A stretch of DNA of 64,000 nucleotides. Origin: Humibacter sp. RRB41 (GTDB taxonomy: Bacteria > Actinomycetota > Actinomycetes > Actinomycetales > Microbacteriaceae). The notes beneath the pieces were generated by a model. It worked only from the letters and a program-made list of their open reading frames with translations, did no database searches and was not told the DNA's origin. The DNA lies in assembly GCF_022761015.1 (NCBI RefSeq), contig NZ_JAKWJQ010000005.1, forward strand, positions 62,001 through 126,000, in the 5' to 3' direction. The number at the start of each line of letters is the position of its first letter. Within the stretch, counting starts at the first letter, position 1. The position numbers were made by a program, and so were the translations under genes. Positions 1 through 64,000 of the stretch are shown here, in pieces.

Positions 1-162
1 AAGGCAGGGTTCACGCCCGAGCAGCTTTCGGAGAACATCAACGCTGCGCTCGAAGAGGTCATGCGGCTCAAGCCGTCCGCCTCCAAGGGCCGCTACATCC
101 AGAAGGGCGCCGTGTCGACCACGTTCGGCCCCGGCATCCCGCTCGATGTGAACGCCATTTAG
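1..162 (+). CDS. rplA: 50S ribosomal protein L1, C-terminal fragment
   Basis: This is the last 53 codons of a gene that begins before the window. The translation contains [17 protein letters not shown] and ends in [18 protein letters not shown], which matches the conserved C-terminus of ribosomal protein L1 (a late helix, then the ..[11 protein letters not shown].. strand). L1 binds 23S rRNA at the L1 stalk and in bacteria also represses its own rplK-rplA transcript. The gene is closed by a strong hairpin 16 bases after the stop. The gene that normally follows in this neighbourhood, rplJ, is not here but about 31.7 kb downstream. Identification rests on one C-terminal block but that block is characteristic. 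Confidence 0.93.
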
Positions 163-178
163 GCATCCCACTTTCGAG

Positions 179-208
179 GGCCCCGTCGGTTGATCCGGCG
201 GGGCCTTC
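179..208 (+). terminator. rplA transcription terminator
   Basis: An 11-bp stem (GGCCCCGTCGG at 179-189 with CCGGCGGGGCC at 195-205, one G-T pair) encloses a 5-base loop and is followed by TTCGTCGT. The position directly after the rplA stop supports an intrinsic terminator closing the rplKA operon. Confidence 0.8.
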
Positions 209-367
209 GTCGTATCCCCTGGCATTCGATCCTGTCGTCGAACCCGGGGAGAACGTTCGCCTTTCGTTCCTTCGTTGTTGTGCCTCTTGTGGGGGACGTA
301 TGCGGGGGCATAGTGTCCGAATCACGCGCGCCATAGGGGGGCACGCGACCGATTCGAAGGGAATGGG

Positions 368-2377
368 ATGACGACACGAAAAGCCCGTCGCCCGCTCACA
401 AGGCGGACGATGGCGATTCTGGCCGCAGGCGTCAGTATCGCTGCGCTTTCACTCACGGGTATGGGCGCGGCGAATGCCGCGCAGAGCGTCGACTACACGG
501 GATCGGTGCCGAACTGGGCGACCAGTGCGAACGACACCGGAACACCAGCAGCAGACACCACAGTCGAAGGCGAGCTCTACCTCAATCTGAAGGACCCGCA
601 GGGCGCGGTCAGCCTCGCCAAGGCGGTCTCCACTCCCGGCAATCCGCAGTACCGCCGCTGGCTGACGCCGCAGCAGTGGATCAGCCGCTTCTCGCCGACG
701 CAGCGTACCTACAACGCCGTGGTCGCTTACGTGAAGTCCCAGGGACTCACCGTCACCGGAACACCGGCGAGTCGTGAGTACGTCGTCTTCCGCGGCACTC
801 CCGACCAGGTGGGAGCGGCATTCTCCACATCGCTGCACACCTACAGCCACGCCGGGCGGCAGCTCGTCGCGCCGTCGTCTGCCCCGGTCCTGCCTCAGTC
901 GGTGGGCTCGAGCGTGAGCGCCGTGAGCGTCGACCAGTCACGCACCCTGACCAGGCCGGACTCCATTCAGCAGGGCGACATCCCGTCGGCCACCGGCCCG
1001 ACCACGCCGAAGGAGCGCATGGCGACGCCGTCGACGACGCCCGCGTTCAATGCGCCGTGCTCGACGTACTGGGCGCAGAAGAGCGTGACCGTTCCCGCCG
1101 CCTACAACGGCCAGACGCAGTACCCGACGAACATCTGCGGGTACACGCCGAAGCAGATCCGCTCGGGCTACGGTCTCGACACCTGGTCGAAGCTCGGCGT
1201 CAACGGGTCGGGGCAGACGGTCGCCATCACGGATGCCTACGCCTCGCCGTCGATCGTCAGTGACGTGAACCAGTACTCGGCGCAGAACGGCGAGCCGTCG
1301 CTCACGCGCAACCAGTACTCGCAGATCGTTCCGAGCGCTGACCAGTTCACCGACCAGGACCTCTGCCAGGAGCCCAGCGGATGGCAGAGCGAGCAGACCC
1401 TCGACGTCGAAGCCGTGCACGCCGTGGCACCGAAGGCGAACATCCTCTACGTCGGCGGCGACAACTGCGAAGGCGGACTCGATCTGGCCACTTCGACGAT
1501 CCTGGACAAGAAGCTCGCGAACATCGTGAGCAACAGCTGGGGTGACATCGGAGAAGACGTTCCGACCGACGTGCTCGCGGGACAAGAGAACCTCCACCTG
1601 CAGGCAGCGGGTGAGGGCATCGGGCTGTACTACTCGAGCGGTGACAACGGCGACGAGGTTGCGAACCTCGGGTACGCGTCTCCGGACTGGCCGGCATCCT
1701 CGCCGTACGTCACCTCGGTCGGTGGCACCTCGATCGGCGTCGACAAGAACGGCAAGCTCGTCACCGAGGTCGGCTGGGGTGACCAGCTCGACAAGATCCT
1801 GACGGATGCCTCGGGCAACCTCTCGTACGCCGACCCGATCCCCGGCAGCATCTTCGCCGGCGGAGCAGGTGGTGGTGTGAGTGCGATCAGCAAGCAGCCC
1901 TGGTATCAGGCGGGTGTCGTTCCGAACTCGCTGGCGAAGGGGATGCGCGTCTCACCCGACGTGTCGGCGCTCGCCGATCCGTACACGGGTTTCGAGATCG
2001 GCCTGAGCCCGATCGTCGATGACACGACGCTGGAGACCGGCGCGTACGTGAACGAGACGTACGGCGGAACATCGCTGGCGTCGCCGTTGACAGCGGCGCA
2101 GATGGCGCTGGCGCAACAGCTCACGCACTCGACGATCGGGTTCGCGAACCCGACGCTGTACGCGCTCTACCGCGTGTCTCCGTCGACGTTCCGCGACGTG
2201 AAGCCGCCTGCCGGTCCGCTGGCGGTGGCATACACCGGTCAGGTGAGCCACAACTCCTACCTGATCACGCTCAACAGCGACACGTCGCTCACGGTCACCA
2301 AGGGCTACGACGACGTGACGGGGCTGGGTGCACTCTCGTTCGGCATCGCGCACGGGGTGGCCCAGGGCAGACACTGA
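368..2377 (+). CDS. Secreted S53 family peptidase (sedolisin/kumamolisin type)
   Basis: A 669-residue serine-carboxyl peptidase precursor. Residues 1-38 form a signal peptide (basic start, hydrophobic core, ANAA cleavage region). About 40-200 is the pro-kumamolisin activation domain, and about 240-660 is the S53 catalytic domain. The family triad is visible: Glu342 and Asp346 in EQTLD, and Ser569 in the GGTSLASP motif. Such enzymes are exported as zymogens and cleave proteins at acidic pH after removal of the propeptide. The ATG at 368 is chosen because AAGGGA lies 5-10 bases upstream. A possible promoter (TTGTGG at 287-292, TAGTGT at 311-316, 18-base spacer) precedes it. It stands alone between rplA and a small DUF1801 gene and has its own terminator. 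Confidence 0.93.
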   Translation: MTTRKARRPLTRRTMAILAAGVSIAALSLTGMGAANAAQSVDYTGSVPNWATSANDTGTPAADTTVEGELYLNLKDPQGAVSLAKAVSTPGNPQYRRWLTPQQWISRFSPTQRTYNAVVAYVKSQGLTVTGTPASREYVVFRGTPDQVGAAFSTSLHTYSHAGRQLVAPSSAPVLPQSVGSSVSAVSVDQSRTLTRPDSIQQGDIPSATGPTTPKERMATPSTTPAFNAPCSTYWAQKSVTVPAAYNGQTQYPTNICGYTPKQIRSGYGLDTWSKLGVNGSGQTVAITDAYASPSIVSDVNQYSAQNGEPSLTRNQYSQIVPSADQFTDQDLCQEPSGWQSEQTLDVEAVHAVAPKANILYVGGDNCEGGLDLATSTILDKKLANIVSNSWGDIGEDVPTDVLAGQENLHLQAAGEGIGLYYSSGDNGDEVANLGYASPDWPASSPYVTSVGGTSIGVDKNGKLVTEVGWGDQLDKILTDASGNLSYADPIPGSIFAGGAGGGVSAISKQPWYQAGVVPNSLAKGMRVSPDVSALADPYTGFEIGLSPIVDDTTLETGAYVNETYGGTSLASPLTAAQMALAQQLTHSTIGFANPTLYALYRVSPSTFRDVKPPAGPLAVAYTGQVSHNSYLITLNSDTSLTVTKGYDDVTGLGALSFGIAHGVAQGRH

Positions 2378-2395
2378 TCGAGCACGTCTGACCCG

Positions 2396-2432
2396 GCGAG
2401 GGGTGGTCCGATCGAGGGCCGCCCCTCGCTTT
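2396..2432 (+). terminator. Terminator after the S53 peptidase gene
   Basis: An 11-bp stem (2396-2406 GCGAGGGGTGG with 2419-2429 CCGCCCCTCGC, one G-T pair) is followed by a short T run. It closes the peptidase transcript and argues against a start for the next gene at the GTG of 2435, which lies right at its foot. Confidence 0.7.
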
Positions 2433-2461
2433 GCGTGCGCGAGGCGAGTACAAACGGAGAC

Positions 2462-2806
2462 ATGGGGGAGGTCACCGACTACTACGCGACGCTGCCGCCC
2501 GACGTGTTCGAGTTGTTCGACGGCATCCGTATCAGGGCGCTCGAGCTCGTGCCCGACGCCGTCGAGGGTCGCAGCTACGGTATGGCGGCGCTTCTGTACC
2601 GCGGCAAGGGCCTGATCGCTGTCGTGCAGGCGAAGAACCACCTGGCCAACTATCCGTTCAGCGGCAAGGTGGTCGGAGCGGTGGCGGATCGACTCGATGG
2701 ATTCGTGCTCTCGACAGGGGCGATCCGGTTCAGCCTCGAGAAGCCGATCCCACCAGACGTGCTCGACGACGTGATCAACTTGCGGGTTGCTGAGATCGAG
2801 CGCTGA
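2462..2806 (+). CDS. DUF1801 / YdhG-like small protein
   Basis: A 114-residue cytoplasmic protein with the features of the DUF1801 (YdhG/SHS2-like) fold: an N-terminal YYATLPPDVFELF helix, the SYGMAALLYRGKG strand pair, the KNHLANYPF segment, and a C-terminal IRFSLEKPIPPDVLDDVI block. Members include a proposed iron chaperone of Bacillus (Fra/YdhG), but most have no known role. I prefer the ATG at 2462. A GTG at 2435 would add nine residues not typical of the family and would begin at the foot of the upstream terminator. No clear ribosome-binding site is well placed for either. No operon partner; the next gene is convergent. Confidence 0.75.
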   Translation: MGEVTDYYATLPPDVFELFDGIRIRALELVPDAVEGRSYGMAALLYRGKGLIAVVQAKNHLANYPFSGKVVGAVADRLDGFVLSTGAIRFSLEKPIPPDVLDDVINLRVAEIER

Positions 2807-2833
2807 CGCGCTCGCCCGACCCCACCCGAAGAC

Positions 2834-2915
2834 GTCGACCCGGCACTGTGTTGCCGAGCCTGCATCGTATTCACGTGAACAGCAGGGTGGCTCGGCAATA
2901 CAGTGCCGGGTCGAC
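2834..2915. repeat. Long intergenic inverted repeat, 27-bp arms
   Basis: Arms at 2834-2860 and 2889-2915 are reverse complements with one mismatch in 27 and enclose a 28-base spacer. The element lies between two convergent genes. It has no T run of a classical terminator. It resembles in architecture, but not in sequence, the elements at 10121-10198 and 33024-33103. Confidence 0.85.
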
Positions 2916-2944
2916 GGGGCCGGGTGGAGCGGGGCGGGGCGGGA

Positions 2945-4312
2945 CTACGCGGTGCGGATGAGCTTCTTGTTGACGAACTCGTCGGCCCCGAGGCGACCCA
3001 TCTCGCGGCCCGTGCCGGAGCGCTTGACACCTCCGAAGGGCAGCTCGACGCCGTCGGCGAGCGTGAGGTTGACGAACACCATGCCCGCCTCGATCCGGTT
3101 GGCGACGCGCTCGGCCTGCTCCGGATCGGTCGTGTAGACGTAGGAACCGAGGCCGAACGGGATGTCGTTGGCTTTGGCGACGGCATCCGCTTCGTCGGCA
3201 GCGCGGTACACCGAGGCGACCGGGCCGAAGAACTCCTCGTGGCGCGACGGGTTGTCGGGCGCGATGTCCGTGAGCACGATCGGCGCGAAGAAGTTGCCGC
3301 GGCGCTCGCCCGTGGCATGTGCGGTGGCACCGTTCGCGACGGCGCGATCGAGTTGCGCCTGCAGTCGCTCGGCGGCGGCGGTGCTGGACAGTGGTCCGAG
3401 CACGCTGTCGTCTGACGTCGGGTCGCTCGGCTGCGACTCCGCGAGCTTGGCCGTGAACTTGTCGACGAACGTGTCGTAGAGGTCGTCCACAACGATGAAG
3501 CGCTTGGCGGCGTTGCAGGACTGGCCGGAGTTGTCGAGGCGTGCGGCCGCGGCATCCTCCACGACCTTGTCGATGTCGTCCGTCGAAAGCAGGACGAACG
3601 GGTCGGACCCGCCGAGCTCGAGCACGACCTTCTTGAGGTTGCGGCCGGCGATCTCCGCGACCGCGGAGCCGGCACGCTCAGAGCCGGTGAGCGAGACGCC
3701 CTGCACACACGGATCGGCGATAACGTCCTCGATCTGCTCGTTCGTGGCATAGATGTTCACGTAGGCACCGTCGGGGAAGCCGGCGTCGTCGAAGATCTGC
3801 TGAATGGCCGCCGCCGACTCCGGGCACTGCGGAGCGTGCTTGAGCAGGATCGCGTTGCCGATGATCAGGTTAGGTCCGGCGAAGCGGGCCACCTGGTAGT
3901 AAGGGAAGTTCCACGGCATGATGCCCAAGAGCACTCCGAGCGGGGTGCGGCGGATGATCGCGCTCCCCTCACCGGCGAGCAACGTGATCGGCTCGTCCTT
4001 GAGCACATCGGGAGAGGTGTCGGCGTAGTAGCGGTAGATGTCGGCGGCGAAATCCACCTCGCCGTAGGCCTGCTCGAGCGGCTTGCCCATCTCGCGCACG
4101 ATGATCGCAGCGAGCTCGTCGCGGCGCTCCGTGTGCAGGTCGCCGACCTTGCGGATGAGCTCCGCGCGTTCGGCGGGCGTCGTCGTGCGGCCCCAGCCGC
4201 GGTAGGCGGCATCCGCACGGGCGATCGCGTCGCCGAGTTCGGCATCCGTGATCGTCGGGTATTCCTTGATCGTCTCTCCGGTGGCAGGATCGACCACTGC
4301 GTAGTAGCTCAT
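2945..4312 (-). CDS. gabD: NAD(P)-dependent semialdehyde dehydrogenase (GabD-like)
   Basis: A 455-residue aldehyde dehydrogenase that oxidises an aldehyde to the acid with NAD(P)+. The Rossmann-region motif MPWNFPYYQVAR, the general base Glu232 in LELGGSDPF and the nucleophile Cys266 in NSGQSC are all present, with the usual 34-residue spacing. LELGGSDPF and NSGQSCNAAKRF are typical of succinate/glutarate-semialdehyde dehydrogenases. The start is the ATG at 4312, preceded by AAGGGG; the open frame continues upstream without family sequence. It follows the Cache protein and FCD regulator genes on the same strand, beyond a 109-base gap. That gap contains a small palindrome (GCAAT-G-ATTGC, 4412-4422) and an inverted AATCAT/ATGATT pair. 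Next to CoA-transferase and glutaryl-CoA dehydrogenase genes, glutarate semialdehyde is the likeliest substrate (inference). Confidence 0.9.
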   Translation of the reverse strand: MSYYAVVDPATGETIKEYPTITDAELGDAIARADAAYRGWGRTTTPAERAELIRKVGDLHTERRDELAAIIVREMGKPLEQAYGEVDFAADIYRYYADTSPDVLKDEPITLLAGEGSAIIRRTPLGVLLGIMPWNFPYYQVARFAGPNLIIGNAILLKHAPQCPESAAAIQQIFDDAGFPDGAYVNIYATNEQIEDVIADPCVQGVSLTGSERAGSAVAEIAGRNLKKVVLELGGSDPFVLLSTDDIDKVVEDAAAARLDNSGQSCNAAKRFIVVDDLYDTFVDKFTAKLAESQPSDPTSDDSVLGPLSSTAAAERLQAQLDRAVANGATAHATGERRGNFFAPIVLTDIAPDNPSRHEEFFGPVASVYRAADEADAVAKANDIPFGLGSYVYTTDPEQAERVANRIEAGMVFVNLTLADGVELPFGGVKRSGTGREMGRLGADEFVNKKLIRTA

Positions 4313-4421
4313 GAGAGCCCCTTCTCGTATCTCGTGACGGCCGCAGAGGCGTCCGCCGGTGCACGCTCGACGCCAGCCTAGGCGAACGGCGCGCGCTAAA
4401 TCATCCGGTTTGCAATGATTG

Positions 4422-5204
4422 CTAGGACGGGTTGTCGTGAATCGTGCCGAGGGAGACGACCCGCAGCGGGGTTCCGGCGCAGACTGTGCCTTCTGAGGCG
4501 TCGCGCACGAGCGATCCAGCAGCGACGGATGCCTCGCCCGACACGACGACGCGACCGTCGGCGTTGACGAGAGCGAGCGGTTCATCCGAGGCGAGGAAGT
4601 CCGGAATGACCTCCCGTTCCAGCCTTCGCACGGCGATGTCCGCGCCGACCACGCCCAGCATGCGGTCGTCCGCCTGCACCGGCAGCGTCAGCGTGAGGAT
4701 GTAGTCGCACGTGCAGAGGTGGTCGACGTACGGACCTGTGACGTGGCCCAGCATGGTGGCGGCCGGTGTCGCGTACCACTCGAGGCCGCGCACGTCGCGC
4801 AGGTAGTCGGCGTACCCACGCGTGGAGAGGTCGAGCCGCGTCGGCTCCTGCGTGCTGCCGAAGATCGGACCGGACTCCAGCGGCCCGAGCCACCACGCGA
4901 AGTGCACGTTGCGACCGTGCACGTAGTCGGGCGAGGCGATGAACCCCGCGCCGATCACGAGTGCGTCGTCGGTGAGCAGGGGAAGCACCCGGCGCGACAC
5001 GACGTCGTCGAGTGCTGCTTGTGTCGTGCTGGTGCCGAGTGTGCTCAGGATCTTGGTGCGCCAGGATTCGAGCGTGTCGAAGACGGCGGCGAAGAGGGTG
5101 GAGATCTCGTGGGCGACCGACGTGGCGTCTTTCGACTCCGCTGCGGGTCGCTCAGGGAGCTGGGTGGGCGCGCCTTTCTCAGGCGTGGGTGCGCGTGCGA
5201 CCAC
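4422..5204 (-). CDS. Stand-alone cytoplasmic Cache (PDC) domain protein
   Basis: A 260-residue protein that is essentially one Cache/PDC sensor domain. Residues 1-30 are low-complexity, about 30-75 helical, and about 75-235 the sensor fold with LEWYATPAATM, GPYVDHLC and MLGVVGADIAVRRLE, the usual closing motif of Cache domains. No signal peptide or membrane helix is visible, whereas most Cache domains are the extracellular part of chemoreceptors or kinases. The GTG start at 5204 overlaps the 3' end of the FCD regulator gene by 26 bases, so the two are translationally coupled. A role as cytoplasmic ligand sensor or co-regulator for the adjacent catabolic genes is inference; no output domain is present. 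Confidence 0.75.
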   Translation of the reverse strand: MVARAPTPEKGAPTQLPERPAAESKDATSVAHEISTLFAAVFDTLESWRTKILSTLGTSTTQAALDDVVSRRVLPLLTDDALVIGAGFIASPDYVHGRNVHFAWWLGPLESGPIFGSTQEPTRLDLSTRGYADYLRDVRGLEWYATPAATMLGHVTGPYVDHLCTCDYILTLTLPVQADDRMLGVVGADIAVRRLEREVIPDFLASDEPLALVNADGRVVVSGEASVAAGSLVRDASEGTVCAGTPLRVVSLGTIHDNPS

Positions 5205-5970
5205 GGCTCACCGCCTCGCGATCCATGGCGTCCTTGGCCCGGAGCAGCCCTCGACTGTGCGCATCCAGCTGGCCGAGCACGAGTTCACGCGCTCGGTCGC
5301 CGTCGTGCGCCCGGATCGCGTCGGCGATCAACGCGTTGACGCGCGCCGTGCTCTCGCGTTCCGCTCCGTCGTCCAACGCCAACAGAAGCAGAGGGCCGTA
5401 CTCCGCCTGCACACGGATCTGCTCGCGCACCAGCCTCGGAGACTGACTCAGCACGGCAACCTCGAGGTAGAAGCCGCCGGTGTTCGCACGTGCCGCAGCG
5501 GGGGAGTCGAAGGATGCCCCGCTCAGCCAGGTCGCGAGCCGGTCGCCCTCCTCATCGGTGGAGCGTGCCGCGGCACGCTCGGCGCATCCGCCGAGGATCG
5601 TCGCGAAGTACACCGCCATGTCGGCGAGCTCGACCCGCGACACAGTGCGGAGCCTGGCCTCGAGTGCGCCCTCGTGGCCGGTGCCCGAGGTGACGAAGCT
5701 GCCTCCGTCGCGGCCGCGACGGGTCTCGACGAGTTGGCTCTCGCGGAGCATCCCGAGCCCCTCGCGCACGGTGATCACCGCGACGCCGAAGCGTCGTGCG
5801 AGTTCCGTCTCGCTCGGCAAGCGCTCGCCGTCTTCGAGCACGCCGAGGATGATCGCATCGGTGAGGCGCCTCGCCACCTGCTCGGCGCGTCCGGCGTCGG
5901 CCAGCTGGGCGAAGATCGCCTCGCGCGCCGCCGGTCCCACTCGCGTGGCCGATGGCTGATCTTTGCCCAT
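5179..5970 (-). CDS. GntR-family regulator, FadR/FCD subfamily
   Basis: A 263-residue regulator. The N-terminal winged helix (about residues 25-90) contains LPSETELARRFGVAVITVREGLGMLRESQLV, the GntR helix-turn-helix. The C-terminal part (about 105-240) is an all-helical FCD ligand domain, which in this subfamily usually binds a carboxylate. The ATG at 5970 is chosen; a GTG three codons upstream (5979) is also possible and neither has a clear ribosome-binding site. It is divergent from the CoA-transferase gene, with 119 bases between starts, and leads the Cache-gabD genes. Control of both arms in response to a dicarboxylate is the natural reading, but I could not pick out a convincing operator in the divergent gap. 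Confidence 0.88.
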   Translation of the reverse strand: MGKDQPSATRVGPAAREAIFAQLADAGRAEQVARRLTDAIILGVLEDGERLPSETELARRFGVAVITVREGLGMLRESQLVETRRGRDGGSFVTSGTGHEGALEARLRTVSRVELADMAVYFATILGGCAERAAARSTDEEGDRLATWLSGASFDSPAAARANTGGFYLEVAVLSQSPRLVREQIRVQAEYGPLLLLALDDGAERESTARVNALIADAIRAHDGDRARELVLGQLDAHSRGLLRAKDAMDREAVSRGRTRTHA

Positions 5971-6089
5971 GAGCAACACCGTATCGCGGGGCTGTGTGGC
6001 ACATGGCGCTGGTGCGCAGAATCATGCGATCTAGGATGAATGACAGTCCCTACGCCGTTCTGCGGCACGGGTCATGCGAAGGCGGATGG

Positions 6090-7298
6090 ATGGGTGAGAA
6101 GCACTCCAGTGGCGCGCTGCCGCTCGACGGCATCCGTGTCGCCGACTTCTCGCGGGTGCTCGCCGGCCCGTACGCGACGATGATGCTCGCCGACTTCGGC
6201 GCCGACGTGATCAAGATCGAATCGCCGACCGGTGATGACACCCGTGCCTGGGCGCCGCCCCGCGATCGCTACGGCGACTCGACTTATTTCGCGAGCGTGA
6301 ACCGCAACAAGCGTTCTGTGGTGTGCGATCTGACGACGGATGCCGGCCTCGCCGAAGCCCGCAGGCTCGCCTCGAGCGCCGACATCGTGATCGAGAACTT
6401 CAGGCCCGGCGTGATGGAGCGGTTCGGGCTCGGCTTCGACTCCGTGCGGGAGCTCAATCCACGCGTCGTGTACTGCTCGGTGACCGGGTTCGGCGACGGC
6501 GCGGGCGCGTCTCTGCCCGGCTACGACCTACTCGTGCAGGCGGTCGGCGGCCTGATGAGTGTGACGGGTGCGCCGGAGGGGGAACCGAGCAAGGCGGGCG
6601 TCGCGCTGGTCGACGTGATCACCGGGCTCAACGCGCTGAGCGGCATTCTGCTCGCGCTGCGCGATCGCGACCGCACAGGAGTCGGAACGAGGGTGCGCGT
6701 CGACCTGCTGTCGAGCCTGCTCAGCGCCCTGGTGAATCAGGCATCCGGCACCCTCGCGACAGGGGTGTCGCCGGCGAGGATGGGGAACGCGCATCCCAGC
6801 ATCGCGCCGTACGAGCTGTTCCGGGCATCCGACCGGGAGCTCGTCATCGCCGTCGGCAACGACCGGCAGTTCGCGGCGCTGGCCGAGGAGATCGGGATCG
6901 GCCCAGACGATCGATATGCGACCAACCCGCAGCGTGCCACGCTTCGACGCGAACTGCACGCGCTGATCGACGAGCGCTTGGGCACCGCGGAGGCGGCCGA
7001 GTGGGTGGAACGGCTGACCGCGGTCGGAGTCCCTGCTGGGCTTGTCAACACAGTCGGCGAGGCTATCGCGTTCGCCGAGTCACTCGGTCTGCAGCCGACG
7101 GTATCGATCGGCGACGGCGATCGCGACGGCAGGTTCGTCGCCGATCCGGTACGCATCGACGGCATCGCCACCATCTACGAGAGCCTGCCGCCCCGGCTCG
7201 GCGAGCATCAGGGAGCCGACTGGCGCGAAACCGGTCGGCTCCCTGAGCGAGCACAGCGAGTCGAAGGGCGCCCATATCCGAACGAAGGAAGACCATGA
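6090..7298 (+). CDS. CaiB/BaiF family (class III) CoA-transferase
   Basis: A 402-residue class III CoA-transferase, which moves CoA between acyl-CoA and a free acid. LDGIRVADFSRVLAGPYATMMLADFGADVIKIE is the standard N-terminus, the motif RNKRSVVCDL follows, and the catalytic Asp is in PGYDLLVQA. The start is the ATG at 6090 with GAAGGCGG upstream; the open frame extends 32 codons further without homology. Its stop overlaps the start of the acyl-CoA dehydrogenase gene (ATGA at 7295), so the two are coupled; succinyl-CoA:glutarate CoA transfer fits that partner. The last 25 or so residues are encoded by an inverted repeat and a dispersed-repeat-like element (7211-7269) and are probably not part of the ancestral protein. 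Confidence 0.9.
   Translation: MGEKHSSGALPLDGIRVADFSRVLAGPYATMMLADFGADVIKIESPTGDDTRAWAPPRDRYGDSTYFASVNRNKRSVVCDLTTDAGLAEARRLASSADIVIENFRPGVMERFGLGFDSVRELNPRVVYCSVTGFGDGAGASLPGYDLLVQAVGGLMSVTGAPEGEPSKAGVALVDVITGLNALSGILLALRDRDRTGVGTRVRVDLLSSLLSALVNQASGTLATGVSPARMGNAHPSIAPYELFRASDRELVIAVGNDRQFAALAEEIGIGPDDRYATNPQRATLRRELHALIDERLGTAEAAEWVERLTAVGVPAGLVNTVGEAIAFAESLGLQPTVSIGDGDRDGRFVADPVRIDGIATIYESLPPRLGEHQGADWRETGRLPERAQRVEGRPYPNEGRP
7211..7269. repeat. Inverted repeat plus dispersed-element-like sequence inside the CoA-transferase 3' end
   Basis: GGGAGCCGAC (7211-7220) and GTCGGCTCCC (7234-7243) form perfect 10-bp arms. The second arm runs into 7241-7269 (CCCTGAGCGAGCACAGCGAG then TCGAAGGGC), which resembles a dispersed element I recall from Microbacteriaceae and other actinobacteria, normally found between genes. 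Here it lies in frame in the last codons of the CoA-transferase. Confidence 0.6.
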
Positions 7299-8461
7299 CC
7301 CTCATCGTCGATTCCGTCTTCGACCTCGACGCGCTGCTCAGTGCCGACGAGATCGCATGGCGGCGCAAGGCGCGCGCGTTCGCGACCGAGCGCATCCTGC
7401 CGATCATCGAGGACGACTTCGAGAACAAGCATTTCAGGCGGGAACTGATCCCAGAGCTCGCGGAGGCGGGCTTCCTCGGCATGCACATCACGGGCCACGG
7501 ATGCGCCGGCGCGGGCCCCGTCGCGTACGGTCTCGTCTGCAATGAACTCGAGGCCGCCGACAGCGGGTGGCGCACATTCGTCTCGGTGCAGGGATCGCTG
7601 GCGATGTCCGCCATCGCCAAGCACGGCTCGGAGGAACAGAAGACGGCATGGCTGCCGCGCATGGCAGCCGGCGAGGTGATCGGATGCTTCGCCCTCACCG
7701 AACCCGCAGGCGGCAGCGATCCTGCGGCGATGACGACCCGCGCGGTACGCGACGGCGACGACTGGGTGATCGACGGCGCGAAGCGGTGGATCGGCCTGGC
7801 GTCCGTCGCGCACATCGCGATCGTGTGGGCCAAGGACGACGAGGGTGTGGTGCGCGGATTCATCGTGCCGACGGAATCCGCGGGCTTCGCCGCGACACCC
7901 ATCGACGGCAAGCTCTCGATGCGCGCGTCGATCCAGTGCGACGTGCGGCTCGAGGGTGTGAGGGTGCCGGAGTCCGCCCGCTTACCCGAGGCGAAGGGAC
8001 TTTCCGCGCCGTTCGCGTGCCTCAACGAGGCGAGATACGGCATCGTCTGGGGAGCGATGGGCGCTGCACGCAGCTGCCTCGAGGCGGCGATCGAGCGCAG
8101 CAGGGGCAGGGAGGTCTTCGGCGCGCCGATCGGCTCCCGCCAGCTCATCCAGGCCAAGCTCGCCGACATGTTCGTCGAATACGAGAAGGGAATGTTGACC
8201 GCGCTGCACCTGGGGCGGCTCAAGGAGAAGGGGTCCATCACCCCTGTACAGATCTCCGTCGGCAAACTGAACAGCGTGCGCGAGGCGCTGGAGATCGCGC
8301 ACACCTCCCGCGCGATCCTCGCCGGAGACGGCATCACCGATGCGTTCCCCGTGATGAGGCACGCGGCGAACCTCGAAGCGGTGCGCACGTACGAGGGGAC
8401 GGATGAGATCCACCAGCTCGTGATCGGGCGCGAGCTCACGGGCATGGGAGCGTTCGCGTGA
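7295..8461 (+). CDS. gcdH: Acyl-CoA dehydrogenase, glutaryl-CoA dehydrogenase type
   Basis: A 388-residue FAD flavoenzyme that would oxidise and decarboxylate glutaryl-CoA to crotonyl-CoA. It follows human GCDH closely by memory alignment: GCAGAGPVAYGL, CFALTEPAGGSDP, LSMRASIQCDVRLEGV, RYGIVWGAMGA and NLEAVRTYEGTDEIH. Arg93 and Ser97 in DSGWRTFVS correspond to the human residues (Arg94 and Ser98, mature numbering) that hold the distal carboxylate of glutarate. The catalytic base is Glu367 in YEGTDE. It overlaps the CoA-transferase by 4 bases and the amidohydrolase by 4 bases, giving a three-gene operon. The specificity call is stronger than usual for this superfamily because of the two carboxylate-binding residues. 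Confidence 0.88.
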   Translation: MTLIVDSVFDLDALLSADEIAWRRKARAFATERILPIIEDDFENKHFRRELIPELAEAGFLGMHITGHGCAGAGPVAYGLVCNELEAADSGWRTFVSVQGSLAMSAIAKHGSEEQKTAWLPRMAAGEVIGCFALTEPAGGSDPAAMTTRAVRDGDDWVIDGAKRWIGLASVAHIAIVWAKDDEGVVRGFIVPTESAGFAATPIDGKLSMRASIQCDVRLEGVRVPESARLPEAKGLSAPFACLNEARYGIVWGAMGAARSCLEAAIERSRGREVFGAPIGSRQLIQAKLADMFVEYEKGMLTALHLGRLKEKGSITPVQISVGKLNSVREALEIAHTSRAILAGDGITDAFPVMRHAANLEAVRTYEGTDEIHQLVIGRELTGMGAFA

Positions 8462-10110
8462 CGCGGGCGGCCGACACCGTCTTCACCGGCGGTTCCATCT
8501 TCAGCGAGGGGATGACCGTCTCGCGCCCAGGGGGAGTCGCCGTCACGAACGGGCTGATCGTCGCGGCGGGGGACGACGACGAGCTGCGCGGGCTGGTCGC
8601 ACCGCGCACGCGGGTGGTGGACCTGCACGGCGGGTTGCTGCTGCCAGGGTTCCAGGATGCCCACGCGCATCCTGTGCAGGGCGGAGTCGAACTGCTGCAG
8701 TGCAACCTGGTCGGTGCCGCCGATGCAGCAGAGTGCGTCGCGCGGGTGGCGGCGTATCGGCGCGAGCATCCCGACGAGGAATGGATCACCGGCGGTGGCT
8801 GGTCGATGGAGTTCTTCACCGGTGGTACACCGACCGCAGCTGCGCTCGATGCGGTGATCACCGACCGGCCCGTCATGCTGCACAACCGCGATCACCATGG
8901 GGTCTGGGTCAACTCGCGTGCCCTGCAGCTCGCCGGAATCGACGCGTCGACGCGCGATCCCGCCGACGGGCGCATCGAGCGCGATGCCGACGGTTCGCCG
9001 ACGGGCACCCTTCACGAGGGGGCGGCGGCGCTCGTGGAGAGGCTGATCCCGCCGATCGACGCCGATTTCGCCTACTCCGGCCTGCTCCGGGCGCAGCGGG
9101 AGCTGCTCGCACTCGGCATCACCGGGTGGCAGGACGCCATGGTCGGCGCGGTGTTCGGGCTGCCCGACATCGCGGATACGTACCATCGTGCAGTGGAGGA
9201 GGGCGCGCTGGTCGCACGCGTGGTCGGTGCGCAGTGGTGGGAGCGCGACCGCGGTGTGGAGCAACTCGAGGAGATGCTGACGCGACGCGACGCTGCCGGC
9301 GCGCTGGGACATCCGGAGCGCTTCCGCCTCGACAGCGTCAAGATCATGCTCGACGGCGTCGCGGAGAACTTCACCGCAGCGATGACCAAGCCGTACTTCG
9401 ACGGCCACGGACACGCGACGGAGAACAGTGGCCACAGCTTTCTCGATCCGGAGGCGCTCGCCGATGCCGTCGTCGCCATCGACGCGGCCGGGCTGCAGGT
9501 GCACCTGCACGCTCTCGGCGACAGGGCGGTGCGTGAGGGCCTCGACGCGCTGGAACGTGCGCGTGGAGCGAACGGAGTGACCGACGGGCGGCACCATCTG
9601 GCGCATCTGCAGGTGGTGGACTCCGTGGATGTTCCTCGGTTCGCGGCGCTGGGCGCTGCCGCGAACATTCAGGCGTTCTGGGCCAGCCACGAACCGCAGA
9701 TGGACGAGCTGACCATTCCGTTCCTCGACCCGTCGTTGGTGGATCGGCAGTACGTGTTCGCCGAACTCCGCGATGCCGGCGCTCGCCTGGCGGGCGGCAG
9801 CGACTGGCCGGTGAGCACGGCGGATCCGCTCGAAGCGGCGCACGCCGCGGTCAACCGGGTCGACAGCGGTGAGGATGTTCCTCCGCTCGGCCCGGAGCAG
9901 GCGCTCGACCTCGGCACCTTCCTCGCCGCGTACACCGCGGGCAGCGCGTGGGTGAACCACCGCGACGCCACGACCGGACACCTCGCAGTCGGCTACGCGG
10001 CGGACCTCGCGGTGCTCGATCGCGACCCGTTCCGCCGGCCGGCGGACGAGATCGCCGATGCTGTCGTCGTCGGCACCTGGGTCGACGGCCAGCGCGCGTA
10101 CGGCGCGTGA
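8458..10110 (+). CDS. Amidohydrolase, YtcJ-like
   Basis: A 550-residue metal-dependent hydrolase of the amidohydrolase_3 (YtcJ-like) group. The first metal site is HAHP in LPGFQDAHAHPVQGG. The TIM-barrel core continues with LHNRDHHGVWVNS and LQVHLHALGDRAVREGLDALE, and the C-terminus has the ARLAGGSDWPVSTADP Asp motif and the composite beta-sandwich return (GYAADLAVLDRDPFR). The GTG start at 8458 overlaps the stop of gcdH (GTGA), so translation is coupled. Related enzymes hydrolyse N-acyl amino acids or amide bonds. In this operon it could release the compound that feeds the glutarate pathway, but the substrate cannot be read from the sequence. Confidence 0.88.
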   Translation: MTRAADTVFTGGSIFSEGMTVSRPGGVAVTNGLIVAAGDDDELRGLVAPRTRVVDLHGGLLLPGFQDAHAHPVQGGVELLQCNLVGAADAAECVARVAAYRREHPDEEWITGGGWSMEFFTGGTPTAAALDAVITDRPVMLHNRDHHGVWVNSRALQLAGIDASTRDPADGRIERDADGSPTGTLHEGAAALVERLIPPIDADFAYSGLLRAQRELLALGITGWQDAMVGAVFGLPDIADTYHRAVEEGALVARVVGAQWWERDRGVEQLEEMLTRRDAAGALGHPERFRLDSVKIMLDGVAENFTAAMTKPYFDGHGHATENSGHSFLDPEALADAVVAIDAAGLQVHLHALGDRAVREGLDALERARGANGVTDGRHHLAHLQVVDSVDVPRFAALGAAANIQAFWASHEPQMDELTIPFLDPSLVDRQYVFAELRDAGARLAGGSDWPVSTADPLEAAHAAVNRVDSGEDVPPLGPEQALDLGTFLAAYTAGSAWVNHRDATTGHLAVGYAADLAVLDRDPFRRPADEIADAVVVGTWVDGQRAYGA

Positions 10111-10120
10111 GAACGACGGT

Positions 10121-10198
10121 CGAGATGTCGTTTCAACTGCAGAAATAGCTCCATGGTTCGAGCGGTCGCTCCATTTCTGCAGTTGAAACGACATCTCG
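10121..10198. repeat. Long intergenic inverted repeat, perfect 26-bp arms
   Basis: Arms at 10121-10146 and 10173-10198 are exact reverse complements over 26 bases (starting CGAGATGTCGTTTCAACTGC) and flank a 26-base spacer. It lies 10 bases after the amidohydrolase stop and 38 bases before the phosphatase start, between co-oriented genes. There is no T run, so a simple terminator is not certain. Confidence 0.9.
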
Positions 10199-10236
10199 TG
10201 GAGGCGACGGCGGAGACGCGTTCGTAGACTGCGCGG

Positions 10237-10959
10237 ATGAGAACGCTCGCCTGGGACGGCTACATCAACGCGCGGGACCTCGGCGGGCTGCCGACTCCGT
10301 TGTCGGCGACCGGCGAGACGGCGTACGGGCGGATCGCCCGGGGGCCGCGTCGGGAGCGGCTGACGGCGAAGGGTTGGCTGGATGCCCGTGCCTGGGGCCT
10401 GAAGTCGGTGGTCGACCTGCGCAACGAGTGCGAGGCGGGGCGACGCGACCATGATCCGGAGGTCCCGACCACGGCGATCGGGCGCGTCACGATCGTCAAT
10501 GCCCCGACCGAGGATCAGGACGATCCCGAATTCCAGCGTGTGTGCTTTCCGATCCTCGATTCGCCCGAGTATTGGCGGCACAACTGGCGGCTGCAGCCCG
10601 AACTCGTGCGCGGGGCGCTCGAAGCGATCGCCGCCGCAGAACCGGGCATGCTCGTGCACTGCAGCGCGGGCCGTGACCGGACCGGCATGATCTCCACGAT
10701 CCTGCTCGGCAACGCGGGAGTCGAAGCGGATGCCGTCGCCGACGACTACGCGGCATCCGTTCGCGCCATGGCCGGCGCGGTGCAGCACGCCCCGACGACC
10801 GATCGCCAGTCGACCTGGACGTCGGCTCAGGTGGACGAGTGGCTGCAGGACAAGCTGCCGATTGTGCGGGATGTCGCGGCGAACGCAGACGCGACCATGG
10901 ATTCGCTCCGAGTGGCCCCCGCGGCGCGGAATCGATTGCGGGACTTGCTCGTCGTGTGA
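10237..10959 (+). CDS. Protein tyrosine phosphatase (Tyr_phosphatase3 type)
   Basis: A 240-residue phosphatase with the P-loop HCSAGRDRTGM: nucleophile Cys142 and phosphate-binding Arg148 (C-x5-R). The N-terminus NARDLGGLPT and the LRNECEAG segment are typical of the bacterial Tyr_phosphatase3 family, which is related to eukaryotic dual-specificity and lipid phosphatases and includes MptpB-like enzymes. No signal peptide is visible, so it is cytoplasmic or exported by a non-classical route. The ATG at 10237 fits the family N-terminus; no strong ribosome-binding site is seen. It stands alone between the inverted repeat and an MFS gene. Confidence 0.9.
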   Translation: MRTLAWDGYINARDLGGLPTPLSATGETAYGRIARGPRRERLTAKGWLDARAWGLKSVVDLRNECEAGRRDHDPEVPTTAIGRVTIVNAPTEDQDDPEFQRVCFPILDSPEYWRHNWRLQPELVRGALEAIAAAEPGMLVHCSAGRDRTGMISTILLGNAGVEADAVADDYAASVRAMAGAVQHAPTTDRQSTWTSAQVDEWLQDKLPIVRDVAANADATMDSLRVAPAARNRLRDLLVV

Positions 10960-11114
10960 TGCTCGGCGGCATCCGACGGAATTGGCGCTGCCCACGCAGG
11001 CGACGTAGATTGAGACCCGTGATGGACGTCAGACAGGGCTAGCTCCCGCGCATCGTCGAGGTGTGCGGCCGATGAATGCTGCCCTGCCCACCTTCTCTCG
11101 AATGCTGACTGTCC

Positions 11115-12323
11115 ATGTCTGTTGTTGTTCAACGTCGCTTGATCGACGCCTCGCTCGTCACGTCTCTCGTGTTCGTCTCGATCGGAAGCGGCTTGTTCCT
11201 GCCGCTTTCGTTGGTGTTCTTCGCCGAACTCACCACCATTCCGCTGGCCGCATTGGGCGCCATTGTGGGGTTGTCCGGACTGCTGGCGCTGCCCGTGCCC
11301 CTTCTGGTCGGACGATTGGCGGATCGGTACGGCGCGCGACGGCTCGTTATGGTCGCGCAAGCAGCGCAGGCGATCGCCTTCGTCGGGTATATGCTCGCGC
11401 GCGGTCCGCTCGATGTGTTCCTCGTCAGCGCGCTCATGGCCTTGGGCGGCCGGATGTTCTGGTCGACGATCTTCGCTGCTCTCGCCGATCACGCCGAAGC
11501 CGAGGGAAAGGGACGGCAACAACGGTGGTTCGCGATCGCCAACACCGCCCGCACCGCCGGAATCGCGGCAGGCGGCCTCATCACCGGAATCGCTTTGACG
11601 ATTCCCGGCGATGCGACGTATCTGACCCTCGCTCTCTGCGCCGCCTGCTGTCTTGCGATATCAGTGGGACTCATGCTGCCGGTCTCGCGACATCGATCCT
11701 CCGCGGCGTCTCGCGCTCAGCGGCGGCAGGGCCTCGTCTTCCGTGACGCGCAGTTCATGGCGCTGTTGTCGATCAACTCGGTTTTCGCGATCTCGACTCT
11801 GCTGCTGGGCCTGACGATCCCGGTGGTGATCAAAGCAGCACTCGGCGGTCCCGGGTGGCTGACCTCGCTTCTGCTGGTCGGCAACGCCGTGCTGGTGTCG
11901 ATCTTCGGGGTCTTCGGGGCGCGGCGAGCATCCGCTCACTCGCCGTTCCGGGTGCTGGGGGTTTCCGCCCTCGCCTGGGCGGCCGGATGCGCGTTCCTCG
12001 CGGTCGCGGCGGCCGTCGCTCTCCCGTCGGCTGCGGGAGTGCTCGCGCTGGCGGTGATCGCATTCAGTCTCGCGGAGGTACTCCACGCGCCGACATCCAT
12101 GGCCGTCGTCAGTGACATGGCGCCTGCGGCCGCCCGCGGAAACTACCTGGCCGTCTTCCAGTACTCCTTCATGGCGGCAGAGATAGTCGGCCCCATACTG
12201 TTCACCGGCCTGTTCGTCGCGAACCCAAGCGCACCGTTCGTCGCCGTTCTGCTGCTCAACCTCGTTGCCATCCCGGCGCTGGCAGTACTGGGACGACGCA
12301 TGAGCACCGCGCAGGAATCGTGA
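11115..12323 (+). CDS. MFS transporter
   Basis: A 402-residue membrane protein with about twelve hydrophobic helices and the major-facilitator loop-2 motif GRLADRYGARRLV (about residues 71-83). The repeated half (from about residue 205) begins after a charged central loop, SRHRSSAASRAQRRQG. The architecture matches drug or sugar efflux carriers of the 12-helix class, but substrate cannot be inferred. The ATG at 11115 lacks a strong ribosome-binding site; the upstream 155 bases hold only a possible -10 (TAGATT). It converges on ramB with a 46-base gap. Confidence 0.85.
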   Translation: MSVVVQRRLIDASLVTSLVFVSIGSGLFLPLSLVFFAELTTIPLAALGAIVGLSGLLALPVPLLVGRLADRYGARRLVMVAQAAQAIAFVGYMLARGPLDVFLVSALMALGGRMFWSTIFAALADHAEAEGKGRQQRWFAIANTARTAGIAAGGLITGIALTIPGDATYLTLALCAACCLAISVGLMLPVSRHRSSAASRAQRRQGLVFRDAQFMALLSINSVFAISTLLLGLTIPVVIKAALGGPGWLTSLLLVGNAVLVSIFGVFGARRASAHSPFRVLGVSALAWAAGCAFLAVAAAVALPSAAGVLALAVIAFSLAEVLHAPTSMAVVSDMAPAAARGNYLAVFQYSFMAAEIVGPILFTGLFVANPSAPFVAVLLLNLVAIPALAVLGRRMSTAQES

Positions 12324-12369
12324 GAGCTCCGCGCACCCACCCTGAGGGTTCCACGCCCTTGGTGCCGAC

Positions 12370-13875
12370 TCAATCCACCGGCGCGTGCCCCTGCAGGAAC
12401 GCGTACACCTCGGTCTCGTCCACGCCGGGGAAGCTGCCGGTCGGGAGTGCCGCGAGCAGCGACGTCGGCGTGCGCGCGGCGGGCCAGGCGTAGGGGGCCC
12501 AGGCATCCGCGAGCTCGGCCGGCGCTCTGCGGCAGCAGCTCTCGTCAGGGCATCGTGACACCGCGCGGTTGGTGGTCTCCCTGCCGCGGAACCACTTCAC
12601 GTGCGCAAAAGGCACGCCGACGCTCACCGAGTACTCGCCCTCCTTGGCCTTCTCTATGCGCGATGTGCACCAGTACGTCCCGGTGGGGGTGTCGGTGAAC
12701 TGGTACCAGGGGCTGAAGCGGTCGGATGCCTCGAACACGGTGCGCGCGGTCCAGTTGCGGCACACGGTGGTGCCCTCGATCGCACCCGTGGCATCCGACG
12801 GAAAGCGCACGGCGTCGTTCTCGTACGCCTTGATGATGGTTCCCGACTCGTGCACCTTCATGAAGTGCACCGGGATGCCCAGCCGCCTCGTCGCGAGGTT
12901 GGTGAAGCGATGCGCCGCGGTTTCGTACGAGACGGCGAAGGCGTCGCGCAGGTCTTCCATCGAGATGCGGCGAAGATTCTTGGCCTCGGTGAGCAGGCGC
13001 ACGGCATCCTTCTCGGGCAACAGCACTGCCGCGGTGAGGTAGTTGGTCTCGACACGCTGACGCAGAAAGTCGGCGTAGCTGCGCGGCTCGTCGTGCCCGA
13101 GCACCTGGCTCGCCAGCGCTTGCAGCACAGGGGTGCGCGAGTCGCGCGACGACGACTGCTGCACGGGCAGGTAGATGCGGTGATTGCGCTTGTCGGTCAC
13201 CGAGCGCGTGGCGTACGGCAGGTCGTTCACGTAGTGGAGCGTGTAGCCGAGGCGGCCCGCGATGTCGCTGACCGTCTGCTGCGACACAGGACCGCCCGCG
13301 TGGCCGGCCACTTCGAGCAGAGCGGATGCCTGCTGCTCGAGCTCGGCGAAGTAGTTGTCGCGGTCGCGCATCTCCTGTCGCAGCTCCGCGTTCGCGCGTC
13401 GTGCTTCCTCGGGCGTGGATGCCCGCTCCTTGTGCAGCCGCTCGATCTCGCCGTGCAGCCCGAGGAGCGCCTTCAACACGTCGTCGCTCTGCGACTTCGA
13501 GGCACGGATGACCGGCAGGCCCAACGAGGCGAACACCGGTCCGCGCACTGCGCGCTCCACTGCGATCTCCAGCGCGGCGCGCTCGTTCGGCGCCTCGGCC
13601 TTCACCAGTTCATCGACTGTCGTGCCCAGGGCGGTCGCGATCGTGCGCAGCATCGTGAGCCGAGGTTCACGCTTGCCGTTCTCGATCATCGACACCTGCG
13701 ACGGTGCACGATCGACGGCCGAGGCCAACTGGTCGAGAGTCATGCCGCGCTGCTGGCGACGCTCGCGGATTCGGCGGCCGAGCGTCAGGGCATCCAGCTC
13801 GTCCGCTTCGTCTGCGGCACGCGCACCCGTGCTCGCCGCAGATGCGGCGGCAGGTGCGCGATCGACCATGACCAT
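12370..13875 (-). CDS. ramB: RamB-type regulator of acetate metabolism (XRE + IrrE/ImmA-like + DUF2083)
   Basis: A 501-residue short-chain fatty acyl regulator. Residues about 30-90 are an XRE helix-turn-helix ([19 protein letters not shown], then [13 protein letters not shown]). The central part (about 165-330) is the IrrE/ImmA-like domain without an obvious HExxH metal motif. The C-terminal DUF2083 domain carries Cys-containing segments ([19 protein letters not shown]). In Corynebacterium glutamicum RamB represses glyoxylate-shunt genes, and in Mycobacterium the homologue lies beside icl. Here it is divergent from aceA-aceB with palindromes in the 204-base gap, so the same role is likely. 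The ATG at 13875 (or 13869) follows GGGAC. Confidence 0.9.
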
Positions 13876-13930
13876 GTCCCGATGCTGTCACGGCACGCTC
13901 CAGGCGGCAAACAGAAGAACCTGCAATCTT

Positions 13931-13972
13931 CTGCGATTCGCAGGGACTGTCGGGAATTTCTGCCAGGCAGAA
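13931..13972. promoter_or_regulatory. Candidate RamB/acetate operators between ramB and aceA
   Basis: Two palindromes lie close together: CTGCGA-T-TCGCAG (13931-13943) and TTCTGCC-A-GGCAGAA (13958-13972, exact 7-bp arms). Both share an overlapping TCTGC core, which also recurs nearby in AATCTGCGATC. They occupy the shared regulatory gap of the divergent genes. Their assignment to RamB is inference. Confidence 0.5.
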
Positions 13973-14079
13973 CTCGTGCGCACCTTCTTCTTCCGAATCT
14001 GCGATCGGTGCTGCCCAGTCGTCCCAGTCTGGATGCAGACCTCGTTCCACGTTCCACGACGCAGCACCAGGAGGACACG

Positions 14080-15420
14080 ATGACCGCACAGAACGCTCGC
14101 CGTCCAGGCGAGACGACGCAGACCGCCGACGAGCTGGAGCTCGAGTGGAGCGCGGACCCGCGATGGGACGGCATCCGTCGCGACTACACCGCCGCCGACG
14201 TGATCGCACTGCGCGGACGGGTCGCCGAGGAGCATACGCTCGCACGGCGCGGAGCCGAGCGGCTGTGGGAGCAGCTGCAGCGCACCGAGGTGCCGTCGTC
14301 GGACGGCACCGGCTCGGACGACCCGCAGTGGGTCGCGGCACTCGGCGCCCTCACCGGCAATCAGGCCGTGCAGCAGGTGCGTGCCGGCCTCGAGGCGATC
14401 TACCTCTCCGGATGGCAGGTGGCGGCCGACGCGAACCTCTCCGGCCAGACCTACCCCGACCAGAGCCTCTACCCGGCGAACTCGGTACCGGCGGTCGTGC
14501 GACGCATCAACAACGCGCTGCTGCGTGCAGACCAGATCGACTCCACGAGCGACACATCGTCAGGCATCGACTGGCTGACGCCGATTGTGGCGGATGCCGA
14601 GGCCGGCTTCGGCGGACCGCTCAACGCCTACGAGTTGATGCGGTCGATGATCGAGGCGGGTGCGGCCGGCGTGCACTGGGAAGACCAGTTGGCGAGCGAG
14701 AAGAAGTGCGGCCACATGGGCGGCAAGGTGCTCGTGCCGACGTCGCAGCACATCCGCACCCTGAACGCGGCCCGGCTCGCCGCCGACGTGGCGGGCGTGT
14801 CGACGATCATCGTCGCGCGTACCGACTCGCTCGCCGCAACCCTCATCACGAGCGATCACGACGAGCGCGATCGGGAGTTCGTGACCGGCACCCGCACCGC
14901 CGAGGGCTTCTACGAGGTGCGGAACGGCATCGACCCCGTGATCGCCCGTGGCCTCGCGTACGCCCCGTACGCCGACCTGCTCTGGGTGGAGAGCGCCGAG
15001 CCCGACCTCGAGCTCGCTCGCACCTTCGCCGAGCGCATCCATCGGGACTTCCCGAACAAGCGACTGGCATACAACTGCTCGCCGTCGTTCAACTGGAAGC
15101 GGCATCTGGATGACGACACCATCGCTCGATTCCAGCGCGAGCTGGCGGCGATGGGATACGCCTTCCAGTTCATCACCCTCGCCGGCTTCCACGCCCTGAA
15201 CCACTCGATGTTCACGCTCGCCCGCGATTACTCGCAGCGACAGATGAGTGCATACGTCGAGTTGCAAGAAGCCGAGTTCGAATCCGAACGCGACGGCTAC
15301 ACCGCCACCCGCCACCAGCGGGAGGTCGGTACCGGCTACTTCGATCTGATCGCCACGGCACTGAACCCGTCGAGCGCCACGCTCGCGCTCGCCGGTTCGA
15401 CCGAACAGGAACAGTTCTAA
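14080..15420 (+). CDS. aceA: Isocitrate lyase
   Basis: A 446-residue isocitrate lyase, cleaving isocitrate to succinate and glyoxylate in the glyoxylate shunt. The active-site motif KKCGHMGGK is at residues 208-216 with catalytic Cys210. [36 protein letters not shown] and [13 protein letters not shown] are also diagnostic. The start is the ATG at 14080 with AGGAGG (14069-14074) upstream. It is divergent from ramB and 53 bases ahead of aceB on the same strand, forming an acetate-inducible pair. Length matches the short actinobacterial type. Confidence 0.97.
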
Positions 15421-15473
15421 TCCTCCAGCCCCTGGGCGAGGCGGAGAACTGATCGACAACGAAGGAGACGATC

Positions 15474-17132
15474 ATGAACACCATCGAGAAGCACGAGCCG
15501 CGCATCGAGATCACGGGACCGGTCGAGGAGCGGCACGACGACATCCTCACGCCTGGAGCCATCGGCTTCCTCACTGAACTGCACGACAGGTTCGCCGGCA
15601 GGCGGCACGATCTGCTGGCAGCACGGATGCGACGCCGCGTCGACGTCGCCAACGGCCGCGATCCGCAGTTCATGCCCGAAATGGCATGGGTGCGAGACGA
15701 CCCGGGCTGGCGCGTGGCTGGTGCGGCCCCTGGGTTGGAGGACCGCCGCGTCGAGATCACAGGTCCCACCGACCGCAAGATGACGATCAACGCGCTCAAT
15801 TCGGGAGCACGAGTGTGGCTCGCCGACCAGGAGGACGCCACGAGCCCCACCTGGCACAACGTGATCGAGGGGCAGCTGTCGCTGTACGACACGGTGCGCG
15901 GCGACATCTCGTACACGAGCCCCGACGGTCGCGAGTATCTTGTGACGGCGGAGCGAACGCCCACGATCGTGATGCGTCCGCGCGGTTGGCACCTGGTGGA
16001 GAAGCACCTGCAGTTCGTCGACAGGGAGGGCCGCAGCTTGCCGACATCCGGCAGCCTCGTGGACTTCGGCCTGTACTTCTGGCACAACGCGCAGCGCCTC
16101 GTCGATGCGGGGCGCGGCCCGTACTTCTACCTGCCGAAGCTCGAGGACCACGAGGAGGCGCGGCTGTGGAACGATGTCTTCCTCTTCGCTCAGGAGCGAA
16201 TCGGGATGCCGCGCAGCACGGTCAGGGCGACGGTGCTGATCGAGACGCTGCCGGCCGCGTTCCAGATGGAGGAGATTCTCTACGAGCTGCGTGAGCACTG
16301 CGCAGGACTCAACGCTGGACGTTGGGACTACCTGTTCAGCATCATCAAGACGTACCGCTCGCGGGGGCGCCGATACGTGCTTCCTGACCGCTCGCAACTG
16401 ACGATGACGGTCCCGTTCATGCGCGCGTACACCGAACTGCTCGTCGCCACCTGCCACAAGCGCGGGGCATATGCCATCGGCGGCATGAGCGCGTTCATCC
16501 CGAACCGGCGTGACCCGGACGTCACGGAACGCGCACTCGCGAAGGTCGCGGACGACAAGCGCCGCGAGGCGGGAGACGGGTTCGACGGCACGTGGGTCGC
16601 GCATCCGGATCTGATCGCGGTGGCGCAGGCCGAATTCGACGCTGTGCTGGGCGACGAGCCGAATCAGCTGGGTCGGTTGAGGGAGGACGTGGCGGTGGAG
16701 GCATCCGATCTGCTCGACTTCACGGGGGCCAGCGGTGACGTGACGCTGGCGGGCGTGCGCGACGACATCCAGGTGACGCTGCGCTACGTGGAGGCATGGC
16801 TTCGCGGCACAGGGGCTGTCGCGATCGACAACCTCATGGAGGATGCCGCCACCGCCGAGATCTCCCGGTCGCAGCTCTGGCAGTGGATCGAGAACGGTGT
16901 GGTCACGGCGGAGGGGGAGCTGGTCGACGTCGAGCTCGCGCACCGACTGCGTGACGAGATCCTGGCCGGGCTCACCCGCACGAGCGACGATCGATTCGAC
17001 GACGCAGCGGAGATCCTCGACGAGGTCGCGCTGCGGCCCGAGTTTCCGACGTTCCTCACGGTGACGGCCTACCGGCGGTACCTGGTCGACGACGCGGCCC
17101 CGGCGCAGCTCGCGTCGCCTCTGGCCGCGTGA
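15474..17132 (+). CDS. aceB: Malate synthase A
   Basis: A 552-residue malate synthase of the A type, condensing glyoxylate with acetyl-CoA to malate. The signature region reads EHCAGLNAGRWDYLFSIIK, preceded by the metal-site segment RATVLIETLPAAFQMEE, and AYAIGGMSAFIPNR follows. The start is the ATG at 15474 with AAGGAG eight bases upstream. The 53-base gap after aceA holds no strong terminator, so the two are probably co-transcribed and complete the glyoxylate shunt under RamB-type control. Actinobacteria often carry the G type (glcB), so an A-type enzyme next to aceA is worth noting but not rare in this family. Confidence 0.97.
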   Translation: MNTIEKHEPRIEITGPVEERHDDILTPGAIGFLTELHDRFAGRRHDLLAARMRRRVDVANGRDPQFMPEMAWVRDDPGWRVAGAAPGLEDRRVEITGPTDRKMTINALNSGARVWLADQEDATSPTWHNVIEGQLSLYDTVRGDISYTSPDGREYLVTAERTPTIVMRPRGWHLVEKHLQFVDREGRSLPTSGSLVDFGLYFWHNAQRLVDAGRGPYFYLPKLEDHEEARLWNDVFLFAQERIGMPRSTVRATVLIETLPAAFQMEEILYELREHCAGLNAGRWDYLFSIIKTYRSRGRRYVLPDRSQLTMTVPFMRAYTELLVATCHKRGAYAIGGMSAFIPNRRDPDVTERALAKVADDKRREAGDGFDGTWVAHPDLIAVAQAEFDAVLGDEPNQLGRLREDVAVEASDLLDFTGASGDVTLAGVRDDIQVTLRYVEAWLRGTGAVAIDNLMEDAATAEISRSQLWQWIENGVVTAEGELVDVELAHRLRDEILAGLTRTSDDRFDDAAEILDEVALRPEFPTFLTVTAYRRYLVDDAAPAQLASPLAA

Positions 17133-17140
17133 CCTCTCGG

Positions 17141-17234
17141 CTGGTCGAGTAGCGCGCCGCAGGCTCGCGTATCGGGACCCGACTGCGGCGATCGGGTCTC
17201 GATACGCGTCGCCTCGGCGGCGCTACTCGACCAG
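17141..17234. repeat. Microbacteriaceae-type palindromic intergenic repeat
   Basis: Imperfect arms of about 41 bases (17141-17181 and 17193-17234) begin CTGGTCGAGTAGCG and end CGCTACTCGACCAG, with internal GTATCGGGACCCG and CGGGTCTCGATAC. From memory this GGTCGAGTAGCGC...GTATCGAGACC sequence is a dispersed element seen many times in Microbacteriaceae genomes. It lies just after aceB and may end its transcript. Confidence 0.75.
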
Positions 17235-17286
17235 CAGGTGGGGGTCGGGCCACCGGCGCGACGTGCGAGCCGCTAGCGTGATCGCC

Positions 17287-17829
17287 ATGACCGAAGTGAC
17301 CATCCGTCCCGCGACGCCGGCGGATGTCGACGCCCTCGCCTTCGTGGCCGCCGTCACGTTTCCGCTGGCGTGCCCTCCGCACACCACGAGGGAGGCGGCC
17401 GCGACGTTCGTCATCGAGCATCTCGGCCCGGACTCCTTCGCGGACTATCTCTCTGATCCGAACCGCGTCCTTCTCGTCGCCGAAGACGACGGAACGCCGA
17501 TCGGCTACACGATGGTCGTCCTCGGATCACCCTCGGATCCCGACGTGGCGGCCGCGGTGGCCATCCGCCCCACCAGTGAACTCAGCAAGTGCTACGTGGT
17601 TCCCGGCTATCACGGGCAGGGCGTCTCGCGGCGGTTGATGGAGGCATCCCTTGGCGCAGCACGCGAGCACGGGGCTGTCGGCATGTGGCTCGGCGTGAAC
17701 GAGGAGAACTCCCGCGCCCAGCGGTTCTACGCCAAGAGCGGGTTCGAGCGGGTCGGAAGCAAGCGATTCCTCGTCGGCGAGAACTGGGAAGACGACTACG
17801 TGTTCGAGCGCCCGCTGACCGAGGGGTAG
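17287..17829 (+). CDS. GNAT family N-acetyltransferase
   Basis: A 180-residue acetyltransferase: an N-terminal TIRPATPADVDAL strand and helix, the SELSKCYVVPGYHGQGVSRRLMEASL acetyl-CoA loop (motif A), and the closing ENSRAQRFYAKSGFERVG (motif B). It transfers acetyl from acetyl-CoA to an unknown amine. The ATG at 17287 (MTEVT) is preferred over an in-frame start eight codons upstream, because the family fold begins directly after it. It converges on the nuclease-like gene. Confidence 0.88.
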   Translation: MTEVTIRPATPADVDALAFVAAVTFPLACPPHTTREAAATFVIEHLGPDSFADYLSDPNRVLLVAEDDGTPIGYTMVVLGSPSDPDVAAAVAIRPTSELSKCYVVPGYHGQGVSRRLMEASLGAAREHGAVGMWLGVNEENSRAQRFYAKSGFERVGSKRFLVGENWEDDYVFERPLTEG

Positions 17830-17866
17830 CCGCGGTCGTCGGTATGGAGCGGTCGCGGGGGTGGGC

Positions 17867-18535
17867 TCAGACTCGGCCGGTGGCCAACGTCGCGATGAGC
17901 TGCGTCGCCAGGGATACCAGCGCGGCGATCTCGTTCTCGTCGCGGTCGATCCAGCGGCATTCCGGGTCGCCGACGGGCACGAAGCCGTCGTGGAGTTCCC
18001 ACACGAACAACGTGCGCTCGGCGCCGAGCACGTACTGCTGCCACCAGACCTGTCGCAGGTAGTGCCTGGGGATGCTCCGCCACGGTTTGTTCGTCGTCTT
18101 GATCTCGGCGAGCTCGAGCTGCCCATCCGCGCGCAGAGCGAGTCCGTCCGGCGTTGCAAGGTGTCGGTGGTCGCGCACCGCATGGAAGAGTGCGTCGCTC
18201 GGATCGATGCCGTACTCGCCCTTGACCCACGCGGCGATCTGCGGCTCACGCGCCTTTCCGTGCTCCGTGTAGACGTTGCCGGTGAACCCCGTGCCGTGCA
18301 CCTTCTGCCGCGCCGCAGCGAGAATGGATGCCGGCGTCGACAGCTTCGCGACATCCGTCGCCGTGATGCCGCGAGAGCGGGCGCGCAGCCAGGCGACCCG
18401 ATCGGATGCGTGCGCAAGGATGCGACGCTCGTGCGCGAGCAGAATCCCCGGTGCCCGGGCGGTCGAGGCATCCGCTCCACCGGAATCGGTGACCGACTGC
18501 TCCTCCTCGAACAGGGAGAGCATCGTGTCGGTCAC
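17867..18535 (-). CDS. YqaJ-like PD-(D/E)xK nuclease family protein
   Basis: A 222-residue protein resembling the YqaJ/lambda exonuclease type of restriction-like nucleases. WLRARSRGITATDVAKL (about residues 48-64) matches the entry motif. HGKAREPQIAAWV, then ATPDGL and LAEIKTT, supply the likely metal-binding Glu, Asp and Glu-x-Lys residues. Proteins of this family process DNA ends in phage recombination, yet no phage genes are nearby; chromosomal homologues occur in many actinobacteria. Start at the ATG of 18535. It ends facing the GNAT gene and starts downstream of, and co-oriented with, the ROK gene. Confidence 0.7.
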   Translation of the reverse strand: MTDTMLSLFEEEQSVTDSGGADASTARAPGILLAHERRILAHASDRVAWLRARSRGITATDVAKLSTPASILAAARQKVHGTGFTGNVYTEHGKAREPQIAAWVKGEYGIDPSDALFHAVRDHRHLATPDGLALRADGQLELAEIKTTNKPWRSIPRHYLRQVWWQQYVLGAERTLFVWELHDGFVPVGDPECRWIDRDENEIAALVSLATQLIATLATGRV

Positions 18536-18605
18536 TGCTCCATTCTGCCGCGTGGCGGGTCGATTCCCGGCCGGTCAAGCGGGAAGTCGAGGACGGGACC
18601 GATAT

Positions 18606-19784
18606 TCACGCGGGGTCGAGCAGCCGCTGCGCGACCATGATCGCGGCGCCCAGTACTCCGCCCGTCTCGCCGGCGGCCGCAGGCACGATCTGCAGGTGCT
18701 GCGTCGCCAGCGGTGTCGACTCCCGGTAGACCACCTCGCGGATGCCCGCCAGTAGGTGCTCGCCGGCGCGAGCGATCGAGCCGCCCACGACGATCACCGA
18801 CGGGTTGAGCAGGTTCACGCAGGTGGCCAGCACCTCGCCGAGGTCGCGACCTGCCTGGCGCACGCCTGCGACGGCATCCGGATGCCCCGCTCTGGCCAGT
18901 GCAAGCACGTCGGCGCTCGACGATGCCGAGGTGCCGCGCTCAGCGATGTACCGCGCGATCGCCGGGCCGCTCGCCAGCGCTTCGAGATCGGCGTCGGCGT
19001 CGCCGTGGCGAGGAGTCTCCCCGGTGAACGGGACGCGCACGTGGCCCAGATCGCCTGCGGATCCCGCCGCGCCTCGCTGCAGCGCGCCGCCGGCGATGAT
19101 GCCGAGTCCGATGCCCGTCGACACCTTGACGAAGAGCAGATCGCTCTCCCGTGGCCACGACACCGCGTGTTCGCCGAGCGCCAGCACATTCACATCGTTG
19201 TCGACGAGCACCGGAACGTCGAATGTGCGGCGCACGTAACCGGGAACGTCGAAGCGGTCCCAGCCCGGCATGATCGGCGGCGCGATCGGCATGCCTGTTG
19301 AGTGCTCGACCGGGCCCGGCAGGCCGATGCCCACGCCGACCAGATCGGACGCCGGGCGCCCGCTCGATTTCAGCAGGCGCTTCGCGACGGCGAGAGCCCA
19401 GTCCAGCACCTTGTCGGGGCCGTCGGCGATCGTCAGCTCCGCCGCCTCGGTGAGAAGCACCGCGCCGGCGAGATCGGCGACGGCCACCACACCGTGGGTC
19501 GCTCCGAGGTCGACGGCGAGGATGATGCGGGCGGCGGCGTTGAACGCCACGCGGGCTGGAGGACGCCCGCCGGAGGAGGCGGCGTCGGATGCTGGCGCGA
19601 TGAGGCCGGCATCCATGAGCGCGTCGAGCCGGGAGGCGACAGTCGACCTGGCGAGGCCGGTCTGCTCGGCGAGTTGGGCGCGCGTGCGCGGTATGCCGTC
19701 CCGCAGTATCGCCAGAAGTTCGGCCGCCTCACCGGGCACGAGCGTCTCCGGCACGGGGCCGGTGGGCGCTGAGGGGGCCGACAT
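18606..19784 (-). CDS. ROK family transcriptional regulator
   Basis: A 392-residue regulator. Residues about 15-75 form a MarR-like winged helix (TRAQLAEQTGLARSTVASRLDALMDAGLI). Residues about 85-385 form the ROK domain, with the ATP-site-like ILAVDLGATHG, the VGIGLPGPVEHSTG segment and NDVNVLALGE. The usual zinc-binding Cys cluster of ROK proteins is not visible, so this one may lack the structural zinc. It is divergent from a sugar isomerase/dehydrogenase operon, and the intervening DNA carries two copies of an 11-bp sequence in inverted orientation. It probably represses both directions until a sugar derivative binds. Confidence 0.9.
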   Translation of the reverse strand: MSAPSAPTGPVPETLVPGEAAELLAILRDGIPRTRAQLAEQTGLARSTVASRLDALMDAGLIAPASDAASSGGRPPARVAFNAAARIILAVDLGATHGVVAVADLAGAVLLTEAAELTIADGPDKVLDWALAVAKRLLKSSGRPASDLVGVGIGLPGPVEHSTGMPIAPPIMPGWDRFDVPGYVRRTFDVPVLVDNDVNVLALGEHAVSWPRESDLLFVKVSTGIGLGIIAGGALQRGAAGSAGDLGHVRVPFTGETPRHGDADADLEALASGPAIARYIAERGTSASSSADVLALARAGHPDAVAGVRQAGRDLGEVLATCVNLLNPSVIVVGGSIARAGEHLLAGIREVVYRESTPLATQHLQIVPAAAGETGGVLGAAIMVAQRLLDPA

Positions 19785-19788
19785 AGAC

Positions 19789-19877
19789 CGATTGAATCAC
19801 ACGGTCGATGACGCGGCGGAAGTTGACGGATGTCACGCAACTTTTGCTTGACTCGCGACAGAAGTATGATTCAATCG
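19789..19877. promoter_or_regulatory. Paired ROK operator sites
   Basis: CGATTGAATCA (19789-19799) and its exact reverse complement TGATTCAATCG (19867-19877) are 78 bp apart centre to centre. The first lies five bases upstream of the ROK start codon. The second overlaps a likely -10 box (TATGAT, 19865-19870) of the isomerase operon, which has TTTTGC 17 bases upstream. The arrangement fits looping repression. Confidence 0.65.
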
Positions 19878-19977
19878 ATTCGATCCCAGAACATTCCTGC
19901 CTCGATGTGCCGCGCATCCCTGCGGTCGCCGCACGCGACATCCCTGTCGTGTGCCGAGGCTCTCGACGAGGAGAAAC

Positions 19978-20727
19978 GTGACCACCTCACCGGTTTCCGT
20001 GCAGCTCTACACCGTGCGCGAGGCCCTGCAAGACGATCTGCAGGGCACCCTGAACAAGCTGGCGGAGGTCGGCTTCACCCAGGTCGAGCCGTTCGCCTTC
20101 ACCAACTTCCCCGGACTCGGCGACGCCCTCGTGGCGGCCGGTCTCACCGCCCCGACAGTGCATGCGCACTTCGTCGGCGAGAGCGACGAGCAGATCGCGG
20201 AGATCTTCGACGCGGCGCGTGAGCTGGGCATCCAGACCGTCATCGATCCGCACGTGGCAGACGAGCGCTGGACGACGGCCGAGGGGGTCGAGACGACCGC
20301 GGCGCAACTGAACCGGGCCGCGAAGATCGCGGCCGAGCACGGCGTGCGCGTCGGCTACCACAACCACGCCCACGAGTTCGAGAACAAGATCGACGGGCAG
20401 AACGCACTCGAATACCTCGCGTCGAAGCTCGACCCGGAGGTCGTCATCGAACTCGACACCTACTGGGTCGCCGTCGGCGGCGAGGACCCGGTCGACGTGC
20501 TCGGTCGACTCGGCGATCGGGTCGTTGCGCTGCACATCAAGGACGGTCCGGCGACCAAGGAGACGAAGGACCAGGTCGCCGTCGGCTCCGGCAGCCTGCC
20601 GATCCGCGAGATCATCGAGGCCGCCCCGAACGCTCTGCGCGTGATCGAGCTCGACGACTCGCGCGACAACCGCTTCACCGCTGTCGCAGACAGCTTCGCA
20701 TTCCTCACGAAGGAGGGCCTCGCATGA
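19978..20727 (+). CDS. Sugar phosphate isomerase/epimerase (AP-endonuclease-2-like TIM barrel)
   Basis: A 249-residue TIM-barrel protein of the sugar isomerase group. VQLYTVREALQDDLQGTLNKLAEVGF is the normal N-terminus, VGYHNHAHEF supplies metal ligands, and VIELDTYWVAVGGEDP and ALHIKDGP complete the site. Members isomerise or epimerise keto sugars or inositol derivatives. The GTG at 19978 is chosen because GAGGAGA precedes it by five bases and the family N-terminus begins directly after it; an ATG nine codons upstream adds non-homologous sequence. It is the first gene of a three-gene operon with overlapping ends. Confidence 0.88.
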   Translation: MTTSPVSVQLYTVREALQDDLQGTLNKLAEVGFTQVEPFAFTNFPGLGDALVAAGLTAPTVHAHFVGESDEQIAEIFDAARELGIQTVIDPHVADERWTTAEGVETTAAQLNRAAKIAAEHGVRVGYHNHAHEFENKIDGQNALEYLASKLDPEVVIELDTYWVAVGGEDPVDVLGRLGDRVVALHIKDGPATKETKDQVAVGSGSLPIREIIEAAPNALRVIELDDSRDNRFTAVADSFAFLTKEGLA

Positions 20728-21839
20728 GCGAGTCCGGCAAGACTGGTCCGGTCGGTGTCGGCGTCATCGGTGCCGGCAACATCTCGACTCAGTATCTGAC
20801 CAACCTGACCGCGTTCCCCGATGTCGAGGTGCGCTTCATCGCTGACCTCATCCCCGAGGCCGCGCAGGCGCAGGCAGAGAAGTTCGGCATTCCAGCTCAC
20901 GGCACCGTCGAGGAGCTGCTCGCCGATCCCGAGATCGAAATCGTCGTCAACCTGACCATTCCCAAGGTGCATGCCGAAGTCGCGCTTCAGGCCGTCGAGG
21001 CCGGCAAGAACGTGTGGACGGAGAAGCCGATCGCGCTCGACCGTGAGAGCGGAAAGCGACTGCTCGCGGCGGCGGAGGCTGCCGGACTACGCGTCGCGTG
21101 CGCGCCCGACACGTTCCTCGGGGCAGGCATCCAGACCGCGCGTCGCCTGCTGCAGGAGGGCGCGATCGGCAAGCCGCAGACCGCCCTGACACTCATGCAG
21201 CAGCCGGGACCGGAGTCGTGGCACCCAAACCCCGCGTTCCTGTTCCAGGAGGGCGCGGGTCCGCTGTTCGACGTCGGCCCGTACTACGTGACGGCCCTCA
21301 TCCAGCTGTTCGGACCGGTCAAGCGCGTCGCCGCAGTGGCATCGACGGCCAAGCCGGTGCGCACCATCGGCTCCGGACCACTCGCCGGCCAGAACTTCGA
21401 CGTGACCGTGCCTTCGCACGTGACCGCCGTGTTCGAGTTCGAGAGCGGCCAGACATCGCAGAGCATCTTCAGCTTCGACTCGCGCATCCCGCGCACGCTG
21501 TTCGAGGTCACCGGCGTCGACGGTGCGCTCGAGCTCAACGACCCGAACATGTTCGTCGGCGACCTCGTATTGCACGCCGGCGCGGACGAGCCCAAGACCA
21601 TCACGGTCGAGGGCGAGCGGGCGGCTCGCGGCACCGGTGTAGTGGAGTTGGCGCGTGCGATCCGTGCAGGCGTGCCGGAGCGCGCGAGCGGCGAGCAGGC
21701 GTACCACGCCCTCGACATCATGGTCTCCACGATCGAGGCTGCCGAGCGCGGCGAATGGATCGACGTGGTCAGCACGTTCACGCCGACGCCCGTGCTGCCG
21801 GAGGGCTGGGACCCGGCAGAGGCCACGCTCACGCGATGA
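20724..21839 (+). CDS. Gfo/Idh/MocA family oxidoreductase (first copy)
   Basis: A 371-residue NAD(P)-dependent sugar dehydrogenase. The N-terminal Rossmann fold starts VGVGVIGAGNISTQYL and carries the family motif EKPIALD (about residues 94-100). The C-terminal alpha/beta domain includes GAGPLFDVGPYYVTAL with the probable catalytic His/Tyr region. Its ATG overlaps the isomerase stop (ATGA), and its own stop overlaps the next start. Two dehydrogenases plus an isomerase is the usual set for oxidising a sugar or inositol to a keto form and rearranging it; the exact substrate is unknown and no transporter accompanies the set. Confidence 0.9.
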   Translation: MSESGKTGPVGVGVIGAGNISTQYLTNLTAFPDVEVRFIADLIPEAAQAQAEKFGIPAHGTVEELLADPEIEIVVNLTIPKVHAEVALQAVEAGKNVWTEKPIALDRESGKRLLAAAEAAGLRVACAPDTFLGAGIQTARRLLQEGAIGKPQTALTLMQQPGPESWHPNPAFLFQEGAGPLFDVGPYYVTALIQLFGPVKRVAAVASTAKPVRTIGSGPLAGQNFDVTVPSHVTAVFEFESGQTSQSIFSFDSRIPRTLFEVTGVDGALELNDPNMFVGDLVLHAGADEPKTITVEGERAARGTGVVELARAIRAGVPERASGEQAYHALDIMVSTIEAAERGEWIDVVSTFTPTPVLPEGWDPAEATLTR

Positions 21840-22933
21840 TTCCGGCACAGAAGGCACCGCTCGGCGTCGGCATCGTCGGCGGCGGCTTCATGGCGACGGT
21901 GCACTCGAGGGCGGCTCGCGCCGCACGGGCCGAGCTCGTCGGCATCGTGTCGTCACAGCCCGAGAAGGCTGCGATCGCCGCCGAGGAGCTCGGCGTTGAG
22001 CACGCGTTCGCGTCGCTCGACGACCTGCTGAACGAAGAGCGCATCGGCGTGGTGCACGTCACGACGCCGAACGCCCTGCACGTCAGTCAGGCGCTCGCCG
22101 CCATCGAGGCGGGCAAGCACGTGGTGTGCGAGAAGCCGTTGGCCACGACGGTGACCGACGCGGTGAGGCTGACGGATGCCGCGGCATCCGCCGGTCTCAC
22201 CGCCACCGTGCCCTTCGTGTACCGCTTCCACCCGCTCGTACGTGAGGCTCGGGCGCGATTCGCGTCGGGGGAGACCGGCAGGCTGCTGACCATCGCCGGG
22301 ACCTACCTGCAGGATTGGCTGCTCGACTCGTCGGACGACAACTGGCGCGTCGACAGCGCTGCCGGCGGTCGGTCGCGTGCGTTCGCCGACATCGGCTCCC
22401 ACCTGGTCGACCTCATCGAGTTCGTCACGGGCGATCAGGTGTCGAGGGTGGCGGCGACGAAGCGCACGTTCTTCGGCTCGCGTGCCGAGCACGCCGAGGT
22501 CACAACGGAGGACGCCGTCGCCGTCGCCGTGCAGACCGCGAGCGGCGCGATCGGCACGCTCCTGGTCTCGCAGGCAGCGCCGGGGCGCAAGAACCGGCTG
22601 CACGTCGAGTTGTCGGGCTCGACCGAGTCGGTGGTCTTCGACCAGGAGCAGCCCGAGACGCTCTGGGTTGGCAGGCGCAAGGGATCGTTGCTGATCCCGC
22701 GCGACGCCGACCAGCTCGCACCGGATGCCGCGCGGCTCGTGACCACGCCGTCCGGGCATCCGCAGGGCTACCAGGATGCCTTCAACGCGTTCGTCGCCGA
22801 CACCTACGCCGCGATCGGAGGCGCGACCCCCGACGGGCTGCCCCGCTTCGTCGACGGGCTTCGCGCCGCACGCATCACCGAGGCCGTGCTGGAATCGGTG
22901 GATGCCGGCGCCTGGGTCGACGTCGCCGCCTGA
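21836..22933 (+). CDS. Gfo/Idh/MocA family oxidoreductase (second copy)
   Basis: A 365-residue dehydrogenase of the same superfamily as its upstream neighbour but clearly different in sequence. GVGIVGGGFMATVHSRA is the Rossmann nucleotide loop and CEKPLATT the EKP motif. GGRSRAFADIGSHLVDLIEFVTG contains the conserved Asp-x-x-x-His of the active site. The start ATG at 21836 overlaps the previous stop (ATGA), so all three genes of the operon are translationally coupled. It ends 45 bases before a convergent monooxygenase gene. Substrate unknown. Confidence 0.9.
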   Translation: MIPAQKAPLGVGIVGGGFMATVHSRAARAARAELVGIVSSQPEKAAIAAEELGVEHAFASLDDLLNEERIGVVHVTTPNALHVSQALAAIEAGKHVVCEKPLATTVTDAVRLTDAAASAGLTATVPFVYRFHPLVREARARFASGETGRLLTIAGTYLQDWLLDSSDDNWRVDSAAGGRSRAFADIGSHLVDLIEFVTGDQVSRVAATKRTFFGSRAEHAEVTTEDAVAVAVQTASGAIGTLLVSQAAPGRKNRLHVELSGSTESVVFDQEQPETLWVGRRKGSLLIPRDADQLAPDAARLVTTPSGHPQGYQDAFNAFVADTYAAIGGATPDGLPRFVDGLRAARITEAVLESVDAGAWVDVAA

Positions 22934-22977
22934 CCTTCCCGTGCACACGGCGACAAAGGGGAGGCCCGATGGTCTCT

Positions 22978-24159
22978 TCACCGCAGGCCGTAGTCGCGGA
23001 TCGCGTCCTCAGTGGCGAAGCGCTCGGTCATCCACATCATGGAGCGGAACATGAAGCGGTTGGCGAACGACAAGTCGCGCAGACGGATGCGCAGTTGTGA
23101 GGGTGGGGCGAGGAATCCGCCGGCGTTGCCCGACCTCGCGACCTTCGTCGGTTTCAGCATGACCTTGTCATAGGCGGCGAACGCCGCGGCGTGGTCGCCT
23201 CGAGCCGCCACGAGCTCGCCCGCGAGAACGTACGCGCCCACCATGGCGAGGCCGGTGCCGAATCCGCCGAGCGTGTTGGCGTACCCTGCGTCGCCCACCA
23301 GTGCCACCCGCCCGCGGGTGAAGGACGACATGCGGGTGCGTGCGAGCGCGTCGAGATAGAAATCGGATGCCGACCGGCACGCTTCGAGCGCCTCGGGCAC
23401 CCGCCATCCAACGCCGCGGAAGCTCCTCTCGAGAAAGTCGAACTGCGATGCCGCATCGCGCCGGTCGTAATCGGCGTGGCCGGCTCGGAAGAGGAACAGG
23501 CTGGGCGCCTTCTGCCCGCCGAGCACGGCAAGCCGTCCAGGCTCGTTATAGGCGTACGCGACGGCCCTGCCGTCGGGTAGCCGGGTCACGAGATCGTGCA
23601 ACGACGCTGTGCTGTTCGCGACCGCGTAGTAGTGGCCCAGCGACTGCACGTGCCGTTCCTCTGGACCGAAGACGAGTCGGCGAACCGCCGAATGCATGCC
23701 GTCTGCGCCGATCACGAGGTCGAACTTCTCCGACGAGCGATGCGCGAACTCCACGTCGACGCCGTTCGACGACTCGCGCATCGCGGTGATCTCGTCGCCG
23801 AAGAGGTACTCGGCGTCCATCTGGCTGTGCCGGTGCAGGATGCCCGCGAGATCGCCGCGCAAGATCTCCAGGTCACCGCCGATGAACTCGCCCGGCACGA
23901 CGGCCTTGACGCGATCGGAGGCATCGACGAGCCGCCAGTCGGTCTTCGTGGTCTGGGCGGCCACCAGGTCGTCGAGCACGCCCATCCTGGTGAGCACGGC
24001 GCGGTGCGTGCTGCCCTTGAAGTCGACTGCTTGGCCTCCTGGGCGTATCGCCGGCGACTTCTCGACCACAGTCACGTCGAAGCCGTTCCTGCCGAGCCAG
24101 CGAGCGAGCGCCGGTCCGGCGATGCTCGCTCCCGAGATGAGGACCTTGTTGCGGCTCAT
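22978..24159 (-). CDS. FAD-dependent monooxygenase (PHBH-like aromatic hydroxylase fold)
   Basis: A 393-residue class A flavoprotein monooxygenase. KVLISGASIAGPALARWLGRNGF binds the ADP of FAD, DLVIGADGMHSAVRRL is the DG motif, and VALVGDAGYANTLGGFGTGLAMVGAYVLAGEL is the GD motif that closes the flavin site. Such enzymes hydroxylate small aromatic compounds or antibiotics, including tetracycline-inactivating members. The ATG at 24159 is chosen because GAAGGGACGATCC precedes it; the frame extends five codons upstream. It is divergent from a TetR gene with operator-like palindromes between, the usual layout for an inducible detoxification gene. Confidence 0.9.
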   Translation of the reverse strand: MSRNKVLISGASIAGPALARWLGRNGFDVTVVEKSPAIRPGGQAVDFKGSTHRAVLTRMGVLDDLVAAQTTKTDWRLVDASDRVKAVVPGEFIGGDLEILRGDLAGILHRHSQMDAEYLFGDEITAMRESSNGVDVEFAHRSSEKFDLVIGADGMHSAVRRLVFGPEERHVQSLGHYYAVANSTASLHDLVTRLPDGRAVAYAYNEPGRLAVLGGQKAPSLFLFRAGHADYDRRDAASQFDFLERSFRGVGWRVPEALEACRSASDFYLDALARTRMSSFTRGRVALVGDAGYANTLGGFGTGLAMVGAYVLAGELVAARGDHAAAFAAYDKVMLKPTKVARSGNAGGFLAPPSQLRIRLRDLSFANRFMFRSMMWMTERFATEDAIRDYGLR

Positions 24160-24177
24160 GGATCGTCCCTTCATCGA

Positions 24178-24230
24178 TTAGTTGTGTCTTTAAGACGCAA
24201 TTAATAAATAGCGTATGATAGACGCAATTA
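24178..24230. promoter_or_regulatory. TetR operator region, AT-rich
   Basis: An imperfect palindrome TTAGTTGTGTCTT-T-AAGACGCAATTAA spans 24178-24204. Its half-site AGACGCAATTA (24193-24203) recurs as a direct repeat at 24220-24230, 27 bp away. A -10-like TATGAT (24214-24219) sits between the copies. The region is markedly AT-rich against its surroundings. Confidence 0.6.
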
Positions 24231-24249
24231 CAAGTGGAGGGAGCCCACG

Positions 24250-25086
24250 GTGGCTGCAGGGGACGCGATCTCCGCGAGGGGGAGCGGCACGGTGTCCGGC
24301 ACAACGGCATCCGTTGGGCGTGAGGATGCCGGGCATGAGGATGCCCCGCACGCTGACGCCCAACGGGTCGAGCCGACGGGTCTGGTGGCCATCTTGTGGA
24401 GCGAGGAACGGCCCGTCAAACGCGGACCCAAGCCGAAGCTCACCCTCGCCCAGGTGGTCGACGGCGGGATCGCGATCGCCGACGAGGATGGGCTGGAGGC
24501 CGTCACAATGCAGCGCCTGGCAGACCGCCTCGGAGCGACGAAGATGGCGCTCTACCGGTACGTGCCGTCTCGCGCGGAACTCGACGCACTGATGCTCGAT
24601 CGGGCCCTCGGCGCACCGGGCGAGATCGCCGGCGTGCAGTGGCGGGAGACCCTGACCAAGTGGGCCATGGAATTCTTCGAGCGAGCCGTCGCACACGCGT
24701 GGTCGGTCGAGCTCGCCCAGCGCACCCACACGCCGGGTCCGCGCGAACTGCAGTGGTTCGAGGTCGGGCTCGCGGCGATGACCGGGCTTCCGCTCGCCTC
24801 AGCGGAGAAGCTCGATGTGCTCGCCCTGTTGTCCGGTCACGTGTTGTCGCTGGTTCGACGCAGCACCGTCTCGAGTTCGCCGGAGGACGACCTGGCCGGC
24901 TCGATCGTGCCGATCCTGGCGATACACGCCGACGCGTATCCGTTCACGGCTGCTGCCTTCGCGGATGCCTCAGACGGCGGCCGCGACGCCGGCCTGCGGT
25001 TCGGCATCGACCGAGCCCTCGACGGGGTGGAGGCGATGATGCAGCGAAGAGCGTCCGCTGCGCCGTCCGCTGCTCTGCCGAAGTGA
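24250..25086 (+). CDS. TetR/AcrR family transcriptional regulator
   Basis: A 278-residue repressor. The helix-turn-helix (about residues 58-110) includes LTLAQVVDGGIAIADEDGLEAVTMQRLADRLGATKMALYRYVPSRAEL, and the C-terminal part resembles the TetR_C ligand domain of the tetracycline-repressor group. The first 55 residues are a low-complexity extension unusual for the family; the GTG start at 24250 nevertheless has a strong GGAGGGAG upstream. The extension encodes a perfect 11-bp inverted repeat (24311-24321 with 24356-24366). An internal GTG at 24385 would give the standard length. It probably represses the divergent monooxygenase. Confidence 0.88.
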   Translation: MAAGDAISARGSGTVSGTTASVGREDAGHEDAPHADAQRVEPTGLVAILWSEERPVKRGPKPKLTLAQVVDGGIAIADEDGLEAVTMQRLADRLGATKMALYRYVPSRAELDALMLDRALGAPGEIAGVQWRETLTKWAMEFFERAVAHAWSVELAQRTHTPGPRELQWFEVGLAAMTGLPLASAEKLDVLALLSGHVLSLVRRSTVSSSPEDDLAGSIVPILAIHADAYPFTAAAFADASDGGRDAGLRFGIDRALDGVEAMMQRRASAAPSAALPK

Positions 25087-25139
25087 CCTTGAGTCACGAC
25101 CGACTGCACGTGGCTGCATCAGACGGCCACGTTGCGAGG

Positions 25140-25811
25140 TCAGGAGACCTCTCTCACCTTGCCCTGCTTGATGTGCAGGCGACGCTGAGCGCGCCTCGCG
25201 ACCGCGGAGTCGTGCGTGACGATCACGAGCGTGAGCCCGCGCTCGCGCCACAGACCCTCGAGCACATCCATGATCTCGTCACGGGTTTCTTCGTCGAGGT
25301 TTCCCGTCGGCTCGTCGGCGAGCAGCACCTCGGGCTCCTTGACGATGGCGCGAGCGATCGCGACGCGCTGCTGCTGTCCGCCAGACAACTCGGCCGGCCG
25401 GTGATCACCGCGGTCCCCGAGCCCAACGGACTCGAGCGCCTTCACCGCGCGCTCCTTGCGCTCCGCCGCCGGAACTCCAAGCGGTACAAGTGCCGTCTCT
25501 ACGTTCTCCTGAGCGGTCAACGTCGGAATGAGGTTGAAGCCCTGGAAGACGAAGCCGATCTCCTTGCCGCGCAAGCCGCCGAGCTTCTTGTCGCCGAGCT
25601 TGTCGAGGCTCGACTTGTCGAGCTCGATCGTGCCCGATGTCGGCCGGTCCAGTGCGCCGAGCATCTGCAGCAGCGTTGACTTGCCGCCGCCAGTCGGCCC
25701 CTGGATCGCGACCATCTGACCGTTCGGGATGTCGAGGGTGACGTCGTTGAGCGCCGTCACCTTTCGCCCCTTGCCCGGGTACTGCTTGGTGAGGTTCTTG
25801 AGCGTGTACAT
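25140..25811 (-). CDS. ABC transporter ATP-binding protein (MacB/LolD type)
   Basis: A 223-residue ATPase with Walker A GPTGGGKSTLLQ, Q-loop region FVFQGFNLIPTLTAQENV, signature LSGGQQQRVAIAR and Walker B VLLADEPTGNLDEETR. This is the LolD/MacB subclass, which partners FtsX-like permeases and couples ATP hydrolysis to mechanical work across the membrane rather than to classical transport. It lies 86 bases after the permease gene on the same strand, and the pair is divergent from a two-component system, a common layout for envelope-stress or antimicrobial-peptide resistance modules. Confidence 0.93.
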   Translation of the reverse strand: MYTLKNLTKQYPGKGRKVTALNDVTLDIPNGQMVAIQGPTGGGKSTLLQMLGALDRPTSGTIELDKSSLDKLGDKKLGGLRGKEIGFVFQGFNLIPTLTAQENVETALVPLGVPAAERKERAVKALESVGLGDRGDHRPAELSGGQQQRVAIARAIVKEPEVLLADEPTGNLDEETRDEIMDVLEGLWRERGLTLVIVTHDSAVARRAQRRLHIKQGKVREVS

Positions 25812-25897
25812 CTAGAAGGTCCTTGTCGTTGAGCCGGAGGATGCCGTTGCTGCTGCGCTGGTCGCTGCCGCGCTGTTCGCCACTGGGCTGTATTCGT

Positions 25898-27469
25898 TTA
25901 CTGCACCGAGCGAAGGGCTTCGGCCGGACGCAGGCGCGAGGCACGCCATCCGCCGATCGCACCTGCGAGCAGGCCGCCGACGATGGCCAGGCCAACGGCG
26001 ATGACGATGATCCAGACCGTGATCGGTGCGCTGAGGTCGACCTGAGTGGTCGCGGAACTCGCTGCGGAGCGTGCGGCGCCGCCGAATCCGGTTCCACCTG
26101 TTGCACCGGCACCGCCGAAGCCACCGCCGGTGCCGCCGGTAGGTGCAGCACTGCCGCCACCTGCGCCGCCGCCGAACGCGCGGCGGGCTCCGTCGGCCAG
26201 TGCGCCGCCGATTCCGCCGCTCGATACGCCGCCCGTGAGCGTGGGGGAGACGACGTTGACGATGAACACGCCGGCCAGTCCGACCACGACTCCGACGACG
26301 CCGCCGATCACGCCCTGCACCACCGACTCGCCTGCGACCTGGCCGACGATGCGGCCGTTCGACCAGCCGATCGCCTTCAGGGTGCCGAACTCGCGGGTGC
26401 GGCGGGTCACGCCCGAGATGGTGAAGAGGATGGCGATGAGGAAGGCCGCTGCGAGAACGATGACCGAGAGCCACGTGCCGAGGTTCGACACCAGCTGGCT
26501 TGCACTGCCGAGCGATCCGGAGACGCTCGACGCGAGGTCGGCCTGCGTCGAGACGGTGGCCTTCGGCAGCGTCTTCTGCAGGGATGCCTTGAGACCGTCG
26601 ACGTCGCTCGCCGAGTTCGCCGACACGTAGATCGTGGTGACCTTGTTCGCCTCACTGGAGAGGGTCTGTGCCACGTCGAGCGGAATGTAGACGTTCGATG
26701 CTGTCGCGGAATCGGATCCGGTCGGCTTCACCGTTCCGACGATCGTGAAGTCCTTGCCGCCGATGTTGAGGGTTCCGCCGACGGAGAGGCTCTTGGACTT
26801 CGCATAACTGGCGTCGAGCACCGCGACCTTGTCGCCCTTGTCGCTCGACGTCAGGGTGCGTCCCTTGGCGAGTGCGGTGGATGCGATCGGTCCGACCGCT
26901 TTGCCGCCCGGCGTGATGCCCATGACACTGAACGAGTTCACCGAGAACGAGCTGCCGCCGGTTCCGCCGGACTGCGTCGACTTGCCGCCCTGGGCATCCC
27001 GACCGCCCTGCTGGCCCTGGCTGAAGTCCGGCAGCGTGCCGCTGAAGCTGGTATTGGTGAGCGAGAGAACGGCGGATGCACCCGTGACGCCGCTCGTGGC
27101 CTCCACCTTGGCCAGTGCCGAGTCGGCCAGCGTGTTGGTGCCGAATCCGACGGAGAGCCGCGACGAGTCGACCTTGCGGGACGTGCCGGATTTTGTGCCG
27201 TCGTTGCCGCCGAAGGCGAAGCGCTGGCCGCCCTGTCCACCGGCAGCGTCGCCACCGGTCGTGGTCGGCGCACTCACGGGCTGTGTGACTGTGATGTCGG
27301 TACCGACTCCGTAGACGGACTGCAGCACCTCGGCTTGCGCGTTCTTGACGCCGGCCGCGACCGAGTTGACGATGATGACGAGGGCGATGGCCAACGCCAT
27401 GCCGATGGCGATGATGATGGTCTGTCTGCGGCGGCCGAGAAGCTCGCGGCGCAGGTAGGTTCCGAACAT
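25898..27469 (-). CDS. FtsX/MacB-like ABC permease with Gly-rich insert
   Basis: A 523-residue permease. One membrane helix near residues 17-40 is followed by an extracytoplasmic MacB-core-like domain (about 45-330) and then three helices (about 332-355, 385-412, 484-506), ending in the usual GWRASRLRPAEALRSVQ. The extracytoplasmic part has Gly/Gln-rich stretches near residues 73-90 and 150-180. Between the last two helices, where MacB proteins have a short loop, there is a 61-residue Gly/Ala-rich insert (residues about 413-473, encoded by 26051-26233). It works with the ATPase encoded just downstream. A start at the ATG of 27469 follows AAGGAGC. Confidence 0.9.
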   Translation of the reverse strand: MFGTYLRRELLGRRRQTIIIAIGMALAIALVIIVNSVAAGVKNAQAEVLQSVYGVGTDITVTQPVSAPTTTGGDAAGGQGGQRFAFGGNDGTKSGTSRKVDSSRLSVGFGTNTLADSALAKVEATSGVTGASAVLSLTNTSFSGTLPDFSQGQQGGRDAQGGKSTQSGGTGGSSFSVNSFSVMGITPGGKAVGPIASTALAKGRTLTSSDKGDKVAVLDASYAKSKSLSVGGTLNIGGKDFTIVGTVKPTGSDSATASNVYIPLDVAQTLSSEANKVTTIYVSANSASDVDGLKASLQKTLPKATVSTQADLASSVSGSLGSASQLVSNLGTWLSVIVLAAAFLIAILFTISGVTRRTREFGTLKAIGWSNGRIVGQVAGESVVQGVIGGVVGVVVGLAGVFIVNVVSPTLTGGVSSGGIGGALADGARRAFGGGAGGGSAAPTGGTGGGFGGAGATGGTGFGGAARSAASSATTQVDLSAPITVWIIVIAVGLAIVGGLLAGAIGGWRASRLRPAEALRSVQ

Positions 27470-27665
27470 GGGGCTCCTTGGGTGAGGTCGATGAAAAGGT
27501 AGGCATCCGTGTTAGGCCGCTGCTATGGCGATCTTGTGAGTTGGCCTTGTGAAATCAAGTCGTGACGTTCGGCGATATCGCGGCTGAAATCGCACCCTGA
27601 CCGCGCGGATTGCTGTCTCTCAGAATTCGCATAAGTTCCGCACAGCCGCTTCGGACCGCGCTTCC

Positions 27666-27677
27666 GATAATGGGTAT
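27666..27677 (+). promoter_or_regulatory. -10 box for a probably leaderless two-component transcript
   Basis: GATAAT (27666-27671) is followed by six bases and then the response-regulator ATG at 27678, where transcription would be expected to begin. No ribosome-binding site is present. A matching -35 is weak. Confidence 0.45.
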
Positions 27678-28436
27678 ATGTCCAGCACCCCGACCGAGCG
27701 CACCCAGACCCGTCCGCTGGCGGCGCCGTTGCACCACGCAGACGGCTCGCCGATCCGCATTCTCGTCGTCGACGACGAGCACACCCTCACCGACCTTCTG
27801 CAGATGGCACTGCGTTACGAGGGCTGGGAGGTGAAAACCGCTGCGACGGGCCATCAAGCGTTGACCGCCGCCCGCGAGTTCAATCCCGACGCCGTCGTGC
27901 TCGACATGATGCTGCCCGACATCGACGGGCTGCAGGTGATGGGCAGGATGCGCGAGAGCGGCGGCGAGACCCCCGTGCTGTTCCTCACGGCGAAGGACTC
28001 GCTCGACGACCGCATCGCCGGCCTCACCGCCGGGGGCGACGACTACGTCACCAAGCCGTTCAGCCTCGAAGAACTGGTCGCCAGGCTGCGCTCGCTGCTG
28101 CGTCGCTCCCGCGCGCTGATCGCTGACACCCAGGATCCGCGCATCGTCGTCGGCGACCTCGTGCTCGACGAGGACTCATACGAGGTGACGCGAGCCGGCG
28201 AGCCGATCTCGCTCACCGCCACCGAGTTCGAGCTGCTGCGCTACCTGATGCGCAACCCGCGTCGTGTGCTCTCGAAGGCGCAGATTCTCGACCGGGTGTG
28301 GAGCTACGACTTCGGAGGAACCTCCAGTGTCGTCGAGCTGTACATCTCCTACCTGCGCAAGAAGATCGACGCAGGCCGCCCCCCGATGATCCACACCGTG
28401 CGCGGCGCCGGCTACATGGTCAAAACGGCGGAGTGA
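27678..28436 (+). CDS. OmpR-family response regulator
   Basis: A 252-residue regulator. Residues about 27-140 form the receiver domain with the acidic pair Asp32-Asp33, phospho-acceptor Asp76 in VVLDMMLPDIDG and the Lys in VTKPFSLEEL. Residues about 155-250 form the winged-helix DNA-binding domain (SLTATEFELLRYLMRNPRRVLSK, DRVWSYDFGG, YISYLRKKID). It closely resembles actinobacterial TcrA/PrrA-type regulators. It is transcribed with the histidine kinase 38 bases downstream and divergently from the MacB-like pair, which it most likely controls. A 25-residue N-terminal extension precedes the receiver domain. Confidence 0.95.
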   Translation: MSSTPTERTQTRPLAAPLHHADGSPIRILVVDDEHTLTDLLQMALRYEGWEVKTAATGHQALTAAREFNPDAVVLDMMLPDIDGLQVMGRMRESGGETPVLFLTAKDSLDDRIAGLTAGGDDYVTKPFSLEELVARLRSLLRRSRALIADTQDPRIVVGDLVLDEDSYEVTRAGEPISLTATEFELLRYLMRNPRRVLSKAQILDRVWSYDFGGTSSVVELYISYLRKKIDAGRPPMIHTVRGAGYMVKTAE

Positions 28437-28473
28437 CCGTAGACCAGACCATCCCTTTGAGAGGAACACGATC

Positions 28474-30180
28474 GTGAGCACGGCCAGCGCCGCGCCGGAT
28501 GCCGGCACGGACCGGACGCGCACGCCACGCTCAGAAACGCCGTCGGGCCGCCGGCACTGGTGGTCGTGGCGGCACATGACGTTGCGCACCCGGCTGGTGC
28601 TCGCCGTGGTGGCGCTCGTTGCGGTGTTGGGCGTCATCATCAGCCTGGTCAGCGCCTTGTTCCTGCAGCAATACCTGGTCGGTCAACTCGACAAGCAGTT
28701 GAACAGCGCCGCGGAGCGCGGTTACATGGTTGCCGTGCAGACTCTAGGGTCGGGGTCGATCACGACCGCGCAGTTGGCCGGCGCCGTCGGGCGGGCATCC
28801 GGTCTTCCTCCGGGCACTGTCGTGTCGGTAGTCACCTCTGCAGGGCAGATGCAGACCTTCTCGCTGAACAACGATCCGAACGCGACACAACGCACCATCA
28901 CCGACGCTGAGAACTCGAAGATCGCCGCTGTGCCGGTCGGAGGGTATCCGACAGATGTGGACTTCGGCACAGCTCTCGGTCAATATCGTTTCGTCGCGGT
29001 GGAGCTGCCGCAATCGGCGGAGCTTCTCGTCGGTCTTCCTCTGTCGACAGTGACATCGACGACGGCGCAACTGCTGACCATCATCCTGGCGGTGACGCTG
29101 GTGGGCATCGTCATCGCGGGCGGCATCGGCCTGCTCATCGTCGTGCTCTCGCTGCGCCCGCTGGAACGCATGGCGGGCACCGCGACCGAGGTGTCCCGCC
29201 TGCCGCTCGATCGGGGCGAGGTGGCGCTCGCAGTGCGAGTTCCGGAGAAGGACACCGACCCGCACACCGAGGTGGGCAGGCTGGGAGCGGCGTTCAATCA
29301 CATGCTCGGCCACGTGTCATCCGCTCTGACGGCCAGACAGGCGAGCGAGAACAAGGTGCGGCAGTTCGTGGCGGATGCCTCGCACGAGCTGCGAACGCCG
29401 CTCGCCTCGATCCGCGGTTACGCGGAACTCACGCGTCGTGCCCCTGAGACGCTGCCAGAGGATGCCGTGCGCTCGCTCGGTCGCATCGAATCCGAGGCCG
29501 AGCGGATGACCGGCCTGGTCGAAGACCTGCTGTTGCTCGCCCGGCTCGACGAGGGCCGCGAACTCGACCATGATCCGGTCGACCTGTCGCGCCTCGTGAT
29601 CGACACCGTCTCTGATGCTCACGCGGCCGGCCGCGACCACGTGTGGAAGATGGATCTGCCGTCGCGACCGGTCATCGTCGACGGCGATGAGCCGCGACTT
29701 CACGAGGTGATCGCCAACCTGCTGACGAATGCCAGGGTGCACACGCCGGAGGGCACGACGGTGACCTCCGAACTCGGCGTCGACGGCGATGACGCGGTGA
29801 TCGTGGTGGCCGACGACGGGCCCGGCATCCCTGACGATCTGCAGCCTCTTCTCTTCGAGCGTTTCGCCAGGGGAGACTCGTCGCGTTCCCGCCACACCGG
29901 ATCGACCGGTCTCGGCCTCGCTATCGTGCAGGCCGTGGTCGTCGCGCACGGCGGGAGCGTCGAAGTGGACAGCGAGCCGGGCAGCACGAGGTTCATCGTT
30001 CGGCTGCCGCTGGTGAAACCGGATGAGGCGGACGACGTCGAGGAGCCGGAGATCGACGAGGTTGGGACGGTCGCGTCGCAGGCCGGGCAGCTCGAGGCTG
30101 ACGAGCCTGCGGAGAATGCCAGTACACAGGCCGGAGCACAGTCCGAGAAGCCCGAGTCCGCGGCGCCAGTGCCAGACTGA
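28474..30180 (+). CDS. Sensor histidine kinase (HAMP-containing)
   Basis: A 568-residue membrane kinase. Two membrane helices (about residues 35-65 and 195-225) bracket an extracellular sensor of about 130 residues. A HAMP domain follows (LRPLERMAGTATEVSRLPL). Dimerisation and phospho-acceptor His is in FVADASHELRTPLASIRGYAEL, and the ATPase domain shows NLLTNARVHTPEGT (N box), DDGPGIPDD (G1) and GSTGLGLAIVQAVVVAHGG (G2). The last 50 or so residues are acidic and low-complexity. The GTG start at 28474 has GAGAGGA upstream. It phosphorylates the response regulator encoded just before it; the signal is unknown. Confidence 0.95.
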   Translation: MSTASAAPDAGTDRTRTPRSETPSGRRHWWSWRHMTLRTRLVLAVVALVAVLGVIISLVSALFLQQYLVGQLDKQLNSAAERGYMVAVQTLGSGSITTAQLAGAVGRASGLPPGTVVSVVTSAGQMQTFSLNNDPNATQRTITDAENSKIAAVPVGGYPTDVDFGTALGQYRFVAVELPQSAELLVGLPLSTVTSTTAQLLTIILAVTLVGIVIAGGIGLLIVVLSLRPLERMAGTATEVSRLPLDRGEVALAVRVPEKDTDPHTEVGRLGAAFNHMLGHVSSALTARQASENKVRQFVADASHELRTPLASIRGYAELTRRAPETLPEDAVRSLGRIESEAERMTGLVEDLLLLARLDEGRELDHDPVDLSRLVIDTVSDAHAAGRDHVWKMDLPSRPVIVDGDEPRLHEVIANLLTNARVHTPEGTTVTSELGVDGDDAVIVVADDGPGIPDDLQPLLFERFARGDSSRSRHTGSTGLGLAIVQAVVVAHGGSVEVDSEPGSTRFIVRLPLVKPDEADDVEEPEIDEVGTVASQAGQLEADEPAENASTQAGAQSEKPESAAPVPD

Positions 30181-30185
30181 CCTTC

Positions 30186-31031
30186 ATGCGAATCGCTCTC
30201 ACAGGTGGATCAGGAAAGCTCGGACGCACCGCGGTGCGGGTTCTGCGAGAGGCAGGGCACGACGTCACGTCCTTCGATGTGGCGGGCATCCGTGGGCCCG
30301 GTTTTCTGCAGCTTGAGCTGACCGACTACGGACAGGTGGTGGACGCTCTCGCGGGCGTGCACGAGGGCGCCAGGCAGTCGGGGTACGACGCGATCGTGCA
30401 CCTCGGCGCGATCCCGGCGCCGGGCATCCGCAGCGACGTCGCCACGTTCGAGAACAACATCTTGAGCACCTACCACGTGTTCCAGGCGGCCAGAACGTTG
30501 GGCATCCGCAACATCGTCTACGCGTCGAGCGAGACCGTGCTCGGACTGCCCTTCGACGAGGATCCGCCCTACCTGCCGATCGACGAGGAGTACGCGGCCC
30601 GCCCCGAGTCGACGTATTCCCTGGTAAAGCACCTCGAGGAGCAGATGGCCACCCAGTTCACTCGGTGGGACCCGACGTTGAAGATCGTGGGCTTCCGCTT
30701 CTCGAACGTGATGGACCCCGAGGACTACGCAGCGTTCCCCGGCTACGACGTCGACACGAAGAACCGGCGGTGGAACGCGTGGGGTTACATCGACGCGCGC
30801 GACGGATCGCAGGCGATCCTGAAGGCGCTGGAGTGGGGCGGCACGGGCTTCGAGGCGTTCATCATCGCGGCGGCCGACACGGTGTCAGACCGTCCGAACG
30901 CCGAGCTGGCTGCGGCGGAGTTTCCGAACGTGCCTGTCAAGGGCGAACTCGGCGAGCACGACACACTGCTTTCGATCGGCAAGGCTCGGCGCGTGCTGGG
31001 GTACGACCCGCAGCATTCGTGGCGGGGCTAA
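30186..31031 (+). CDS. NAD-dependent epimerase/dehydratase family protein
   Basis: A 281-residue extended short-chain dehydrogenase. ALTGGSGKLGRTAVRVLREAGHDV is the NAD-binding loop, IVYASSETVLGL the serine segment, and STYSLVKHLEEQ the Tyr-x-x-x-Lys catalytic pair. Such proteins epimerise, dehydrate or oxidise nucleotide sugars or uronates; the specific substrate is not evident. It starts only six bases after the kinase stop and may share its transcript, although a functional link with the two-component system is not obvious. The next gene is convergent. Confidence 0.85.
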   Translation: MRIALTGGSGKLGRTAVRVLREAGHDVTSFDVAGIRGPGFLQLELTDYGQVVDALAGVHEGARQSGYDAIVHLGAIPAPGIRSDVATFENNILSTYHVFQAARTLGIRNIVYASSETVLGLPFDEDPPYLPIDEEYAARPESTYSLVKHLEEQMATQFTRWDPTLKIVGFRFSNVMDPEDYAAFPGYDVDTKNRRWNAWGYIDARDGSQAILKALEWGGTGFEAFIIAAADTVSDRPNAELAAAEFPNVPVKGELGEHDTLLSIGKARRVLGYDPQHSWRG

Positions 31032-31054
31032 GGGCGCACACCCCACACGTCTAG

Positions 31055-31558
31055 TCACATCTCGTTCAGACGGCGCAGCAGGCCGGCGAACAGGGTGACG
31101 TCGTCGACGCTCCAGTCGGCGAAGCCGTCGCGCAGCTCCTGACGGGTGCGCGAGCCGATGGCCTCCCAGCCACGACGCGCCTCGTCGGTGATCGCGAAGT
31201 AGGTCGCACGGCGATCTGCCGGATCCTGCTCACGTCGCAGCATTCCGAGTTGTTCGAGATGGGATGCCTGTCTGCTCACAAGGCTCTTGTCCGCATACAG
31301 CTCGTCGGCCAGCGCCCCAGCATGCAGCGGGCCCTTGCGGGCCAGCACGCCGAGCATGAGGTACCCGAACGGCTGTATCTGCGGGTGCAGTTCGAGTGAC
31401 TGCGCGCGCATCCTGTTGCGCAGCTTCACGAACATCGCCGCGAACTCCTGCTCGACGGCGGCGATCGCGCCGTCGGCGTCCCCGCAACCAAGCCCCGATG
31501 GGGCCGATTCGCCGGGGGAGTCGACGGCGCGATCGCTCTCGGTCATGCTGCGCATCAT
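31055..31558 (-). CDS. MarR family transcriptional regulator
   Basis: A 167-residue winged-helix protein. The DNA-binding region (about residues 60-130) reads GYLMLGVLARKGPLHAGALADELYADKSLVSRQASHLEQLGMLRREQDPADRRATYFAIT, the normal MarR pattern including the DPADRR wing. The acidic N-terminus of about 30 residues is variable, and starts at 31558, 31555 or 31546 are possible. It lies between the epimerase gene and the rplJ promoter region, with no obvious target operon beside it, so its regulon cannot be read from context. Confidence 0.88.
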   Translation of the reverse strand: MMRSMTESDRAVDSPGESAPSGLGCGDADGAIAAVEQEFAAMFVKLRNRMRAQSLELHPQIQPFGYLMLGVLARKGPLHAGALADELYADKSLVSRQASHLEQLGMLRREQDPADRRATYFAITDEARRGWEAIGSRTRQELRDGFADWSVDDVTLFAGLLRRLNEM

Positions 31559-31638
31559 AGCGACGGGGGTTCGCCGGTTTCTGTGGCTCGGATGCCGGAC
31601 GCCGGGCGCGAGCGCGGCCGGCGACGGGGATGCCCGAT

Positions 31639-31667
31639 TTGGGCATCAGGGAGACGTCGCGTATTCT
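31639..31667 (+). promoter_or_regulatory. rplJL promoter
   Basis: TTGGGC (31639-31644) and TATTCT (31662-31667) are separated by 17 bases and lie upstream of the L10 leader. Transcription should start near 31674. Confidence 0.6.
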
Positions 31668-31673
31668 TGACGG

Positions 31674-31846
31674 AGCCAAAGACCGCCGGTCGTCGGCGTG
31701 CCCGCGCAAGCAGGCATCCGATCGAAGGTTCTCCTACAGGGTGCAAGCCCGGTTCGAGACGGCCCGCGCAGGTGAAGAGATCTCCTCCGTTCGACTCGTC
31801 GAGCGGAATCCCGAGCTCCGAGCCTGTGCGCCGGAGCTTTTTTCTT
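31674..31846 (+). ncRNA. L10 leader with intrinsic attenuator upstream of rplJ
   Basis: The 5' leader of the rplJ-rplL mRNA. It includes GACCGCCGGTCG and GAAGGTTCTCC segments expected of the ribosomal L10 leader, where the L10-(L12)4 complex binds. It ends in a hairpin of AGCTCCG (31814-31820) and CGGAGCT (31832-31838) followed by TTTTTTCTTT, a textbook terminator inside an untranslated leader. The rplJ ATG follows 71 bases later. The frame stays open through the leader, but the structure and the position of the ribosome-binding site show it is not coding. The leader identification is by memory of the family, not by a covariance search. Confidence 0.75.
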
Positions 31847-31917
31847 TGCCCCGGATGCCGGTGGTCGATGGCGACGCGAGGCAGCCGTCTCGCGTTTCAT
31901 ACGTAAGAGGAGTGGCC

Positions 31918-32433
31918 ATGGCGAACAAGGAAGCCACGGTTGCCGAGCTTGAAGAGAAGTTTCAGAGCTCGACTGCCGTTCTGCTGACCGAGTACCGCGG
32001 TCTGTCTGTTGCGAAGCTCAAAGAGCTCCGCAGGTCTATCAGTGCAGACGCGACCTACGCCGTGGTGAAGAACACGCTGACCAAGATCGCGGCGAACAAC
32101 GCCGGCATCTCGGCGTTCGACGACCAGCTCGCCGGACCGTCCGCGATCGCCTTCGTGCACGGTGACCCCGTGAACGTCGCCAAGGGTCTGCGCGACTTCG
32201 CCAAGGCGAACCCTCTTCTCGTGGTCAAGGGCGGGTACTTCGACGGTTCCGCCCTTTCCGCCGAAGAGGTAGGCAAGCTCGCCGACCTCGAGTCCCGTGA
32301 GGTGCTGCTGGCCAAGCTGGCCGGTGCCTTCAAGGCCTCGCTGTTCGGAGCCGCATATCTGTTCAACGCACCGCTGTCGCAGGCCGTTCGCACGGTCGAC
32401 GCGCTGCGCCAGAAGCAGGAGTCCGCAGCGTAG
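31918..32433 (+). CDS. rplJ: 50S ribosomal protein L10
   Basis: A 171-residue L10, base of the L7/L12 stalk. [41 protein letters not shown] and [17 protein letters not shown] are diagnostic. The start is the ATG at 31918 after AGAGGAG; the longer open frame upstream is the regulatory leader. It is co-transcribed with rplL, 67 bases downstream. L10 in complex with L12 represses this operon by binding the leader. Confidence 0.98.
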
Positions 32434-32500
32434 GCATCCGCTCCCCTAACGGGGCCGGATGCTCGTCGCGGTGAGTTACTACAACCAAGGAGAAGAAACA

Positions 32501-32896
32501 ATGGCTGCAAAGCTGTCCACCGAGGAGCTGCTCGAGCAGTTCAAGGGTCTGACGCTCATCGAGCTGTCGGAGTTCGTCAAGGCGTTCGAGGAGACCTTCG
32601 AGGTCACCGCCGCCGCTCCCGTCGCCGTGGCCGCTGCCCCGGCCGCCGGTGGCGCGGGTGCCGGTGCCGAAGAGGCCGAGGAGAAGGACGCATTCGACGT
32701 CATCCTCGAGGCCGCTGGCGAGAAGAAGATCCAGGTCATCAAGGTCGTGCGCGAGCTGACCTCGCTCGGCCTGGGCGAGGCGAAGGCCGTCGTCGACGGC
32801 GCTCCGAAGGCCGTGCTCGAGGGTGCGAACAAGGAGACCGCCGAGAAGGCGAAGGCGTCCCTCGAAGACGCTGGCGCGACCGTCACGCTCAAGTAG
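32501..32896 (+). CDS. rplL: 50S ribosomal protein L7/L12
   Basis: A 131-residue L7/L12, present in several copies on the ribosome and recruiting translation GTPases. The N-terminal dimerisation helix ([27 protein letters not shown]), an Ala/Gly/Pro-rich hinge (about residues 40-60) and the C-terminal domain ([36 protein letters not shown]) are all intact. The start is the ATG at 32501 with AAGGAG seven to twelve bases upstream. It ends the operon, followed by a strong terminator. Confidence 0.98.
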
Positions 32897-32958
32897 TTCC
32901 CGCCCCGGTAGGGGCACAGCGTTCGCGGTCGCGTTTCACGCGCCGCGGGACGAAAGTC

Positions 32959-32995
32959 GAAGGGCGCCATCCCGCACGGGGTGGCGCCCTTCGTC
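32959..32995 (+). terminator. rplJL terminator
   Basis: A 15-bp stem (GAAGGGCGCCATCCC at 32959-32973 with 32978-32992, one G-T pair) with a 4-base loop, followed by GTCGT. It lies 63 bases after the rplL stop. Confidence 0.85.
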
Positions 32996-33023
32996 GTCTG
33001 CGGGGACAGTCCAACCGGGCATG

Positions 33024-33103
33024 CCGGATGTCGGAGATTTGCGATGCGGCCCGGCGTGTTCCGAGCGGATGCCCGCATGTCGCGGTGAATCTCCGATATC
33101 CAG
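33024..33103. repeat. Imperfect intergenic inverted repeat, 16-bp arms
   Basis: CCGGATGTCGGAGATT (33024-33039) and the reverse complement of 33088-33103 match at 14 of 16 positions around a 48-base interior that itself pairs partly (GATGCGG, CCGCATG). It lies between the rplL terminator and the MarR promoter. Confidence 0.6.
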
Positions 33104-33162
33104 CACGGCGGACGGGGGGTGCCCGAAGGTAACGCAGCGGCACAGTGCGGGACTCGGGTTGC

Positions 33163-33194
33163 GTATATATAGCCTGGCTATATATACTGGAGAC
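33163..33194 (+). promoter_or_regulatory. MarR operator, 25-bp palindrome over the promoter
   Basis: GTATATATAGCC (33163-33174), a central T, then GGCTATATATAC (33176-33187) are exact 12-bp arms. A -10-like TATACT (33183-33188) overlaps the right arm, seven bases before the MarR ATG. Binding here would block its own promoter. The transcript would be leaderless or nearly so. Confidence 0.8.
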
Positions 33195-33695
33195 ATGCTT
33201 ACCGAACCGATCTCCCTTCCTGTGCGGGGCGATGCGGACGTCGACCTCGACCTGCACTTCATCCTGTCGGACATCGTGCAGCTCTCCGGTCGCGTGACCC
33301 GCCTGGCCCACCGCGTCACCCAGGGCCCTGAGGGCCCCGCAACCTGGCGCACGCTCGCCGTGCTGCAGCAGTCCGGGCCGATGCGCCTCGGCGAACTCGC
33401 TGCGATGAGCCAGGTCGCCCAGCCGACCATGACGAAGATCGTGGCCGGACTCGTCGAGCGCGAGTGGGTCAAGCGCATCGCGGATGCCGACGACGCCAGA
33501 GCCTGGCAGATCGGGCTGTCGGCCAAGGGCATCCTGAAACTCACCGAGTGGCGCGCCAACCTCGCGACCGCGCTCATGCCGCTCTTCGAGGACCTCACAG
33601 AGGACGATCGCCGCACGGTTCGCACGGCGATCGACATTCTGCGCCCCCGCATCGATCTAGGTACCACGGCCATCCCCGTGGCAGGAAAGGACTGA
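33195..33695 (+). CDS. MarR family transcriptional regulator (autoregulating)
   Basis: A 166-residue winged-helix regulator. The DNA-binding core (about residues 55-115) contains RTLAVLQQSGPMRLGELAAMSQVAQPTMTKIVAGLVEREWVKRIADADDARAWQIGLSAKG. The ATG at 33195 has GGAG only two bases away and a -10 box just before it. It is followed after 11 bases by an MFS gene on the same strand, and a 25-bp palindrome covers the shared promoter. This is the standard MarR-efflux pump layout: the regulator represses the pair until a small lipophilic compound binds. Confidence 0.92.
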   Translation: MLTEPISLPVRGDADVDLDLHFILSDIVQLSGRVTRLAHRVTQGPEGPATWRTLAVLQQSGPMRLGELAAMSQVAQPTMTKIVAGLVEREWVKRIADADDARAWQIGLSAKGILKLTEWRANLATALMPLFEDLTEDDRRTVRTAIDILRPRIDLGTTAIPVAGKD

Positions 33696-33706
33696 CGAAC
33701 CCCCGC

Positions 33707-34948
33707 ATGGCACACCAGCAATCCTCTGGATCGATCCTCAAACAACCTCTCGCAGTCTGGGCCGTCGCCTTCGCGAGCGTCATCGCGTTCATGGGCATCG
33801 GCCTCGTCGACCCGATCCTCCCGGCCATCGCGGCCGACCTGAAGGCGACTCCGACCGAGACCGAGATGCTCTTCACGACCTATCTCGCAGTCACAGGCGT
33901 CGCGATGTTCTTCACCAGCTGGGTGTCCAGCCGCCTCGGTGCGAAGAACACACTGATGATCGGGCTCATCCTGATCGTGGTCTTCGCCGCAGCAGCAGGG
34001 CTGAGCCCGAACGCCGAAGCCATCATGGGATTCCGTGCCGGGTGGGGCCTCGGCAATGCGCTGTTCATCTCGACCGCGCTCGCCACAATCGTCGGTGCGG
34101 CGAGCGGTGGAACGTCCAGCGCGATCATCCTCTACGAGGCCGCGCTCGGGCTCGGGATCGCGATCGGACCGCTGCTCGGTGGTGTGCTCGGCGGCATCAG
34201 CTGGCGCGGACCGTTCTTCGGCACCGCCGTGCTGATGGCCATCGGATTCATCGCGATCGTCACGATGCTGAAGACGAATCCGGAGAAGCCGAAGCCGACA
34301 AGACTCTCGGCGCCGTTCCGTGCGCTGCGCAATCCGGCTCTCGGCACGCTTGCCGGCGCGGCCTTGTTCTACAACATCGGATTCTTCGTTCTTCTCGCCT
34401 ACACGCCGTTCGCGTTGCAGAAGCTCGGGCTCGGCGACGCCATGACGCTCGGCTTCATCTTCTTCGGGTGGGGCGTCGCCGTGGCCGTCGCGTCGGTCTG
34501 GGGCGCGCCGCTGCTGACCAGCCGGCTGCCGCGCACGCGGACCATGTGGATCGTGCTCCCCTTGCTCGGTATCGACCTCATCGTCGCTGGATTTCTGGCG
34601 AGTTCCGCGGTGGGCATCATCGTCTGCGTCATCGTCGGCGGTCTGCTGCTCGGCGTGATGAACACGGTGCTCACCGAGAGCGTGATGGAGGCGACGGACC
34701 TGCCGCGCTCGGTCGCATCCTCCGCATACTCGGGGGTGCGTTTCATCGGCGGCGCGATCGCCCCTCCTGGGGCGACACTGCTCGCAAGCACGTTCGCGAC
34801 GTCGACGCCGTATTTCGCCGGTGGGGTTTCGGTGCTTGTCGCCGCGGTGATCATCATCATCGGATCGCGTCGGCTTCGCCGCGTTGACGGCTTCGAGGAG
34901 ACGCAGCAGCAAGAAGCCGAGGTTCTGGCCATCGCGGACGCCAACTGA
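33707..34948 (+). CDS. MFS efflux transporter
   Basis: A 413-residue, roughly twelve-helix major-facilitator protein. The first helix reads LAVWAVAFASVIAFMGIGLVDPILPAIA, and the loop-2 motif is SSRLGAKNTLMIG. AIILYEAALGLGIAIGPLLGG is the motif C antiporter signature, found in proton-coupled exporters. The ATG at 33707 is chosen since the sequence before it is the MarR gene in another frame; the ribosome-binding site (AAAGGA) is 16 bases away and weak. It is co-transcribed with the MarR gene and probably exports the inducing compound. A few charged residues end the protein (EETQQQEAEVLAIADAN). Confidence 0.9.
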   Translation: MAHQQSSGSILKQPLAVWAVAFASVIAFMGIGLVDPILPAIAADLKATPTETEMLFTTYLAVTGVAMFFTSWVSSRLGAKNTLMIGLILIVVFAAAAGLSPNAEAIMGFRAGWGLGNALFISTALATIVGAASGGTSSAIILYEAALGLGIAIGPLLGGVLGGISWRGPFFGTAVLMAIGFIAIVTMLKTNPEKPKPTRLSAPFRALRNPALGTLAGAALFYNIGFFVLLAYTPFALQKLGLGDAMTLGFIFFGWGVAVAVASVWGAPLLTSRLPRTRTMWIVLPLLGIDLIVAGFLASSAVGIIVCVIVGGLLLGVMNTVLTESVMEATDLPRSVASSAYSGVRFIGGAIAPPGATLLASTFATSTPYFAGGVSVLVAAVIIIIGSRRLRRVDGFEETQQQEAEVLAIADAN

Positions 34949-34958
34949 TCGTGACAGG

Positions 34959-34977
34959 GAACGCCTTCGGAGCGTTC
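34959..34977. terminator. Small hairpin between convergent MFS and hydrolase genes
   Basis: GAACGC (34959-34964) and GCGTTC (34972-34977) form a 6-bp stem around CTTCGGA, in the 27-base gap between two convergent stop codons. A bidirectional terminator is plausible but the stem is short. Confidence 0.4.
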
Positions 34978-35782
34978 AGGTGATGCGTTCCCGCAGGAAC
35001 TCGACGACACGCCGCCGGGCAGCGAAAGCGCTGTTCGGCGGCGTTTCGCGTACCTCGGCGGTGAGCACGGAGTGCGCAGAGCCGGAGTAGCCGTCGGGAT
35101 TGCCGCGCGATGAATCGAGCTCGATCACCTCGAACGCGTCGCCGAGACGTTCCTTCAGGGTGGCGAACCGTGCGGCGGGTACGGCCGAGTCGCGGCTGAA
35201 ACGCAAGCCGAGCACGCAGAGTCCGTCGTCGCGGGCGCGGGCGGCGATGCGATCGAGTTCTGACACGCTCGCGCCGGCATCCGCACGTCGGTGTGGGCTC
35301 ACCGGGAAAGGAACGGCCGGCTCCGCCAGAACCGGTGCGAGCACGACGTCGTCCACTGCCGCGGCCAGAGCGAACCCGCCAGTGAAGCACATGCCGATCA
35401 CGCCGACACCACGCCCCGGCGTTCTCTTCGCGAGGTCGGCGGCCAGTGCACGCAGGAAGTCCGTGATCGGACGGTGCGCGCCGACCGCGAAGGCCCGCAT
35501 CTCGGCAGAGACGCACAGCCGGGCGATGGTGCGCATCGTGTATCCGGCGGTTGCGGCTCGGCCGGGCTCTCCGAACGGTGAGGGCAGAGCGACGGTGAAG
35601 CCCTCGGTCACGAGGTGTTCGGCGAGTCCGAGCACCTCGGGGGTGATTCCCGGAACCTCGGGTATGAGCACGACGCCAGGGCCTTCGCCCTTCTCGAAGC
35701 AGTCGTAGGTGCTGCCGCCACCGGTGAAGGCTCGTATCGTCCATCCGTCCAGAGTGGCGGTGGGGGCGGAGCCGGTTGGCAT
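34976..35782 (-). CDS. Dienelactone hydrolase family protein
   Basis: A 268-residue alpha/beta hydrolase with a Cys nucleophile, Cys132 in VIGMCFTGGFAL, as in dienelactone hydrolase. Glu42 in IPEVPGIT matches the activating Glu of that family. The His of the triad is probably in YSGSAHSVLT near the C-terminus. Family members open lactones from chlorocatechol or related degradation, but many act on unknown esters. The start is the ATG at 35782. No pathway partners are adjacent. The protein lies downstream of, and co-oriented with, the first sugar ABC module, with a 98-base gap. Confidence 0.88.
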   Translation of the reverse strand: MPTGSAPTATLDGWTIRAFTGGGSTYDCFEKGEGPGVVLIPEVPGITPEVLGLAEHLVTEGFTVALPSPFGEPGRAATAGYTMRTIARLCVSAEMRAFAVGAHRPITDFLRALAADLAKRTPGRGVGVIGMCFTGGFALAAAVDDVVLAPVLAEPAVPFPVSPHRRADAGASVSELDRIAARARDDGLCVLGLRFSRDSAVPAARFATLKERLGDAFEVIELDSSRGNPDGYSGSAHSVLTAEVRETPPNSAFAARRRVVEFLRERIT

Positions 35783-35880
35783 TCGTCGGTCCTCTCGTGG
35801 AACGCGAGTTCGTCGAGCAGCATACGCGCGACAGGCGGCACCTTGTACGAGCGGGATGCGGCCGCTCCGATCGGTGATGC

Positions 35881-36903
35881 TCAGCGTGGGGAGGCGTGTG
35901 CGGTGCTGCCGCGCTCCACCAAGCGCACGGGCATCCGGATGGATTTCGCTCGCTGAGTGCCGGTCTTCACCTCGTGGAGCAGTGTGTGAGCTGCCGCGGC
36001 GCCCTGCTCATAGGGATCAACGGCGACGGTGGTCAAGTCGAACGCCTCGGCGAGATGTTGATCCCCGAACCCGATGACCGACAATTCATCGGGAACGCGC
36101 AGGCCGACGGTCCTTGCCGCGAGGACCGCTCCGGCCGCCAGATCGTCGGAGTCGGCGAAAACGGCTGTTGGCCTGTCATCCTGCCTGCGCAGGATGGCGA
36201 CGACGATGCGGTGCGCCCCAGCCATGTCGAGGGCGGCGGGGATCGTCGACTGGTCGAGAGGCGCGAGGTGCGCATCGTGAAGAGCTCGCTCGTAGCCACG
36301 GCGGCGCAGTCCGATGGCGTCTTCGGTGAGTCCGGGAGCGATCGTGCCCGCGAGGTGCGCAATGCGGGTGTGGCCGAGGTCGATGAGGTGCTTCGTGGCG
36401 ACTCTCGCGGCATCTGCCTGGTCGATGTCGACGTGCCGCAGGCCCGGAGCTCTGCCACCGACGCAGACGATCGGATGCCCCATACCGGTCAGCAGCTCTC
36501 GCTCGCTCGCGCTGACATCGATGCAGAGCGCGATGAGAGCGTCGATGCGTCGACGAAGCAAAGTGTGGCGGAAGAGGCGCTCGCGCTCATCGCGTCGGTG
36601 GCCGAGAGTGAAGAGAACCAGGTCGTAGTCGGCCGGGCGGAGGACGTCGTCCACTCCCTCCAGTGCCCTGGTGCAGAACCACGGATCCAGCGACGGAACG
36701 ATCACGCCCATCGCCATCGTGCGCCCGGATGCCAGTCCCGACGCGCTGGAGGATGCGACGTACCCCAGATCTTCCGCAGCCTGCCGCACGATCGCCCTCG
36801 TGCGCTCCGACACGTTGGGAAGCCCGCGGAGCGCGCGGGAGACGGTCGCTATCGACACACCGCTGGCGTTGGCGACATCCGTGATGCTGCGTGCCGGCAC
36901 CAT
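35881..36903 (-). CDS. LacI family regulator of sugar ABC module 1
   Basis: A 340-residue repressor. The N-terminal helix-turn-helix and hinge read SITDVANASGVSIATVSRALRGLPNVSERTR. The periplasmic-binding-like sugar domain covers about residues 65-330 (AMGVIVPSLDPWFCTRALEG, GLRHVDIDQADAARVA, VIGFGDQHLAEAFDLTTVAVD). The ATG at 36903 follows GGGAG and lies 20 bases after the permease stop, making this the last gene of a solute-binding protein-permease-permease-lacI operon. It is a close paralogue of the LacI at 40505-41509, and its recognition helix (TVSRALRGLPNV) is identical, so the two may share operators. Confidence 0.93.
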   Translation of the reverse strand: MVPARSITDVANASGVSIATVSRALRGLPNVSERTRAIVRQAAEDLGYVASSSASGLASGRTMAMGVIVPSLDPWFCTRALEGVDDVLRPADYDLVLFTLGHRRDERERLFRHTLLRRRIDALIALCIDVSASERELLTGMGHPIVCVGGRAPGLRHVDIDQADAARVATKHLIDLGHTRIAHLAGTIAPGLTEDAIGLRRRGYERALHDAHLAPLDQSTIPAALDMAGAHRIVVAILRRQDDRPTAVFADSDDLAAGAVLAARTVGLRVPDELSVIGFGDQHLAEAFDLTTVAVDPYEQGAAAAHTLLHEVKTGTQRAKSIRMPVRLVERGSTAHASPR

Positions 36904-36923
36904 GCTCCCGTCGACAGGTGGGA

Positions 36924-37760
36924 TCACCCCTTGACTGCTCCCGAGGTCAGCCCGGATACGACCGATTTGCGGAAGATCAGCACCAGGATGGCGATCGGAA
37001 CGACGGCGACGGCGCTGGCGGCGAAGATCGTGCCGTATGGCGTGATGTGCGCATTGCCGAAGAGCGCGATGCCAACCGGGATGGTGCGGAAGGCATCCGC
37101 GCTGTTGAACGACAGCGCCATCAGGAACTCGGTCCAGCACGCCGTGAAGGCGAAGATGCCCGCAGTGAAGAGACCCGGCAGTGTCATCGGCAGCACGACC
37201 TGCCAGACGGTGCGGAACGGACCGGCGCCGTCGATGCGCGCGGTCTCCTCCATCTCCCTCGGCACCCCGATGAAGTAGTTGCGCAGGATCCAGATCGCGA
37301 ACGGCAGATTCAGCGCCGTGTACGGCACGATCAGCGCCTGGTAGCTGTTCAGCCAGCCGAGGTTGCGCATCAGCAGGTAGAGCGGAGCGATGAGAGCGAT
37401 CGCCGGGAACACCGAGATGATCAGCAGCAGCACCATGATCGTGAAACGCCCGCGCATCGGCAGGCGTGCGAGCGCGTACCCGGCGAACGTGCCGAGCGCG
37501 AGCACGAGCGCGGTCGACACGACGGCGACGATGACCGAGTTCAGGATGTACTGCCCGAAGTTGTACTGCGTGAACGCCGTCACGTAGTTCACGACCGAGA
37601 CCGGAATCGGGAACCACTGCGGGGGCGAGGCGGCTACACCGGCCGTGGTCTTCAGACTCGTGGCGAGCATCCAGTAGATCGGCGCCATCACGAACAGGAT
37701 GACGAGGGTCGACGAGATGGCGAGGCCGATGCGGCCCCCGACGGTTCGTCTATTGCGCAT
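36924..37760 (-). CDS. Carbohydrate ABC transporter permease, MalG type (module 1)
   Basis: A 278-residue inner-membrane permease with six hydrophobic helices and the EAA loop near residues 165-185 (MEETARIDGAGPFRTVWQVVLPMTLPG), which docks on the ATPase. The start is the ATG at 37760, two bases after the stop of the other permease and preceded by GGAG; an upstream frame of 19 codons overlaps that gene and is not needed. It forms the channel together with the 37763-38722 protein. No ATPase gene is present in the module, as is usual in actinobacteria, where a shared MsiK-type ATPase serves many sugar importers. Confidence 0.93.
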   Translation of the reverse strand: MRNRRTVGGRIGLAISSTLVILFVMAPIYWMLATSLKTTAGVAASPPQWFPIPVSVVNYVTAFTQYNFGQYILNSVIVAVVSTALVLALGTFAGYALARLPMRGRFTIMVLLLIISVFPAIALIAPLYLLMRNLGWLNSYQALIVPYTALNLPFAIWILRNYFIGVPREMEETARIDGAGPFRTVWQVVLPMTLPGLFTAGIFAFTACWTEFLMALSFNSADAFRTIPVGIALFGNAHITPYGTIFAASAVAVVPIAILVLIFRKSVVSGLTSGAVKG

Positions 37761-37762
37761 CG

Positions 37763-38722
37763 TCACATCTCCGTTTCCGAGACCTGCGATCGGAACACGC
37801 GCAGGAAGAGCAGACATCCGAGCACCACGAGCAACGCTGTGGTCGTCGCCACCGCCGCGCCCGGACCGAACTTCAGGTCGGTGAACATGGCTCTGTAACC
37901 GAGGATCGCCAGAGATGTCGTGGCATTCTGCGGGCCGCCCTGGGTCAGCACGAAGGGCAGATCGAAGACGCCGAACGCCTGCAGCACACGGAACAGCACG
38001 GCGAGGGCGATGGTGGGCCTCAGCAGCGGAACGGTCACCTGCCAGAAGGTCTTCCAGCCGTTCGCGCCGTCGAGCTCCGCCGCCTCGTACACGTCGCCCG
38101 GCAGCATGACCAGGCCGGCGAGCACGATGATCGCCACGAACGGCGTGGTCTTCCAGATGTCGGCGATCATCATGGCGATGATCGCCGACGCTGGAGAGCC
38201 GAGGATGACGGGATGTCCGAACCCGAGTACCGAGAGGATCTGGGTCGCGACTCCGGCGAGCGGGTCGTAGATGTAATCCCAGAGTGTGGCGGAGATCACC
38301 GTGATCAGCGACCAGGGGACGAGCAGCATCGCCATCATCCAGCCTCGTCCTGCTTGAAGCCGTTCGAGCACGAGCGCGATCAACGTGCCGAGCACGATCT
38401 CAACCACGACCGTGACGATGGTGTAGCCGACGGTGAACACCAACGCGTACTGCCACGTCGAATCGGTGAAAACGACGTTGTAGTTGTCGAGGGTGAATCC
38501 GTCGATCTGGAATCCGGATCCCAGCACATTGACGTTGCTGAGGCTCATCACGACCGAGAACACGATGGGAAAGATCGTCACCGCGGCGATGACGATCAGC
38601 GCCGGAGCCGAGAAGCCCCAGCCGAGCCTGGCCATCGTTCGTCGGTAGACGTCCTTCTTGCGTTGTTCGCCGAGATTGGGTCCGCTGCGACGAGCCGGCG
38701 CGGCGACCTTCGTTGTTGTCAT
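37763..38722 (-). CDS. Carbohydrate ABC transporter permease, MalF type (module 1)
   Basis: A 319-residue permease with six helices. After a basic N-terminus (about 35 residues) the first helix begins near ALIVIAAVTIFPIVFSVVMSLSNV. The EAA motif is VYEAAELDGANGWKTFWQVTVPLLRP (about residues 212-237). It pairs with the MalG-type permease encoded just downstream. The start is the ATG at 38722, preceded by GAGGAGAGC. The 75-base gap to the upstream solute-binding protein gene holds a perfect 14-base palindrome (GGCCGCATGCGGCC, 38746-38759) that may reduce permease expression relative to the binding protein. Confidence 0.93.
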   Translation of the reverse strand: MTTTKVAAPARRSGPNLGEQRKKDVYRRTMARLGWGFSAPALIVIAAVTIFPIVFSVVMSLSNVNVLGSGFQIDGFTLDNYNVVFTDSTWQYALVFTVGYTIVTVVVEIVLGTLIALVLERLQAGRGWMMAMLLVPWSLITVISATLWDYIYDPLAGVATQILSVLGFGHPVILGSPASAIIAMMIADIWKTTPFVAIIVLAGLVMLPGDVYEAAELDGANGWKTFWQVTVPLLRPTIALAVLFRVLQAFGVFDLPFVLTQGGPQNATTSLAILGYRAMFTDLKFGPGAAVATTTALLVVLGCLLFLRVFRSQVSETEM

Positions 38723-38797
38723 GGCGCTCTCCTCAGCCAGTAGATGGCCGCATGCGGCCGGAGCGCATCAGGTTCCGCCCCGGCCTCACGCCGGTCG

Positions 38798-40147
38798 TTA
38801 CAGGCCGCCGTTCTTGACGGCGGTGTTGATCTGGCTGTTCGCCTTCTGGATTGCGGCCTTCGGTGTCAGCGAGCCGGCGAGCACCCCGTTGACGTTCGAG
38901 TAGATCGCCTGGCTCACCTCGGGGTAGTTCGGGGTCTGCGCGGGACGGGGGACGAGCTTGGTCGTCGAGACGATCGCCAGTACCGGGTTCGCGTTCTTCA
39001 CGGTCGAGGACGAGCGCACCGCCGCGTTGGTCGGAATCTCACTGAACTGGGTCGCAAGGTCGGTCTGCGCGGTCTTGCCGGTCATCCATTTGATGAATGT
39101 CAGGTCGGCCGCAACGTTCTTGCTGTGCGGGTTCACGTAGAGGTTCCATCCGCCGATGTTCGAGTAGCCGGGGGTCGACTCGCCCTGGAACGTCGGCATC
39201 GGGGCAACGCCGACCTTGCCGATCACGGCCGAACCGGACGCTTGTGACGTGGAGTACGCGTAGTCCCAGTTGCGCAGGAACAGCGAGTCACCGGCCGAGA
39301 ACGCGTTCATCGATTGCGTCTCCTGGAAGGTCGACGTCGCCTGCGGGCTCACGCCGCTGGTGACCAGCGACTGCTCGAAGGTCAACGCCTTGGTCGCAGC
39401 GGCGCTGTCGATCGCCGAGGCGTCGCCCTTGGTATTCAGTACTTTTCCTCCCGCGTCGGCCAGGAACTCCATGTAGTCGCAGGTCGCGCCCTCGTAGTTC
39501 GCGCCTTGGAACACGTAGCCGTACTTGACCTGCCCCTTGGACTGGGCGAGTTTGGCGTCGGAGACCAGCTGCTCCCATGTCGTCGGCACCTTCAACCCGT
39601 CAGCGGCGAGAATGTCCTTGCGGTAGTACAGGAATCCCTGGTCCTCGAAGAACGGCGCCCCGTAGACCTGGCTGTTGTACGTAGCGCCGGCGACCAGTCC
39701 GCTCGCGAACGTGTTCCAGTAGCTCGAGCCGAGGTACTTCGACAGGGGGAGCGCGAGTTGGTGTGCTCCGAACTGCGCCGGCCAGATCACGTCGCCCATA
39801 TAGACATCGGGTCCGCCGCCGCCGGAGATCTGCGTGGTCAGCGTTGCACGGTTGGTGTCCGTGTCATTCGGTGCGGAGATCAGCTTGACCTTGATGTTCG
39901 GGTAGGCCTTCTCGAACGCGTTGATCAGCACGGTACGCGGATCAGCTCCGCTGGTCGTGATGGGACTCGCCCACCAGGTGATGGACCCCTTGGTCGGGTT
40001 TCCCGTCGGAGTGCCGGTCGAGGTCGACCCGCCTCCGCCCGAGCTGCACGCGCTGAGTACGGCCACCGTGGCAATCGCTGTGGCGATCGCCGTCACCCTC
40101 AGGGTGCGTCTCGAGTGCCCGTGGTGACGTGCGATGTTCATCGACAT
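38798..40147 (-). CDS. Sugar-binding lipoprotein (family 1 solute-binding protein, module 1)
   Basis: A 449-residue lipoprotein. A basic start, a hydrophobic stretch and the lipobox LSACSS give lipid anchoring at the Cys near residue 36. A Ser/Gly/Thr-rich linker follows (SSGGGGSTSTGTPTGNPTKG). The mature domain has the usual family-1 features, such as ITWWASPITTSG and a C-terminal AIQKANSQINTAV. ATGs at 40147 and 40141 both fit GAGGAG upstream; I use the first. It captures a sugar for the two permeases encoded downstream. Its promoter at 40377-40405 carries a LacI-type operator. Confidence 0.93.
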   Translation of the reverse strand: MSMNIARHHGHSRRTLRVTAIATAIATVAVLSACSSGGGGSTSTGTPTGNPTKGSITWWASPITTSGADPRTVLINAFEKAYPNIKVKLISAPNDTDTNRATLTTQISGGGGPDVYMGDVIWPAQFGAHQLALPLSKYLGSSYWNTFASGLVAGATYNSQVYGAPFFEDQGFLYYRKDILAADGLKVPTTWEQLVSDAKLAQSKGQVKYGYVFQGANYEGATCDYMEFLADAGGKVLNTKGDASAIDSAAATKALTFEQSLVTSGVSPQATSTFQETQSMNAFSAGDSLFLRNWDYAYSTSQASGSAVIGKVGVAPMPTFQGESTPGYSNIGGWNLYVNPHSKNVAADLTFIKWMTGKTAQTDLATQFSEIPTNAAVRSSSTVKNANPVLAIVSTTKLVPRPAQTPNYPEVSQAIYSNVNGVLAGSLTPKAAIQKANSQINTAVKNGGL

Positions 40148-40376
40148 GATCTCCTCGTCTTCCACCGAAATGCCGCGGACGGTGGACGGCGGCATCCCAG
40201 AGACGTCGGAGTTCACCGCAGGGCGCGGCTCTGACCGCACACCGATGGTGCGCGTGGGCGAGGGGTCGATCGACGCCGCTTCAGCGTCAGCCGGATGGCA
40301 ACCTTGCGTTGCGCCGGTTCATCGGGTCGCCCCCGTTGAACGGTGTGCTCCGGGACGATTTCCCGGCACATCTGCG

Positions 40377-40414
40377 AAATTAGGTCGGTCGCTCGGCCGC
40401 TGCAAGCGTTTCCG
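40377..40414 (-). promoter_or_regulatory. Promoter and LacI-type operator of module 1
   Basis: On the minus strand TTGCAG (40405-40400) and TAATTT (40382-40377) are 17 bases apart. TGCAAGCGTTTCCG (40401-40414, plus strand) matches the LacI/GalR consensus TGNAANCGNTTNCA at all fixed positions but one and overlaps the -35. The remainder of the 357-base gap 40148-40504 (untranslated leader towards the binding protein, and 40415-40504 towards lacI) shows nothing else I can name. Confidence 0.65.
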
Positions 40415-40504
40415 GTAGAGGGCCGATAACGAGTTCCGGAGGGTTCTCTCAGGTTCCGCCGACCCTGAGGTACGAAGACCCGGTTCCGCGTTTGCGCCCA
40501 GGGC

Positions 40505-41509
40505 TCAGGCGGGGCGCGCCGTGCTTCCCCGGTCGATGAAGGTGACCGGATGCCGTACCGAGCGCGAACGCGGCGGGTTGCCCGCGAGCTCGTCCAGCAG
40601 CATCCGGGCGGCGGTGGCGCCCTGGGCGAACGGATGCTGCTCCAACGTCGTGAGACCGAACGTGCGTGCCAGCGGATGCCCGTCGATACCGATCACGGAG
40701 ATGTCGCCCGGAACGCGAAGCCCGTGCGCCCAGATCGACAGCATCGCACCCACGGCCATCTCGTCCGACGCCGCGAAGATCGCAGTTGGCCGCTCCCCTG
40801 AGGAGAGAAGCACATCGGTCGCCTGTTTGGACGTGTCGATGTTGAAGCCGCCGAGCACGAAGCGGTCACCGCGCACCGGAATACCCGCCGTCGTGAGAGC
40901 GTCGCGCCAGCCGGCCTGTCTCGCCTCGGGCACCGAGCGGTTCAGCCCGGCCTCGTCTTCGCCGCCGATGTGCGCGATGTCGCGATGCCCGAGCGCGATG
41001 AGATGCTCGACGGCCAGCTTCGCCGCGCCGAGATCGTCGATGCCGATATGACGCAGGCCGCGCACCGGACCGCCGACGACGATCGCCGGATGCCCGACCG
41101 AGGTGAGCTGCCTGCGTTCCTCTGCGCTGAAGTCGAGGCAGAGTGCGACGAGGGCGTCGGTGCGCTTGCGCAGGATCGATCGATGGAACACCCTCGAGCG
41201 ATCCTCGCCGCGTCCGCCGAGATTGAACAGGATCAGGTCGTAGCTCGCCGCGCGAAGCTCGTGGTCGATGCCTTCGAGCACCGCGGTGTAGAACCACCTG
41301 CTCACCGACGGCACGACAGCGCCCATGGCGAGTGTGCGACCGGATGCCAGGCCGGAGGCGCTCGACGACGCCACGTATCCGAGATCGTCAGCCGCCAGGC
41401 GAACGGCCTCGCGGGTCGACTCCGCCACGTTCGGCAGGCCGCGCAGGGCCCGCGAGACCGTGGCGGTGGAGACTCCCGTCGCTCTGGCGACGTCGTCGAT
41501 GCTTGTCAT
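40505..41509 (-). CDS. LacI family regulator of sugar ABC module 2
   Basis: A 334-residue repressor with helix-turn-helix TSIDDVARATGVSTATVSRALRGLPNVAESTR and a sugar-binding core (LAMGAVVPSVSRWFYTAVLEG, GLRHIGIDDLGAAKLAVEHLIALGH, ISVIGIDGHPLARTFGLTTLEQHP). It is a clear paralogue of the LacI at 35881-36903; helix 2 and the hinge are almost identical. It is the fifth and last gene of module 2, seven bases after the small membrane protein. The tandem modules and shared recognition helix suggest duplication with retained operator specificity. Confidence 0.93.
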   Translation of the reverse strand: MTSIDDVARATGVSTATVSRALRGLPNVAESTREAVRLAADDLGYVASSSASGLASGRTLAMGAVVPSVSRWFYTAVLEGIDHELRAASYDLILFNLGGRGEDRSRVFHRSILRKRTDALVALCLDFSAEERRQLTSVGHPAIVVGGPVRGLRHIGIDDLGAAKLAVEHLIALGHRDIAHIGGEDEAGLNRSVPEARQAGWRDALTTAGIPVRGDRFVLGGFNIDTSKQATDVLLSSGERPTAIFAASDEMAVGAMLSIWAHGLRVPGDISVIGIDGHPLARTFGLTTLEQHPFAQGATAARMLLDELAGNPPRSRSVRHPVTFIDRGSTARPA

Positions 41510-41516
41510 GGGGCCG

Positions 41517-41792
41517 TCAGGGGGACGAGCGGTGTCCGGCAGCCTCTTCCGCGGATCGTGTCGCTGTCACGCGGTCGGTGATGCGACGTCGCACCACCAG
41601 GAGGCCTGCGAACGCGATCACGAACGCCAGCAGCGTGAGCGCCCAGCCGAGAGCATCCGCTCCGGTGATCTCGCTGACCACGGTGATCACGAAGAATCCG
41701 ACGCCGAAGAATCCGACGGCCCCGAGCATCACGTCGACCCCCTCACGCGGATCGCGCGCTTGGTTGTTCGGCAGCACCCTGATGCGCTTCAT
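41517..41792 (-). CDS. Small two-helix membrane protein in ABC module 2
   Basis: A 91-residue hypothetical protein with two membrane helices (GAVGFFGVGFFVITVVSEI and GWALTLLAFVIAFAGLLVVRRR) and charged ends. It sits four bases after the MalG-type permease and seven bases before lacI on the same strand, so it is firmly inside the operon. I do not recognise the family. It has no counterpart in module 1. The C-terminal SAEEAAGHRSSP is polar. A role as an accessory subunit of the importer is possible but only inferred from position. Confidence 0.75.
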   Translation of the reverse strand: MKRIRVLPNNQARDPREGVDVMLGAVGFFGVGFFVITVVSEITGADALGWALTLLAFVIAFAGLLVVRRRITDRVTATRSAEEAAGHRSSP

Positions 41793-41796
41793 CGGA

Positions 41797-42720
41797 TCAC
41801 CCCTTCACGCCGCCGGCGGTGAGTCCCGCGACGATGCGGCGCTGGAAGATGAGCACCAGGATGACCAGCGGTACGGTCACGACGACGCCGGCCGCCATCA
41901 CCGCGGTGTACGGCTCCTGGTGCGGCTGACTTCCGGTGAAACCGGCGATCGCGACGGTGACGGTTTGCGTGGCATCCGTCGTGAGCTGACTGGCGATGAG
42001 GTATTCGTTCCAGCTGGCGATGAAGGCCAGGATCGCCGTCGTGAAGACCGCGGGAGCGGCCAACGGCAGGATGATCTTGCGGAACGCCTGCGCCTGGGTG
42101 CAGCCGTCGATGCGTGCAGCTTCTTCGAGATCCCACGGCATCTCGCGGAAGAACGACACCAAGGTGTAGACGGTGAGCGGCAGCGCGAACGAGATGTCGG
42201 GCAGGATCAGCGCCTGGTACGTGCCGATCCAACCCCAGCTCGTGAAGAGCTGGAACAGCGGCGTGAGCAACGCGACTCCCGGGAACATCGAGGCGCCGAG
42301 GATGACGCCCATCACGATGCCCTTCATCCTGAAGTCAAGGCGTGCGAGCGCGTACGCGGCGAAGATGCCGAACAGCAGACAGACGACGGTGGTCACGCCG
42401 CCGATGATGAGGCTGTTCAGCAAGGCGAGTCCGAGGTGGTTGCCTAGGTTGGTGGACAGCGCGGTCACGTAGTTGTCGAACGTGAAATGGGTGAACCACG
42501 GCGTCGTGTCGAACGTGTAGCCGACGTCGCGGAACGACGTGACGATCATCCAGTAGAACGGTAGGAGGCACCAGAGCGAGATGACGATCGCGCTGACGAT
42601 CGTGCGGGTGCTCTGGCTGCGCCGCTTGCGCCGCCCCACCTTGTGCGCGGTCGTCGTTCGTTCGCCACGGAGTGCGCTGGTCTCGGCTTGCGTCGTGGCC
42701 GGCCCTGCTATCGCGCTCAT
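41797..42720 (-). CDS. Carbohydrate ABC transporter permease, MalG type (module 2)
   Basis: A 307-residue permease with six helices after a basic N-terminus of about 40 residues (VGRRKRRSQSTRT). The EAA loop is MPWDLEEAARIDGCTQAQAFRKIILPLAAP. Its ATG at 42720 overlaps the MalF-type gene's stop (ATGA at 42717-42720), so the two subunits are translationally coupled. It ends four bases before the small membrane protein gene. As in module 1, no ATPase gene is present. Confidence 0.93.
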   Translation of the reverse strand: MSAIAGPATTQAETSALRGERTTTAHKVGRRKRRSQSTRTIVSAIVISLWCLLPFYWMIVTSFRDVGYTFDTTPWFTHFTFDNYVTALSTNLGNHLGLALLNSLIIGGVTTVVCLLFGIFAAYALARLDFRMKGIVMGVILGASMFPGVALLTPLFQLFTSWGWIGTYQALILPDISFALPLTVYTLVSFFREMPWDLEEAARIDGCTQAQAFRKIILPLAAPAVFTTAILAFIASWNEYLIASQLTTDATQTVTVAIAGFTGSQPHQEPYTAVMAAGVVVTVPLVILVLIFQRRIVAGLTAGGVKG

Positions 42721-43736
42721 AGCGTGCCCTTCTGCTGGGACTCCTGTGTTCGTACGACGTTCGCTCCGAGGAACCGCACGAAGATGAACGCGACGAGGAA
42801 GATGATGAGGAACGTGATGGTCGACAGGGCCGAGGCGCTGTTCGGCCCTTGCCTGATCTGATCCACGACGAGGATCGACAGCGTGGTCGTCGCATTGCCG
42901 CTACCGCCGCCGCCGCTCGTGAGGATGGCCGGCAGGTCGTAGATGCGCAGGGCATCCAGAACGCGGAACAGGACCGCAACCATCAAGGCCGGTTTCACCA
43001 GGGGAATCGTGACGCGCCAGAACCGCTGAACAGTGGATGCGCCGTCCATCTTGGCCGCCTCGTTCACCTCATCGGGGATGAGCTGAAGGCCGGCCAGAAT
43101 GAGCAGCGCCATGAACGGCGTCGTCTTCCAGGTGTCGGCGATGATGATCGCCCATCGTGACGACCACTCGCCGCTGACCCACAGCACATTGACGTGCAGG
43201 ATCGCGTTGGCGATGCCTGTCGTCGCGAAGATGAAGTACCAGAGCTTCGCGGTGACCGCCGTGGGAATGGCCCACGGCACCAGGATGGCCGCACGAACGA
43301 TTCCGCGACCCTTGAAGGCGCGGTTCATGATGATGGCCATCCAGAAACCGAAGACGGTCTCCAGTACGACGGTCACCACCGTGAAGAGGAACGTGACGCC
43401 GACGGCGTTCCAGAACTGGGCGCCGAGACTTCCCGGCGGACAGGCGACGGTGCCGCTCGCCGAGGTGCACTGCTGGAACAGCCAGTGCGTGTAGTTCTGA
43501 AAACCTGCGAACCCGCCCTGTACGAACATGCCTGTCGCGGGGTCGAGGCCGGCATCCTTCTGGAACGACATGACCACGGCGCTGACGATCGGGTATCCGA
43601 TCACCACCGCCAACAGCGCCATCGTCGGCAGGATGAGCCAGAGCGCCGTACGCACCTGTCCGTGCTGCCGCTTCTTCAAGCTCGCGCGCGGCGCGGGCCT
43701 CTTGCTACTCAGGGGTGTCGCCGTCTCCGTTGACAT
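42717..43736 (-). CDS. Carbohydrate ABC transporter permease, MalF type (module 2)
   Basis: A 339-residue permease. The first helix (LWLILPTMALLAVVIGYPIVSAVVMSF) is followed by an enlarged periplasmic loop of about 50 residues containing two Cys (QQCTSASGTVACPPG), which could form a disulphide outside the cell. The EAA motif is VNEAAKMDGASTVQRFWRVTIPLVKP. Start at the ATG of 43736. It is separated from the binding protein gene by 122 bases that contain a strong hairpin (43813-43850), a likely point of reduced read-through. Confidence 0.92.
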   Translation of the reverse strand: MSTETATPLSSKRPAPRASLKKRQHGQVRTALWLILPTMALLAVVIGYPIVSAVVMSFQKDAGLDPATGMFVQGGFAGFQNYTHWLFQQCTSASGTVACPPGSLGAQFWNAVGVTFLFTVVTVVLETVFGFWMAIIMNRAFKGRGIVRAAILVPWAIPTAVTAKLWYFIFATTGIANAILHVNVLWVSGEWSSRWAIIIADTWKTTPFMALLILAGLQLIPDEVNEAAKMDGASTVQRFWRVTIPLVKPALMVAVLFRVLDALRIYDLPAILTSGGGGSGNATTTLSILVVDQIRQGPNSASALSTITFLIIFLVAFIFVRFLGANVVRTQESQQKGTL

Positions 43737-43812
43737 GCACGCCTCCAGTGATTTCGAGCCATCGACCGTCGCTCACACATGGTGCGTGTCGCCGGTCGTC
43801 AAAGGTAGGGGT

Positions 43813-43850
43813 GTCAGGCGGTGCCCGAGCGGATGCCGGCACCGCCTGAC
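43813..43850 (-). terminator. Intra-operon hairpin after the module 2 binding protein
   Basis: GTCAGGCGGTGCC (43813-43825) and its exact reverse complement (43838-43850) form a 13-bp stem with a 12-base loop, directly after the binding-protein stop and before the permease genes. Such elements usually stabilise the binding-protein mRNA and lower permease expression. Confidence 0.65.
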
Positions 43851-43858
43851 GGAAGCGG

Positions 43859-45154
43859 TCAGCTTCCCGTGTCCGCCGCGCTGATGGCGTCGGACATGTC
43901 CTTCAGTGCTTGATCGACGGTCTTGTCTCCCTTGAGGGCGGCGTAGGAATTGTCCTGGATCGCCTTGGTGACAGCCGGGTAGAACGGGCTGACTGGACGA
44001 GGGACCGCGCTCTCGATCGACTTCTTCAGCGTCGGCAGGAAGCCGAACTGCTTCACGAGGTCGGGTTCCGTGTACAGGGATCCGATCACCGGGGCCAGCG
44101 AACCCTGCGTCAGGAAGAACTTCTGCGTCTCCTTGCTCTGCAGGAACTCGACGAAATCGTGTGCCGTCTGCTTGTGCTTCGAGTACACGCTGATCGCCGC
44201 GTTGTGACCGCCCAGGCTCGACGCGCCGGGCTGTCCGTCGCCATTGCCAGGCAGCGGTGCGATAGCGAACTTGTCCTTGACCACACTGGATCCGTCGGTC
44301 TTGGCCAGGTTGTACACATACGCCCAGTTGCGAAGGAACATCAGCTTGCCTGCCTCGAAGGCCTGCCTGCCCTGCTCCTCCTGATAGGTGATGGCGTCGG
44401 CCGGAATGTTGCCGTCCTTGAAGCCGTCAACCAGGCGCTGCAGGCCCACCTTCGACTCAGGCGAATTGACCGTCGGCGTCTTGCCGTTCTTGGCCACGAT
44501 CGTGCCGCCCGCGGTGTTGATCGCCTCTGCTGTGTTCACGGTGAGACCTTCGTACTGCGCGAACTGGCCGGCGTAGCATCCGATTCCGGCTTGCTTGGCG
44601 ATCGTGCAGTCCTTCATCATGTCGTCCCATGACGTCGGCGCTGTCTTGACCAGATCGGTCCGGTAGTAGAGCAGGCCGCCGTCACTGGTCTGCGGCGCCG
44701 CATATTGCGTGCCGTTGTAGTTGCCGGTGGCGATCGTCGGCTTCAGAAGGTCGGAGTTCTTCACCGCCATCGAGCCTGTGAGCGGTTGCAGCCATCCCTT
44801 CGCGGCGAACTCCGCGGTCCACACCACGTCGACGTCGACGACGTCGTAGTGCACGTTCTTCGCCTGGAAGTTCTGCACGAGATCGTCGTGCTGCTGGTCG
44901 GCCTGGTCGGACTGCTCCTTGAACGTGACCTTCTCGTCCGGATGCGCCTTGTTCCATTTGGCGATCAACGGGCGGACGACATTGCTGTTGTCCTTGCCCT
45001 GCACGTAGGTGATCGGGCCCTTTCCGTCGAGGTTCTGCGACTGGGGGTCCGAGCTGTTGCCGCCGCTTCCCGAACAGCCGGCCAAGACCATTCCCAGTAC
45101 GGCGACGCCTGCCAGAGCGCTGAGGCGCATGGCGGATGTGCGTGCTCTTCTCAT
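43859..45154 (-). CDS. Sugar-binding lipoprotein (family 1 solute-binding protein, module 2)
   Basis: A 431-residue lipoprotein. The signal MRRARTSAMRLSALAGVAVLGMVLAGCSG ends in the lipobox LAGCSG. The mature family-1 fold includes GPITYVQGKDNSNVVRPLIAKWNKAHPDEKV near the start and a C-terminal helix AALKGDKTVDQALKDM. The ATG at 45154 is favoured by GAGGAG seven bases upstream; an in-frame GTG two codons earlier is possible. It leads a five-gene operon and its promoter carries two tandem LacI-type operators. Confidence 0.93.
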   Translation of the reverse strand: MRRARTSAMRLSALAGVAVLGMVLAGCSGSGGNSSDPQSQNLDGKGPITYVQGKDNSNVVRPLIAKWNKAHPDEKVTFKEQSDQADQQHDDLVQNFQAKNVHYDVVDVDVVWTAEFAAKGWLQPLTGSMAVKNSDLLKPTIATGNYNGTQYAAPQTSDGGLLYYRTDLVKTAPTSWDDMMKDCTIAKQAGIGCYAGQFAQYEGLTVNTAEAINTAGGTIVAKNGKTPTVNSPESKVGLQRLVDGFKDGNIPADAITYQEEQGRQAFEAGKLMFLRNWAYVYNLAKTDGSSVVKDKFAIAPLPGNGDGQPGASSLGGHNAAISVYSKHKQTAHDFVEFLQSKETQKFFLTQGSLAPVIGSLYTEPDLVKQFGFLPTLKKSIESAVPRPVSPFYPAVTKAIQDNSYAALKGDKTVDQALKDMSDAISAADTGS

Positions 45155-45305
45155 ATCCACTCCTCTTCGAGCGTGATGCTTCGTGTGCTGTGCATGGCCG
45201 CCGCGGTCGTTGTGAGGGCGGCGGTGGAAGGGGATGAGGCGGTGGGCTCTTCGTGGACTCCGATGCGCCCGGGTGCTTCGTGACCGCCAGGCATCTCCTA
45301 TGGCA

Positions 45306-45357
45306 ACGATAGGCGCGGGCAGTGCAAAATGTAAGCGCTTGCGTCAAACGCTTGCAG
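45306..45357 (-). promoter_or_regulatory. Promoter and tandem LacI-type operators of module 2
   Basis: On the minus strand TTACAT (45334-45329) and TATCGT (45311-45306) are 17 bases apart. Two operator-like palindromes centred 13 bp apart, GTAAGCGCTTGC (45331-45342) and CAAACGCTTG (45345-45354), cover and adjoin the -35, as in module 1. Confidence 0.65.
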
Positions 45358-45449
45358 GGTGTATTGCTCTTCATTCAGAAGGTCGAGCGCACGAATACAT
45401 CGAATCTTCCCGTTGGACGCGATAATGCCGTCGGCATCAGGCTTGACCC

Positions 45450-46424
45450 ATGGACTACACACATCTCGGCCGTACCGGACTCGTCGTCTCCCGAATCGTT
45501 CTCGGCACGATGAACTTCGGCCCCCGCACCTCCGAGCCCGACGCACACGACATCATGGATGCCGCACAGGCGAGCGGCATCAACTTCTTCGACACCGCCA
45601 ACGGTTACGGCGGTCCCGACCACCACGGCCACACCGAAGAGATCATCGGCAACTGGTTCGCGAAGGGCGGCTCGCGTCGCGAGAAGACCGTGCTCGCGAC
45701 CAAGCTGTACGGCGACATGGGAGAGACCTGGCCGAACAGCGGCAAGCTCTCGGCCCTGAACATCCGCAACTCGATCGACGCGAGCCTGCGCCGCCTGCAG
45801 ACCGACCACGTCGAACTCATCCAGTTCCACCACGTCGACAGGGAGACCCCCTGGGATGAGATCTGGCAGGCGGTCGAGATCGCTGTTCAGCAGGGCAAGG
45901 TCATCTATGCCGGAAGCAGCAACTTCGCCGGCTGGCACATCGCTCAGGCGCAGGAAGCGGCGAAGTCACGCCACTTCCTCGGCCTGGTGAGCGAGCAGTC
46001 GCTCTACAACCTGATCGTTCGCGACATCGAGCGCGAGGTCATCCCTGCCGCGCAGCAGTACGGTCTCGGCATCATTCCGTGGTCGCCCCTGCAGGGCGGC
46101 CTGCTCGGAGGCGTGATCAAGGGGCACTCCGACACCGCGCGTCGTAACGAGGGCCGCTCCGCGGAGTCGATCGAGGCGCACCGGCCGCAGCTGGAGGCGT
46201 ACGAGGCGCTGGCGGACGAGCTCGGTGCGACACCCGCGCAGCTGGGACTGGCATGGTTGCTGCACCAGCCGGCGGTGACCGGACCGATCACGGGACCGCG
46301 CACGGCCGACCAACTGGACGGCATCCTCGGCGCGTTGGACGTGAAGCTCGACGCACAGGTGCTCGCCCGCCTCGATGAGCTGTTCCCCGGTCACAAGACG
46401 GCGCCGGAGGACTACGCCTGGTAG
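45450..46424 (+). CDS. Aldo/keto reductase
   Basis: A 324-residue (beta/alpha)8 oxidoreductase using NADPH. The catalytic tetrad is complete: Asp48 and Tyr53 in FFDTANGYGG, Lys85 in LATKLYG and His127 in IQFHHVD. SEQSLYNL and GIIPWSPLQGGLLGG line the cofactor site. It resembles the YghZ/IolS-type reductases that act on sugars or aldehydes. It is divergent from module 2, so the two LacI operators lie in the shared gap and could also affect it; a small palindrome (ATGCCG-T-CGGCAT, 45425-45437) precedes its ATG. Substrate unknown. Confidence 0.93.
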   Translation: MDYTHLGRTGLVVSRIVLGTMNFGPRTSEPDAHDIMDAAQASGINFFDTANGYGGPDHHGHTEEIIGNWFAKGGSRREKTVLATKLYGDMGETWPNSGKLSALNIRNSIDASLRRLQTDHVELIQFHHVDRETPWDEIWQAVEIAVQQGKVIYAGSSNFAGWHIAQAQEAAKSRHFLGLVSEQSLYNLIVRDIEREVIPAAQQYGLGIIPWSPLQGGLLGGVIKGHSDTARRNEGRSAESIEAHRPQLEAYEALADELGATPAQLGLAWLLHQPAVTGPITGPRTADQLDGILGALDVKLDAQVLARLDELFPGHKTAPEDYAW

Positions 46425-46443
46425 GCGACGCAAGCGTTTGGTG

Positions 46444-46473
46444 CCGCCCTGGTGGTTCAGGCCGCCAGGGCGG
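46444..46473. terminator. Hairpin between convergent reductase and LysR genes
   Basis: CCGCCCTGG (46444-46452) and CCAGGGCGG (46465-46473) form a perfect 9-bp stem with a 12-base loop. It overlaps the last codons of the LysR gene. A bidirectional terminator is likely though no long T run follows. Confidence 0.6.
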
Positions 46474-47338
46474 TGGTGTCGAGCTGGGTGAGGAATGCAC
46501 GTGCCGCAGGACTGACCACGCCCGCGGTCGCGATGCCCACGGACCACTCGAGGCCCGGGGAATCGAGCGGAACGGATGCCAGCGCTGACGGGCGCTTCTG
46601 GGAGAAGTGTTCGGGAACCACGGCGATGCCGAGGCCGTGCTCGACCAGGTCGAGCAGCGACGGCACGTCGTTCGTTTCGAGCTCGACGCGCTGCGAGACG
46701 CCGATTCCGGCGAGCGCTCGTGCGACGAGTACCTGCGCTCCCCACTCGCTTTGGAATCCGACGATCGTCTCATCGGCGATGTCGGCGAGCGTGAGCGAAC
46801 GCCGGGCGGCGAACGGATGCGACGGGCTGCAGAGCACGGTGAACGGCTCGCTCGAGACGCGGCGCACTGTGACCCCGAGCGGAGTCAGCCCGCACTCGGC
46901 GATCAGCGCGACGTCGATGCGTCCCGCCGCGACATCCTCGAGCAGGCGTGCCGAGCCGGCGAAGCCCAGCCGCACCCCGACGCCGGGATGCCTGGTACGG
47001 AACGTCGCGAGCTCCGCAGGCAGATGACACACGCCGAGGCACTGCTCGGAGCCGACGCTGAGCGTGCCGGAGAGCACGCCCTTCACGGCTGTGACGGCAT
47101 CGCGCGCCGCTGCCGCGCTCGCGATCGTGCGGACCGACTCCGCGAACAGGGCCTGCCCGGCCTGCGTCAGTTCGACCCGCCGCGTGCTGCGCAGGAACAG
47201 CTCGGTGCCCAGTTCGCTCTCCAGCGCGCGGATCGACGCAGACAGTCCGGACTGCGAGATGTTCAGCGTGCCCGCGGCCTTGGTGAAATGCCGCGCTTCG
47301 GCGACGGCGATGAAGTGTTCGAGTTGGCGCAGTTCCAC
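46457..47338 (-). CDS. LysR family transcriptional regulator
   Basis: A 293-residue regulator. The helix-turn-helix is MELRQLEHFIAVAEARHFTKAAGTLNISQSGLSASIRALESELGTELFLRSTRRVELTQAG (residues 1-60), typical for the family. The inducer-binding domain spans about 90-290. No gene lies divergent from it with the classical LysR layout: its upstream neighbour is the FCD regulator on the same strand, 41 bases away. Its target is therefore unclear; the convergent aldo/keto reductase is the nearest enzyme. Confidence 0.9.
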   Translation of the reverse strand: MELRQLEHFIAVAEARHFTKAAGTLNISQSGLSASIRALESELGTELFLRSTRRVELTQAGQALFAESVRTIASAAAARDAVTAVKGVLSGTLSVGSEQCLGVCHLPAELATFRTRHPGVGVRLGFAGSARLLEDVAAGRIDVALIAECGLTPLGVTVRRVSSEPFTVLCSPSHPFAARRSLTLADIADETIVGFQSEWGAQVLVARALAGIGVSQRVELETNDVPSLLDLVEHGLGIAVVPEHFSQKRPSALASVPLDSPGLEWSVGIATAGVVSPAARAFLTQLDTTALAA

Positions 47339-47379
47339 GTCTCGAAGTTACCTTCCGGGACTCAGCGGCGTGTCCGGCG

Positions 47380-48060
47380 TCACTCTCCGACGATGCGCAG
47401 GCCCCTTGCACCGAACGCCCTGCGATCGGACCGGATCGAGGCGAGCAGGCGCTCGAGGTTGGCCTGGGAATGGTGCGCGATCGCCGTTGCCGCGGCATCC
47501 TGATCGCGGCGCACGATCGCGTCGACGATCGCCGAGTGCTCACGCCACGCTTGGATGCGGCCCTCCTCGGTGCGCATCTCGAGCCAGCGGGCGCGCGCCA
47601 TCCGTGTCACGGCGTCGTGCACGGCCTGCTCGATGAACCGGTTGCCGCTGAGTGCGGCGAGGCCGCCGTGGAAGTCCGACCCGCGTCGCATGCCCTCGTG
47701 CTCGTCGCCCGGGGAGTCGTCGGGGTGCCGCTTCGTGGCATCCGCGAACGCCGCGATGTCGTCGTCGGATGCCCGAACGCACGCCAGTCTCGCGGCCGCG
47801 GCCTCGACGGCTTCGCGGTATTCGGCGAGGGCGGCGACCTCGTCGAGGTCGATCGGCGTCGTCTGCCAGTTGCGTCCGTCGCGGTCGACGAGGCCCTCTG
47901 ACTGCAGCCGCATCAGCGCCGCGCGCACCGGAGTGCGCGATGCCCCGAAGTCACCCTCCAGGCCGCGCTCGCTGAGTCGTGCACCCGGCACGATGTCGAG
48001 CGAAAGGATGGCCTGGCGCACCTGCTCGTACACGAGCTCGGTCTGTGATCGTTCCGGCAT
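47380..48060 (-). CDS. GntR-family regulator, FCD subfamily
   Basis: A 226-residue regulator. The winged helix (about residues 5-70) contains LSERGLEGDFGASRTPVRAALMRLQSEGLV. The FCD domain (about 75-215) has the metal-site-like Asp/His pattern (FHGGLAALSGN, WREHSAIVDAI, IAHHSQANLE). It is divergent from an MFS transporter, and the gap contains TGGTATACCA, which fits the T-GTATAC-A operators known for FCD proteins. The start is the ATG at 48060. It most likely represses the transporter until an organic acid binds. Confidence 0.9.
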   Translation of the reverse strand: MPERSQTELVYEQVRQAILSLDIVPGARLSERGLEGDFGASRTPVRAALMRLQSEGLVDRDGRNWQTTPIDLDEVAALAEYREAVEAAAARLACVRASDDDIAAFADATKRHPDDSPGDEHEGMRRGSDFHGGLAALSGNRFIEQAVHDAVTRMARARWLEMRTEEGRIQAWREHSAIVDAIVRRDQDAAATAIAHHSQANLERLLASIRSDRRAFGARGLRIVGE

Positions 48061-48120
48061 GGATGCTCGTTCCCGCTTTCGTCCGTTCGATCAAGTATGA
48101 CGAGTGCTCGTCCCGTTCTT

Positions 48121-48235
48121 GCGAGACCGCGCCCCTTCTCCCGCGCGACTGCACCCCCTTCTTCGGCGAAACTGCACGCCCGCGGCGAAGCAGCGGGCAT
48201 AACCCGCGGCCTGGCCGTGGGCGTGCAGTCTCGGT
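48121..48235. repeat. Degenerate tandem and inverted repeat cluster
   Basis: Three related units of about 22 bases follow each other (48121-48142, 48143-48165, 48166-48185), each of the form GCGNNACYGCRCSCCC. A fourth copy is inverted (48216-48235), so that 48166-48184 and 48217-48235 pair with two mismatches in 19. The cluster fills much of the 321-base gap 48061-48381, upstream of the MFS promoter. The rest of the gap holds a G-rich stretch (48236-48275) and the operator at 48307. Confidence 0.6.
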
Positions 48236-48306
48236 GGATGGGGAGGGTCGGACGGGGAGGGCCGGATGGGGGAAGGCGAGCGCAGGGCACGACTTGCACT
48301 CCGAGT

Positions 48307-48329
48307 TGGTATACCAGTACGGTATCCCG
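48307..48329. promoter_or_regulatory. FCD-type operator upstream of the MFS gene
   Basis: TGGTATACCA (48307-48316) is a perfect 10-bp palindrome of the FCD-type operator form, followed by a related half-site CGGTATCC (48320-48327). It lies 66 bases before the MFS ATG and within the gap shared with the FCD regulator. Confidence 0.65.
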
Positions 48330-48381
48330 TGACGAGTAGGAGCCACGGCCGACCGGCCCCGAACGGCAAGGAGAAGGCCTC

Positions 48382-49650
48382 ATGGCGACGAGACGGCCAG
48401 CACACCCCGCAGCGGAGCCCCGTACGGGATCGCTGCGGCCGTGGCTCATGCTCGCAACGGCGGTTCTGGCGCAGGCCGCTGGCACGGTATTCCAGTCGGC
48501 GCCGGCATTCCTGATTCCGTTGTTGCATACGCAGCGGGGTATCCCGTTGGCGCAGGCGGGTCTGCTGGCGTCAGCGCCGACGCTCGGCCTCGTGATCACG
48601 CTCGTCGCGTGGGGAGCCCTGACCGACCGGGTGGGCGAGCGTTGGGTGATCGCGGCCGGCATGGCGCTGACGGCGGTGGCTGCGATCGGCGCGGTCACGG
48701 CATCCGGGTACGTGGGGCTCGGCGGATTCCTGCTGCTGGGCGGCGCGGCATCCGCAAGCACGAACGTGGCGAGCGGTCGCGTCGTCGTCGGCTGGTTCCG
48801 CAAGGAGCGGCGCGGGCTCGCCATGGGCATCCGGCAGATGTGTCAGCCGCTCGGTGTGGCTGTCGCGGCTGTCGCGATACCGCCGCTGGCGAGGTCGGGC
48901 GGCATCGGCGCCGCGATGACGCTGCCTCTCGTGCTGACCGCGGTGTTCGCCGTGTTGAGCGCCGTGGTGATCGTCGATCCGCCGCGTCCGAAGCGAGCGG
49001 ATGCCGCGGGCGGAGCATCCAAGCCCGCCAACCCGTACCGCGGGAGCGCGACGCTGGTGCGCATCCATGCGGCATCCGCCCTGCTCGTCGTGCCGCAGTT
49101 CACGGTGTCCATCTTCGGACTGGTGTGGCTGACGGTGGACCGCGGCATGAACGAGACGGCCGCCGGCATCGTGATCGGGGTCGCACAGTTCATCGGGGCG
49201 CTGGGCCGCGTCGCGGTGGGCGTGCTGTCGGACCGCGTCGGCAGCAGGCTGCGACCACTGCGCTGGGTGGCGTGGCTGGCGGCGGCCGTGATGCTCGCGC
49301 TGGCCTTCGGCGACCTGGCTCCCGCGTGGATCGGGGCCGCGCTGCTGATCGTCGCGGCCACCGTGACGGTCGCCGACAACGGGTTGGCCTACACAGCGGT
49401 GGCCGAGTTGGCGGGCCCGTTCTGGTCGGGGCGGGCGCTCGGTACGCAGAACACCGGTCAGTTCCTGGCCGCGTCGATCGTCGGGCCGGCCGTCGGTGGG
49501 CTGATCACACTGGTCGGTTTTCCCCTCGCGTTCGCGGCCGTCGCCCTCGCGCCGATCGCGGCGGTGCCGCTGGTACCGCGTGATCTCCGGAGCGCCGCTG
49601 AGGATGCACGCCTGGAACCGGACGGTGCGCCGGCGGCGGCGGCTCGCTGA
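48382..49650 (+). CDS. MFS transporter (organic-acid carrier-like)
   Basis: A 422-residue twelve-helix transporter. The loop-2 motif is GALTDRVGERWVI, and its second-half equivalent is GVLSDRVGSRLRPL. GGAASASTNVASGRVVVGWFRKERRGLAMGIRQMCQPLGVA is close to carriers of the oxalate/formate and nitrate-like group, where that helix lines the substrate path. The ATG at 48382 is preceded by AAGGAGAAGG. Control by the divergent FCD regulator suggests the substrate is a carboxylic acid (inference). Confidence 0.88.
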   Translation: MATRRPAHPAAEPRTGSLRPWLMLATAVLAQAAGTVFQSAPAFLIPLLHTQRGIPLAQAGLLASAPTLGLVITLVAWGALTDRVGERWVIAAGMALTAVAAIGAVTASGYVGLGGFLLLGGAASASTNVASGRVVVGWFRKERRGLAMGIRQMCQPLGVAVAAVAIPPLARSGGIGAAMTLPLVLTAVFAVLSAVVIVDPPRPKRADAAGGASKPANPYRGSATLVRIHAASALLVVPQFTVSIFGLVWLTVDRGMNETAAGIVIGVAQFIGALGRVAVGVLSDRVGSRLRPLRWVAWLAAAVMLALAFGDLAPAWIGAALLIVAATVTVADNGLAYTAVAELAGPFWSGRALGTQNTGQFLAASIVGPAVGGLITLVGFPLAFAAVALAPIAAVPLVPRDLRSAAEDARLEPDGAPAAAAR

Positions 49651-49681
49651 TGCTCGCGGGACGGGGGCGCAGCGACTGGGC

Positions 49682-50353
49682 TCAGGCGGCGGAGGCCCAG
49701 ATCGACGAGGCCGCGACGGATCCCAGAGTGATCTGCTGAGTGTCGTCGATGGAGACCACGACGTCGCCGGCGAACGGGCGCGTCTCGATCACGGTGACCC
49801 GGGCATCCAGCCTGATGTCTCGCTCGGCGAGGTAGCGCAGGACCGCTGGATCGGCATCCGAGATGCGGACGACGGTGAGGGGCACGCCTTGTGCGGCATC
49901 CGTCAACCGCAAGGCGTTCGGGGTGCGCGGATCTCCATCGGCGGTGGGGATGGGATCGCCGTGCGGGTCGCGCACGGGATGCCCGAGGGCGGCGTCGATG
50001 CGGTCGACGAGCGTGTCTGAGACGGCGTGCTCGAGCACCTCGGCCTCGTCGTGCACCTCGTCCCACGGGTAACCCAGCGTCTCGACGAGGAACGTCTCGA
50101 TGAGCCGGTGCCTGCGCACCATCGCGACGGCATGAGTGCGGCCCGCTGCGGTGAGCTCGACGGCGCCGTACGGCTCGTGCACCGCGAGTCCCTGCTCGGT
50201 GAGGCGGCGGATGCCGTCGGAGACGGTCGCTGCTCGCACCCCGATTCGCGCGGCGAGTGCCGTCACGGTGACGGCGCCGTCTTCCCACTCGGTCGCGGCC
50301 CAGATGACCTTGAGGTAATCCTGTGCCGTGTTCGTGAGCGACGAGACGGACAT
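49682..50353 (-). CDS. mntR: DtxR-family metalloregulator of the MntR (manganese) type
   Basis: A 223-residue metal-dependent repressor. Residues 1-70 form the winged helix (VTVTALAARIGVRAATVSDGIRRLTEQGLAVHE), about 75-140 the dimerisation and metal domain, and about 150-220 an SH3-like FeoA domain. The metal residues follow MntR and not DtxR: Asp12 in TAQDYL replaces the DtxR Met, and Glu105-x-x-Glu108-His109 in DEAEVLEHAV replaces Cys102-x-x-Glu-His. His82 is also present. By this logic it senses manganese rather than iron. The start is the ATG at 50353. No manganese transporter gene is adjacent. Confidence 0.88.
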   Translation of the reverse strand: MSVSSLTNTAQDYLKVIWAATEWEDGAVTVTALAARIGVRAATVSDGIRRLTEQGLAVHEPYGAVELTAAGRTHAVAMVRRHRLIETFLVETLGYPWDEVHDEAEVLEHAVSDTLVDRIDAALGHPVRDPHGDPIPTADGDPRTPNALRLTDAAQGVPLTVVRISDADPAVLRYLAERDIRLDARVTVIETRPFAGDVVVSIDDTQQITLGSVAASSIWASAA

Positions 50354-50523
50354 GCGGTTCAGTCTAGAAGCGCGCGATGGCGGCGGGTGGCCCGCCCCTA
50401 CCTCCGTGGCATAGGGTGGTGCACGTGTTCCTGAGCTGTTGTCGTCACTGACGGCCTTGCCGCCCGAGTGGGTGAGCGCGCCGCGTCCCGTCGACGACCA
50501 CCTTCGAACACGTCAGGAAGACC

Positions 50524-51888
50524 ATGAAGTTCGCCGCCTCCATCACCGACCTCATCGGTAACACGCCCCTCGTCAGGCTCAATCACGTCACCGAGGGCAT
50601 CGGTGCAACGGTGTTCGTGAAGGTCGAGTACCTGAACCCCGGCGGGTCGAGCAAGGACCGCATCGCCGAGCGGATCATCGACGCGGCGGAGCGTGACGGA
50701 CTGCTGAAGCCCGGCGGCACGATCGTCGAGCCGACCAGCGGCAATACGGGCGTCGGCCTCGCGCTCGTCGCCCAGCAGCGTGGATACCGCTGCGTGTTCG
50801 TGCTGCCTGACAAGGTGGGCGAGGACAAGCGCAACGTGCTCACGGCGTACGGCGCCGAGATTCACGTGACGCCGACATCCGTCGCTCCCGACGACCCCGA
50901 CTCGTACTACAGCGTCTCGGATCGCCTCGCGCGGGAGATTCCCGGCGCGTTCAAGCCGAACCAGTACGCCAACCCGAACGGACCTCGCAGTCACTACGAG
51001 ACCACCGGCCCCGAGATCTGGCGCGACACCGACGGCCGGGTGACGCACTTCGTCGCCGGCGTCGGCACCGGCGGAACCATCACGGGAACCGGTCGGTTCC
51101 TCAAGGAGGTCTCCGACGGCCGGGTGCGGGTGATCGGTGCTGACCCCGAGGGCTCGGTGTACTCCGGCGGAACAGGCAGGCCCTATCTGGTCGAGGGTGT
51201 CGGCGAGGACTTCTGGCCGTCGGCGTACGACCCGTCGGTCCCGGACGAGATCATCGCCGTCTCGGATGCCGATTCGTTCGCCATGACCCGCAGGCTCGCC
51301 CGCGAAGAGGGTCTGCTCGTCGGCGGGTCGAGCGGAATGGCCGTGGTCGCGGCGCTGCGCGCCGCTCGCGATCTCGGAGACGACGACATCGTCGTCGTCC
51401 TGTTGCCGGATGGCGGACGCGGCTACCTCGGCAAGATCTTCAACGACTCGTGGATGCGCTCGTACGGCTTCAGCGACGTCTCGGGCGAGGCGACGGTGCG
51501 CGAGGTGATCGCGACGAAGTCCGGCCAGCTTCCCGATCTGGTGCACGTGCATCCGACCGACACGGTGCACGATGCGATCGCGATCATGAACGAGTTCGGA
51601 GTGAGCCAGCTGCCGGTGCTGAGCGCGGAGCCGCCGGTGGTGATCGGTGAGGTCGTCGGATCGCTCGACGAGCGAGCACTGCTCGACTCGGTGTTCGCCG
51701 GACGCGTCGCGATGGCAGACAGCGTGCGCTCTGTGACGGGGGAGCCGCTGCCACTCATCGGTGTGAACGAGACGGTCGGTGCAGCGCGCGGAGCGCTCAG
51801 CGACACGGGTGCCCTGCTGGTCACCGACGGGGGCAAGCCTGTCTCGGTGATCACCCGCGCCGACCTGCTCGAGTTCCTCAGTCGATGA
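50524..51888 (+). CDS. cbs: Cystathionine beta-synthase
   Basis: A 454-residue PLP enzyme condensing serine (or O-acetylserine) with homocysteine. PLP binds Lys44 in NPGGSSKDRIAERI, the phosphate loop is GTGGTITGTGRF, and EPTSGNTGVGLALVA lines the site. The C-terminal third (about residues 335-454) is a pair of CBS domains (DLVHVHPTDTVHDAIAIMNEFGVSQLPVL), the regulatory module that in other species binds S-adenosylmethionine. Together with the next gene it handles transsulfuration. ATG at 50524 follows AGGAAG. Confidence 0.95.
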   Translation: MKFAASITDLIGNTPLVRLNHVTEGIGATVFVKVEYLNPGGSSKDRIAERIIDAAERDGLLKPGGTIVEPTSGNTGVGLALVAQQRGYRCVFVLPDKVGEDKRNVLTAYGAEIHVTPTSVAPDDPDSYYSVSDRLAREIPGAFKPNQYANPNGPRSHYETTGPEIWRDTDGRVTHFVAGVGTGGTITGTGRFLKEVSDGRVRVIGADPEGSVYSGGTGRPYLVEGVGEDFWPSAYDPSVPDEIIAVSDADSFAMTRRLAREEGLLVGGSSGMAVVAALRAARDLGDDDIVVVLLPDGGRGYLGKIFNDSWMRSYGFSDVSGEATVREVIATKSGQLPDLVHVHPTDTVHDAIAIMNEFGVSQLPVLSAEPPVVIGEVVGSLDERALLDSVFAGRVAMADSVRSVTGEPLPLIGVNETVGAARGALSDTGALLVTDGGKPVSVITRADLLEFLSR

Positions 51889-51946
51889 CGCATCGGCTCT
51901 GACCGCCACACGACTTCAGTTTCCGAACTCCGACGACAGGAGAACC

Positions 51947-53119
51947 ATGACCGACGCCCAGGACACCCACACCGCGAACGACGGGTTCGCCACCCTGGCC
52001 ATTCACGCCGGGCAGGAATTCGACCCGACGACGGGAGCGATCATTCCACCGATCTACCAGTCGTCGACGTTCGTGCAGGACGGCATCGGGGGGCTGCGCG
52101 GCGGCTACGAGTACGGCAGGTCGGCCAACCCGACCAGGTCGTCGCTCGAGACCCTGCTGGCGGCGCTCGAGGGCGGCGACACCGGTCTGGCGTTCGCGTC
52201 GGGCCTCGCAGCTGAGGATGCCCTGCTTCGCAGTGCGCTCCGTCCCGGTGACCACGTGGTGATGGGGAACGACGTCTACGGCGGAACGCACCGGCTGATC
52301 AACCGCATCCATGGCGAGTGGGGCATCAAGCACACCGCCGTGGATCTCACCGACCTCGACGCCGTGCGCGACGCGCTCGCCGCCGACGGAACGAAGCTGC
52401 TCTGGATCGAGACCCCGAGCAACCCGCTCATGAAGATCAGCGACATCGCGGCTCTCGCCGAACTCGGGCACGCGGTCGGCGCCGTCGTCGTCGTGGACAA
52501 CACGTTCGCGTCGCCCGCGTTGCAGCGGCCGCTGTCGCTCGGCGCCGACGTGGTCGTGCACTCCACGACGAAGTATCTCGGCGGACACTCCGACGTGATC
52601 GGCGGGGCGCTCGTGCTGCGCGACGGCGAGTTGGCGCAGAAGGTGAGGTTCCAGCAATTCGCAGCCGGCGCGATCGCTGCGCCGATGGAGGCGTGGCTGA
52701 CCGTGCGCGGCATCAAGACGCTCGACGTGCGGCTGCAACGCCACTCCGAGAACGCGCAGGCGATCGCGGAGTATCTGGCGGAGCATCCTGCGATCGAGCG
52801 CGTCTACTACCCAGGCCTGCCCGACCACCCCGCGCACGAACTGGCCGGGCGACAGATGTCACGGTTCGGCGGCATGCTCTCGGTCGCCGTGCGTGCCGGT
52901 GCGGATGCCGCGCACCGCTTCGCCGAGTCCACGCGCGTCTTCCAGCTGGCCGAGTCGCTCGGCGGCGTCGAGTCGCTGATCGGCTATCCGAGTGACATGA
53001 CGCACGCTTCCGTGCGCGGCACCGAACTCGAGGTGCCGGCGAACATCGTGCGGCTCTCTGTGGGCATCGAGGACGTGCACGACCTCATCGCCGACGTTGG
53101 GCAGGCGCTGGAGGGCTGA
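51947..53119 (+). CDS. metB: Cystathionine gamma-synthase/lyase family enzyme
   Basis: A 390-residue PLP enzyme of the Cys/Met metabolism family. ATLAIHAGQEFDPTTGAIIPPIYQSSTF is the family start, EYGRSANPTRSSLETLLAALEGG and the PLP Lys in VVHSTTKYLGGHSDVIGGALV follow. Synthase (metB) and lyase forms are hard to tell apart by eye; actinobacterial homologues beside cbs are usually named metB. The start is the ATG at 51947 with AGGAGA upstream, 58 bases after cbs. The pair converts homocysteine and cysteine through cystathionine. Confidence 0.93.
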   Translation: MTDAQDTHTANDGFATLAIHAGQEFDPTTGAIIPPIYQSSTFVQDGIGGLRGGYEYGRSANPTRSSLETLLAALEGGDTGLAFASGLAAEDALLRSALRPGDHVVMGNDVYGGTHRLINRIHGEWGIKHTAVDLTDLDAVRDALAADGTKLLWIETPSNPLMKISDIAALAELGHAVGAVVVVDNTFASPALQRPLSLGADVVVHSTTKYLGGHSDVIGGALVLRDGELAQKVRFQQFAAGAIAAPMEAWLTVRGIKTLDVRLQRHSENAQAIAEYLAEHPAIERVYYPGLPDHPAHELAGRQMSRFGGMLSVAVRAGADAAHRFAESTRVFQLAESLGGVESLIGYPSDMTHASVRGTELEVPANIVRLSVGIEDVHDLIADVGQALEG

Positions 53120-53249
53120 GCTCGAAGGGCATGAGCCGACGGTTCGAGCTCGAGGTCGACATCGTGCGTGCTGACCGTCGGTCCCGACGCGTAGCGTGGT
53201 CGGCGGACTGCCGAGAGGCGCGACCACACAACGAGCACGGGGAGACGGC

Positions 53250-53762
53250 ATGGACACGAGAGACCTTCTGGCAGACGCCGTAGAACGCATCGGACAGGGC
53301 GTGCACCGCGTCTTGACCGAGATCGACCACCACACGCTGACATACAGGGCCGACTCCGACGCGAACACCATCGCATGGCTCCTGTGGCACCTGACACGCG
53401 GCCAGGATGCCCAGATCGCTGCGGCATACGGGCTGGAGCAGGTCTGGGAGACCGAGGGCTGGGCCGACCGCTTCGCCCTTCCGTTCCCACGCAGCGCCAG
53501 CGGCTACGGGCAGTCGCGAGACGAGGTCGGTGCCGTCGACGTCTCGGCCGAACTGCTCGCCGGCTACTACGAGGCGACGCAGAAGGTCACGCTCGCGCAG
53601 CTCGCTGCGACGAGCGATGCCGACCTCGATCGCGTCGTCGACGCGCACTGGAACCCGCCGGTCACGCTGGGCGTCCGGCTGATCAGCATCATCGACGATG
53701 ACGTGAAGCACCTGGGGCAGGCGGAGTTCGTCAAGGGGCTTGCGCGTCGCGCCGCTCAGTGA
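53250..53762 (+). CDS. DinB-fold (DUF664) mycothiol-transferase-like protein
   Basis: A 170-residue four-helix protein of the DinB/DUF664 group, which in actinobacteria includes mycothiol-dependent transferases. Metal-binding His candidates are in AWLLWHLTRGQD (about residue 47) and DDVKHLGQAEFVKGL (about residue 156). The ATG at 53250 has GGGGAGA upstream; the frame is open for 18 further codons without homology. It follows metB on the same strand after 130 bases. Because cysteine is a mycothiol building block, the neighbourhood is suggestive but not proof of a link. Confidence 0.82.
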   Translation: MDTRDLLADAVERIGQGVHRVLTEIDHHTLTYRADSDANTIAWLLWHLTRGQDAQIAAAYGLEQVWETEGWADRFALPFPRSASGYGQSRDEVGAVDVSAELLAGYYEATQKVTLAQLAATSDADLDRVVDAHWNPPVTLGVRLISIIDDDVKHLGQAEFVKGLARRAAQ

Positions 53763-53802
53763 CGGCTCGCTCCGCCGCTCACGCGGTTGTGCGCAGACCG
53801 AT

Positions 53803-56445
53803 TTACACCCACCGCAGCCGCGGCACCTCGAGCAGTCCCGACCGGAGTCCGTCGGTCGCCGCGTCGAGATCCTGCATGCGGAACCGCTGACCGTAAAGCT
53901 CGCGCGAGAGTGCGACCATCTCGTCGACGGCACGGCGGACGCCGTCGTCGGTGAACGCGGATGCCGTGACGTTCGCCACGACGAGTCGCAGCGTGTTCGC
54001 CCCGACGACGAGTGCCGACGCGATGTCGACCTCGTACGGCGGCGCATACAGAACGCCGAACTCCGCGCCGTTCACCTCGACGCCCACGATCTCGCCCACC
54101 GGTGGCCGGAGCAGTGCGCGGTAGGAGGATCCGCGGATGCCCGCCTCGCCGTCTTCGCCTTGTCGTTCGGGCTCTCCTCGGCCGAAGTCGAGCACGACAC
54201 GCTCCGGAAGCCCCTGCGGCCACACGTCGTTCGAGTCGAGCGTGAGGAGATACTCGACGCGACCCGCATAACCGGCGCGCTCCGGCTCCCAGACGTGCGG
54301 CAGCTCGACGGACGCCTCGCCGGATTCACCCGCGTCGAGGAACCGAGCGGTCCATCCTGTTTCGAGCGCCCTCTCGCGGGTGGGCTCGGAGGCCGCGGAC
54401 GTGACGGAGGCCGGTGAGAGGGAGTTGCCGGTGACGAGCACGACGGCCTGGTAAGGCGCGAGCCGGATCTCGATGAGAGATTCCGAGTCGCCCTCGGCGA
54501 TCACCGTCGCGTAGTCCGGGCTCCACAGCTGCCACCGATCGGTGGGCACTCGGCGCAGACTTCGCGGGTGCGCGACGAACGATTCCGTCGCGCTACCGGT
54601 GTTGACCACGACATACACGTCGCCGCCCGTGAGCGCGCGATGCACGAATCCGATGGCCGGGGCATCCGGTTCGAGTGTGAGGTCGGCGTCGCGTCGCGTC
54701 AGCAACTCGTCGCGCAGGCGCGGTGCCGTGACGCGATCGCCGGGGATCCGGGTCGAGTGTTGAGCCGTGTTGTCGACCACGGAGAGCACGGTTCCGCCTG
54801 CGTCGTGCACTGCCCGGAGTACGCGCGCCATTCGCTCTGGGAGGCTCGACACGAACGGCAGCACGACGATCGTCGACTCTCCTACGACGAGCTCATCGAG
54901 CGTGTCGTCGTCGACAAGATCGAAGTCGAAGCCCGCATCCCTGATCGCAGCGGGGATGTCGGGGCCGATGCGGTCACGGAGCTGTCGCCACAGATCGAGC
55001 GTGCCGCCTTGCTCCGGACCGAGCTTCGCGTAGACATCCTGCGCCGGGAGGTAGAGCAGAACCTCGCGCACCGGTTCGCCCTGCTGCAGCAGATGGCTCA
55101 GCCGCGCGAGGTAGCGGGTGAGCGATGGCATGGCCGCCCACCACGAGTTGCGATCATCCAATGCGCCGGACGCGTAGAAGAACCAGCCGAGTTCGGCGGC
55201 ATCCGGCGGAGTGTACGGCCAGCCGTGCCCGATCAGCTTGTTGATGCCGAGCAGGAAGTGCTCGTGCGCCTCGCCTTTCAGGTCGAGCGGCGTCGCGCGG
55301 AATGACGGCGAGTGCACCCACGTCCAGGTCTCGGACGACACGACCGCCCTGCCGCCGTGGTGCGCGGCGGATGACGCCCACTTCGTCTGCGGAATGCCGC
55401 GCCACCCCCATCCCTCGCCCTCGGTGAGGTCGGCGTGACGATAGCTGCGCAGGCGGGCGGGCGGCGCGCCGTAGCTCTGAACCCGGAACGGCACGCCGTG
55501 GTCGGCCGACCACGCGCGCACCACGTCGAGGAAGTTCTCCTCGTACAGCTCGCCGAGGGTCTCGTAGTATTCGGCGCGGAACGCGTTCGACGCATCGGAG
55601 TCGAACCGCAGCCGCCAGAGGTCGCGGAGCAGCGGATGCCCGTGCCTGCGCTCGAACTCCGCCGGCAGGTCCGTGGTCCAGTTCGCGCCGTACGCCTCGA
55701 GGCTGTCGCAGAACACCGACCCCAGCAACTCGGCGGGCACTGCACGCAGCAGCGGGTCGGCCACGGCTCGCAGGTGATCGCGGGTCGCGCTGGCGGAGTA
55801 GTGGTCGAGCACCGGTCCCTCTGCGCCGGATGCCGCGCGCTTCACCTGCTGCCCCGTCACGCTCGACCAGACGACGACGAGCACGCGTGGCCCGGTGGCC
55901 GGCGCGATCTCGAGGAGGGGCTCGCCGTTGACGCCGTTGGTCCTTGCCAACGGCTCGAAGTCGAGCGGAGGCTCCTGCAGCGAGCCGTCGCCCAGGTAAG
56001 CGGCGACGAATTCGTCACCGGGATGAGTCGGTGCGAGGCGGACCGCTGCGGAGAGGGGGCCGATGTCGCGCACATCCCACCGCAGTGCCCGCGCAGCCGT
56101 CGCGTCGGTGATGTGAGGTCCGCCGTACGACCACCCGCTGCCCAGCGTCAGGTCGAACCGCAGTCCGAGATCGCCTGCGGTCTCCGCGGCGAATCTGAGG
56201 TCGTCGAGGAAGGCGGGGGAGAGGAACGGATCCTCCACCTTCGACAACGGATACGTGAACGCCACCTCGACGCCGCCGATGCCGGCATCCCGCATCGCCG
56301 TCAGCTCGCGAACGAGCTCGTCGCGCTCGACGTCGGGTCCGAACCACCACCAGCGCATCATCGGCCGGCTCTCGGGAGGCGGCGTCACGAATGTGTCGAA
56401 GAGCGCGGCGAGCGCTGTCGCCTCGTCGATGGGCGTCGAAGGCAT
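53803..56445 (-). CDS. GH106-like glycosyl hydrolase (probable alpha-L-rhamnosidase)
   Basis: An 880-residue enzyme. The N-terminus PPESRPMMRWWWFGPDVERDELVRELTAMRDAGIGGVEVAF and the following LGLRFDLTLGSGWSYGGPHI match the GH106 alpha-L-rhamnosidase group. A catalytic barrel continues to about residue 500 (SSETWTWVHSPSFRATPLDLKGEAHEHFLLGINKLIGHGWPY), and beta-sandwich domains end the protein. No signal peptide is visible, so it should act on imported oligosaccharides. The ATG at 56445 follows GAGGA; an ATG at 56472 overlapping the upstream stop is an alternative. It is the third gene of an operon with an esterase and a binding protein. Confidence 0.82.
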   Translation of the reverse strand: MPSTPIDEATALAALFDTFVTPPPESRPMMRWWWFGPDVERDELVRELTAMRDAGIGGVEVAFTYPLSKVEDPFLSPAFLDDLRFAAETAGDLGLRFDLTLGSGWSYGGPHITDATAARALRWDVRDIGPLSAAVRLAPTHPGDEFVAAYLGDGSLQEPPLDFEPLARTNGVNGEPLLEIAPATGPRVLVVVWSSVTGQQVKRAASGAEGPVLDHYSASATRDHLRAVADPLLRAVPAELLGSVFCDSLEAYGANWTTDLPAEFERRHGHPLLRDLWRLRFDSDASNAFRAEYYETLGELYEENFLDVVRAWSADHGVPFRVQSYGAPPARLRSYRHADLTEGEGWGWRGIPQTKWASSAAHHGGRAVVSSETWTWVHSPSFRATPLDLKGEAHEHFLLGINKLIGHGWPYTPPDAAELGWFFYASGALDDRNSWWAAMPSLTRYLARLSHLLQQGEPVREVLLYLPAQDVYAKLGPEQGGTLDLWRQLRDRIGPDIPAAIRDAGFDFDLVDDDTLDELVVGESTIVVLPFVSSLPERMARVLRAVHDAGGTVLSVVDNTAQHSTRIPGDRVTAPRLRDELLTRRDADLTLEPDAPAIGFVHRALTGGDVYVVVNTGSATESFVAHPRSLRRVPTDRWQLWSPDYATVIAEGDSESLIEIRLAPYQAVVLVTGNSLSPASVTSAASEPTRERALETGWTARFLDAGESGEASVELPHVWEPERAGYAGRVEYLLTLDSNDVWPQGLPERVVLDFGRGEPERQGEDGEAGIRGSSYRALLRPPVGEIVGVEVNGAEFGVLYAPPYEVDIASALVVGANTLRLVVANVTASAFTDDGVRRAVDEMVALSRELYGQRFRMQDLDAATDGLRSGLLEVPRLRWV

Positions 56446-56468
56446 GTGATCCTCGTGTGTATGGGCGG

Positions 56469-57551
56469 TCATCGGGCGGAGTCGGATGCCCAGGTGCGCA
56501 GAAAAGCCGCCGCCGTCTGCACCATCTCGTCGCTGAACTCGTGGCCTGAGGGGAAGAACCGGCCGTCGTATCCGTCGACCCGTTCGAGCAGGTGGTGGGC
56601 ATCGCGCATGCCGTCGAGGGGAAAGAGCTCGTCGGTTTCGCCGTACAACGCGAGCAGCCGACGCGGGGAACCAACGGTCGCCAGCTCCGGCCACTCCCTG
56701 AACCGCGCCAGTCCCGGGCTGTGCAGGAGCCACGAGTGGGTCTCCATGTACCGCGGCATGAGGGAGGCGAACGTCGCCATCATGCATGCGATCACGACGG
56801 CGCCGACGCGATCATCGAGCGCGCCGAGCATGTGGGCCCTGCCACCTCCTCCCGAGAAGCCGATGGCGGCGATGCGGCTGGAGTCCACGTCGGGAAGGCC
56901 GGCGAGCAGGTCGAGAGCGACGAGGTCATCCGCGAGCACCATGCCTGCGAAGGTCTGGCCGAGCGAACCTGCGATCTTCGCGAGCACGTCTTCGTGTGCA
57001 CTCGAGATCGTGTCGAAGACCTCGTCGTCGGTCGGAACGTGGCGCTGAGCCGCCCACCACGTGCGCTGGGCGGCCAGCGTGTGTGCGAGTTTCAGGGGCG
57101 GATCGGAGAGGTCGAAGCGACGACTCGCCCACGAGAACGTGTCATGCGCGAGCACGACGAATCCACTGCGGGCCAAGGCAAGTGCAAGAGGGATGCTCTC
57201 GCCCGAGCCATCCGTGACGAGTGCCTCGGCCCCCACCGATCGGCGTCCGCCGTGCGGGTGCAGCGCGAGAACCCCCGGCAGGCTGTCGCCGGATGCGTTG
57301 GGACGCAACTCCCACGCCCGCGTGGGTGGGCCGTAGGGCAACTGCCAGCGCAACTCCGTCGTGCGGATGCCGTCGGCCGAGACGGACGAGGCGACGCGCT
57401 CGACATCCGGCGTAGGGAATCGTCGTCGCAAGCCGAGCACGTCGGCGAGTTGCTGAGACGCCGGATCGCCGGCGACGAAGGCGTCGGCCGCGAGCGCGTG
57501 CTCGGGCCAGCCTTCGTAGCCGGCGATCGGTGATGCGGTGGGTCGGATCAT
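56469..57551 (-). CDS. Alpha/beta hydrolase, acetyl esterase-like
   Basis: A 360-residue hydrolase with nucleophile Ser in IAAIGFSGGGGRAHML (Gly-x-Ser-x-Gly), a probable Asp in LALYGETDELFPLDG and His in FFPSGHEFSDEM. An N-terminal extension and LALHPHGGRRSVG (oxyanion region) match the large acetyl-xylan-esterase-like group rather than true dienelactone hydrolases. Its ATG overlaps the binding protein's stop (ATGA at 57548-57551). Without a signal peptide it is cytoplasmic and would remove acyl groups from imported sugars before the GH106-like enzyme acts. Confidence 0.82.
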   Translation of the reverse strand: MIRPTASPIAGYEGWPEHALAADAFVAGDPASQQLADVLGLRRRFPTPDVERVASSVSADGIRTTELRWQLPYGPPTRAWELRPNASGDSLPGVLALHPHGGRRSVGAEALVTDGSGESIPLALALARSGFVVLAHDTFSWASRRFDLSDPPLKLAHTLAAQRTWWAAQRHVPTDDEVFDTISSAHEDVLAKIAGSLGQTFAGMVLADDLVALDLLAGLPDVDSSRIAAIGFSGGGGRAHMLGALDDRVGAVVIACMMATFASLMPRYMETHSWLLHSPGLARFREWPELATVGSPRRLLALYGETDELFPLDGMRDAHHLLERVDGYDGRFFPSGHEFSDEMVQTAAAFLRTWASDSAR

Positions 57552-58888
57552 GCCGCCGAGTCGATCAACCCCTGCACCTCGGTCTTGAACGCCGTCGCCG
57601 CGTCGGCAGGCTTCGCCCGGCCGAAGATCACGTCTTGCGTATGGCGCTGAAGGACGGTGGCGACGGTGCTGGTGCCCTTCGGCGGCACCGGCGGCACCCA
57701 CTTGATCTCGCTCTTGATGTCTTCGAGGTACTTGACACCCTGCTGGTCGGTCGCCGAGAGCATGGGCTTGACCACGGCGAGCACCTTCGGGTTCACCGGG
57801 ACGCCGCGCTCGGCCAACTGCAGCTTGGCGGACGACGTGTCGTTGAGGAAGTAGTTGATGATCCCGCCTGCCTGAGCGGGGTACTTCGTCTGCGAGCCGA
57901 TCGACCAGTACATCGACGGCTTGTAATACACACCGTTCTTGGTCGCCGCGCCGGCGATGCTCGGCGGACGCAGCAGCACGAGGTCTCCGCCGTTGTTCTG
58001 CTGATACGCCGTGACCTGGTTGCTCCACATCCATCCGAGCGCGAGCTTGTTGGTGCCGAACAGGGTCTGCTCCAGGGCGGCGGACACATCGGTGGTGAAC
58101 TGGTCGGGAGTCGGCCCGTCGCCGGCGTCGAAGAATTTCTTGACCATGGTGAACCAGCTCGCCAGGTTGCCCGTTGTGAATCCGAGCTTGCCCTTGTCGG
58201 TGTAGAGCTGTTGTCCGTGCTGGTGCAGCCAGAGCTGCAGGTCCTGATCGCTGCTCTGCCAGCTCGACCCTGTGAATGCTCCGCCCGATCCTTTCTTGAG
58301 CTTCTGGCAGATGTCGAGATAGTCGTCCCAGGTCCACGTCTTGTCGTCGGGAACGTCGACGCCCGCCTTGTCGAACAGCGTCTTGTTCGCCGCGATGCCA
58401 TAGGCGTTGTTGCCGGTCGGGATGCCGTACAGCTTGCCGTCCAGCGTTCCGGCGGCCAACGACGACTTGAGCGGCGTGAGGTCGATGCTCGCCACCTTCG
58501 ACATGTCCAGCAGTGCACCGCGTCCGCCGTATTCGGCGATATACGCCTGGTCCATCTGGATGACGTCTGGCTCGGTCTGCCCGGCCACCTGGGTCGAGAG
58601 CTTCGTCCAGTACGTCGCCCACTGACCAGGAGCCTGATCGACGGTGACCTTCGAATGGGCCTGGGTGTAGGCCTGGATGATCTTGTCCGTGTAGGCGGAT
58701 CTCACCGGGTTGGTCCACCACTCGAAGTTCAGCGTCGCCTTCTTGAAGGCGTCGCCTGCTGCGGCGGTCGATGACGCCCCGCCTGCGCTCGGTGTGGCGG
58801 AGGTTCCGCACCCGGCGAGCAGGAATGTGGTGCCGATACCGGTCAACGCGAGCGCACCGAATTGGCGCCGCGAGAGCTGCTGTGACAT
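57548..58888 (-). CDS. Sugar-binding lipoprotein with Tat-type signal
   Basis: A 446-residue family-1 solute-binding protein. The N-terminus MSQQLSRRQFGALALTGIG holds a twin-arginine motif (SRRQFGAL), followed by the lipobox LLAGCGTS, so export by the Tat system with lipid anchoring is likely. The mature part has ATLNFEWWTNPVRSAYTDKIIQAY and GKLYGIPTGNNAYG. The ATG at 58888 has AAGGAGG eight bases upstream. No permease gene is present in its operon. The first 11 residues and the ribosome-binding region are nearly identical to those of another gene starting at 63969. Confidence 0.93.
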   Translation of the reverse strand: MSQQLSRRQFGALALTGIGTTFLLAGCGTSATPSAGGASSTAAAGDAFKKATLNFEWWTNPVRSAYTDKIIQAYTQAHSKVTVDQAPGQWATYWTKLSTQVAGQTEPDVIQMDQAYIAEYGGRGALLDMSKVASIDLTPLKSSLAAGTLDGKLYGIPTGNNAYGIAANKTLFDKAGVDVPDDKTWTWDDYLDICQKLKKGSGGAFTGSSWQSSDQDLQLWLHQHGQQLYTDKGKLGFTTGNLASWFTMVKKFFDAGDGPTPDQFTTDVSAALEQTLFGTNKLALGWMWSNQVTAYQQNNGGDLVLLRPPSIAGAATKNGVYYKPSMYWSIGSQTKYPAQAGGIINYFLNDTSSAKLQLAERGVPVNPKVLAVVKPMLSATDQQGVKYLEDIKSEIKWVPPVPPKGTSTVATVLQRHTQDVIFGRAKPADAATAFKTEVQGLIDSAA

Positions 58889-58919
58889 GTGGCCTCCTTG
58901 CCATGCTGTGTTCACGACG

Positions 58920-59012
58920 GGGAAACGCTTTCCCGTGCTCGTGTGCCCCACATTATGGTGACCGTTTCGACCGTGTCAAGGGTTCGGGGGCACATTCAGA
59001 AATCGCTTTCTG
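58920..59012 (-). promoter_or_regulatory. Promoter flanked by two LacI-type operators
   Basis: On the minus strand TTGACA (58979-58974) and CATAAT (58957-58952), 16 bases apart, form a near-consensus promoter. GGGAAACGCTTTCC (58920-58933) lies downstream of it and CAGAAATCGCTTTCTG (58997-59012, exact 6-bp arms) upstream. Both fit the LacI/GalR pattern centred on CG. Confidence 0.65.
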
Positions 59013-59111
59013 GATCGGCGCAGACGATGGGGATGTGCCGCCGGTCGTGGCTTGAGGTTTTGTTCGGCGGAGAACCGATCCAGACTTCTCGGCTCCCCGC
59101 CGACCTTCCCT

Positions 59112-62100
59112 CTACCCTGAGACTTTCAGGGTGAGCGGCCGGCTCGACGTCGAACCGAACGAGTCCGTGAGTACGGCGACGATCTGGTGGTGACCTGGAG
59201 TGAGGCCGGTCAACGTCGTCGTGACTTTCTGAGCGCCCGGCGTGCCCGCCGTGAGCATCTGCTGATCGGCGAGGACCCCGTCGACATAAAGCTGGTATCC
59301 GGTTGCGTTCGTTCCCCACCACATGTTCGTAGTCACGGTCGTCGTCGACGTTCCGGCGTAGCCGTCATCGCTGACAACGGGCGGGCCAGGGTTTGCATCG
59401 GTGACGTCCACCGTGACCGACGTCGTCCCCGTCTGCCCGGCGCTGTTACTGAGCACCCCCGTGTACACGTAGCGACCGTTCGGCTGCCCCTCGATCGCGA
59501 CGGACGCGGACTGCGGCTGGTCGCCGTTCGCGAGCAGTGGCTCGCTGTAGATAAGGGTGTCGTCGCGGTAGAGCGAGTACTTCGTGGCGTTGCTGCCCCA
59601 CCAGTTGTTGAGCTGCACGGTGTAATAGCCGTCGGCCAGGCCCGTCTCCCAGCCCTGAGTCGTCGAGAGCGATGCCTGAGCGGGCCGGGAACTCTGCTGC
59701 ACGTTCACGCCATAGCCCACGCGAACGTTGTCGACCAGTTCGGTTCCATAGTTGCTGCTGTTGGCGTAATACGAGATGCGGCTGATCCCCGTCATCGACG
59801 TGCGGAACGCGGCGTCGGCGACGAGCTCGGCTCCGTCGACGTAGAGGTCGTACGTCTGGTTCACGGTGTCGATAACGAGCGCAAGGTGATACCAGTGTCC
59901 CGTCGTGTATGCACCGACGGTTGCCAGCGACGTGCCCTCGTACGCCTCGATGGATCCCTTCGTCGTGGCGACGGCGACGCTGGGCGTCGAACTCGTGCCG
60001 TAGATGTAGGGCGCGCTGAAGTAGTCCGCCTTGTTCGCCGCAGGATCGTCGGTGCGCTGCACGTCGGCTTCAACGGTCACCAGCCCCTTCAGCGGCGTGG
60101 CGAAGTCCAGGTCGGCGTTCGTGCTTCCGCTGTTCGTCGTGCGTGTGACCTGAAGCGAACGATTGGCGCCCGGAGCGTCGGTGATGACGTCCACCCCGCC
60201 TCCGGAGGTCGAGGTGGTCCAGCCGTCCGTGCCGGTGGTCAACGGACCATCGGGAATCGACGTGAAGTCGCTCGTCAGAAGCACGGTTCCCGATGTGGTC
60301 GCCATCAGGAGCGTCGGCGAGGTCGTGGTCTCGGCGATCTCGATCGGGCCGGGTGAGACGCTGGCGTTCCGGTAGCCGCTGAGCGAGGCCGTCAGCGTGT
60401 AGCCTCCTCCCGGGCCGAGGGCAGGGAAGTTGTAGTCGCCGTCGCTGTCCGTGGTGGTGGTCGCCACCGTGACGGCGCCCTTGCTGAGCGTCACGCGCGC
60501 ACCATCCAACGGCTTCGCGTGATCGTCGTCCACCGCTCCCTCGAGAGCGCCGGTGGTCGCCGTTGAGGTGAGGGAGATGTCGAAGCGCGTGCTGTCGCCA
60601 TTCGCGACGTTCACGGTCGAAGACACCGCTTTATACCCCGTCTTGGATGCTGTCACCGTCGCGCCCGAGGTGAAGGGCACATTCGGCACCACGTAATATC
60701 CGTTGTCGTCCGTCGTCGTCGCGAACGTGGTTCCCGCAGCCGACACAGACACGGCGACACCGCTCAGCGGGCTGCCGGAGGCGGAGGTGATCGTTCCGTC
60801 GATCGCTTCTGTTGTCGCGCCGGGCGCGGTCGAGTACTCGAACGCCCCGATATCGGCTGCACCGTTGTAGAGCTGGTCTCCTGCGTAGTCTGTGCCGCCG
60901 TTATCGGTGACGTCGGTCCCGGTGTCGATGAGGGCGGATCCGCCCAGCGGAGCATAGGCGTCGGCAGTCGCCAACGCCGGTCCGGATGTCGCTGTGCCGT
61001 ACGGGCCGGTCACGTCAGGGTCCGTGAATCGCGCGTCTCCGGTGACCGGTGACGAGTCCGCTGCGGGAACGGTCGCGGCTGGTCCCCCGTAGTAGTTGTT
61101 CTGGTAGGCGATGCTCGATGCGGTCGGCATGGCGACGGCGGCCTGTGTCGAATAGAACGCGTTGTCCGTGAACGCGTAATTGCTCGCCGTCATCAGCCAC
61201 GCCATCGAGGTCGCGGTGTTGTAGAACGTGTTGCCGTAGATCTGAGCGGTCGCACTGGCGGCCGAACCGAGCTGCATCGCGTACTTGGAGTTGTTCGCGA
61301 CGACGTTGTACCGCCAGACGCTGCTTCCGAAGTGGATCTGATAGTCGAGGAATCCGACGTCGTTGTTGTGCAGGTAGTTGTACTGCACGGTCATGTTCGT
61401 CGTTCCCATGTCAGGGTCGATGGCGTTCGAATCGCCGCCGCCGGCCTTGACAGTGGTGCCCATGACCTCGTTGTGCTCCGTGACGACGTTGTCGGAATAG
61501 TCGTACTCGATGCCCGACGTGCCGGTGCGATCCACCAGGTTGTCGCGCACGACGGCGCCGCGCACGCTGTTGAGGAGCATGCCGTTGGCGCCGTACTCCG
61601 TGCCGTTCTGGGTGATGTAGTTGTTCTCGACGGTGAGATCGGTGAACGGCGCGTAGTCCGGGTCATCGGCCGACGCGCGGGTGCCCCACCCGGTGGCGAC
61701 CGCCCCTGCATTCGTGCCGGCGTACTGCTTGGTCACGATGCCGCCGAACGAGGTGTTCTCGATCTTCGAGTTCTCGATGGTCATGTCGTTCAAGATGGTC
61801 GGTTGACCCGGTGCCGCCTCATCCGGCACTGTCGTCTCGAAGACGATGCCGCCGGTGTTCTTCATGCCGTCCCAGCCGGTGTCGAACGTTATCCCCGGCT
61901 TGTTGCCCGAGGTGCTGCCACCCATCCAGTCGACCTCGCCGGTGACGTCATGAACGTAGACGCCGTCGATCGTGAAGCCGGAGAGCGTCTGCTCGTCGTC
62001 GCCGCCGACGAAGATGCCGCGGAAGTCGCCGAGGTTGGTCCCGTCCGCGCCCGCGGACGGGTTGTCGTTGGTGACCTCGATGTTCTCGATCGTCCAGTAC

Positions 62101-62498
62101 TGCTGATTGAAGAGCTCCACGGCGTTTGCGACCTGACCGGCACCATCGACGCGCGGCTGCGCGCCAGAGCCATAGTCGCCGATCGTGATGTTCGCCGTGG
62201 CATCGCCGGAGCCCTTGGGCCACAGGGTGGTGCCCGACCACTCTGACCCGTCCGCCAGCAGGATGCGGTCGCCGGCCTGGAACGTGGTCGCGTCCACCTT
62301 CGCCAGCGACTTCCACGGCGCAGACGAGCTCGTCCCCTGATTGCTGTCGCTACCGAGCTGCGAGTCGACGTAGTACGTCGTTCCCGCTGCGGCGGCACGA
62401 GCGGGCGGCGGCGCAGTGAACGCCAGAGCCGTTCCAACGAGTGCGACCGCACACGCGGTGGCCGTCGCGCGAATCGCCGTGCCGATGAGGTGCTTCAT
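59112..62498 (-). CDS. Large secreted right-handed beta-helix protein with accessory domains (probable polysaccharide lyase or hydrolase)
   Basis: A 1128-residue secreted protein. Residues 1-37 are a signal peptide (ends ARAAAA). About 40-550 is a parallel beta-helix beginning GTTYYVDSQLGSDSNQGTS, the usual start of pectate-lyase-like proteins. About 560-640 and 645-730 are two carboxypeptidase-regulatory-like beta-sandwiches (SASGSPLSGVAVSV, DDDHAKPLDGARVTL). About 735-930 is a concanavalin-like (LamG-type) domain (HWYHLALVIDTVNQTYDLYVDG), and about 940-1128 two Ig-like repeats with LNNWWGSNATKYSLY and TTNMWWGTNATGYQLY. The ATG at 62498 follows AAGGGG. Catalytic type cannot be read, but context suggests attack on a pectin-like polymer. 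It is monocistronic, with a LacI-controlled promoter. Confidence 0.85.
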   Translation of the reverse strand: MKHLIGTAIRATATACAVALVGTALAFTAPPPARAAAAGTTYYVDSQLGSDSNQGTSSSAPWKSLAKVDATTFQAGDRILLADGSEWSGTTLWPKGSGDATANITIGDYGSGAQPRVDGAGQVANAVELFNQQYWTIENIEVTNDNPSAGADGTNLGDFRGIFVGGDDEQTLSGFTIDGVYVHDVTGEVDWMGGSTSGNKPGITFDTGWDGMKNTGGIVFETTVPDEAAPGQPTILNDMTIENSKIENTSFGGIVTKQYAGTNAGAVATGWGTRASADDPDYAPFTDLTVENNYITQNGTEYGANGMLLNSVRGAVVRDNLVDRTGTSGIEYDYSDNVVTEHNEVMGTTVKAGGGDSNAIDPDMGTTNMTVQYNYLHNNDVGFLDYQIHFGSSVWRYNVVANNSKYAMQLGSAASATAQIYGNTFYNTATSMAWLMTASNYAFTDNAFYSTQAAVAMPTASSIAYQNNYYGGPAATVPAADSSPVTGDARFTDPDVTGPYGTATSGPALATADAYAPLGGSALIDTGTDVTDNGGTDYAGDQLYNGAADIGAFEYSTAPGATTEAIDGTITSASGSPLSGVAVSVSAAGTTFATTTDDNGYYVVPNVPFTSGATVTASKTGYKAVSSTVNVANGDSTRFDISLTSTATTGALEGAVDDDHAKPLDGARVTLSKGAVTVATTTTDSDGDYNFPALGPGGGYTLTASLSGYRNASVSPGPIEIAETTTSPTLLMATTSGTVLLTSDFTSIPDGPLTTGTDGWTTSTSGGGVDVITDAPGANRSLQVTRTTNSGSTNADLDFATPLKGLVTVEADVQRTDDPAANKADYFSAPYIYGTSSTPSVAVATTKGSIEAYEGTSLATVGAYTTGHWYHLALVIDTVNQTYDLYVDGAELVADAAFRTSMTGISRISYYANSSNYGTELVDNVRVGYGVNVQQSSRPAQASLSTTQGWETGLADGYYTVQLNNWWGSNATKYSLYRDDTLIYSEPLLANGDQPQSASVAIEGQPNGRYVYTGVLSNSAGQTGTTSVTVDVTDANPGPPVVSDDGYAGTSTTTVTTNMWWGTNATGYQLYVDGVLADQQMLTAGTPGAQKVTTTLTGLTPGHHQIVAVLTDSFGSTSSRPLTLKVSG

Positions 62499-62625
62499 GA
62501 GGAACCCCTTGCGCTTCGGGCGCTGTCGCAGGCGCATGGCTGCGCGCAGCGACGAGACCCAGATTGGATACGTCGTCGTACTCGGGCCACACAGCGAGTT
62601 GCACATCGACAGGCGGCCGACGCTG

Positions 62626-62655
62626 ACATTAGTGATCGTTCACTATTTCTGTCAA
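62626..62655 (-). promoter_or_regulatory. Promoter with lac-like operator in the spacer (beta-helix gene)
   Basis: On the minus strand TTGACA (62655-62650) and TAATGT (62631-62626) are 18 bases apart. The 14-base palindrome AGTGATCGTTCACT (62631-62644) fills most of the spacer, so a bound repressor must exclude RNA polymerase. The reverse complement of this exact 14-mer recurs at 63875-63888. Confidence 0.8.
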
Positions 62656-62704
62656 CGGTTGCGGCAAGAACGCGAGCGCGATGACGCAGGAGCTTCGCCG
62701 TGGC

Positions 62705-63733
62705 TCACCGTGGGGCAGGTCCGCTCGACCCGCGCGCGATGAGCCTGCCCATGACCTGGTGCTCGAAGCTCGGAGGTTCCCGATCCTCGACCATTGCGAT
62801 CAGCTCGAGCATCGCCTGCCGTCCGATCAGCTCCAGGTTCAGCTCCACGGTCGTGAGGGTCGGGGAGAGGAATCGTCCGATCTCCTCGTTGTCCCAGCCG
62901 ACGACGCTGACATCGTCGGGAACGCGGATGCCGCGATCCTGAAGGCCGCGGATGACCCCGAACGCGACGAAGTCGTTGGCGGCGACGATGGCCGTCACCC
63001 CCGAGTTCGCCGGGAGATCGCGCCCTGCCTGGTAGCCGGACTCGACGGACCAGTCGCCCCCGACCACGCCGTAAGACTCCAATCCGAGTCTGTCGACGGT
63101 CTCGCGATAGACGGTGCGCCGATTGCGGGCCGACGTCCAATCCTGATTGCCTGCGACGTGCAGAAATCGACGATGTCCCAGATCGGCCAGATGCTGCACG
63201 ACTTCCGCTGCGAACGCTCCGTCCGCGAAGGCACCGGTCGAGCGCATCTTCTCGTCGTATTGGCCCATCACCTGCATGGGCACGGATGACGCCGGGAGCG
63301 GCGAGAGCATATCGCCGAGCGGGGTGAACGACAGGATGCCCTCCACTCGCTCGCTGTCCATCAGAGTGAGGACTCGTTGTCGGCGGCGAGCTTCATCGCC
63401 TTCAAGGCTGACCACGTCGATCTGATATCCAGCCTCGTGGGCAGCGGATGCAGCGCCGCGGAACGGTGTCGGCACGAAGTAGGTCAGCTCGGGAAGAACG
63501 ATCGCGATGCGATTCGTTCGCCGGGTGCGCATCGACCTGGCGATGAGATCCGGCCGATAATCCAGGTTGCGGATCGCCTTCTCGACCTTGTCAACCGTGG
63601 CGGGTTTCAGACCACCGTTGAATCGCAGGTAGCGCGAGACCGTCTGATGGGACACCCCGGCGAGTTCGGCTACCTGCATGATGGTCACGCGTTTGCGTCG
63701 AGGTGTGCCGGAGTCTGCGTCGTCGCTCTGCAT
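62705..63733 (-). CDS. LacI family regulator of the polysaccharide locus
   Basis: A 342-residue repressor. The helix-turn-helix VTIMQVAELAGVSHQTVSRYLRFNGG resembles E. coli LacI (VSYQTVSR) at the base-contacting positions. The sugar-binding core covers about residues 75-335 (IAIVLPELTYFVPTPFRGAASAAHEAGY, VSVVGWDNEEIGRFLSPTLTTVE). The start is the ATG at 63733 after GGAGGGACAGGA; the frame is open for 45 more codons upstream without family sequence. Identical operator copies flank the gene, one at the beta-helix promoter and one between this gene and the next binding protein. It should control both neighbours and itself. Confidence 0.93.
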   Translation of the reverse strand: MQSDDADSGTPRRKRVTIMQVAELAGVSHQTVSRYLRFNGGLKPATVDKVEKAIRNLDYRPDLIARSMRTRRTNRIAIVLPELTYFVPTPFRGAASAAHEAGYQIDVVSLEGDEARRRQRVLTLMDSERVEGILSFTPLGDMLSPLPASSVPMQVMGQYDEKMRSTGAFADGAFAAEVVQHLADLGHRRFLHVAGNQDWTSARNRRTVYRETVDRLGLESYGVVGGDWSVESGYQAGRDLPANSGVTAIVAANDFVAFGVIRGLQDRGIRVPDDVSVVGWDNEEIGRFLSPTLTTVELNLELIGRQAMLELIAMVEDREPPSFEHQVMGRLIARGSSGPAPR

Positions 63734-63874
63734 TCCTGTCCCTCCGCCTGTGGCCTCCCTGCAGAAGCAGGCGCCGATCGCTCGATTGCCCGAGGGCTGC
63801 AGAGCCGTTCTACGTGGCCGCACTCGCGTCGTAGGAACCCTATCGCCAGTCGGCAGCACTATTTGCACTCCGAT

Positions 63875-63928
63875 AGTGAACGATCACTTTTTCATGCTAA
63901 CGTGTCTGCGATCGGGAAAGCGGTTACC
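63875..63928. promoter_or_regulatory. Operator cluster between lacI and the second binding protein
   Basis: AGTGAACGATCACT (63875-63888) is the exact reverse complement of the site at 62631-62644. A second LacI/GalR-like site, GGAAAGCGGTTACC (63915-63928), resembles that at 58920-58933. A possible -10 (TAACGT, 63898-63903) lies between them for the plus-strand gene at 63969. Confidence 0.7.
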
Positions 63929-63968
63929 GCTCGATCACCTGGCAAGCACAACCTGGCAAGGAGGCCAC

Positions 63969-64000
63969 ATGTCACAGCAGCTCTCCCGGCGTCAGTTCGG
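63969..64000 (+). CDS. Solute-binding protein, N-terminal fragment (paralogue of 57548-58888)
   Basis: The first ten codons and two bases of a gene that runs out of the window: MSQQLSRRQF, with the same twin-arginine start as the binding protein at 57548-58888. AAGGAGG precedes the ATG by the same distance. The 32 bases 63954-63985 are identical to 58903-58872 read on the minus strand, showing a recent duplication or gene conversion. Being at the head of a plus-strand operon, it may be followed by the permeases missing from the first copy's operon, but that lies outside the window. Confidence 0.85.
   Translation, partial: MSQQLSRRQF

Follow-up and report, generated by a model that had tools for sequence, protein, structure and literature searches.

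The question raised by this locus is whether two copies of one short palindrome-like sequence, lying on either side of a gene for a LacI-family repressor, are the operators of that repressor, and which genes would be controlled through them. A first-pass annotation of the 64,000-nucleotide stretch of Humibacter sp. RRB41 DNA that holds them (the window) had assigned the pair to the adjacent LacI. We find the core of this interpretation well supported by comparative evidence. Our preferred reading, to which we give a probability of roughly 0.88, is a local and autoregulated LacI-family repressor that would act by promoter occlusion. Its predicted control very likely covers lacI itself, the gene of a secreted, sugar-cleaving beta-helix enzyme and the uptake gene for a solute-binding protein, SBP2.

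The repressor, its probable operator pair and the predicted targets

The lacI gene (62705-63733, minus strand) encodes a protein of 342 amino acids, in which Pfam recognizes the LacI N-terminal helix-turn-helix (PF00356, 52.6 bits) and a periplasmic-binding-like sensor domain (PF13377, 119.2 bits), both above cut-off. Its translation contains the recognition helix SHQTVSR that had been claimed for it. With 183.1 bits against a cut-off of 340, it is not a lac-repressor ortholog by NCBIfam PRK09526, which we take to be the lac repressor model.

The 14-mer AGTGAACGATCACT was found by pattern search at 62631-62644 on the minus strand (operator 1) and at 63875-63888 on the plus strand (operator 2). 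Both positions are as first annotated, and the copies are exact reverse complements of each other. Its description as a palindrome needs qualification, as the 14-mer agrees with its own other strand at 12 of 14 positions and is imperfect at two. The copies flank lacI at a centre-to-centre distance of 1244 bases, each pointing at its predicted target (the beta-helix gene and SBP2, respectively). Allowing up to two mismatches, the window holds four strand matches, which are these two sites read on both strands; the mean of shuffled windows was 0.36, and one of 100 shuffles reached four. A CG-centred palindrome near the regulator's own gene is a trait of the family, and it is present here by sequence and position, as it is in the relatives.

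Operator 1 had been placed in the spacer of a TTGACA/TAATGT promoter of the beta-helix gene, and the letters bear this out. The −35 hexamer TTGACA (62650-62655, minus strand) is invariant in three genomes, and the −10 hexamer TAATGT (62626-62631, minus strand) reads TAAAGT in one of them (G003). On the minus strand the arrangement is TTGACA-GAAAT-AGTGAACGATCAC-TAATGT, with a spacer of 18 bases; the operator takes up 13 of these, and its last T doubles as the opening T of the −10 hexamer. A promoter scan that required at least four of six matches per hexamer omitted this promoter, whose −10 scores three. The beta-helix gene (59112-62498, minus strand; identified by Pfam, with the start ATG at 62498 picked by eye) begins about 130 bases downstream of the operator. 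Operator 2 falls in the interval that separates lacI from the divergently oriented SBP2 gene. It precedes the SBP2 start at 63969 by about 80 bases and the lacI start at 63733 by about 140; no promoter can be read there by sequence.

In the proposed mechanism, a repressor dimer would bind the even palindrome AGTGA(A/T)CG(A/T)TCACT. At operator 1, which occupies most of the −35/−10 spacer, the bound dimer would exclude RNA polymerase from the beta-helix promoter; at operator 2 it would probably repress lacI and SBP2, in both directions. An oligosaccharide freed by the enzymes might then release the repressor.

SBP2 occupies 63969-64000 of the window on the plus strand and continues outside it (L005:1969-3303). 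Genes for BNR_4, DUF6807, a GFO/IDH dehydrogenase and a cupin follow on the same strand and may be cotranscribed with it. A DUF6807 or GFO/IDH gene also lies beside the LacI gene of L149, L160, L161 and L182 (four of nine loci, 13 neighbours scanned). The small regulon first predicted, consisting of the beta-helix gene, lacI and the next binding protein, thus appears incomplete in leaving out these four genes; its named members are favoured by the ortholog sites, the rarity of the operator and the operator core of the clade described below.

Pectin or rhamnogalacturonan as the substrate is unproven, because the beta-helix protein is nearest to lacto-N-biosidases by PDB sequence. A phmmer search of PDB sequences matched five chains, four of them named lacto-N-biosidase and three of the five spanning residues 69-591; enzymes of this kind are classed as GH136. 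The protein scores 58.6 bits against the NCBIfam model LnbX, far below its cut-off of 2500. Nearby genes encode a GH106 alpha-L-rhamnosidase-like ORF, an esterase-like ORF, a heparinase II/III-like protein and a DUF2264 protein, which suggests a complex target glycan, perhaps containing rhamnose, without naming it.

Rarity and conservation of the operator

A scan of the whole genome, which the first-pass annotation had proposed, located the exact operator at this locus and not at random positions. AGTGAWCGWTCACT has two exact places in 3,893,083 bases (3.89 Mb), both flanking this lacI, against about 0.05 expected per genome by chance (estimated with a first-order Markov model of the window's composition); read backwards as a control, it has none in the whole genome. 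If one mismatch is allowed, two more places appear: G000:C1:120651, where two divergent ORFs, one of them TetR-like by eye, meet head to head, and C8:227349, within an ORF. We counted neither as a further target, given the intra-ORF position of one and, at the TetR-like junction, a similar palindrome 53 bases off. Two such palindromes, AGTGACCGTACACT and AGTGTACGATCACT, lie 53 bases apart where a TetR-like ORF adjoins a divergent one (L007:5599-5665) and are perhaps that regulator's own operator pair. At up to two mismatches AGTGAWCGWTCACT has 32 genome places, compared with four for the reversed control; two of the 32 precede further LacI genes of the genome, namely L067 and L083.

We then compared five genomes of the genus, where LacI matches at E<=1e-80 were found in the RRB41 genome, G003 and G004; identity to the two orthologs is 75% and 74%. 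In both G003 and G004 lacI is flanked on either side by a site, so that both places are kept. All three genomes share an identical copy in the beta-helix promoter, 3' of lacI, and the SBP2-side copy departs from AGTGAWCGWTCACT by one base in G003 and likewise by one in G004. At up to one mismatch each of these two genomes has three places, two of them at the LacI locus. G001 and G002 (87% complete), without a LacI ortholog at E<=1e-80, have three scattered places (control one) and none, respectively. When the three ortholog loci were aligned without gaps on the operator, 30 of 35 columns across the beta-helix promoter and its operator were invariant, compared with 25 of 179 around them; promoter and operator together form an island of conservation. 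The operator 2 block gave a weak footprint, with 15 of 35 invariant columns versus 18 of 179 around it and little kept beyond the operator.

To cover a wider clade, a five-row alignment was searched against 398 genomes of the family (6 genomes with a match at E<=1e-95) and 396 of the order (38 genomes at E<=1e-90), with five candidates scored per genome and genomes drawn from a larger group. All 53 distinct matches from family and order formed the clade set, read in stretches of about 4 kb, or 18 kb in one case; L100 and L103 share one genome. The helix SHQTVSR is present in 42 of the 53 loci, and the exact core GTGANCGNTCAC occurs within the locus in 30 of these 42 and is absent in 12; four of the other 11 loci have the core, with no helix read in those four. 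Across the 42 SHQTVSR rows there are 50 exact cores, of which 46 lie upstream of the match start at a distance of no more than 350 bases, and at least two upstream sites occur in 16 loci of the set. Reversing the core in 40 loci (13 of the 53 lacked a helix-turn-helix under the first regular expression) gave 0 exact places versus 50, and 3 versus 68 once one mismatch was allowed. Read on the strand of lacI, the cores have T at NT-2 in 33 cases, C in 8 and A in 9, with A at NT-7 in 39 of the 50. We discarded the asymmetric centre AACGAT as a special feature: it is found in the window sites and three of four ortholog sites, yet 19 of the 50 clade sites have the symmetric ATCGAT.

A first contig search for named close relatives gave none. 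A second, alignment-based search kept 80 named loci out of at least 586 relatives, at 34-59% identity. Among the 80 listed, the core is present in 26 of 28 SHQTVSR rows with a Met hinge (19 of them at most 400 bases upstream), in 17 of 50 other SHQTVSR rows (four upstream) and in neither of two rows without SHQTVSR; the reversed control was 0 in each case. Of those 50, L157 was scored as non-Met but in fact reads ARTM and has the core; no hinge was read in L212. The 53-locus and 80-locus sets overlap in genomes (for example L104/L180 and L125/L184) and are not independent.

A tree of 101 rows (34 of the 53 clade loci, 63 of the 80 named loci and four more, with L016 identical to L195; midpoint root for drawing only) places this LacI in a 63-row group with support 100/97, and 46 of the 63 rows carry the core label. 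The label requires 13 changes on the tree, against a shuffled mean of 34.0, and none of 500 shuffles was as low. Its core-labelled rows belong to 13 named actinobacterial families, so one operator class stands beside LacI relatives across all of them. Scanned stretches contained no core for 17 of the 63 group rows and for all ten rows of the neighbouring group; the remaining 28 tree rows comprise 12 with GTTA, three with GTGA and 13 with neither. Rows without the core may reflect more distant control or drifted operators, or may contradict the reading.

Cumulatively, the sites kept at the orthologs, the absence of any other exact site in the genome and the recurrence of the core beside lacI genes of the clade leave the assignment of LacI to its operators standing. 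Binding, repression, an inducer and autoregulation are what we infer from the sites, their rarity and their conservation among orthologs and clade.

A probable second LacI circuit and the limits of the recognition helix

Another solute-binding protein gene, SBP1 (57548-58888, minus strand; Pfam), is not among the genes that this LacI is predicted to control directly. Its promoter-like TTGACA-N18-TAATGT (58950-58979, minus strand) lies between two palindromes of a second, GAAA-type class, CAGAAAGCGATTTCTG upstream (58997-59012) and GGGAAAGCGTTTCCCC downstream (58919-58934), both read on the minus strand, and the arrangement is the same in G003 and G004. A similar pair stands before two ABC permease genes (L005:7641-7724); both places are paired in G003 and G004. 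After the permeases comes a second LacI gene, with helix SLATASR (L005:9727-10791), whose orthologs show 74% identity in G003, 75% in G004, 73% in G002 and 69% (partial) in G001; G001 and G002 thus have this LacI and lack the first. It would be the natural candidate for the regulator of the GAAA sites. The motif is not confined to the locus: GAAANCGNTTTC has four exact places in the RRB41 genome (control one), two of them in this locus, and AGAAANCGNTTTCT at up to one mismatch has three, four and nine places in the RRB41 genome, G003 and G004, two per genome in this locus. As far as the letters go, the regulon appears to be one of two interlocked LacI-type circuits, with SBP1 and the permeases under the GAAA-type operator.

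Two further observations concern these genes. The G003 ortholog of the SLATASR LacI (G003:C19:98422-99432) contains one internal TAG, and may be inactive or carry a sequence error. SBP1 and SBP2 share near-identical N-termini as well as the bases that immediately precede the start codon; a duplication with divergent promoters is suggested.

The first-pass annotation had drawn on the helix and the half-site for the assignment. GTGA does fit the TVSR code in outline, with Gln and Arg as in E. coli LacI. The identical helix, however, is found elsewhere with a GTTA-class operator: the paralog L062 (G000:C2:17070-18059; 40% identity) reads SHQTVSR and is preceded by two GTTACCGGTAAC palindromes at a distance of 31 bases from each other. 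The helix alone is therefore no proof of the assignment. GTTA-class palindromes accompany 11 SHQTVSR rows (10 distinct proteins), and what sets the classes apart is mostly NT-2 (A/T in GTGA versus C in GTTA, with exceptions on both sides) and also NT-4. As described by Camas et al. (2010, PMC2978694), the TVSR code relates R at AA-20 to G at NT-6, AA-15/16 to NT-5/NT-4 and AA-55 to NT-2, and degeneracies are stated for some recognition classes. After five rows without SHQTVSR were dropped, Arg occupied hinge position 55 in 44 of 47 rows of the GTGA type, in none of 11 of the GTTA type and in 21 of 33 unassigned ones. One reading, which we rate as less likely than not, is that two groups of actinobacterial SHQTVSR LacI proteins read GTGA(W)C and GTTACC, and that residues outside the helix, with position 55 (Arg versus Ala/Val) as first candidate, might switch the class. 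The tree separates all GTTA rows from 46 of the 49 GTGA rows, so shared ancestry by itself could account for the pattern at position 55. Met at hinge position 54 was rejected as a strict switch: it is found in 42 of 47 GTGA rows, but the Leu-hinge loci L122, L135, L127, L128 and L174 (L174 and L135 from the same genome) keep a GTGA operator. Nine Leu-hinge relatives, mostly Arthrobacter-type, showed no clear shared palindrome near the gene.

Alternative readings and comparison with known systems

The sites could be real operators that are bound by, or shared with, another LacI-family paralog. The genome has 42 matches to the LacI helix-turn-helix family, 41 above cut-off, and the candidates include L062, with its identical helix, and the paralogs L067 and L083, with helix SRQTVTR and the related CGTGAACGTTCACG upstream, by which cross-binding with this operator is possible. 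We nonetheless consider this quite improbable: L062 has a GTTACCGGTAAC pair of its own, the operator pair tracks the orthologs of this LacI (with three scattered places and none in the ortholog-less G001 and G002), and the core recurs beside genes of its clade.

DNA looping between both sites across lacI, as in the E. coli lac operon, would agree with two matching operators that flank the gene 1244 bases apart, the 3'-side one being identical in three genomes. Each site, though, is near a gene start that accounts for it, so looping is not needed, and of the 30 SHQTVSR relatives and orthologs with a core, 26 have sites solely upstream in the stretches read. In the PDB alignment, full-length E. 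coli LacI is matched as far as residue 307 of its 360, and the present protein is 342 amino acids long; this gives no sign of a tetramerisation tail, which is probably lacking. Looping is judged very improbable. Functionless chance palindromes, for which the 32 inexact genome places might speak, are a negligible prospect, with two exact sites against 0.05 expected, which lie next to a single LacI gene and have counterparts in two other species, and with an ortholog footprint that already contradicts chance.

The preferred reading, promoter occlusion by the local LacI, supplies a regulator, an operator and a target set for a glycan-use locus, and is directly testable. The pair of one helix with different operators within one genome is a natural test of the recognition code beyond helix residues. 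Overall this is an ordinary local LacI circuit, in which the same helix with two operator classes is mildly surprising. Among open-licence papers, the exact operator strings had no match, and related strings matched only Aeromonas studies by title, none on gene regulation.

The E. coli lac operator has the half-site GTGAGC, an outer base T and, in O1, an extra central base. Like E. coli LacI, the present repressor combines a helix of the form S-x-Q-T-V-S-R with a GTGA half-site; unlike the E. coli operator, its sites have a GTGAAC/GTGATC half-site, an outer A and no extra central base. According to Ravcheev et al. (2014, PMC4052901), LacI-family operators are usually even palindromes centred on CG, and local regulators of the family usually control themselves; the present system resembles the local regulators described there in its CG-centred even palindrome, its sites by the regulator and neighbouring genes, and its carbohydrate targets. 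The pairings AA-20/NT-6, AA-15/16/NT-5/NT-4 and AA-55/NT-2 of the Camas code cited above (PMC2978694) are shared here. The difference from that code is that HQ-TVSR here goes with both GTGA and GTTA classes, a combination that may already be present in its Table S1.
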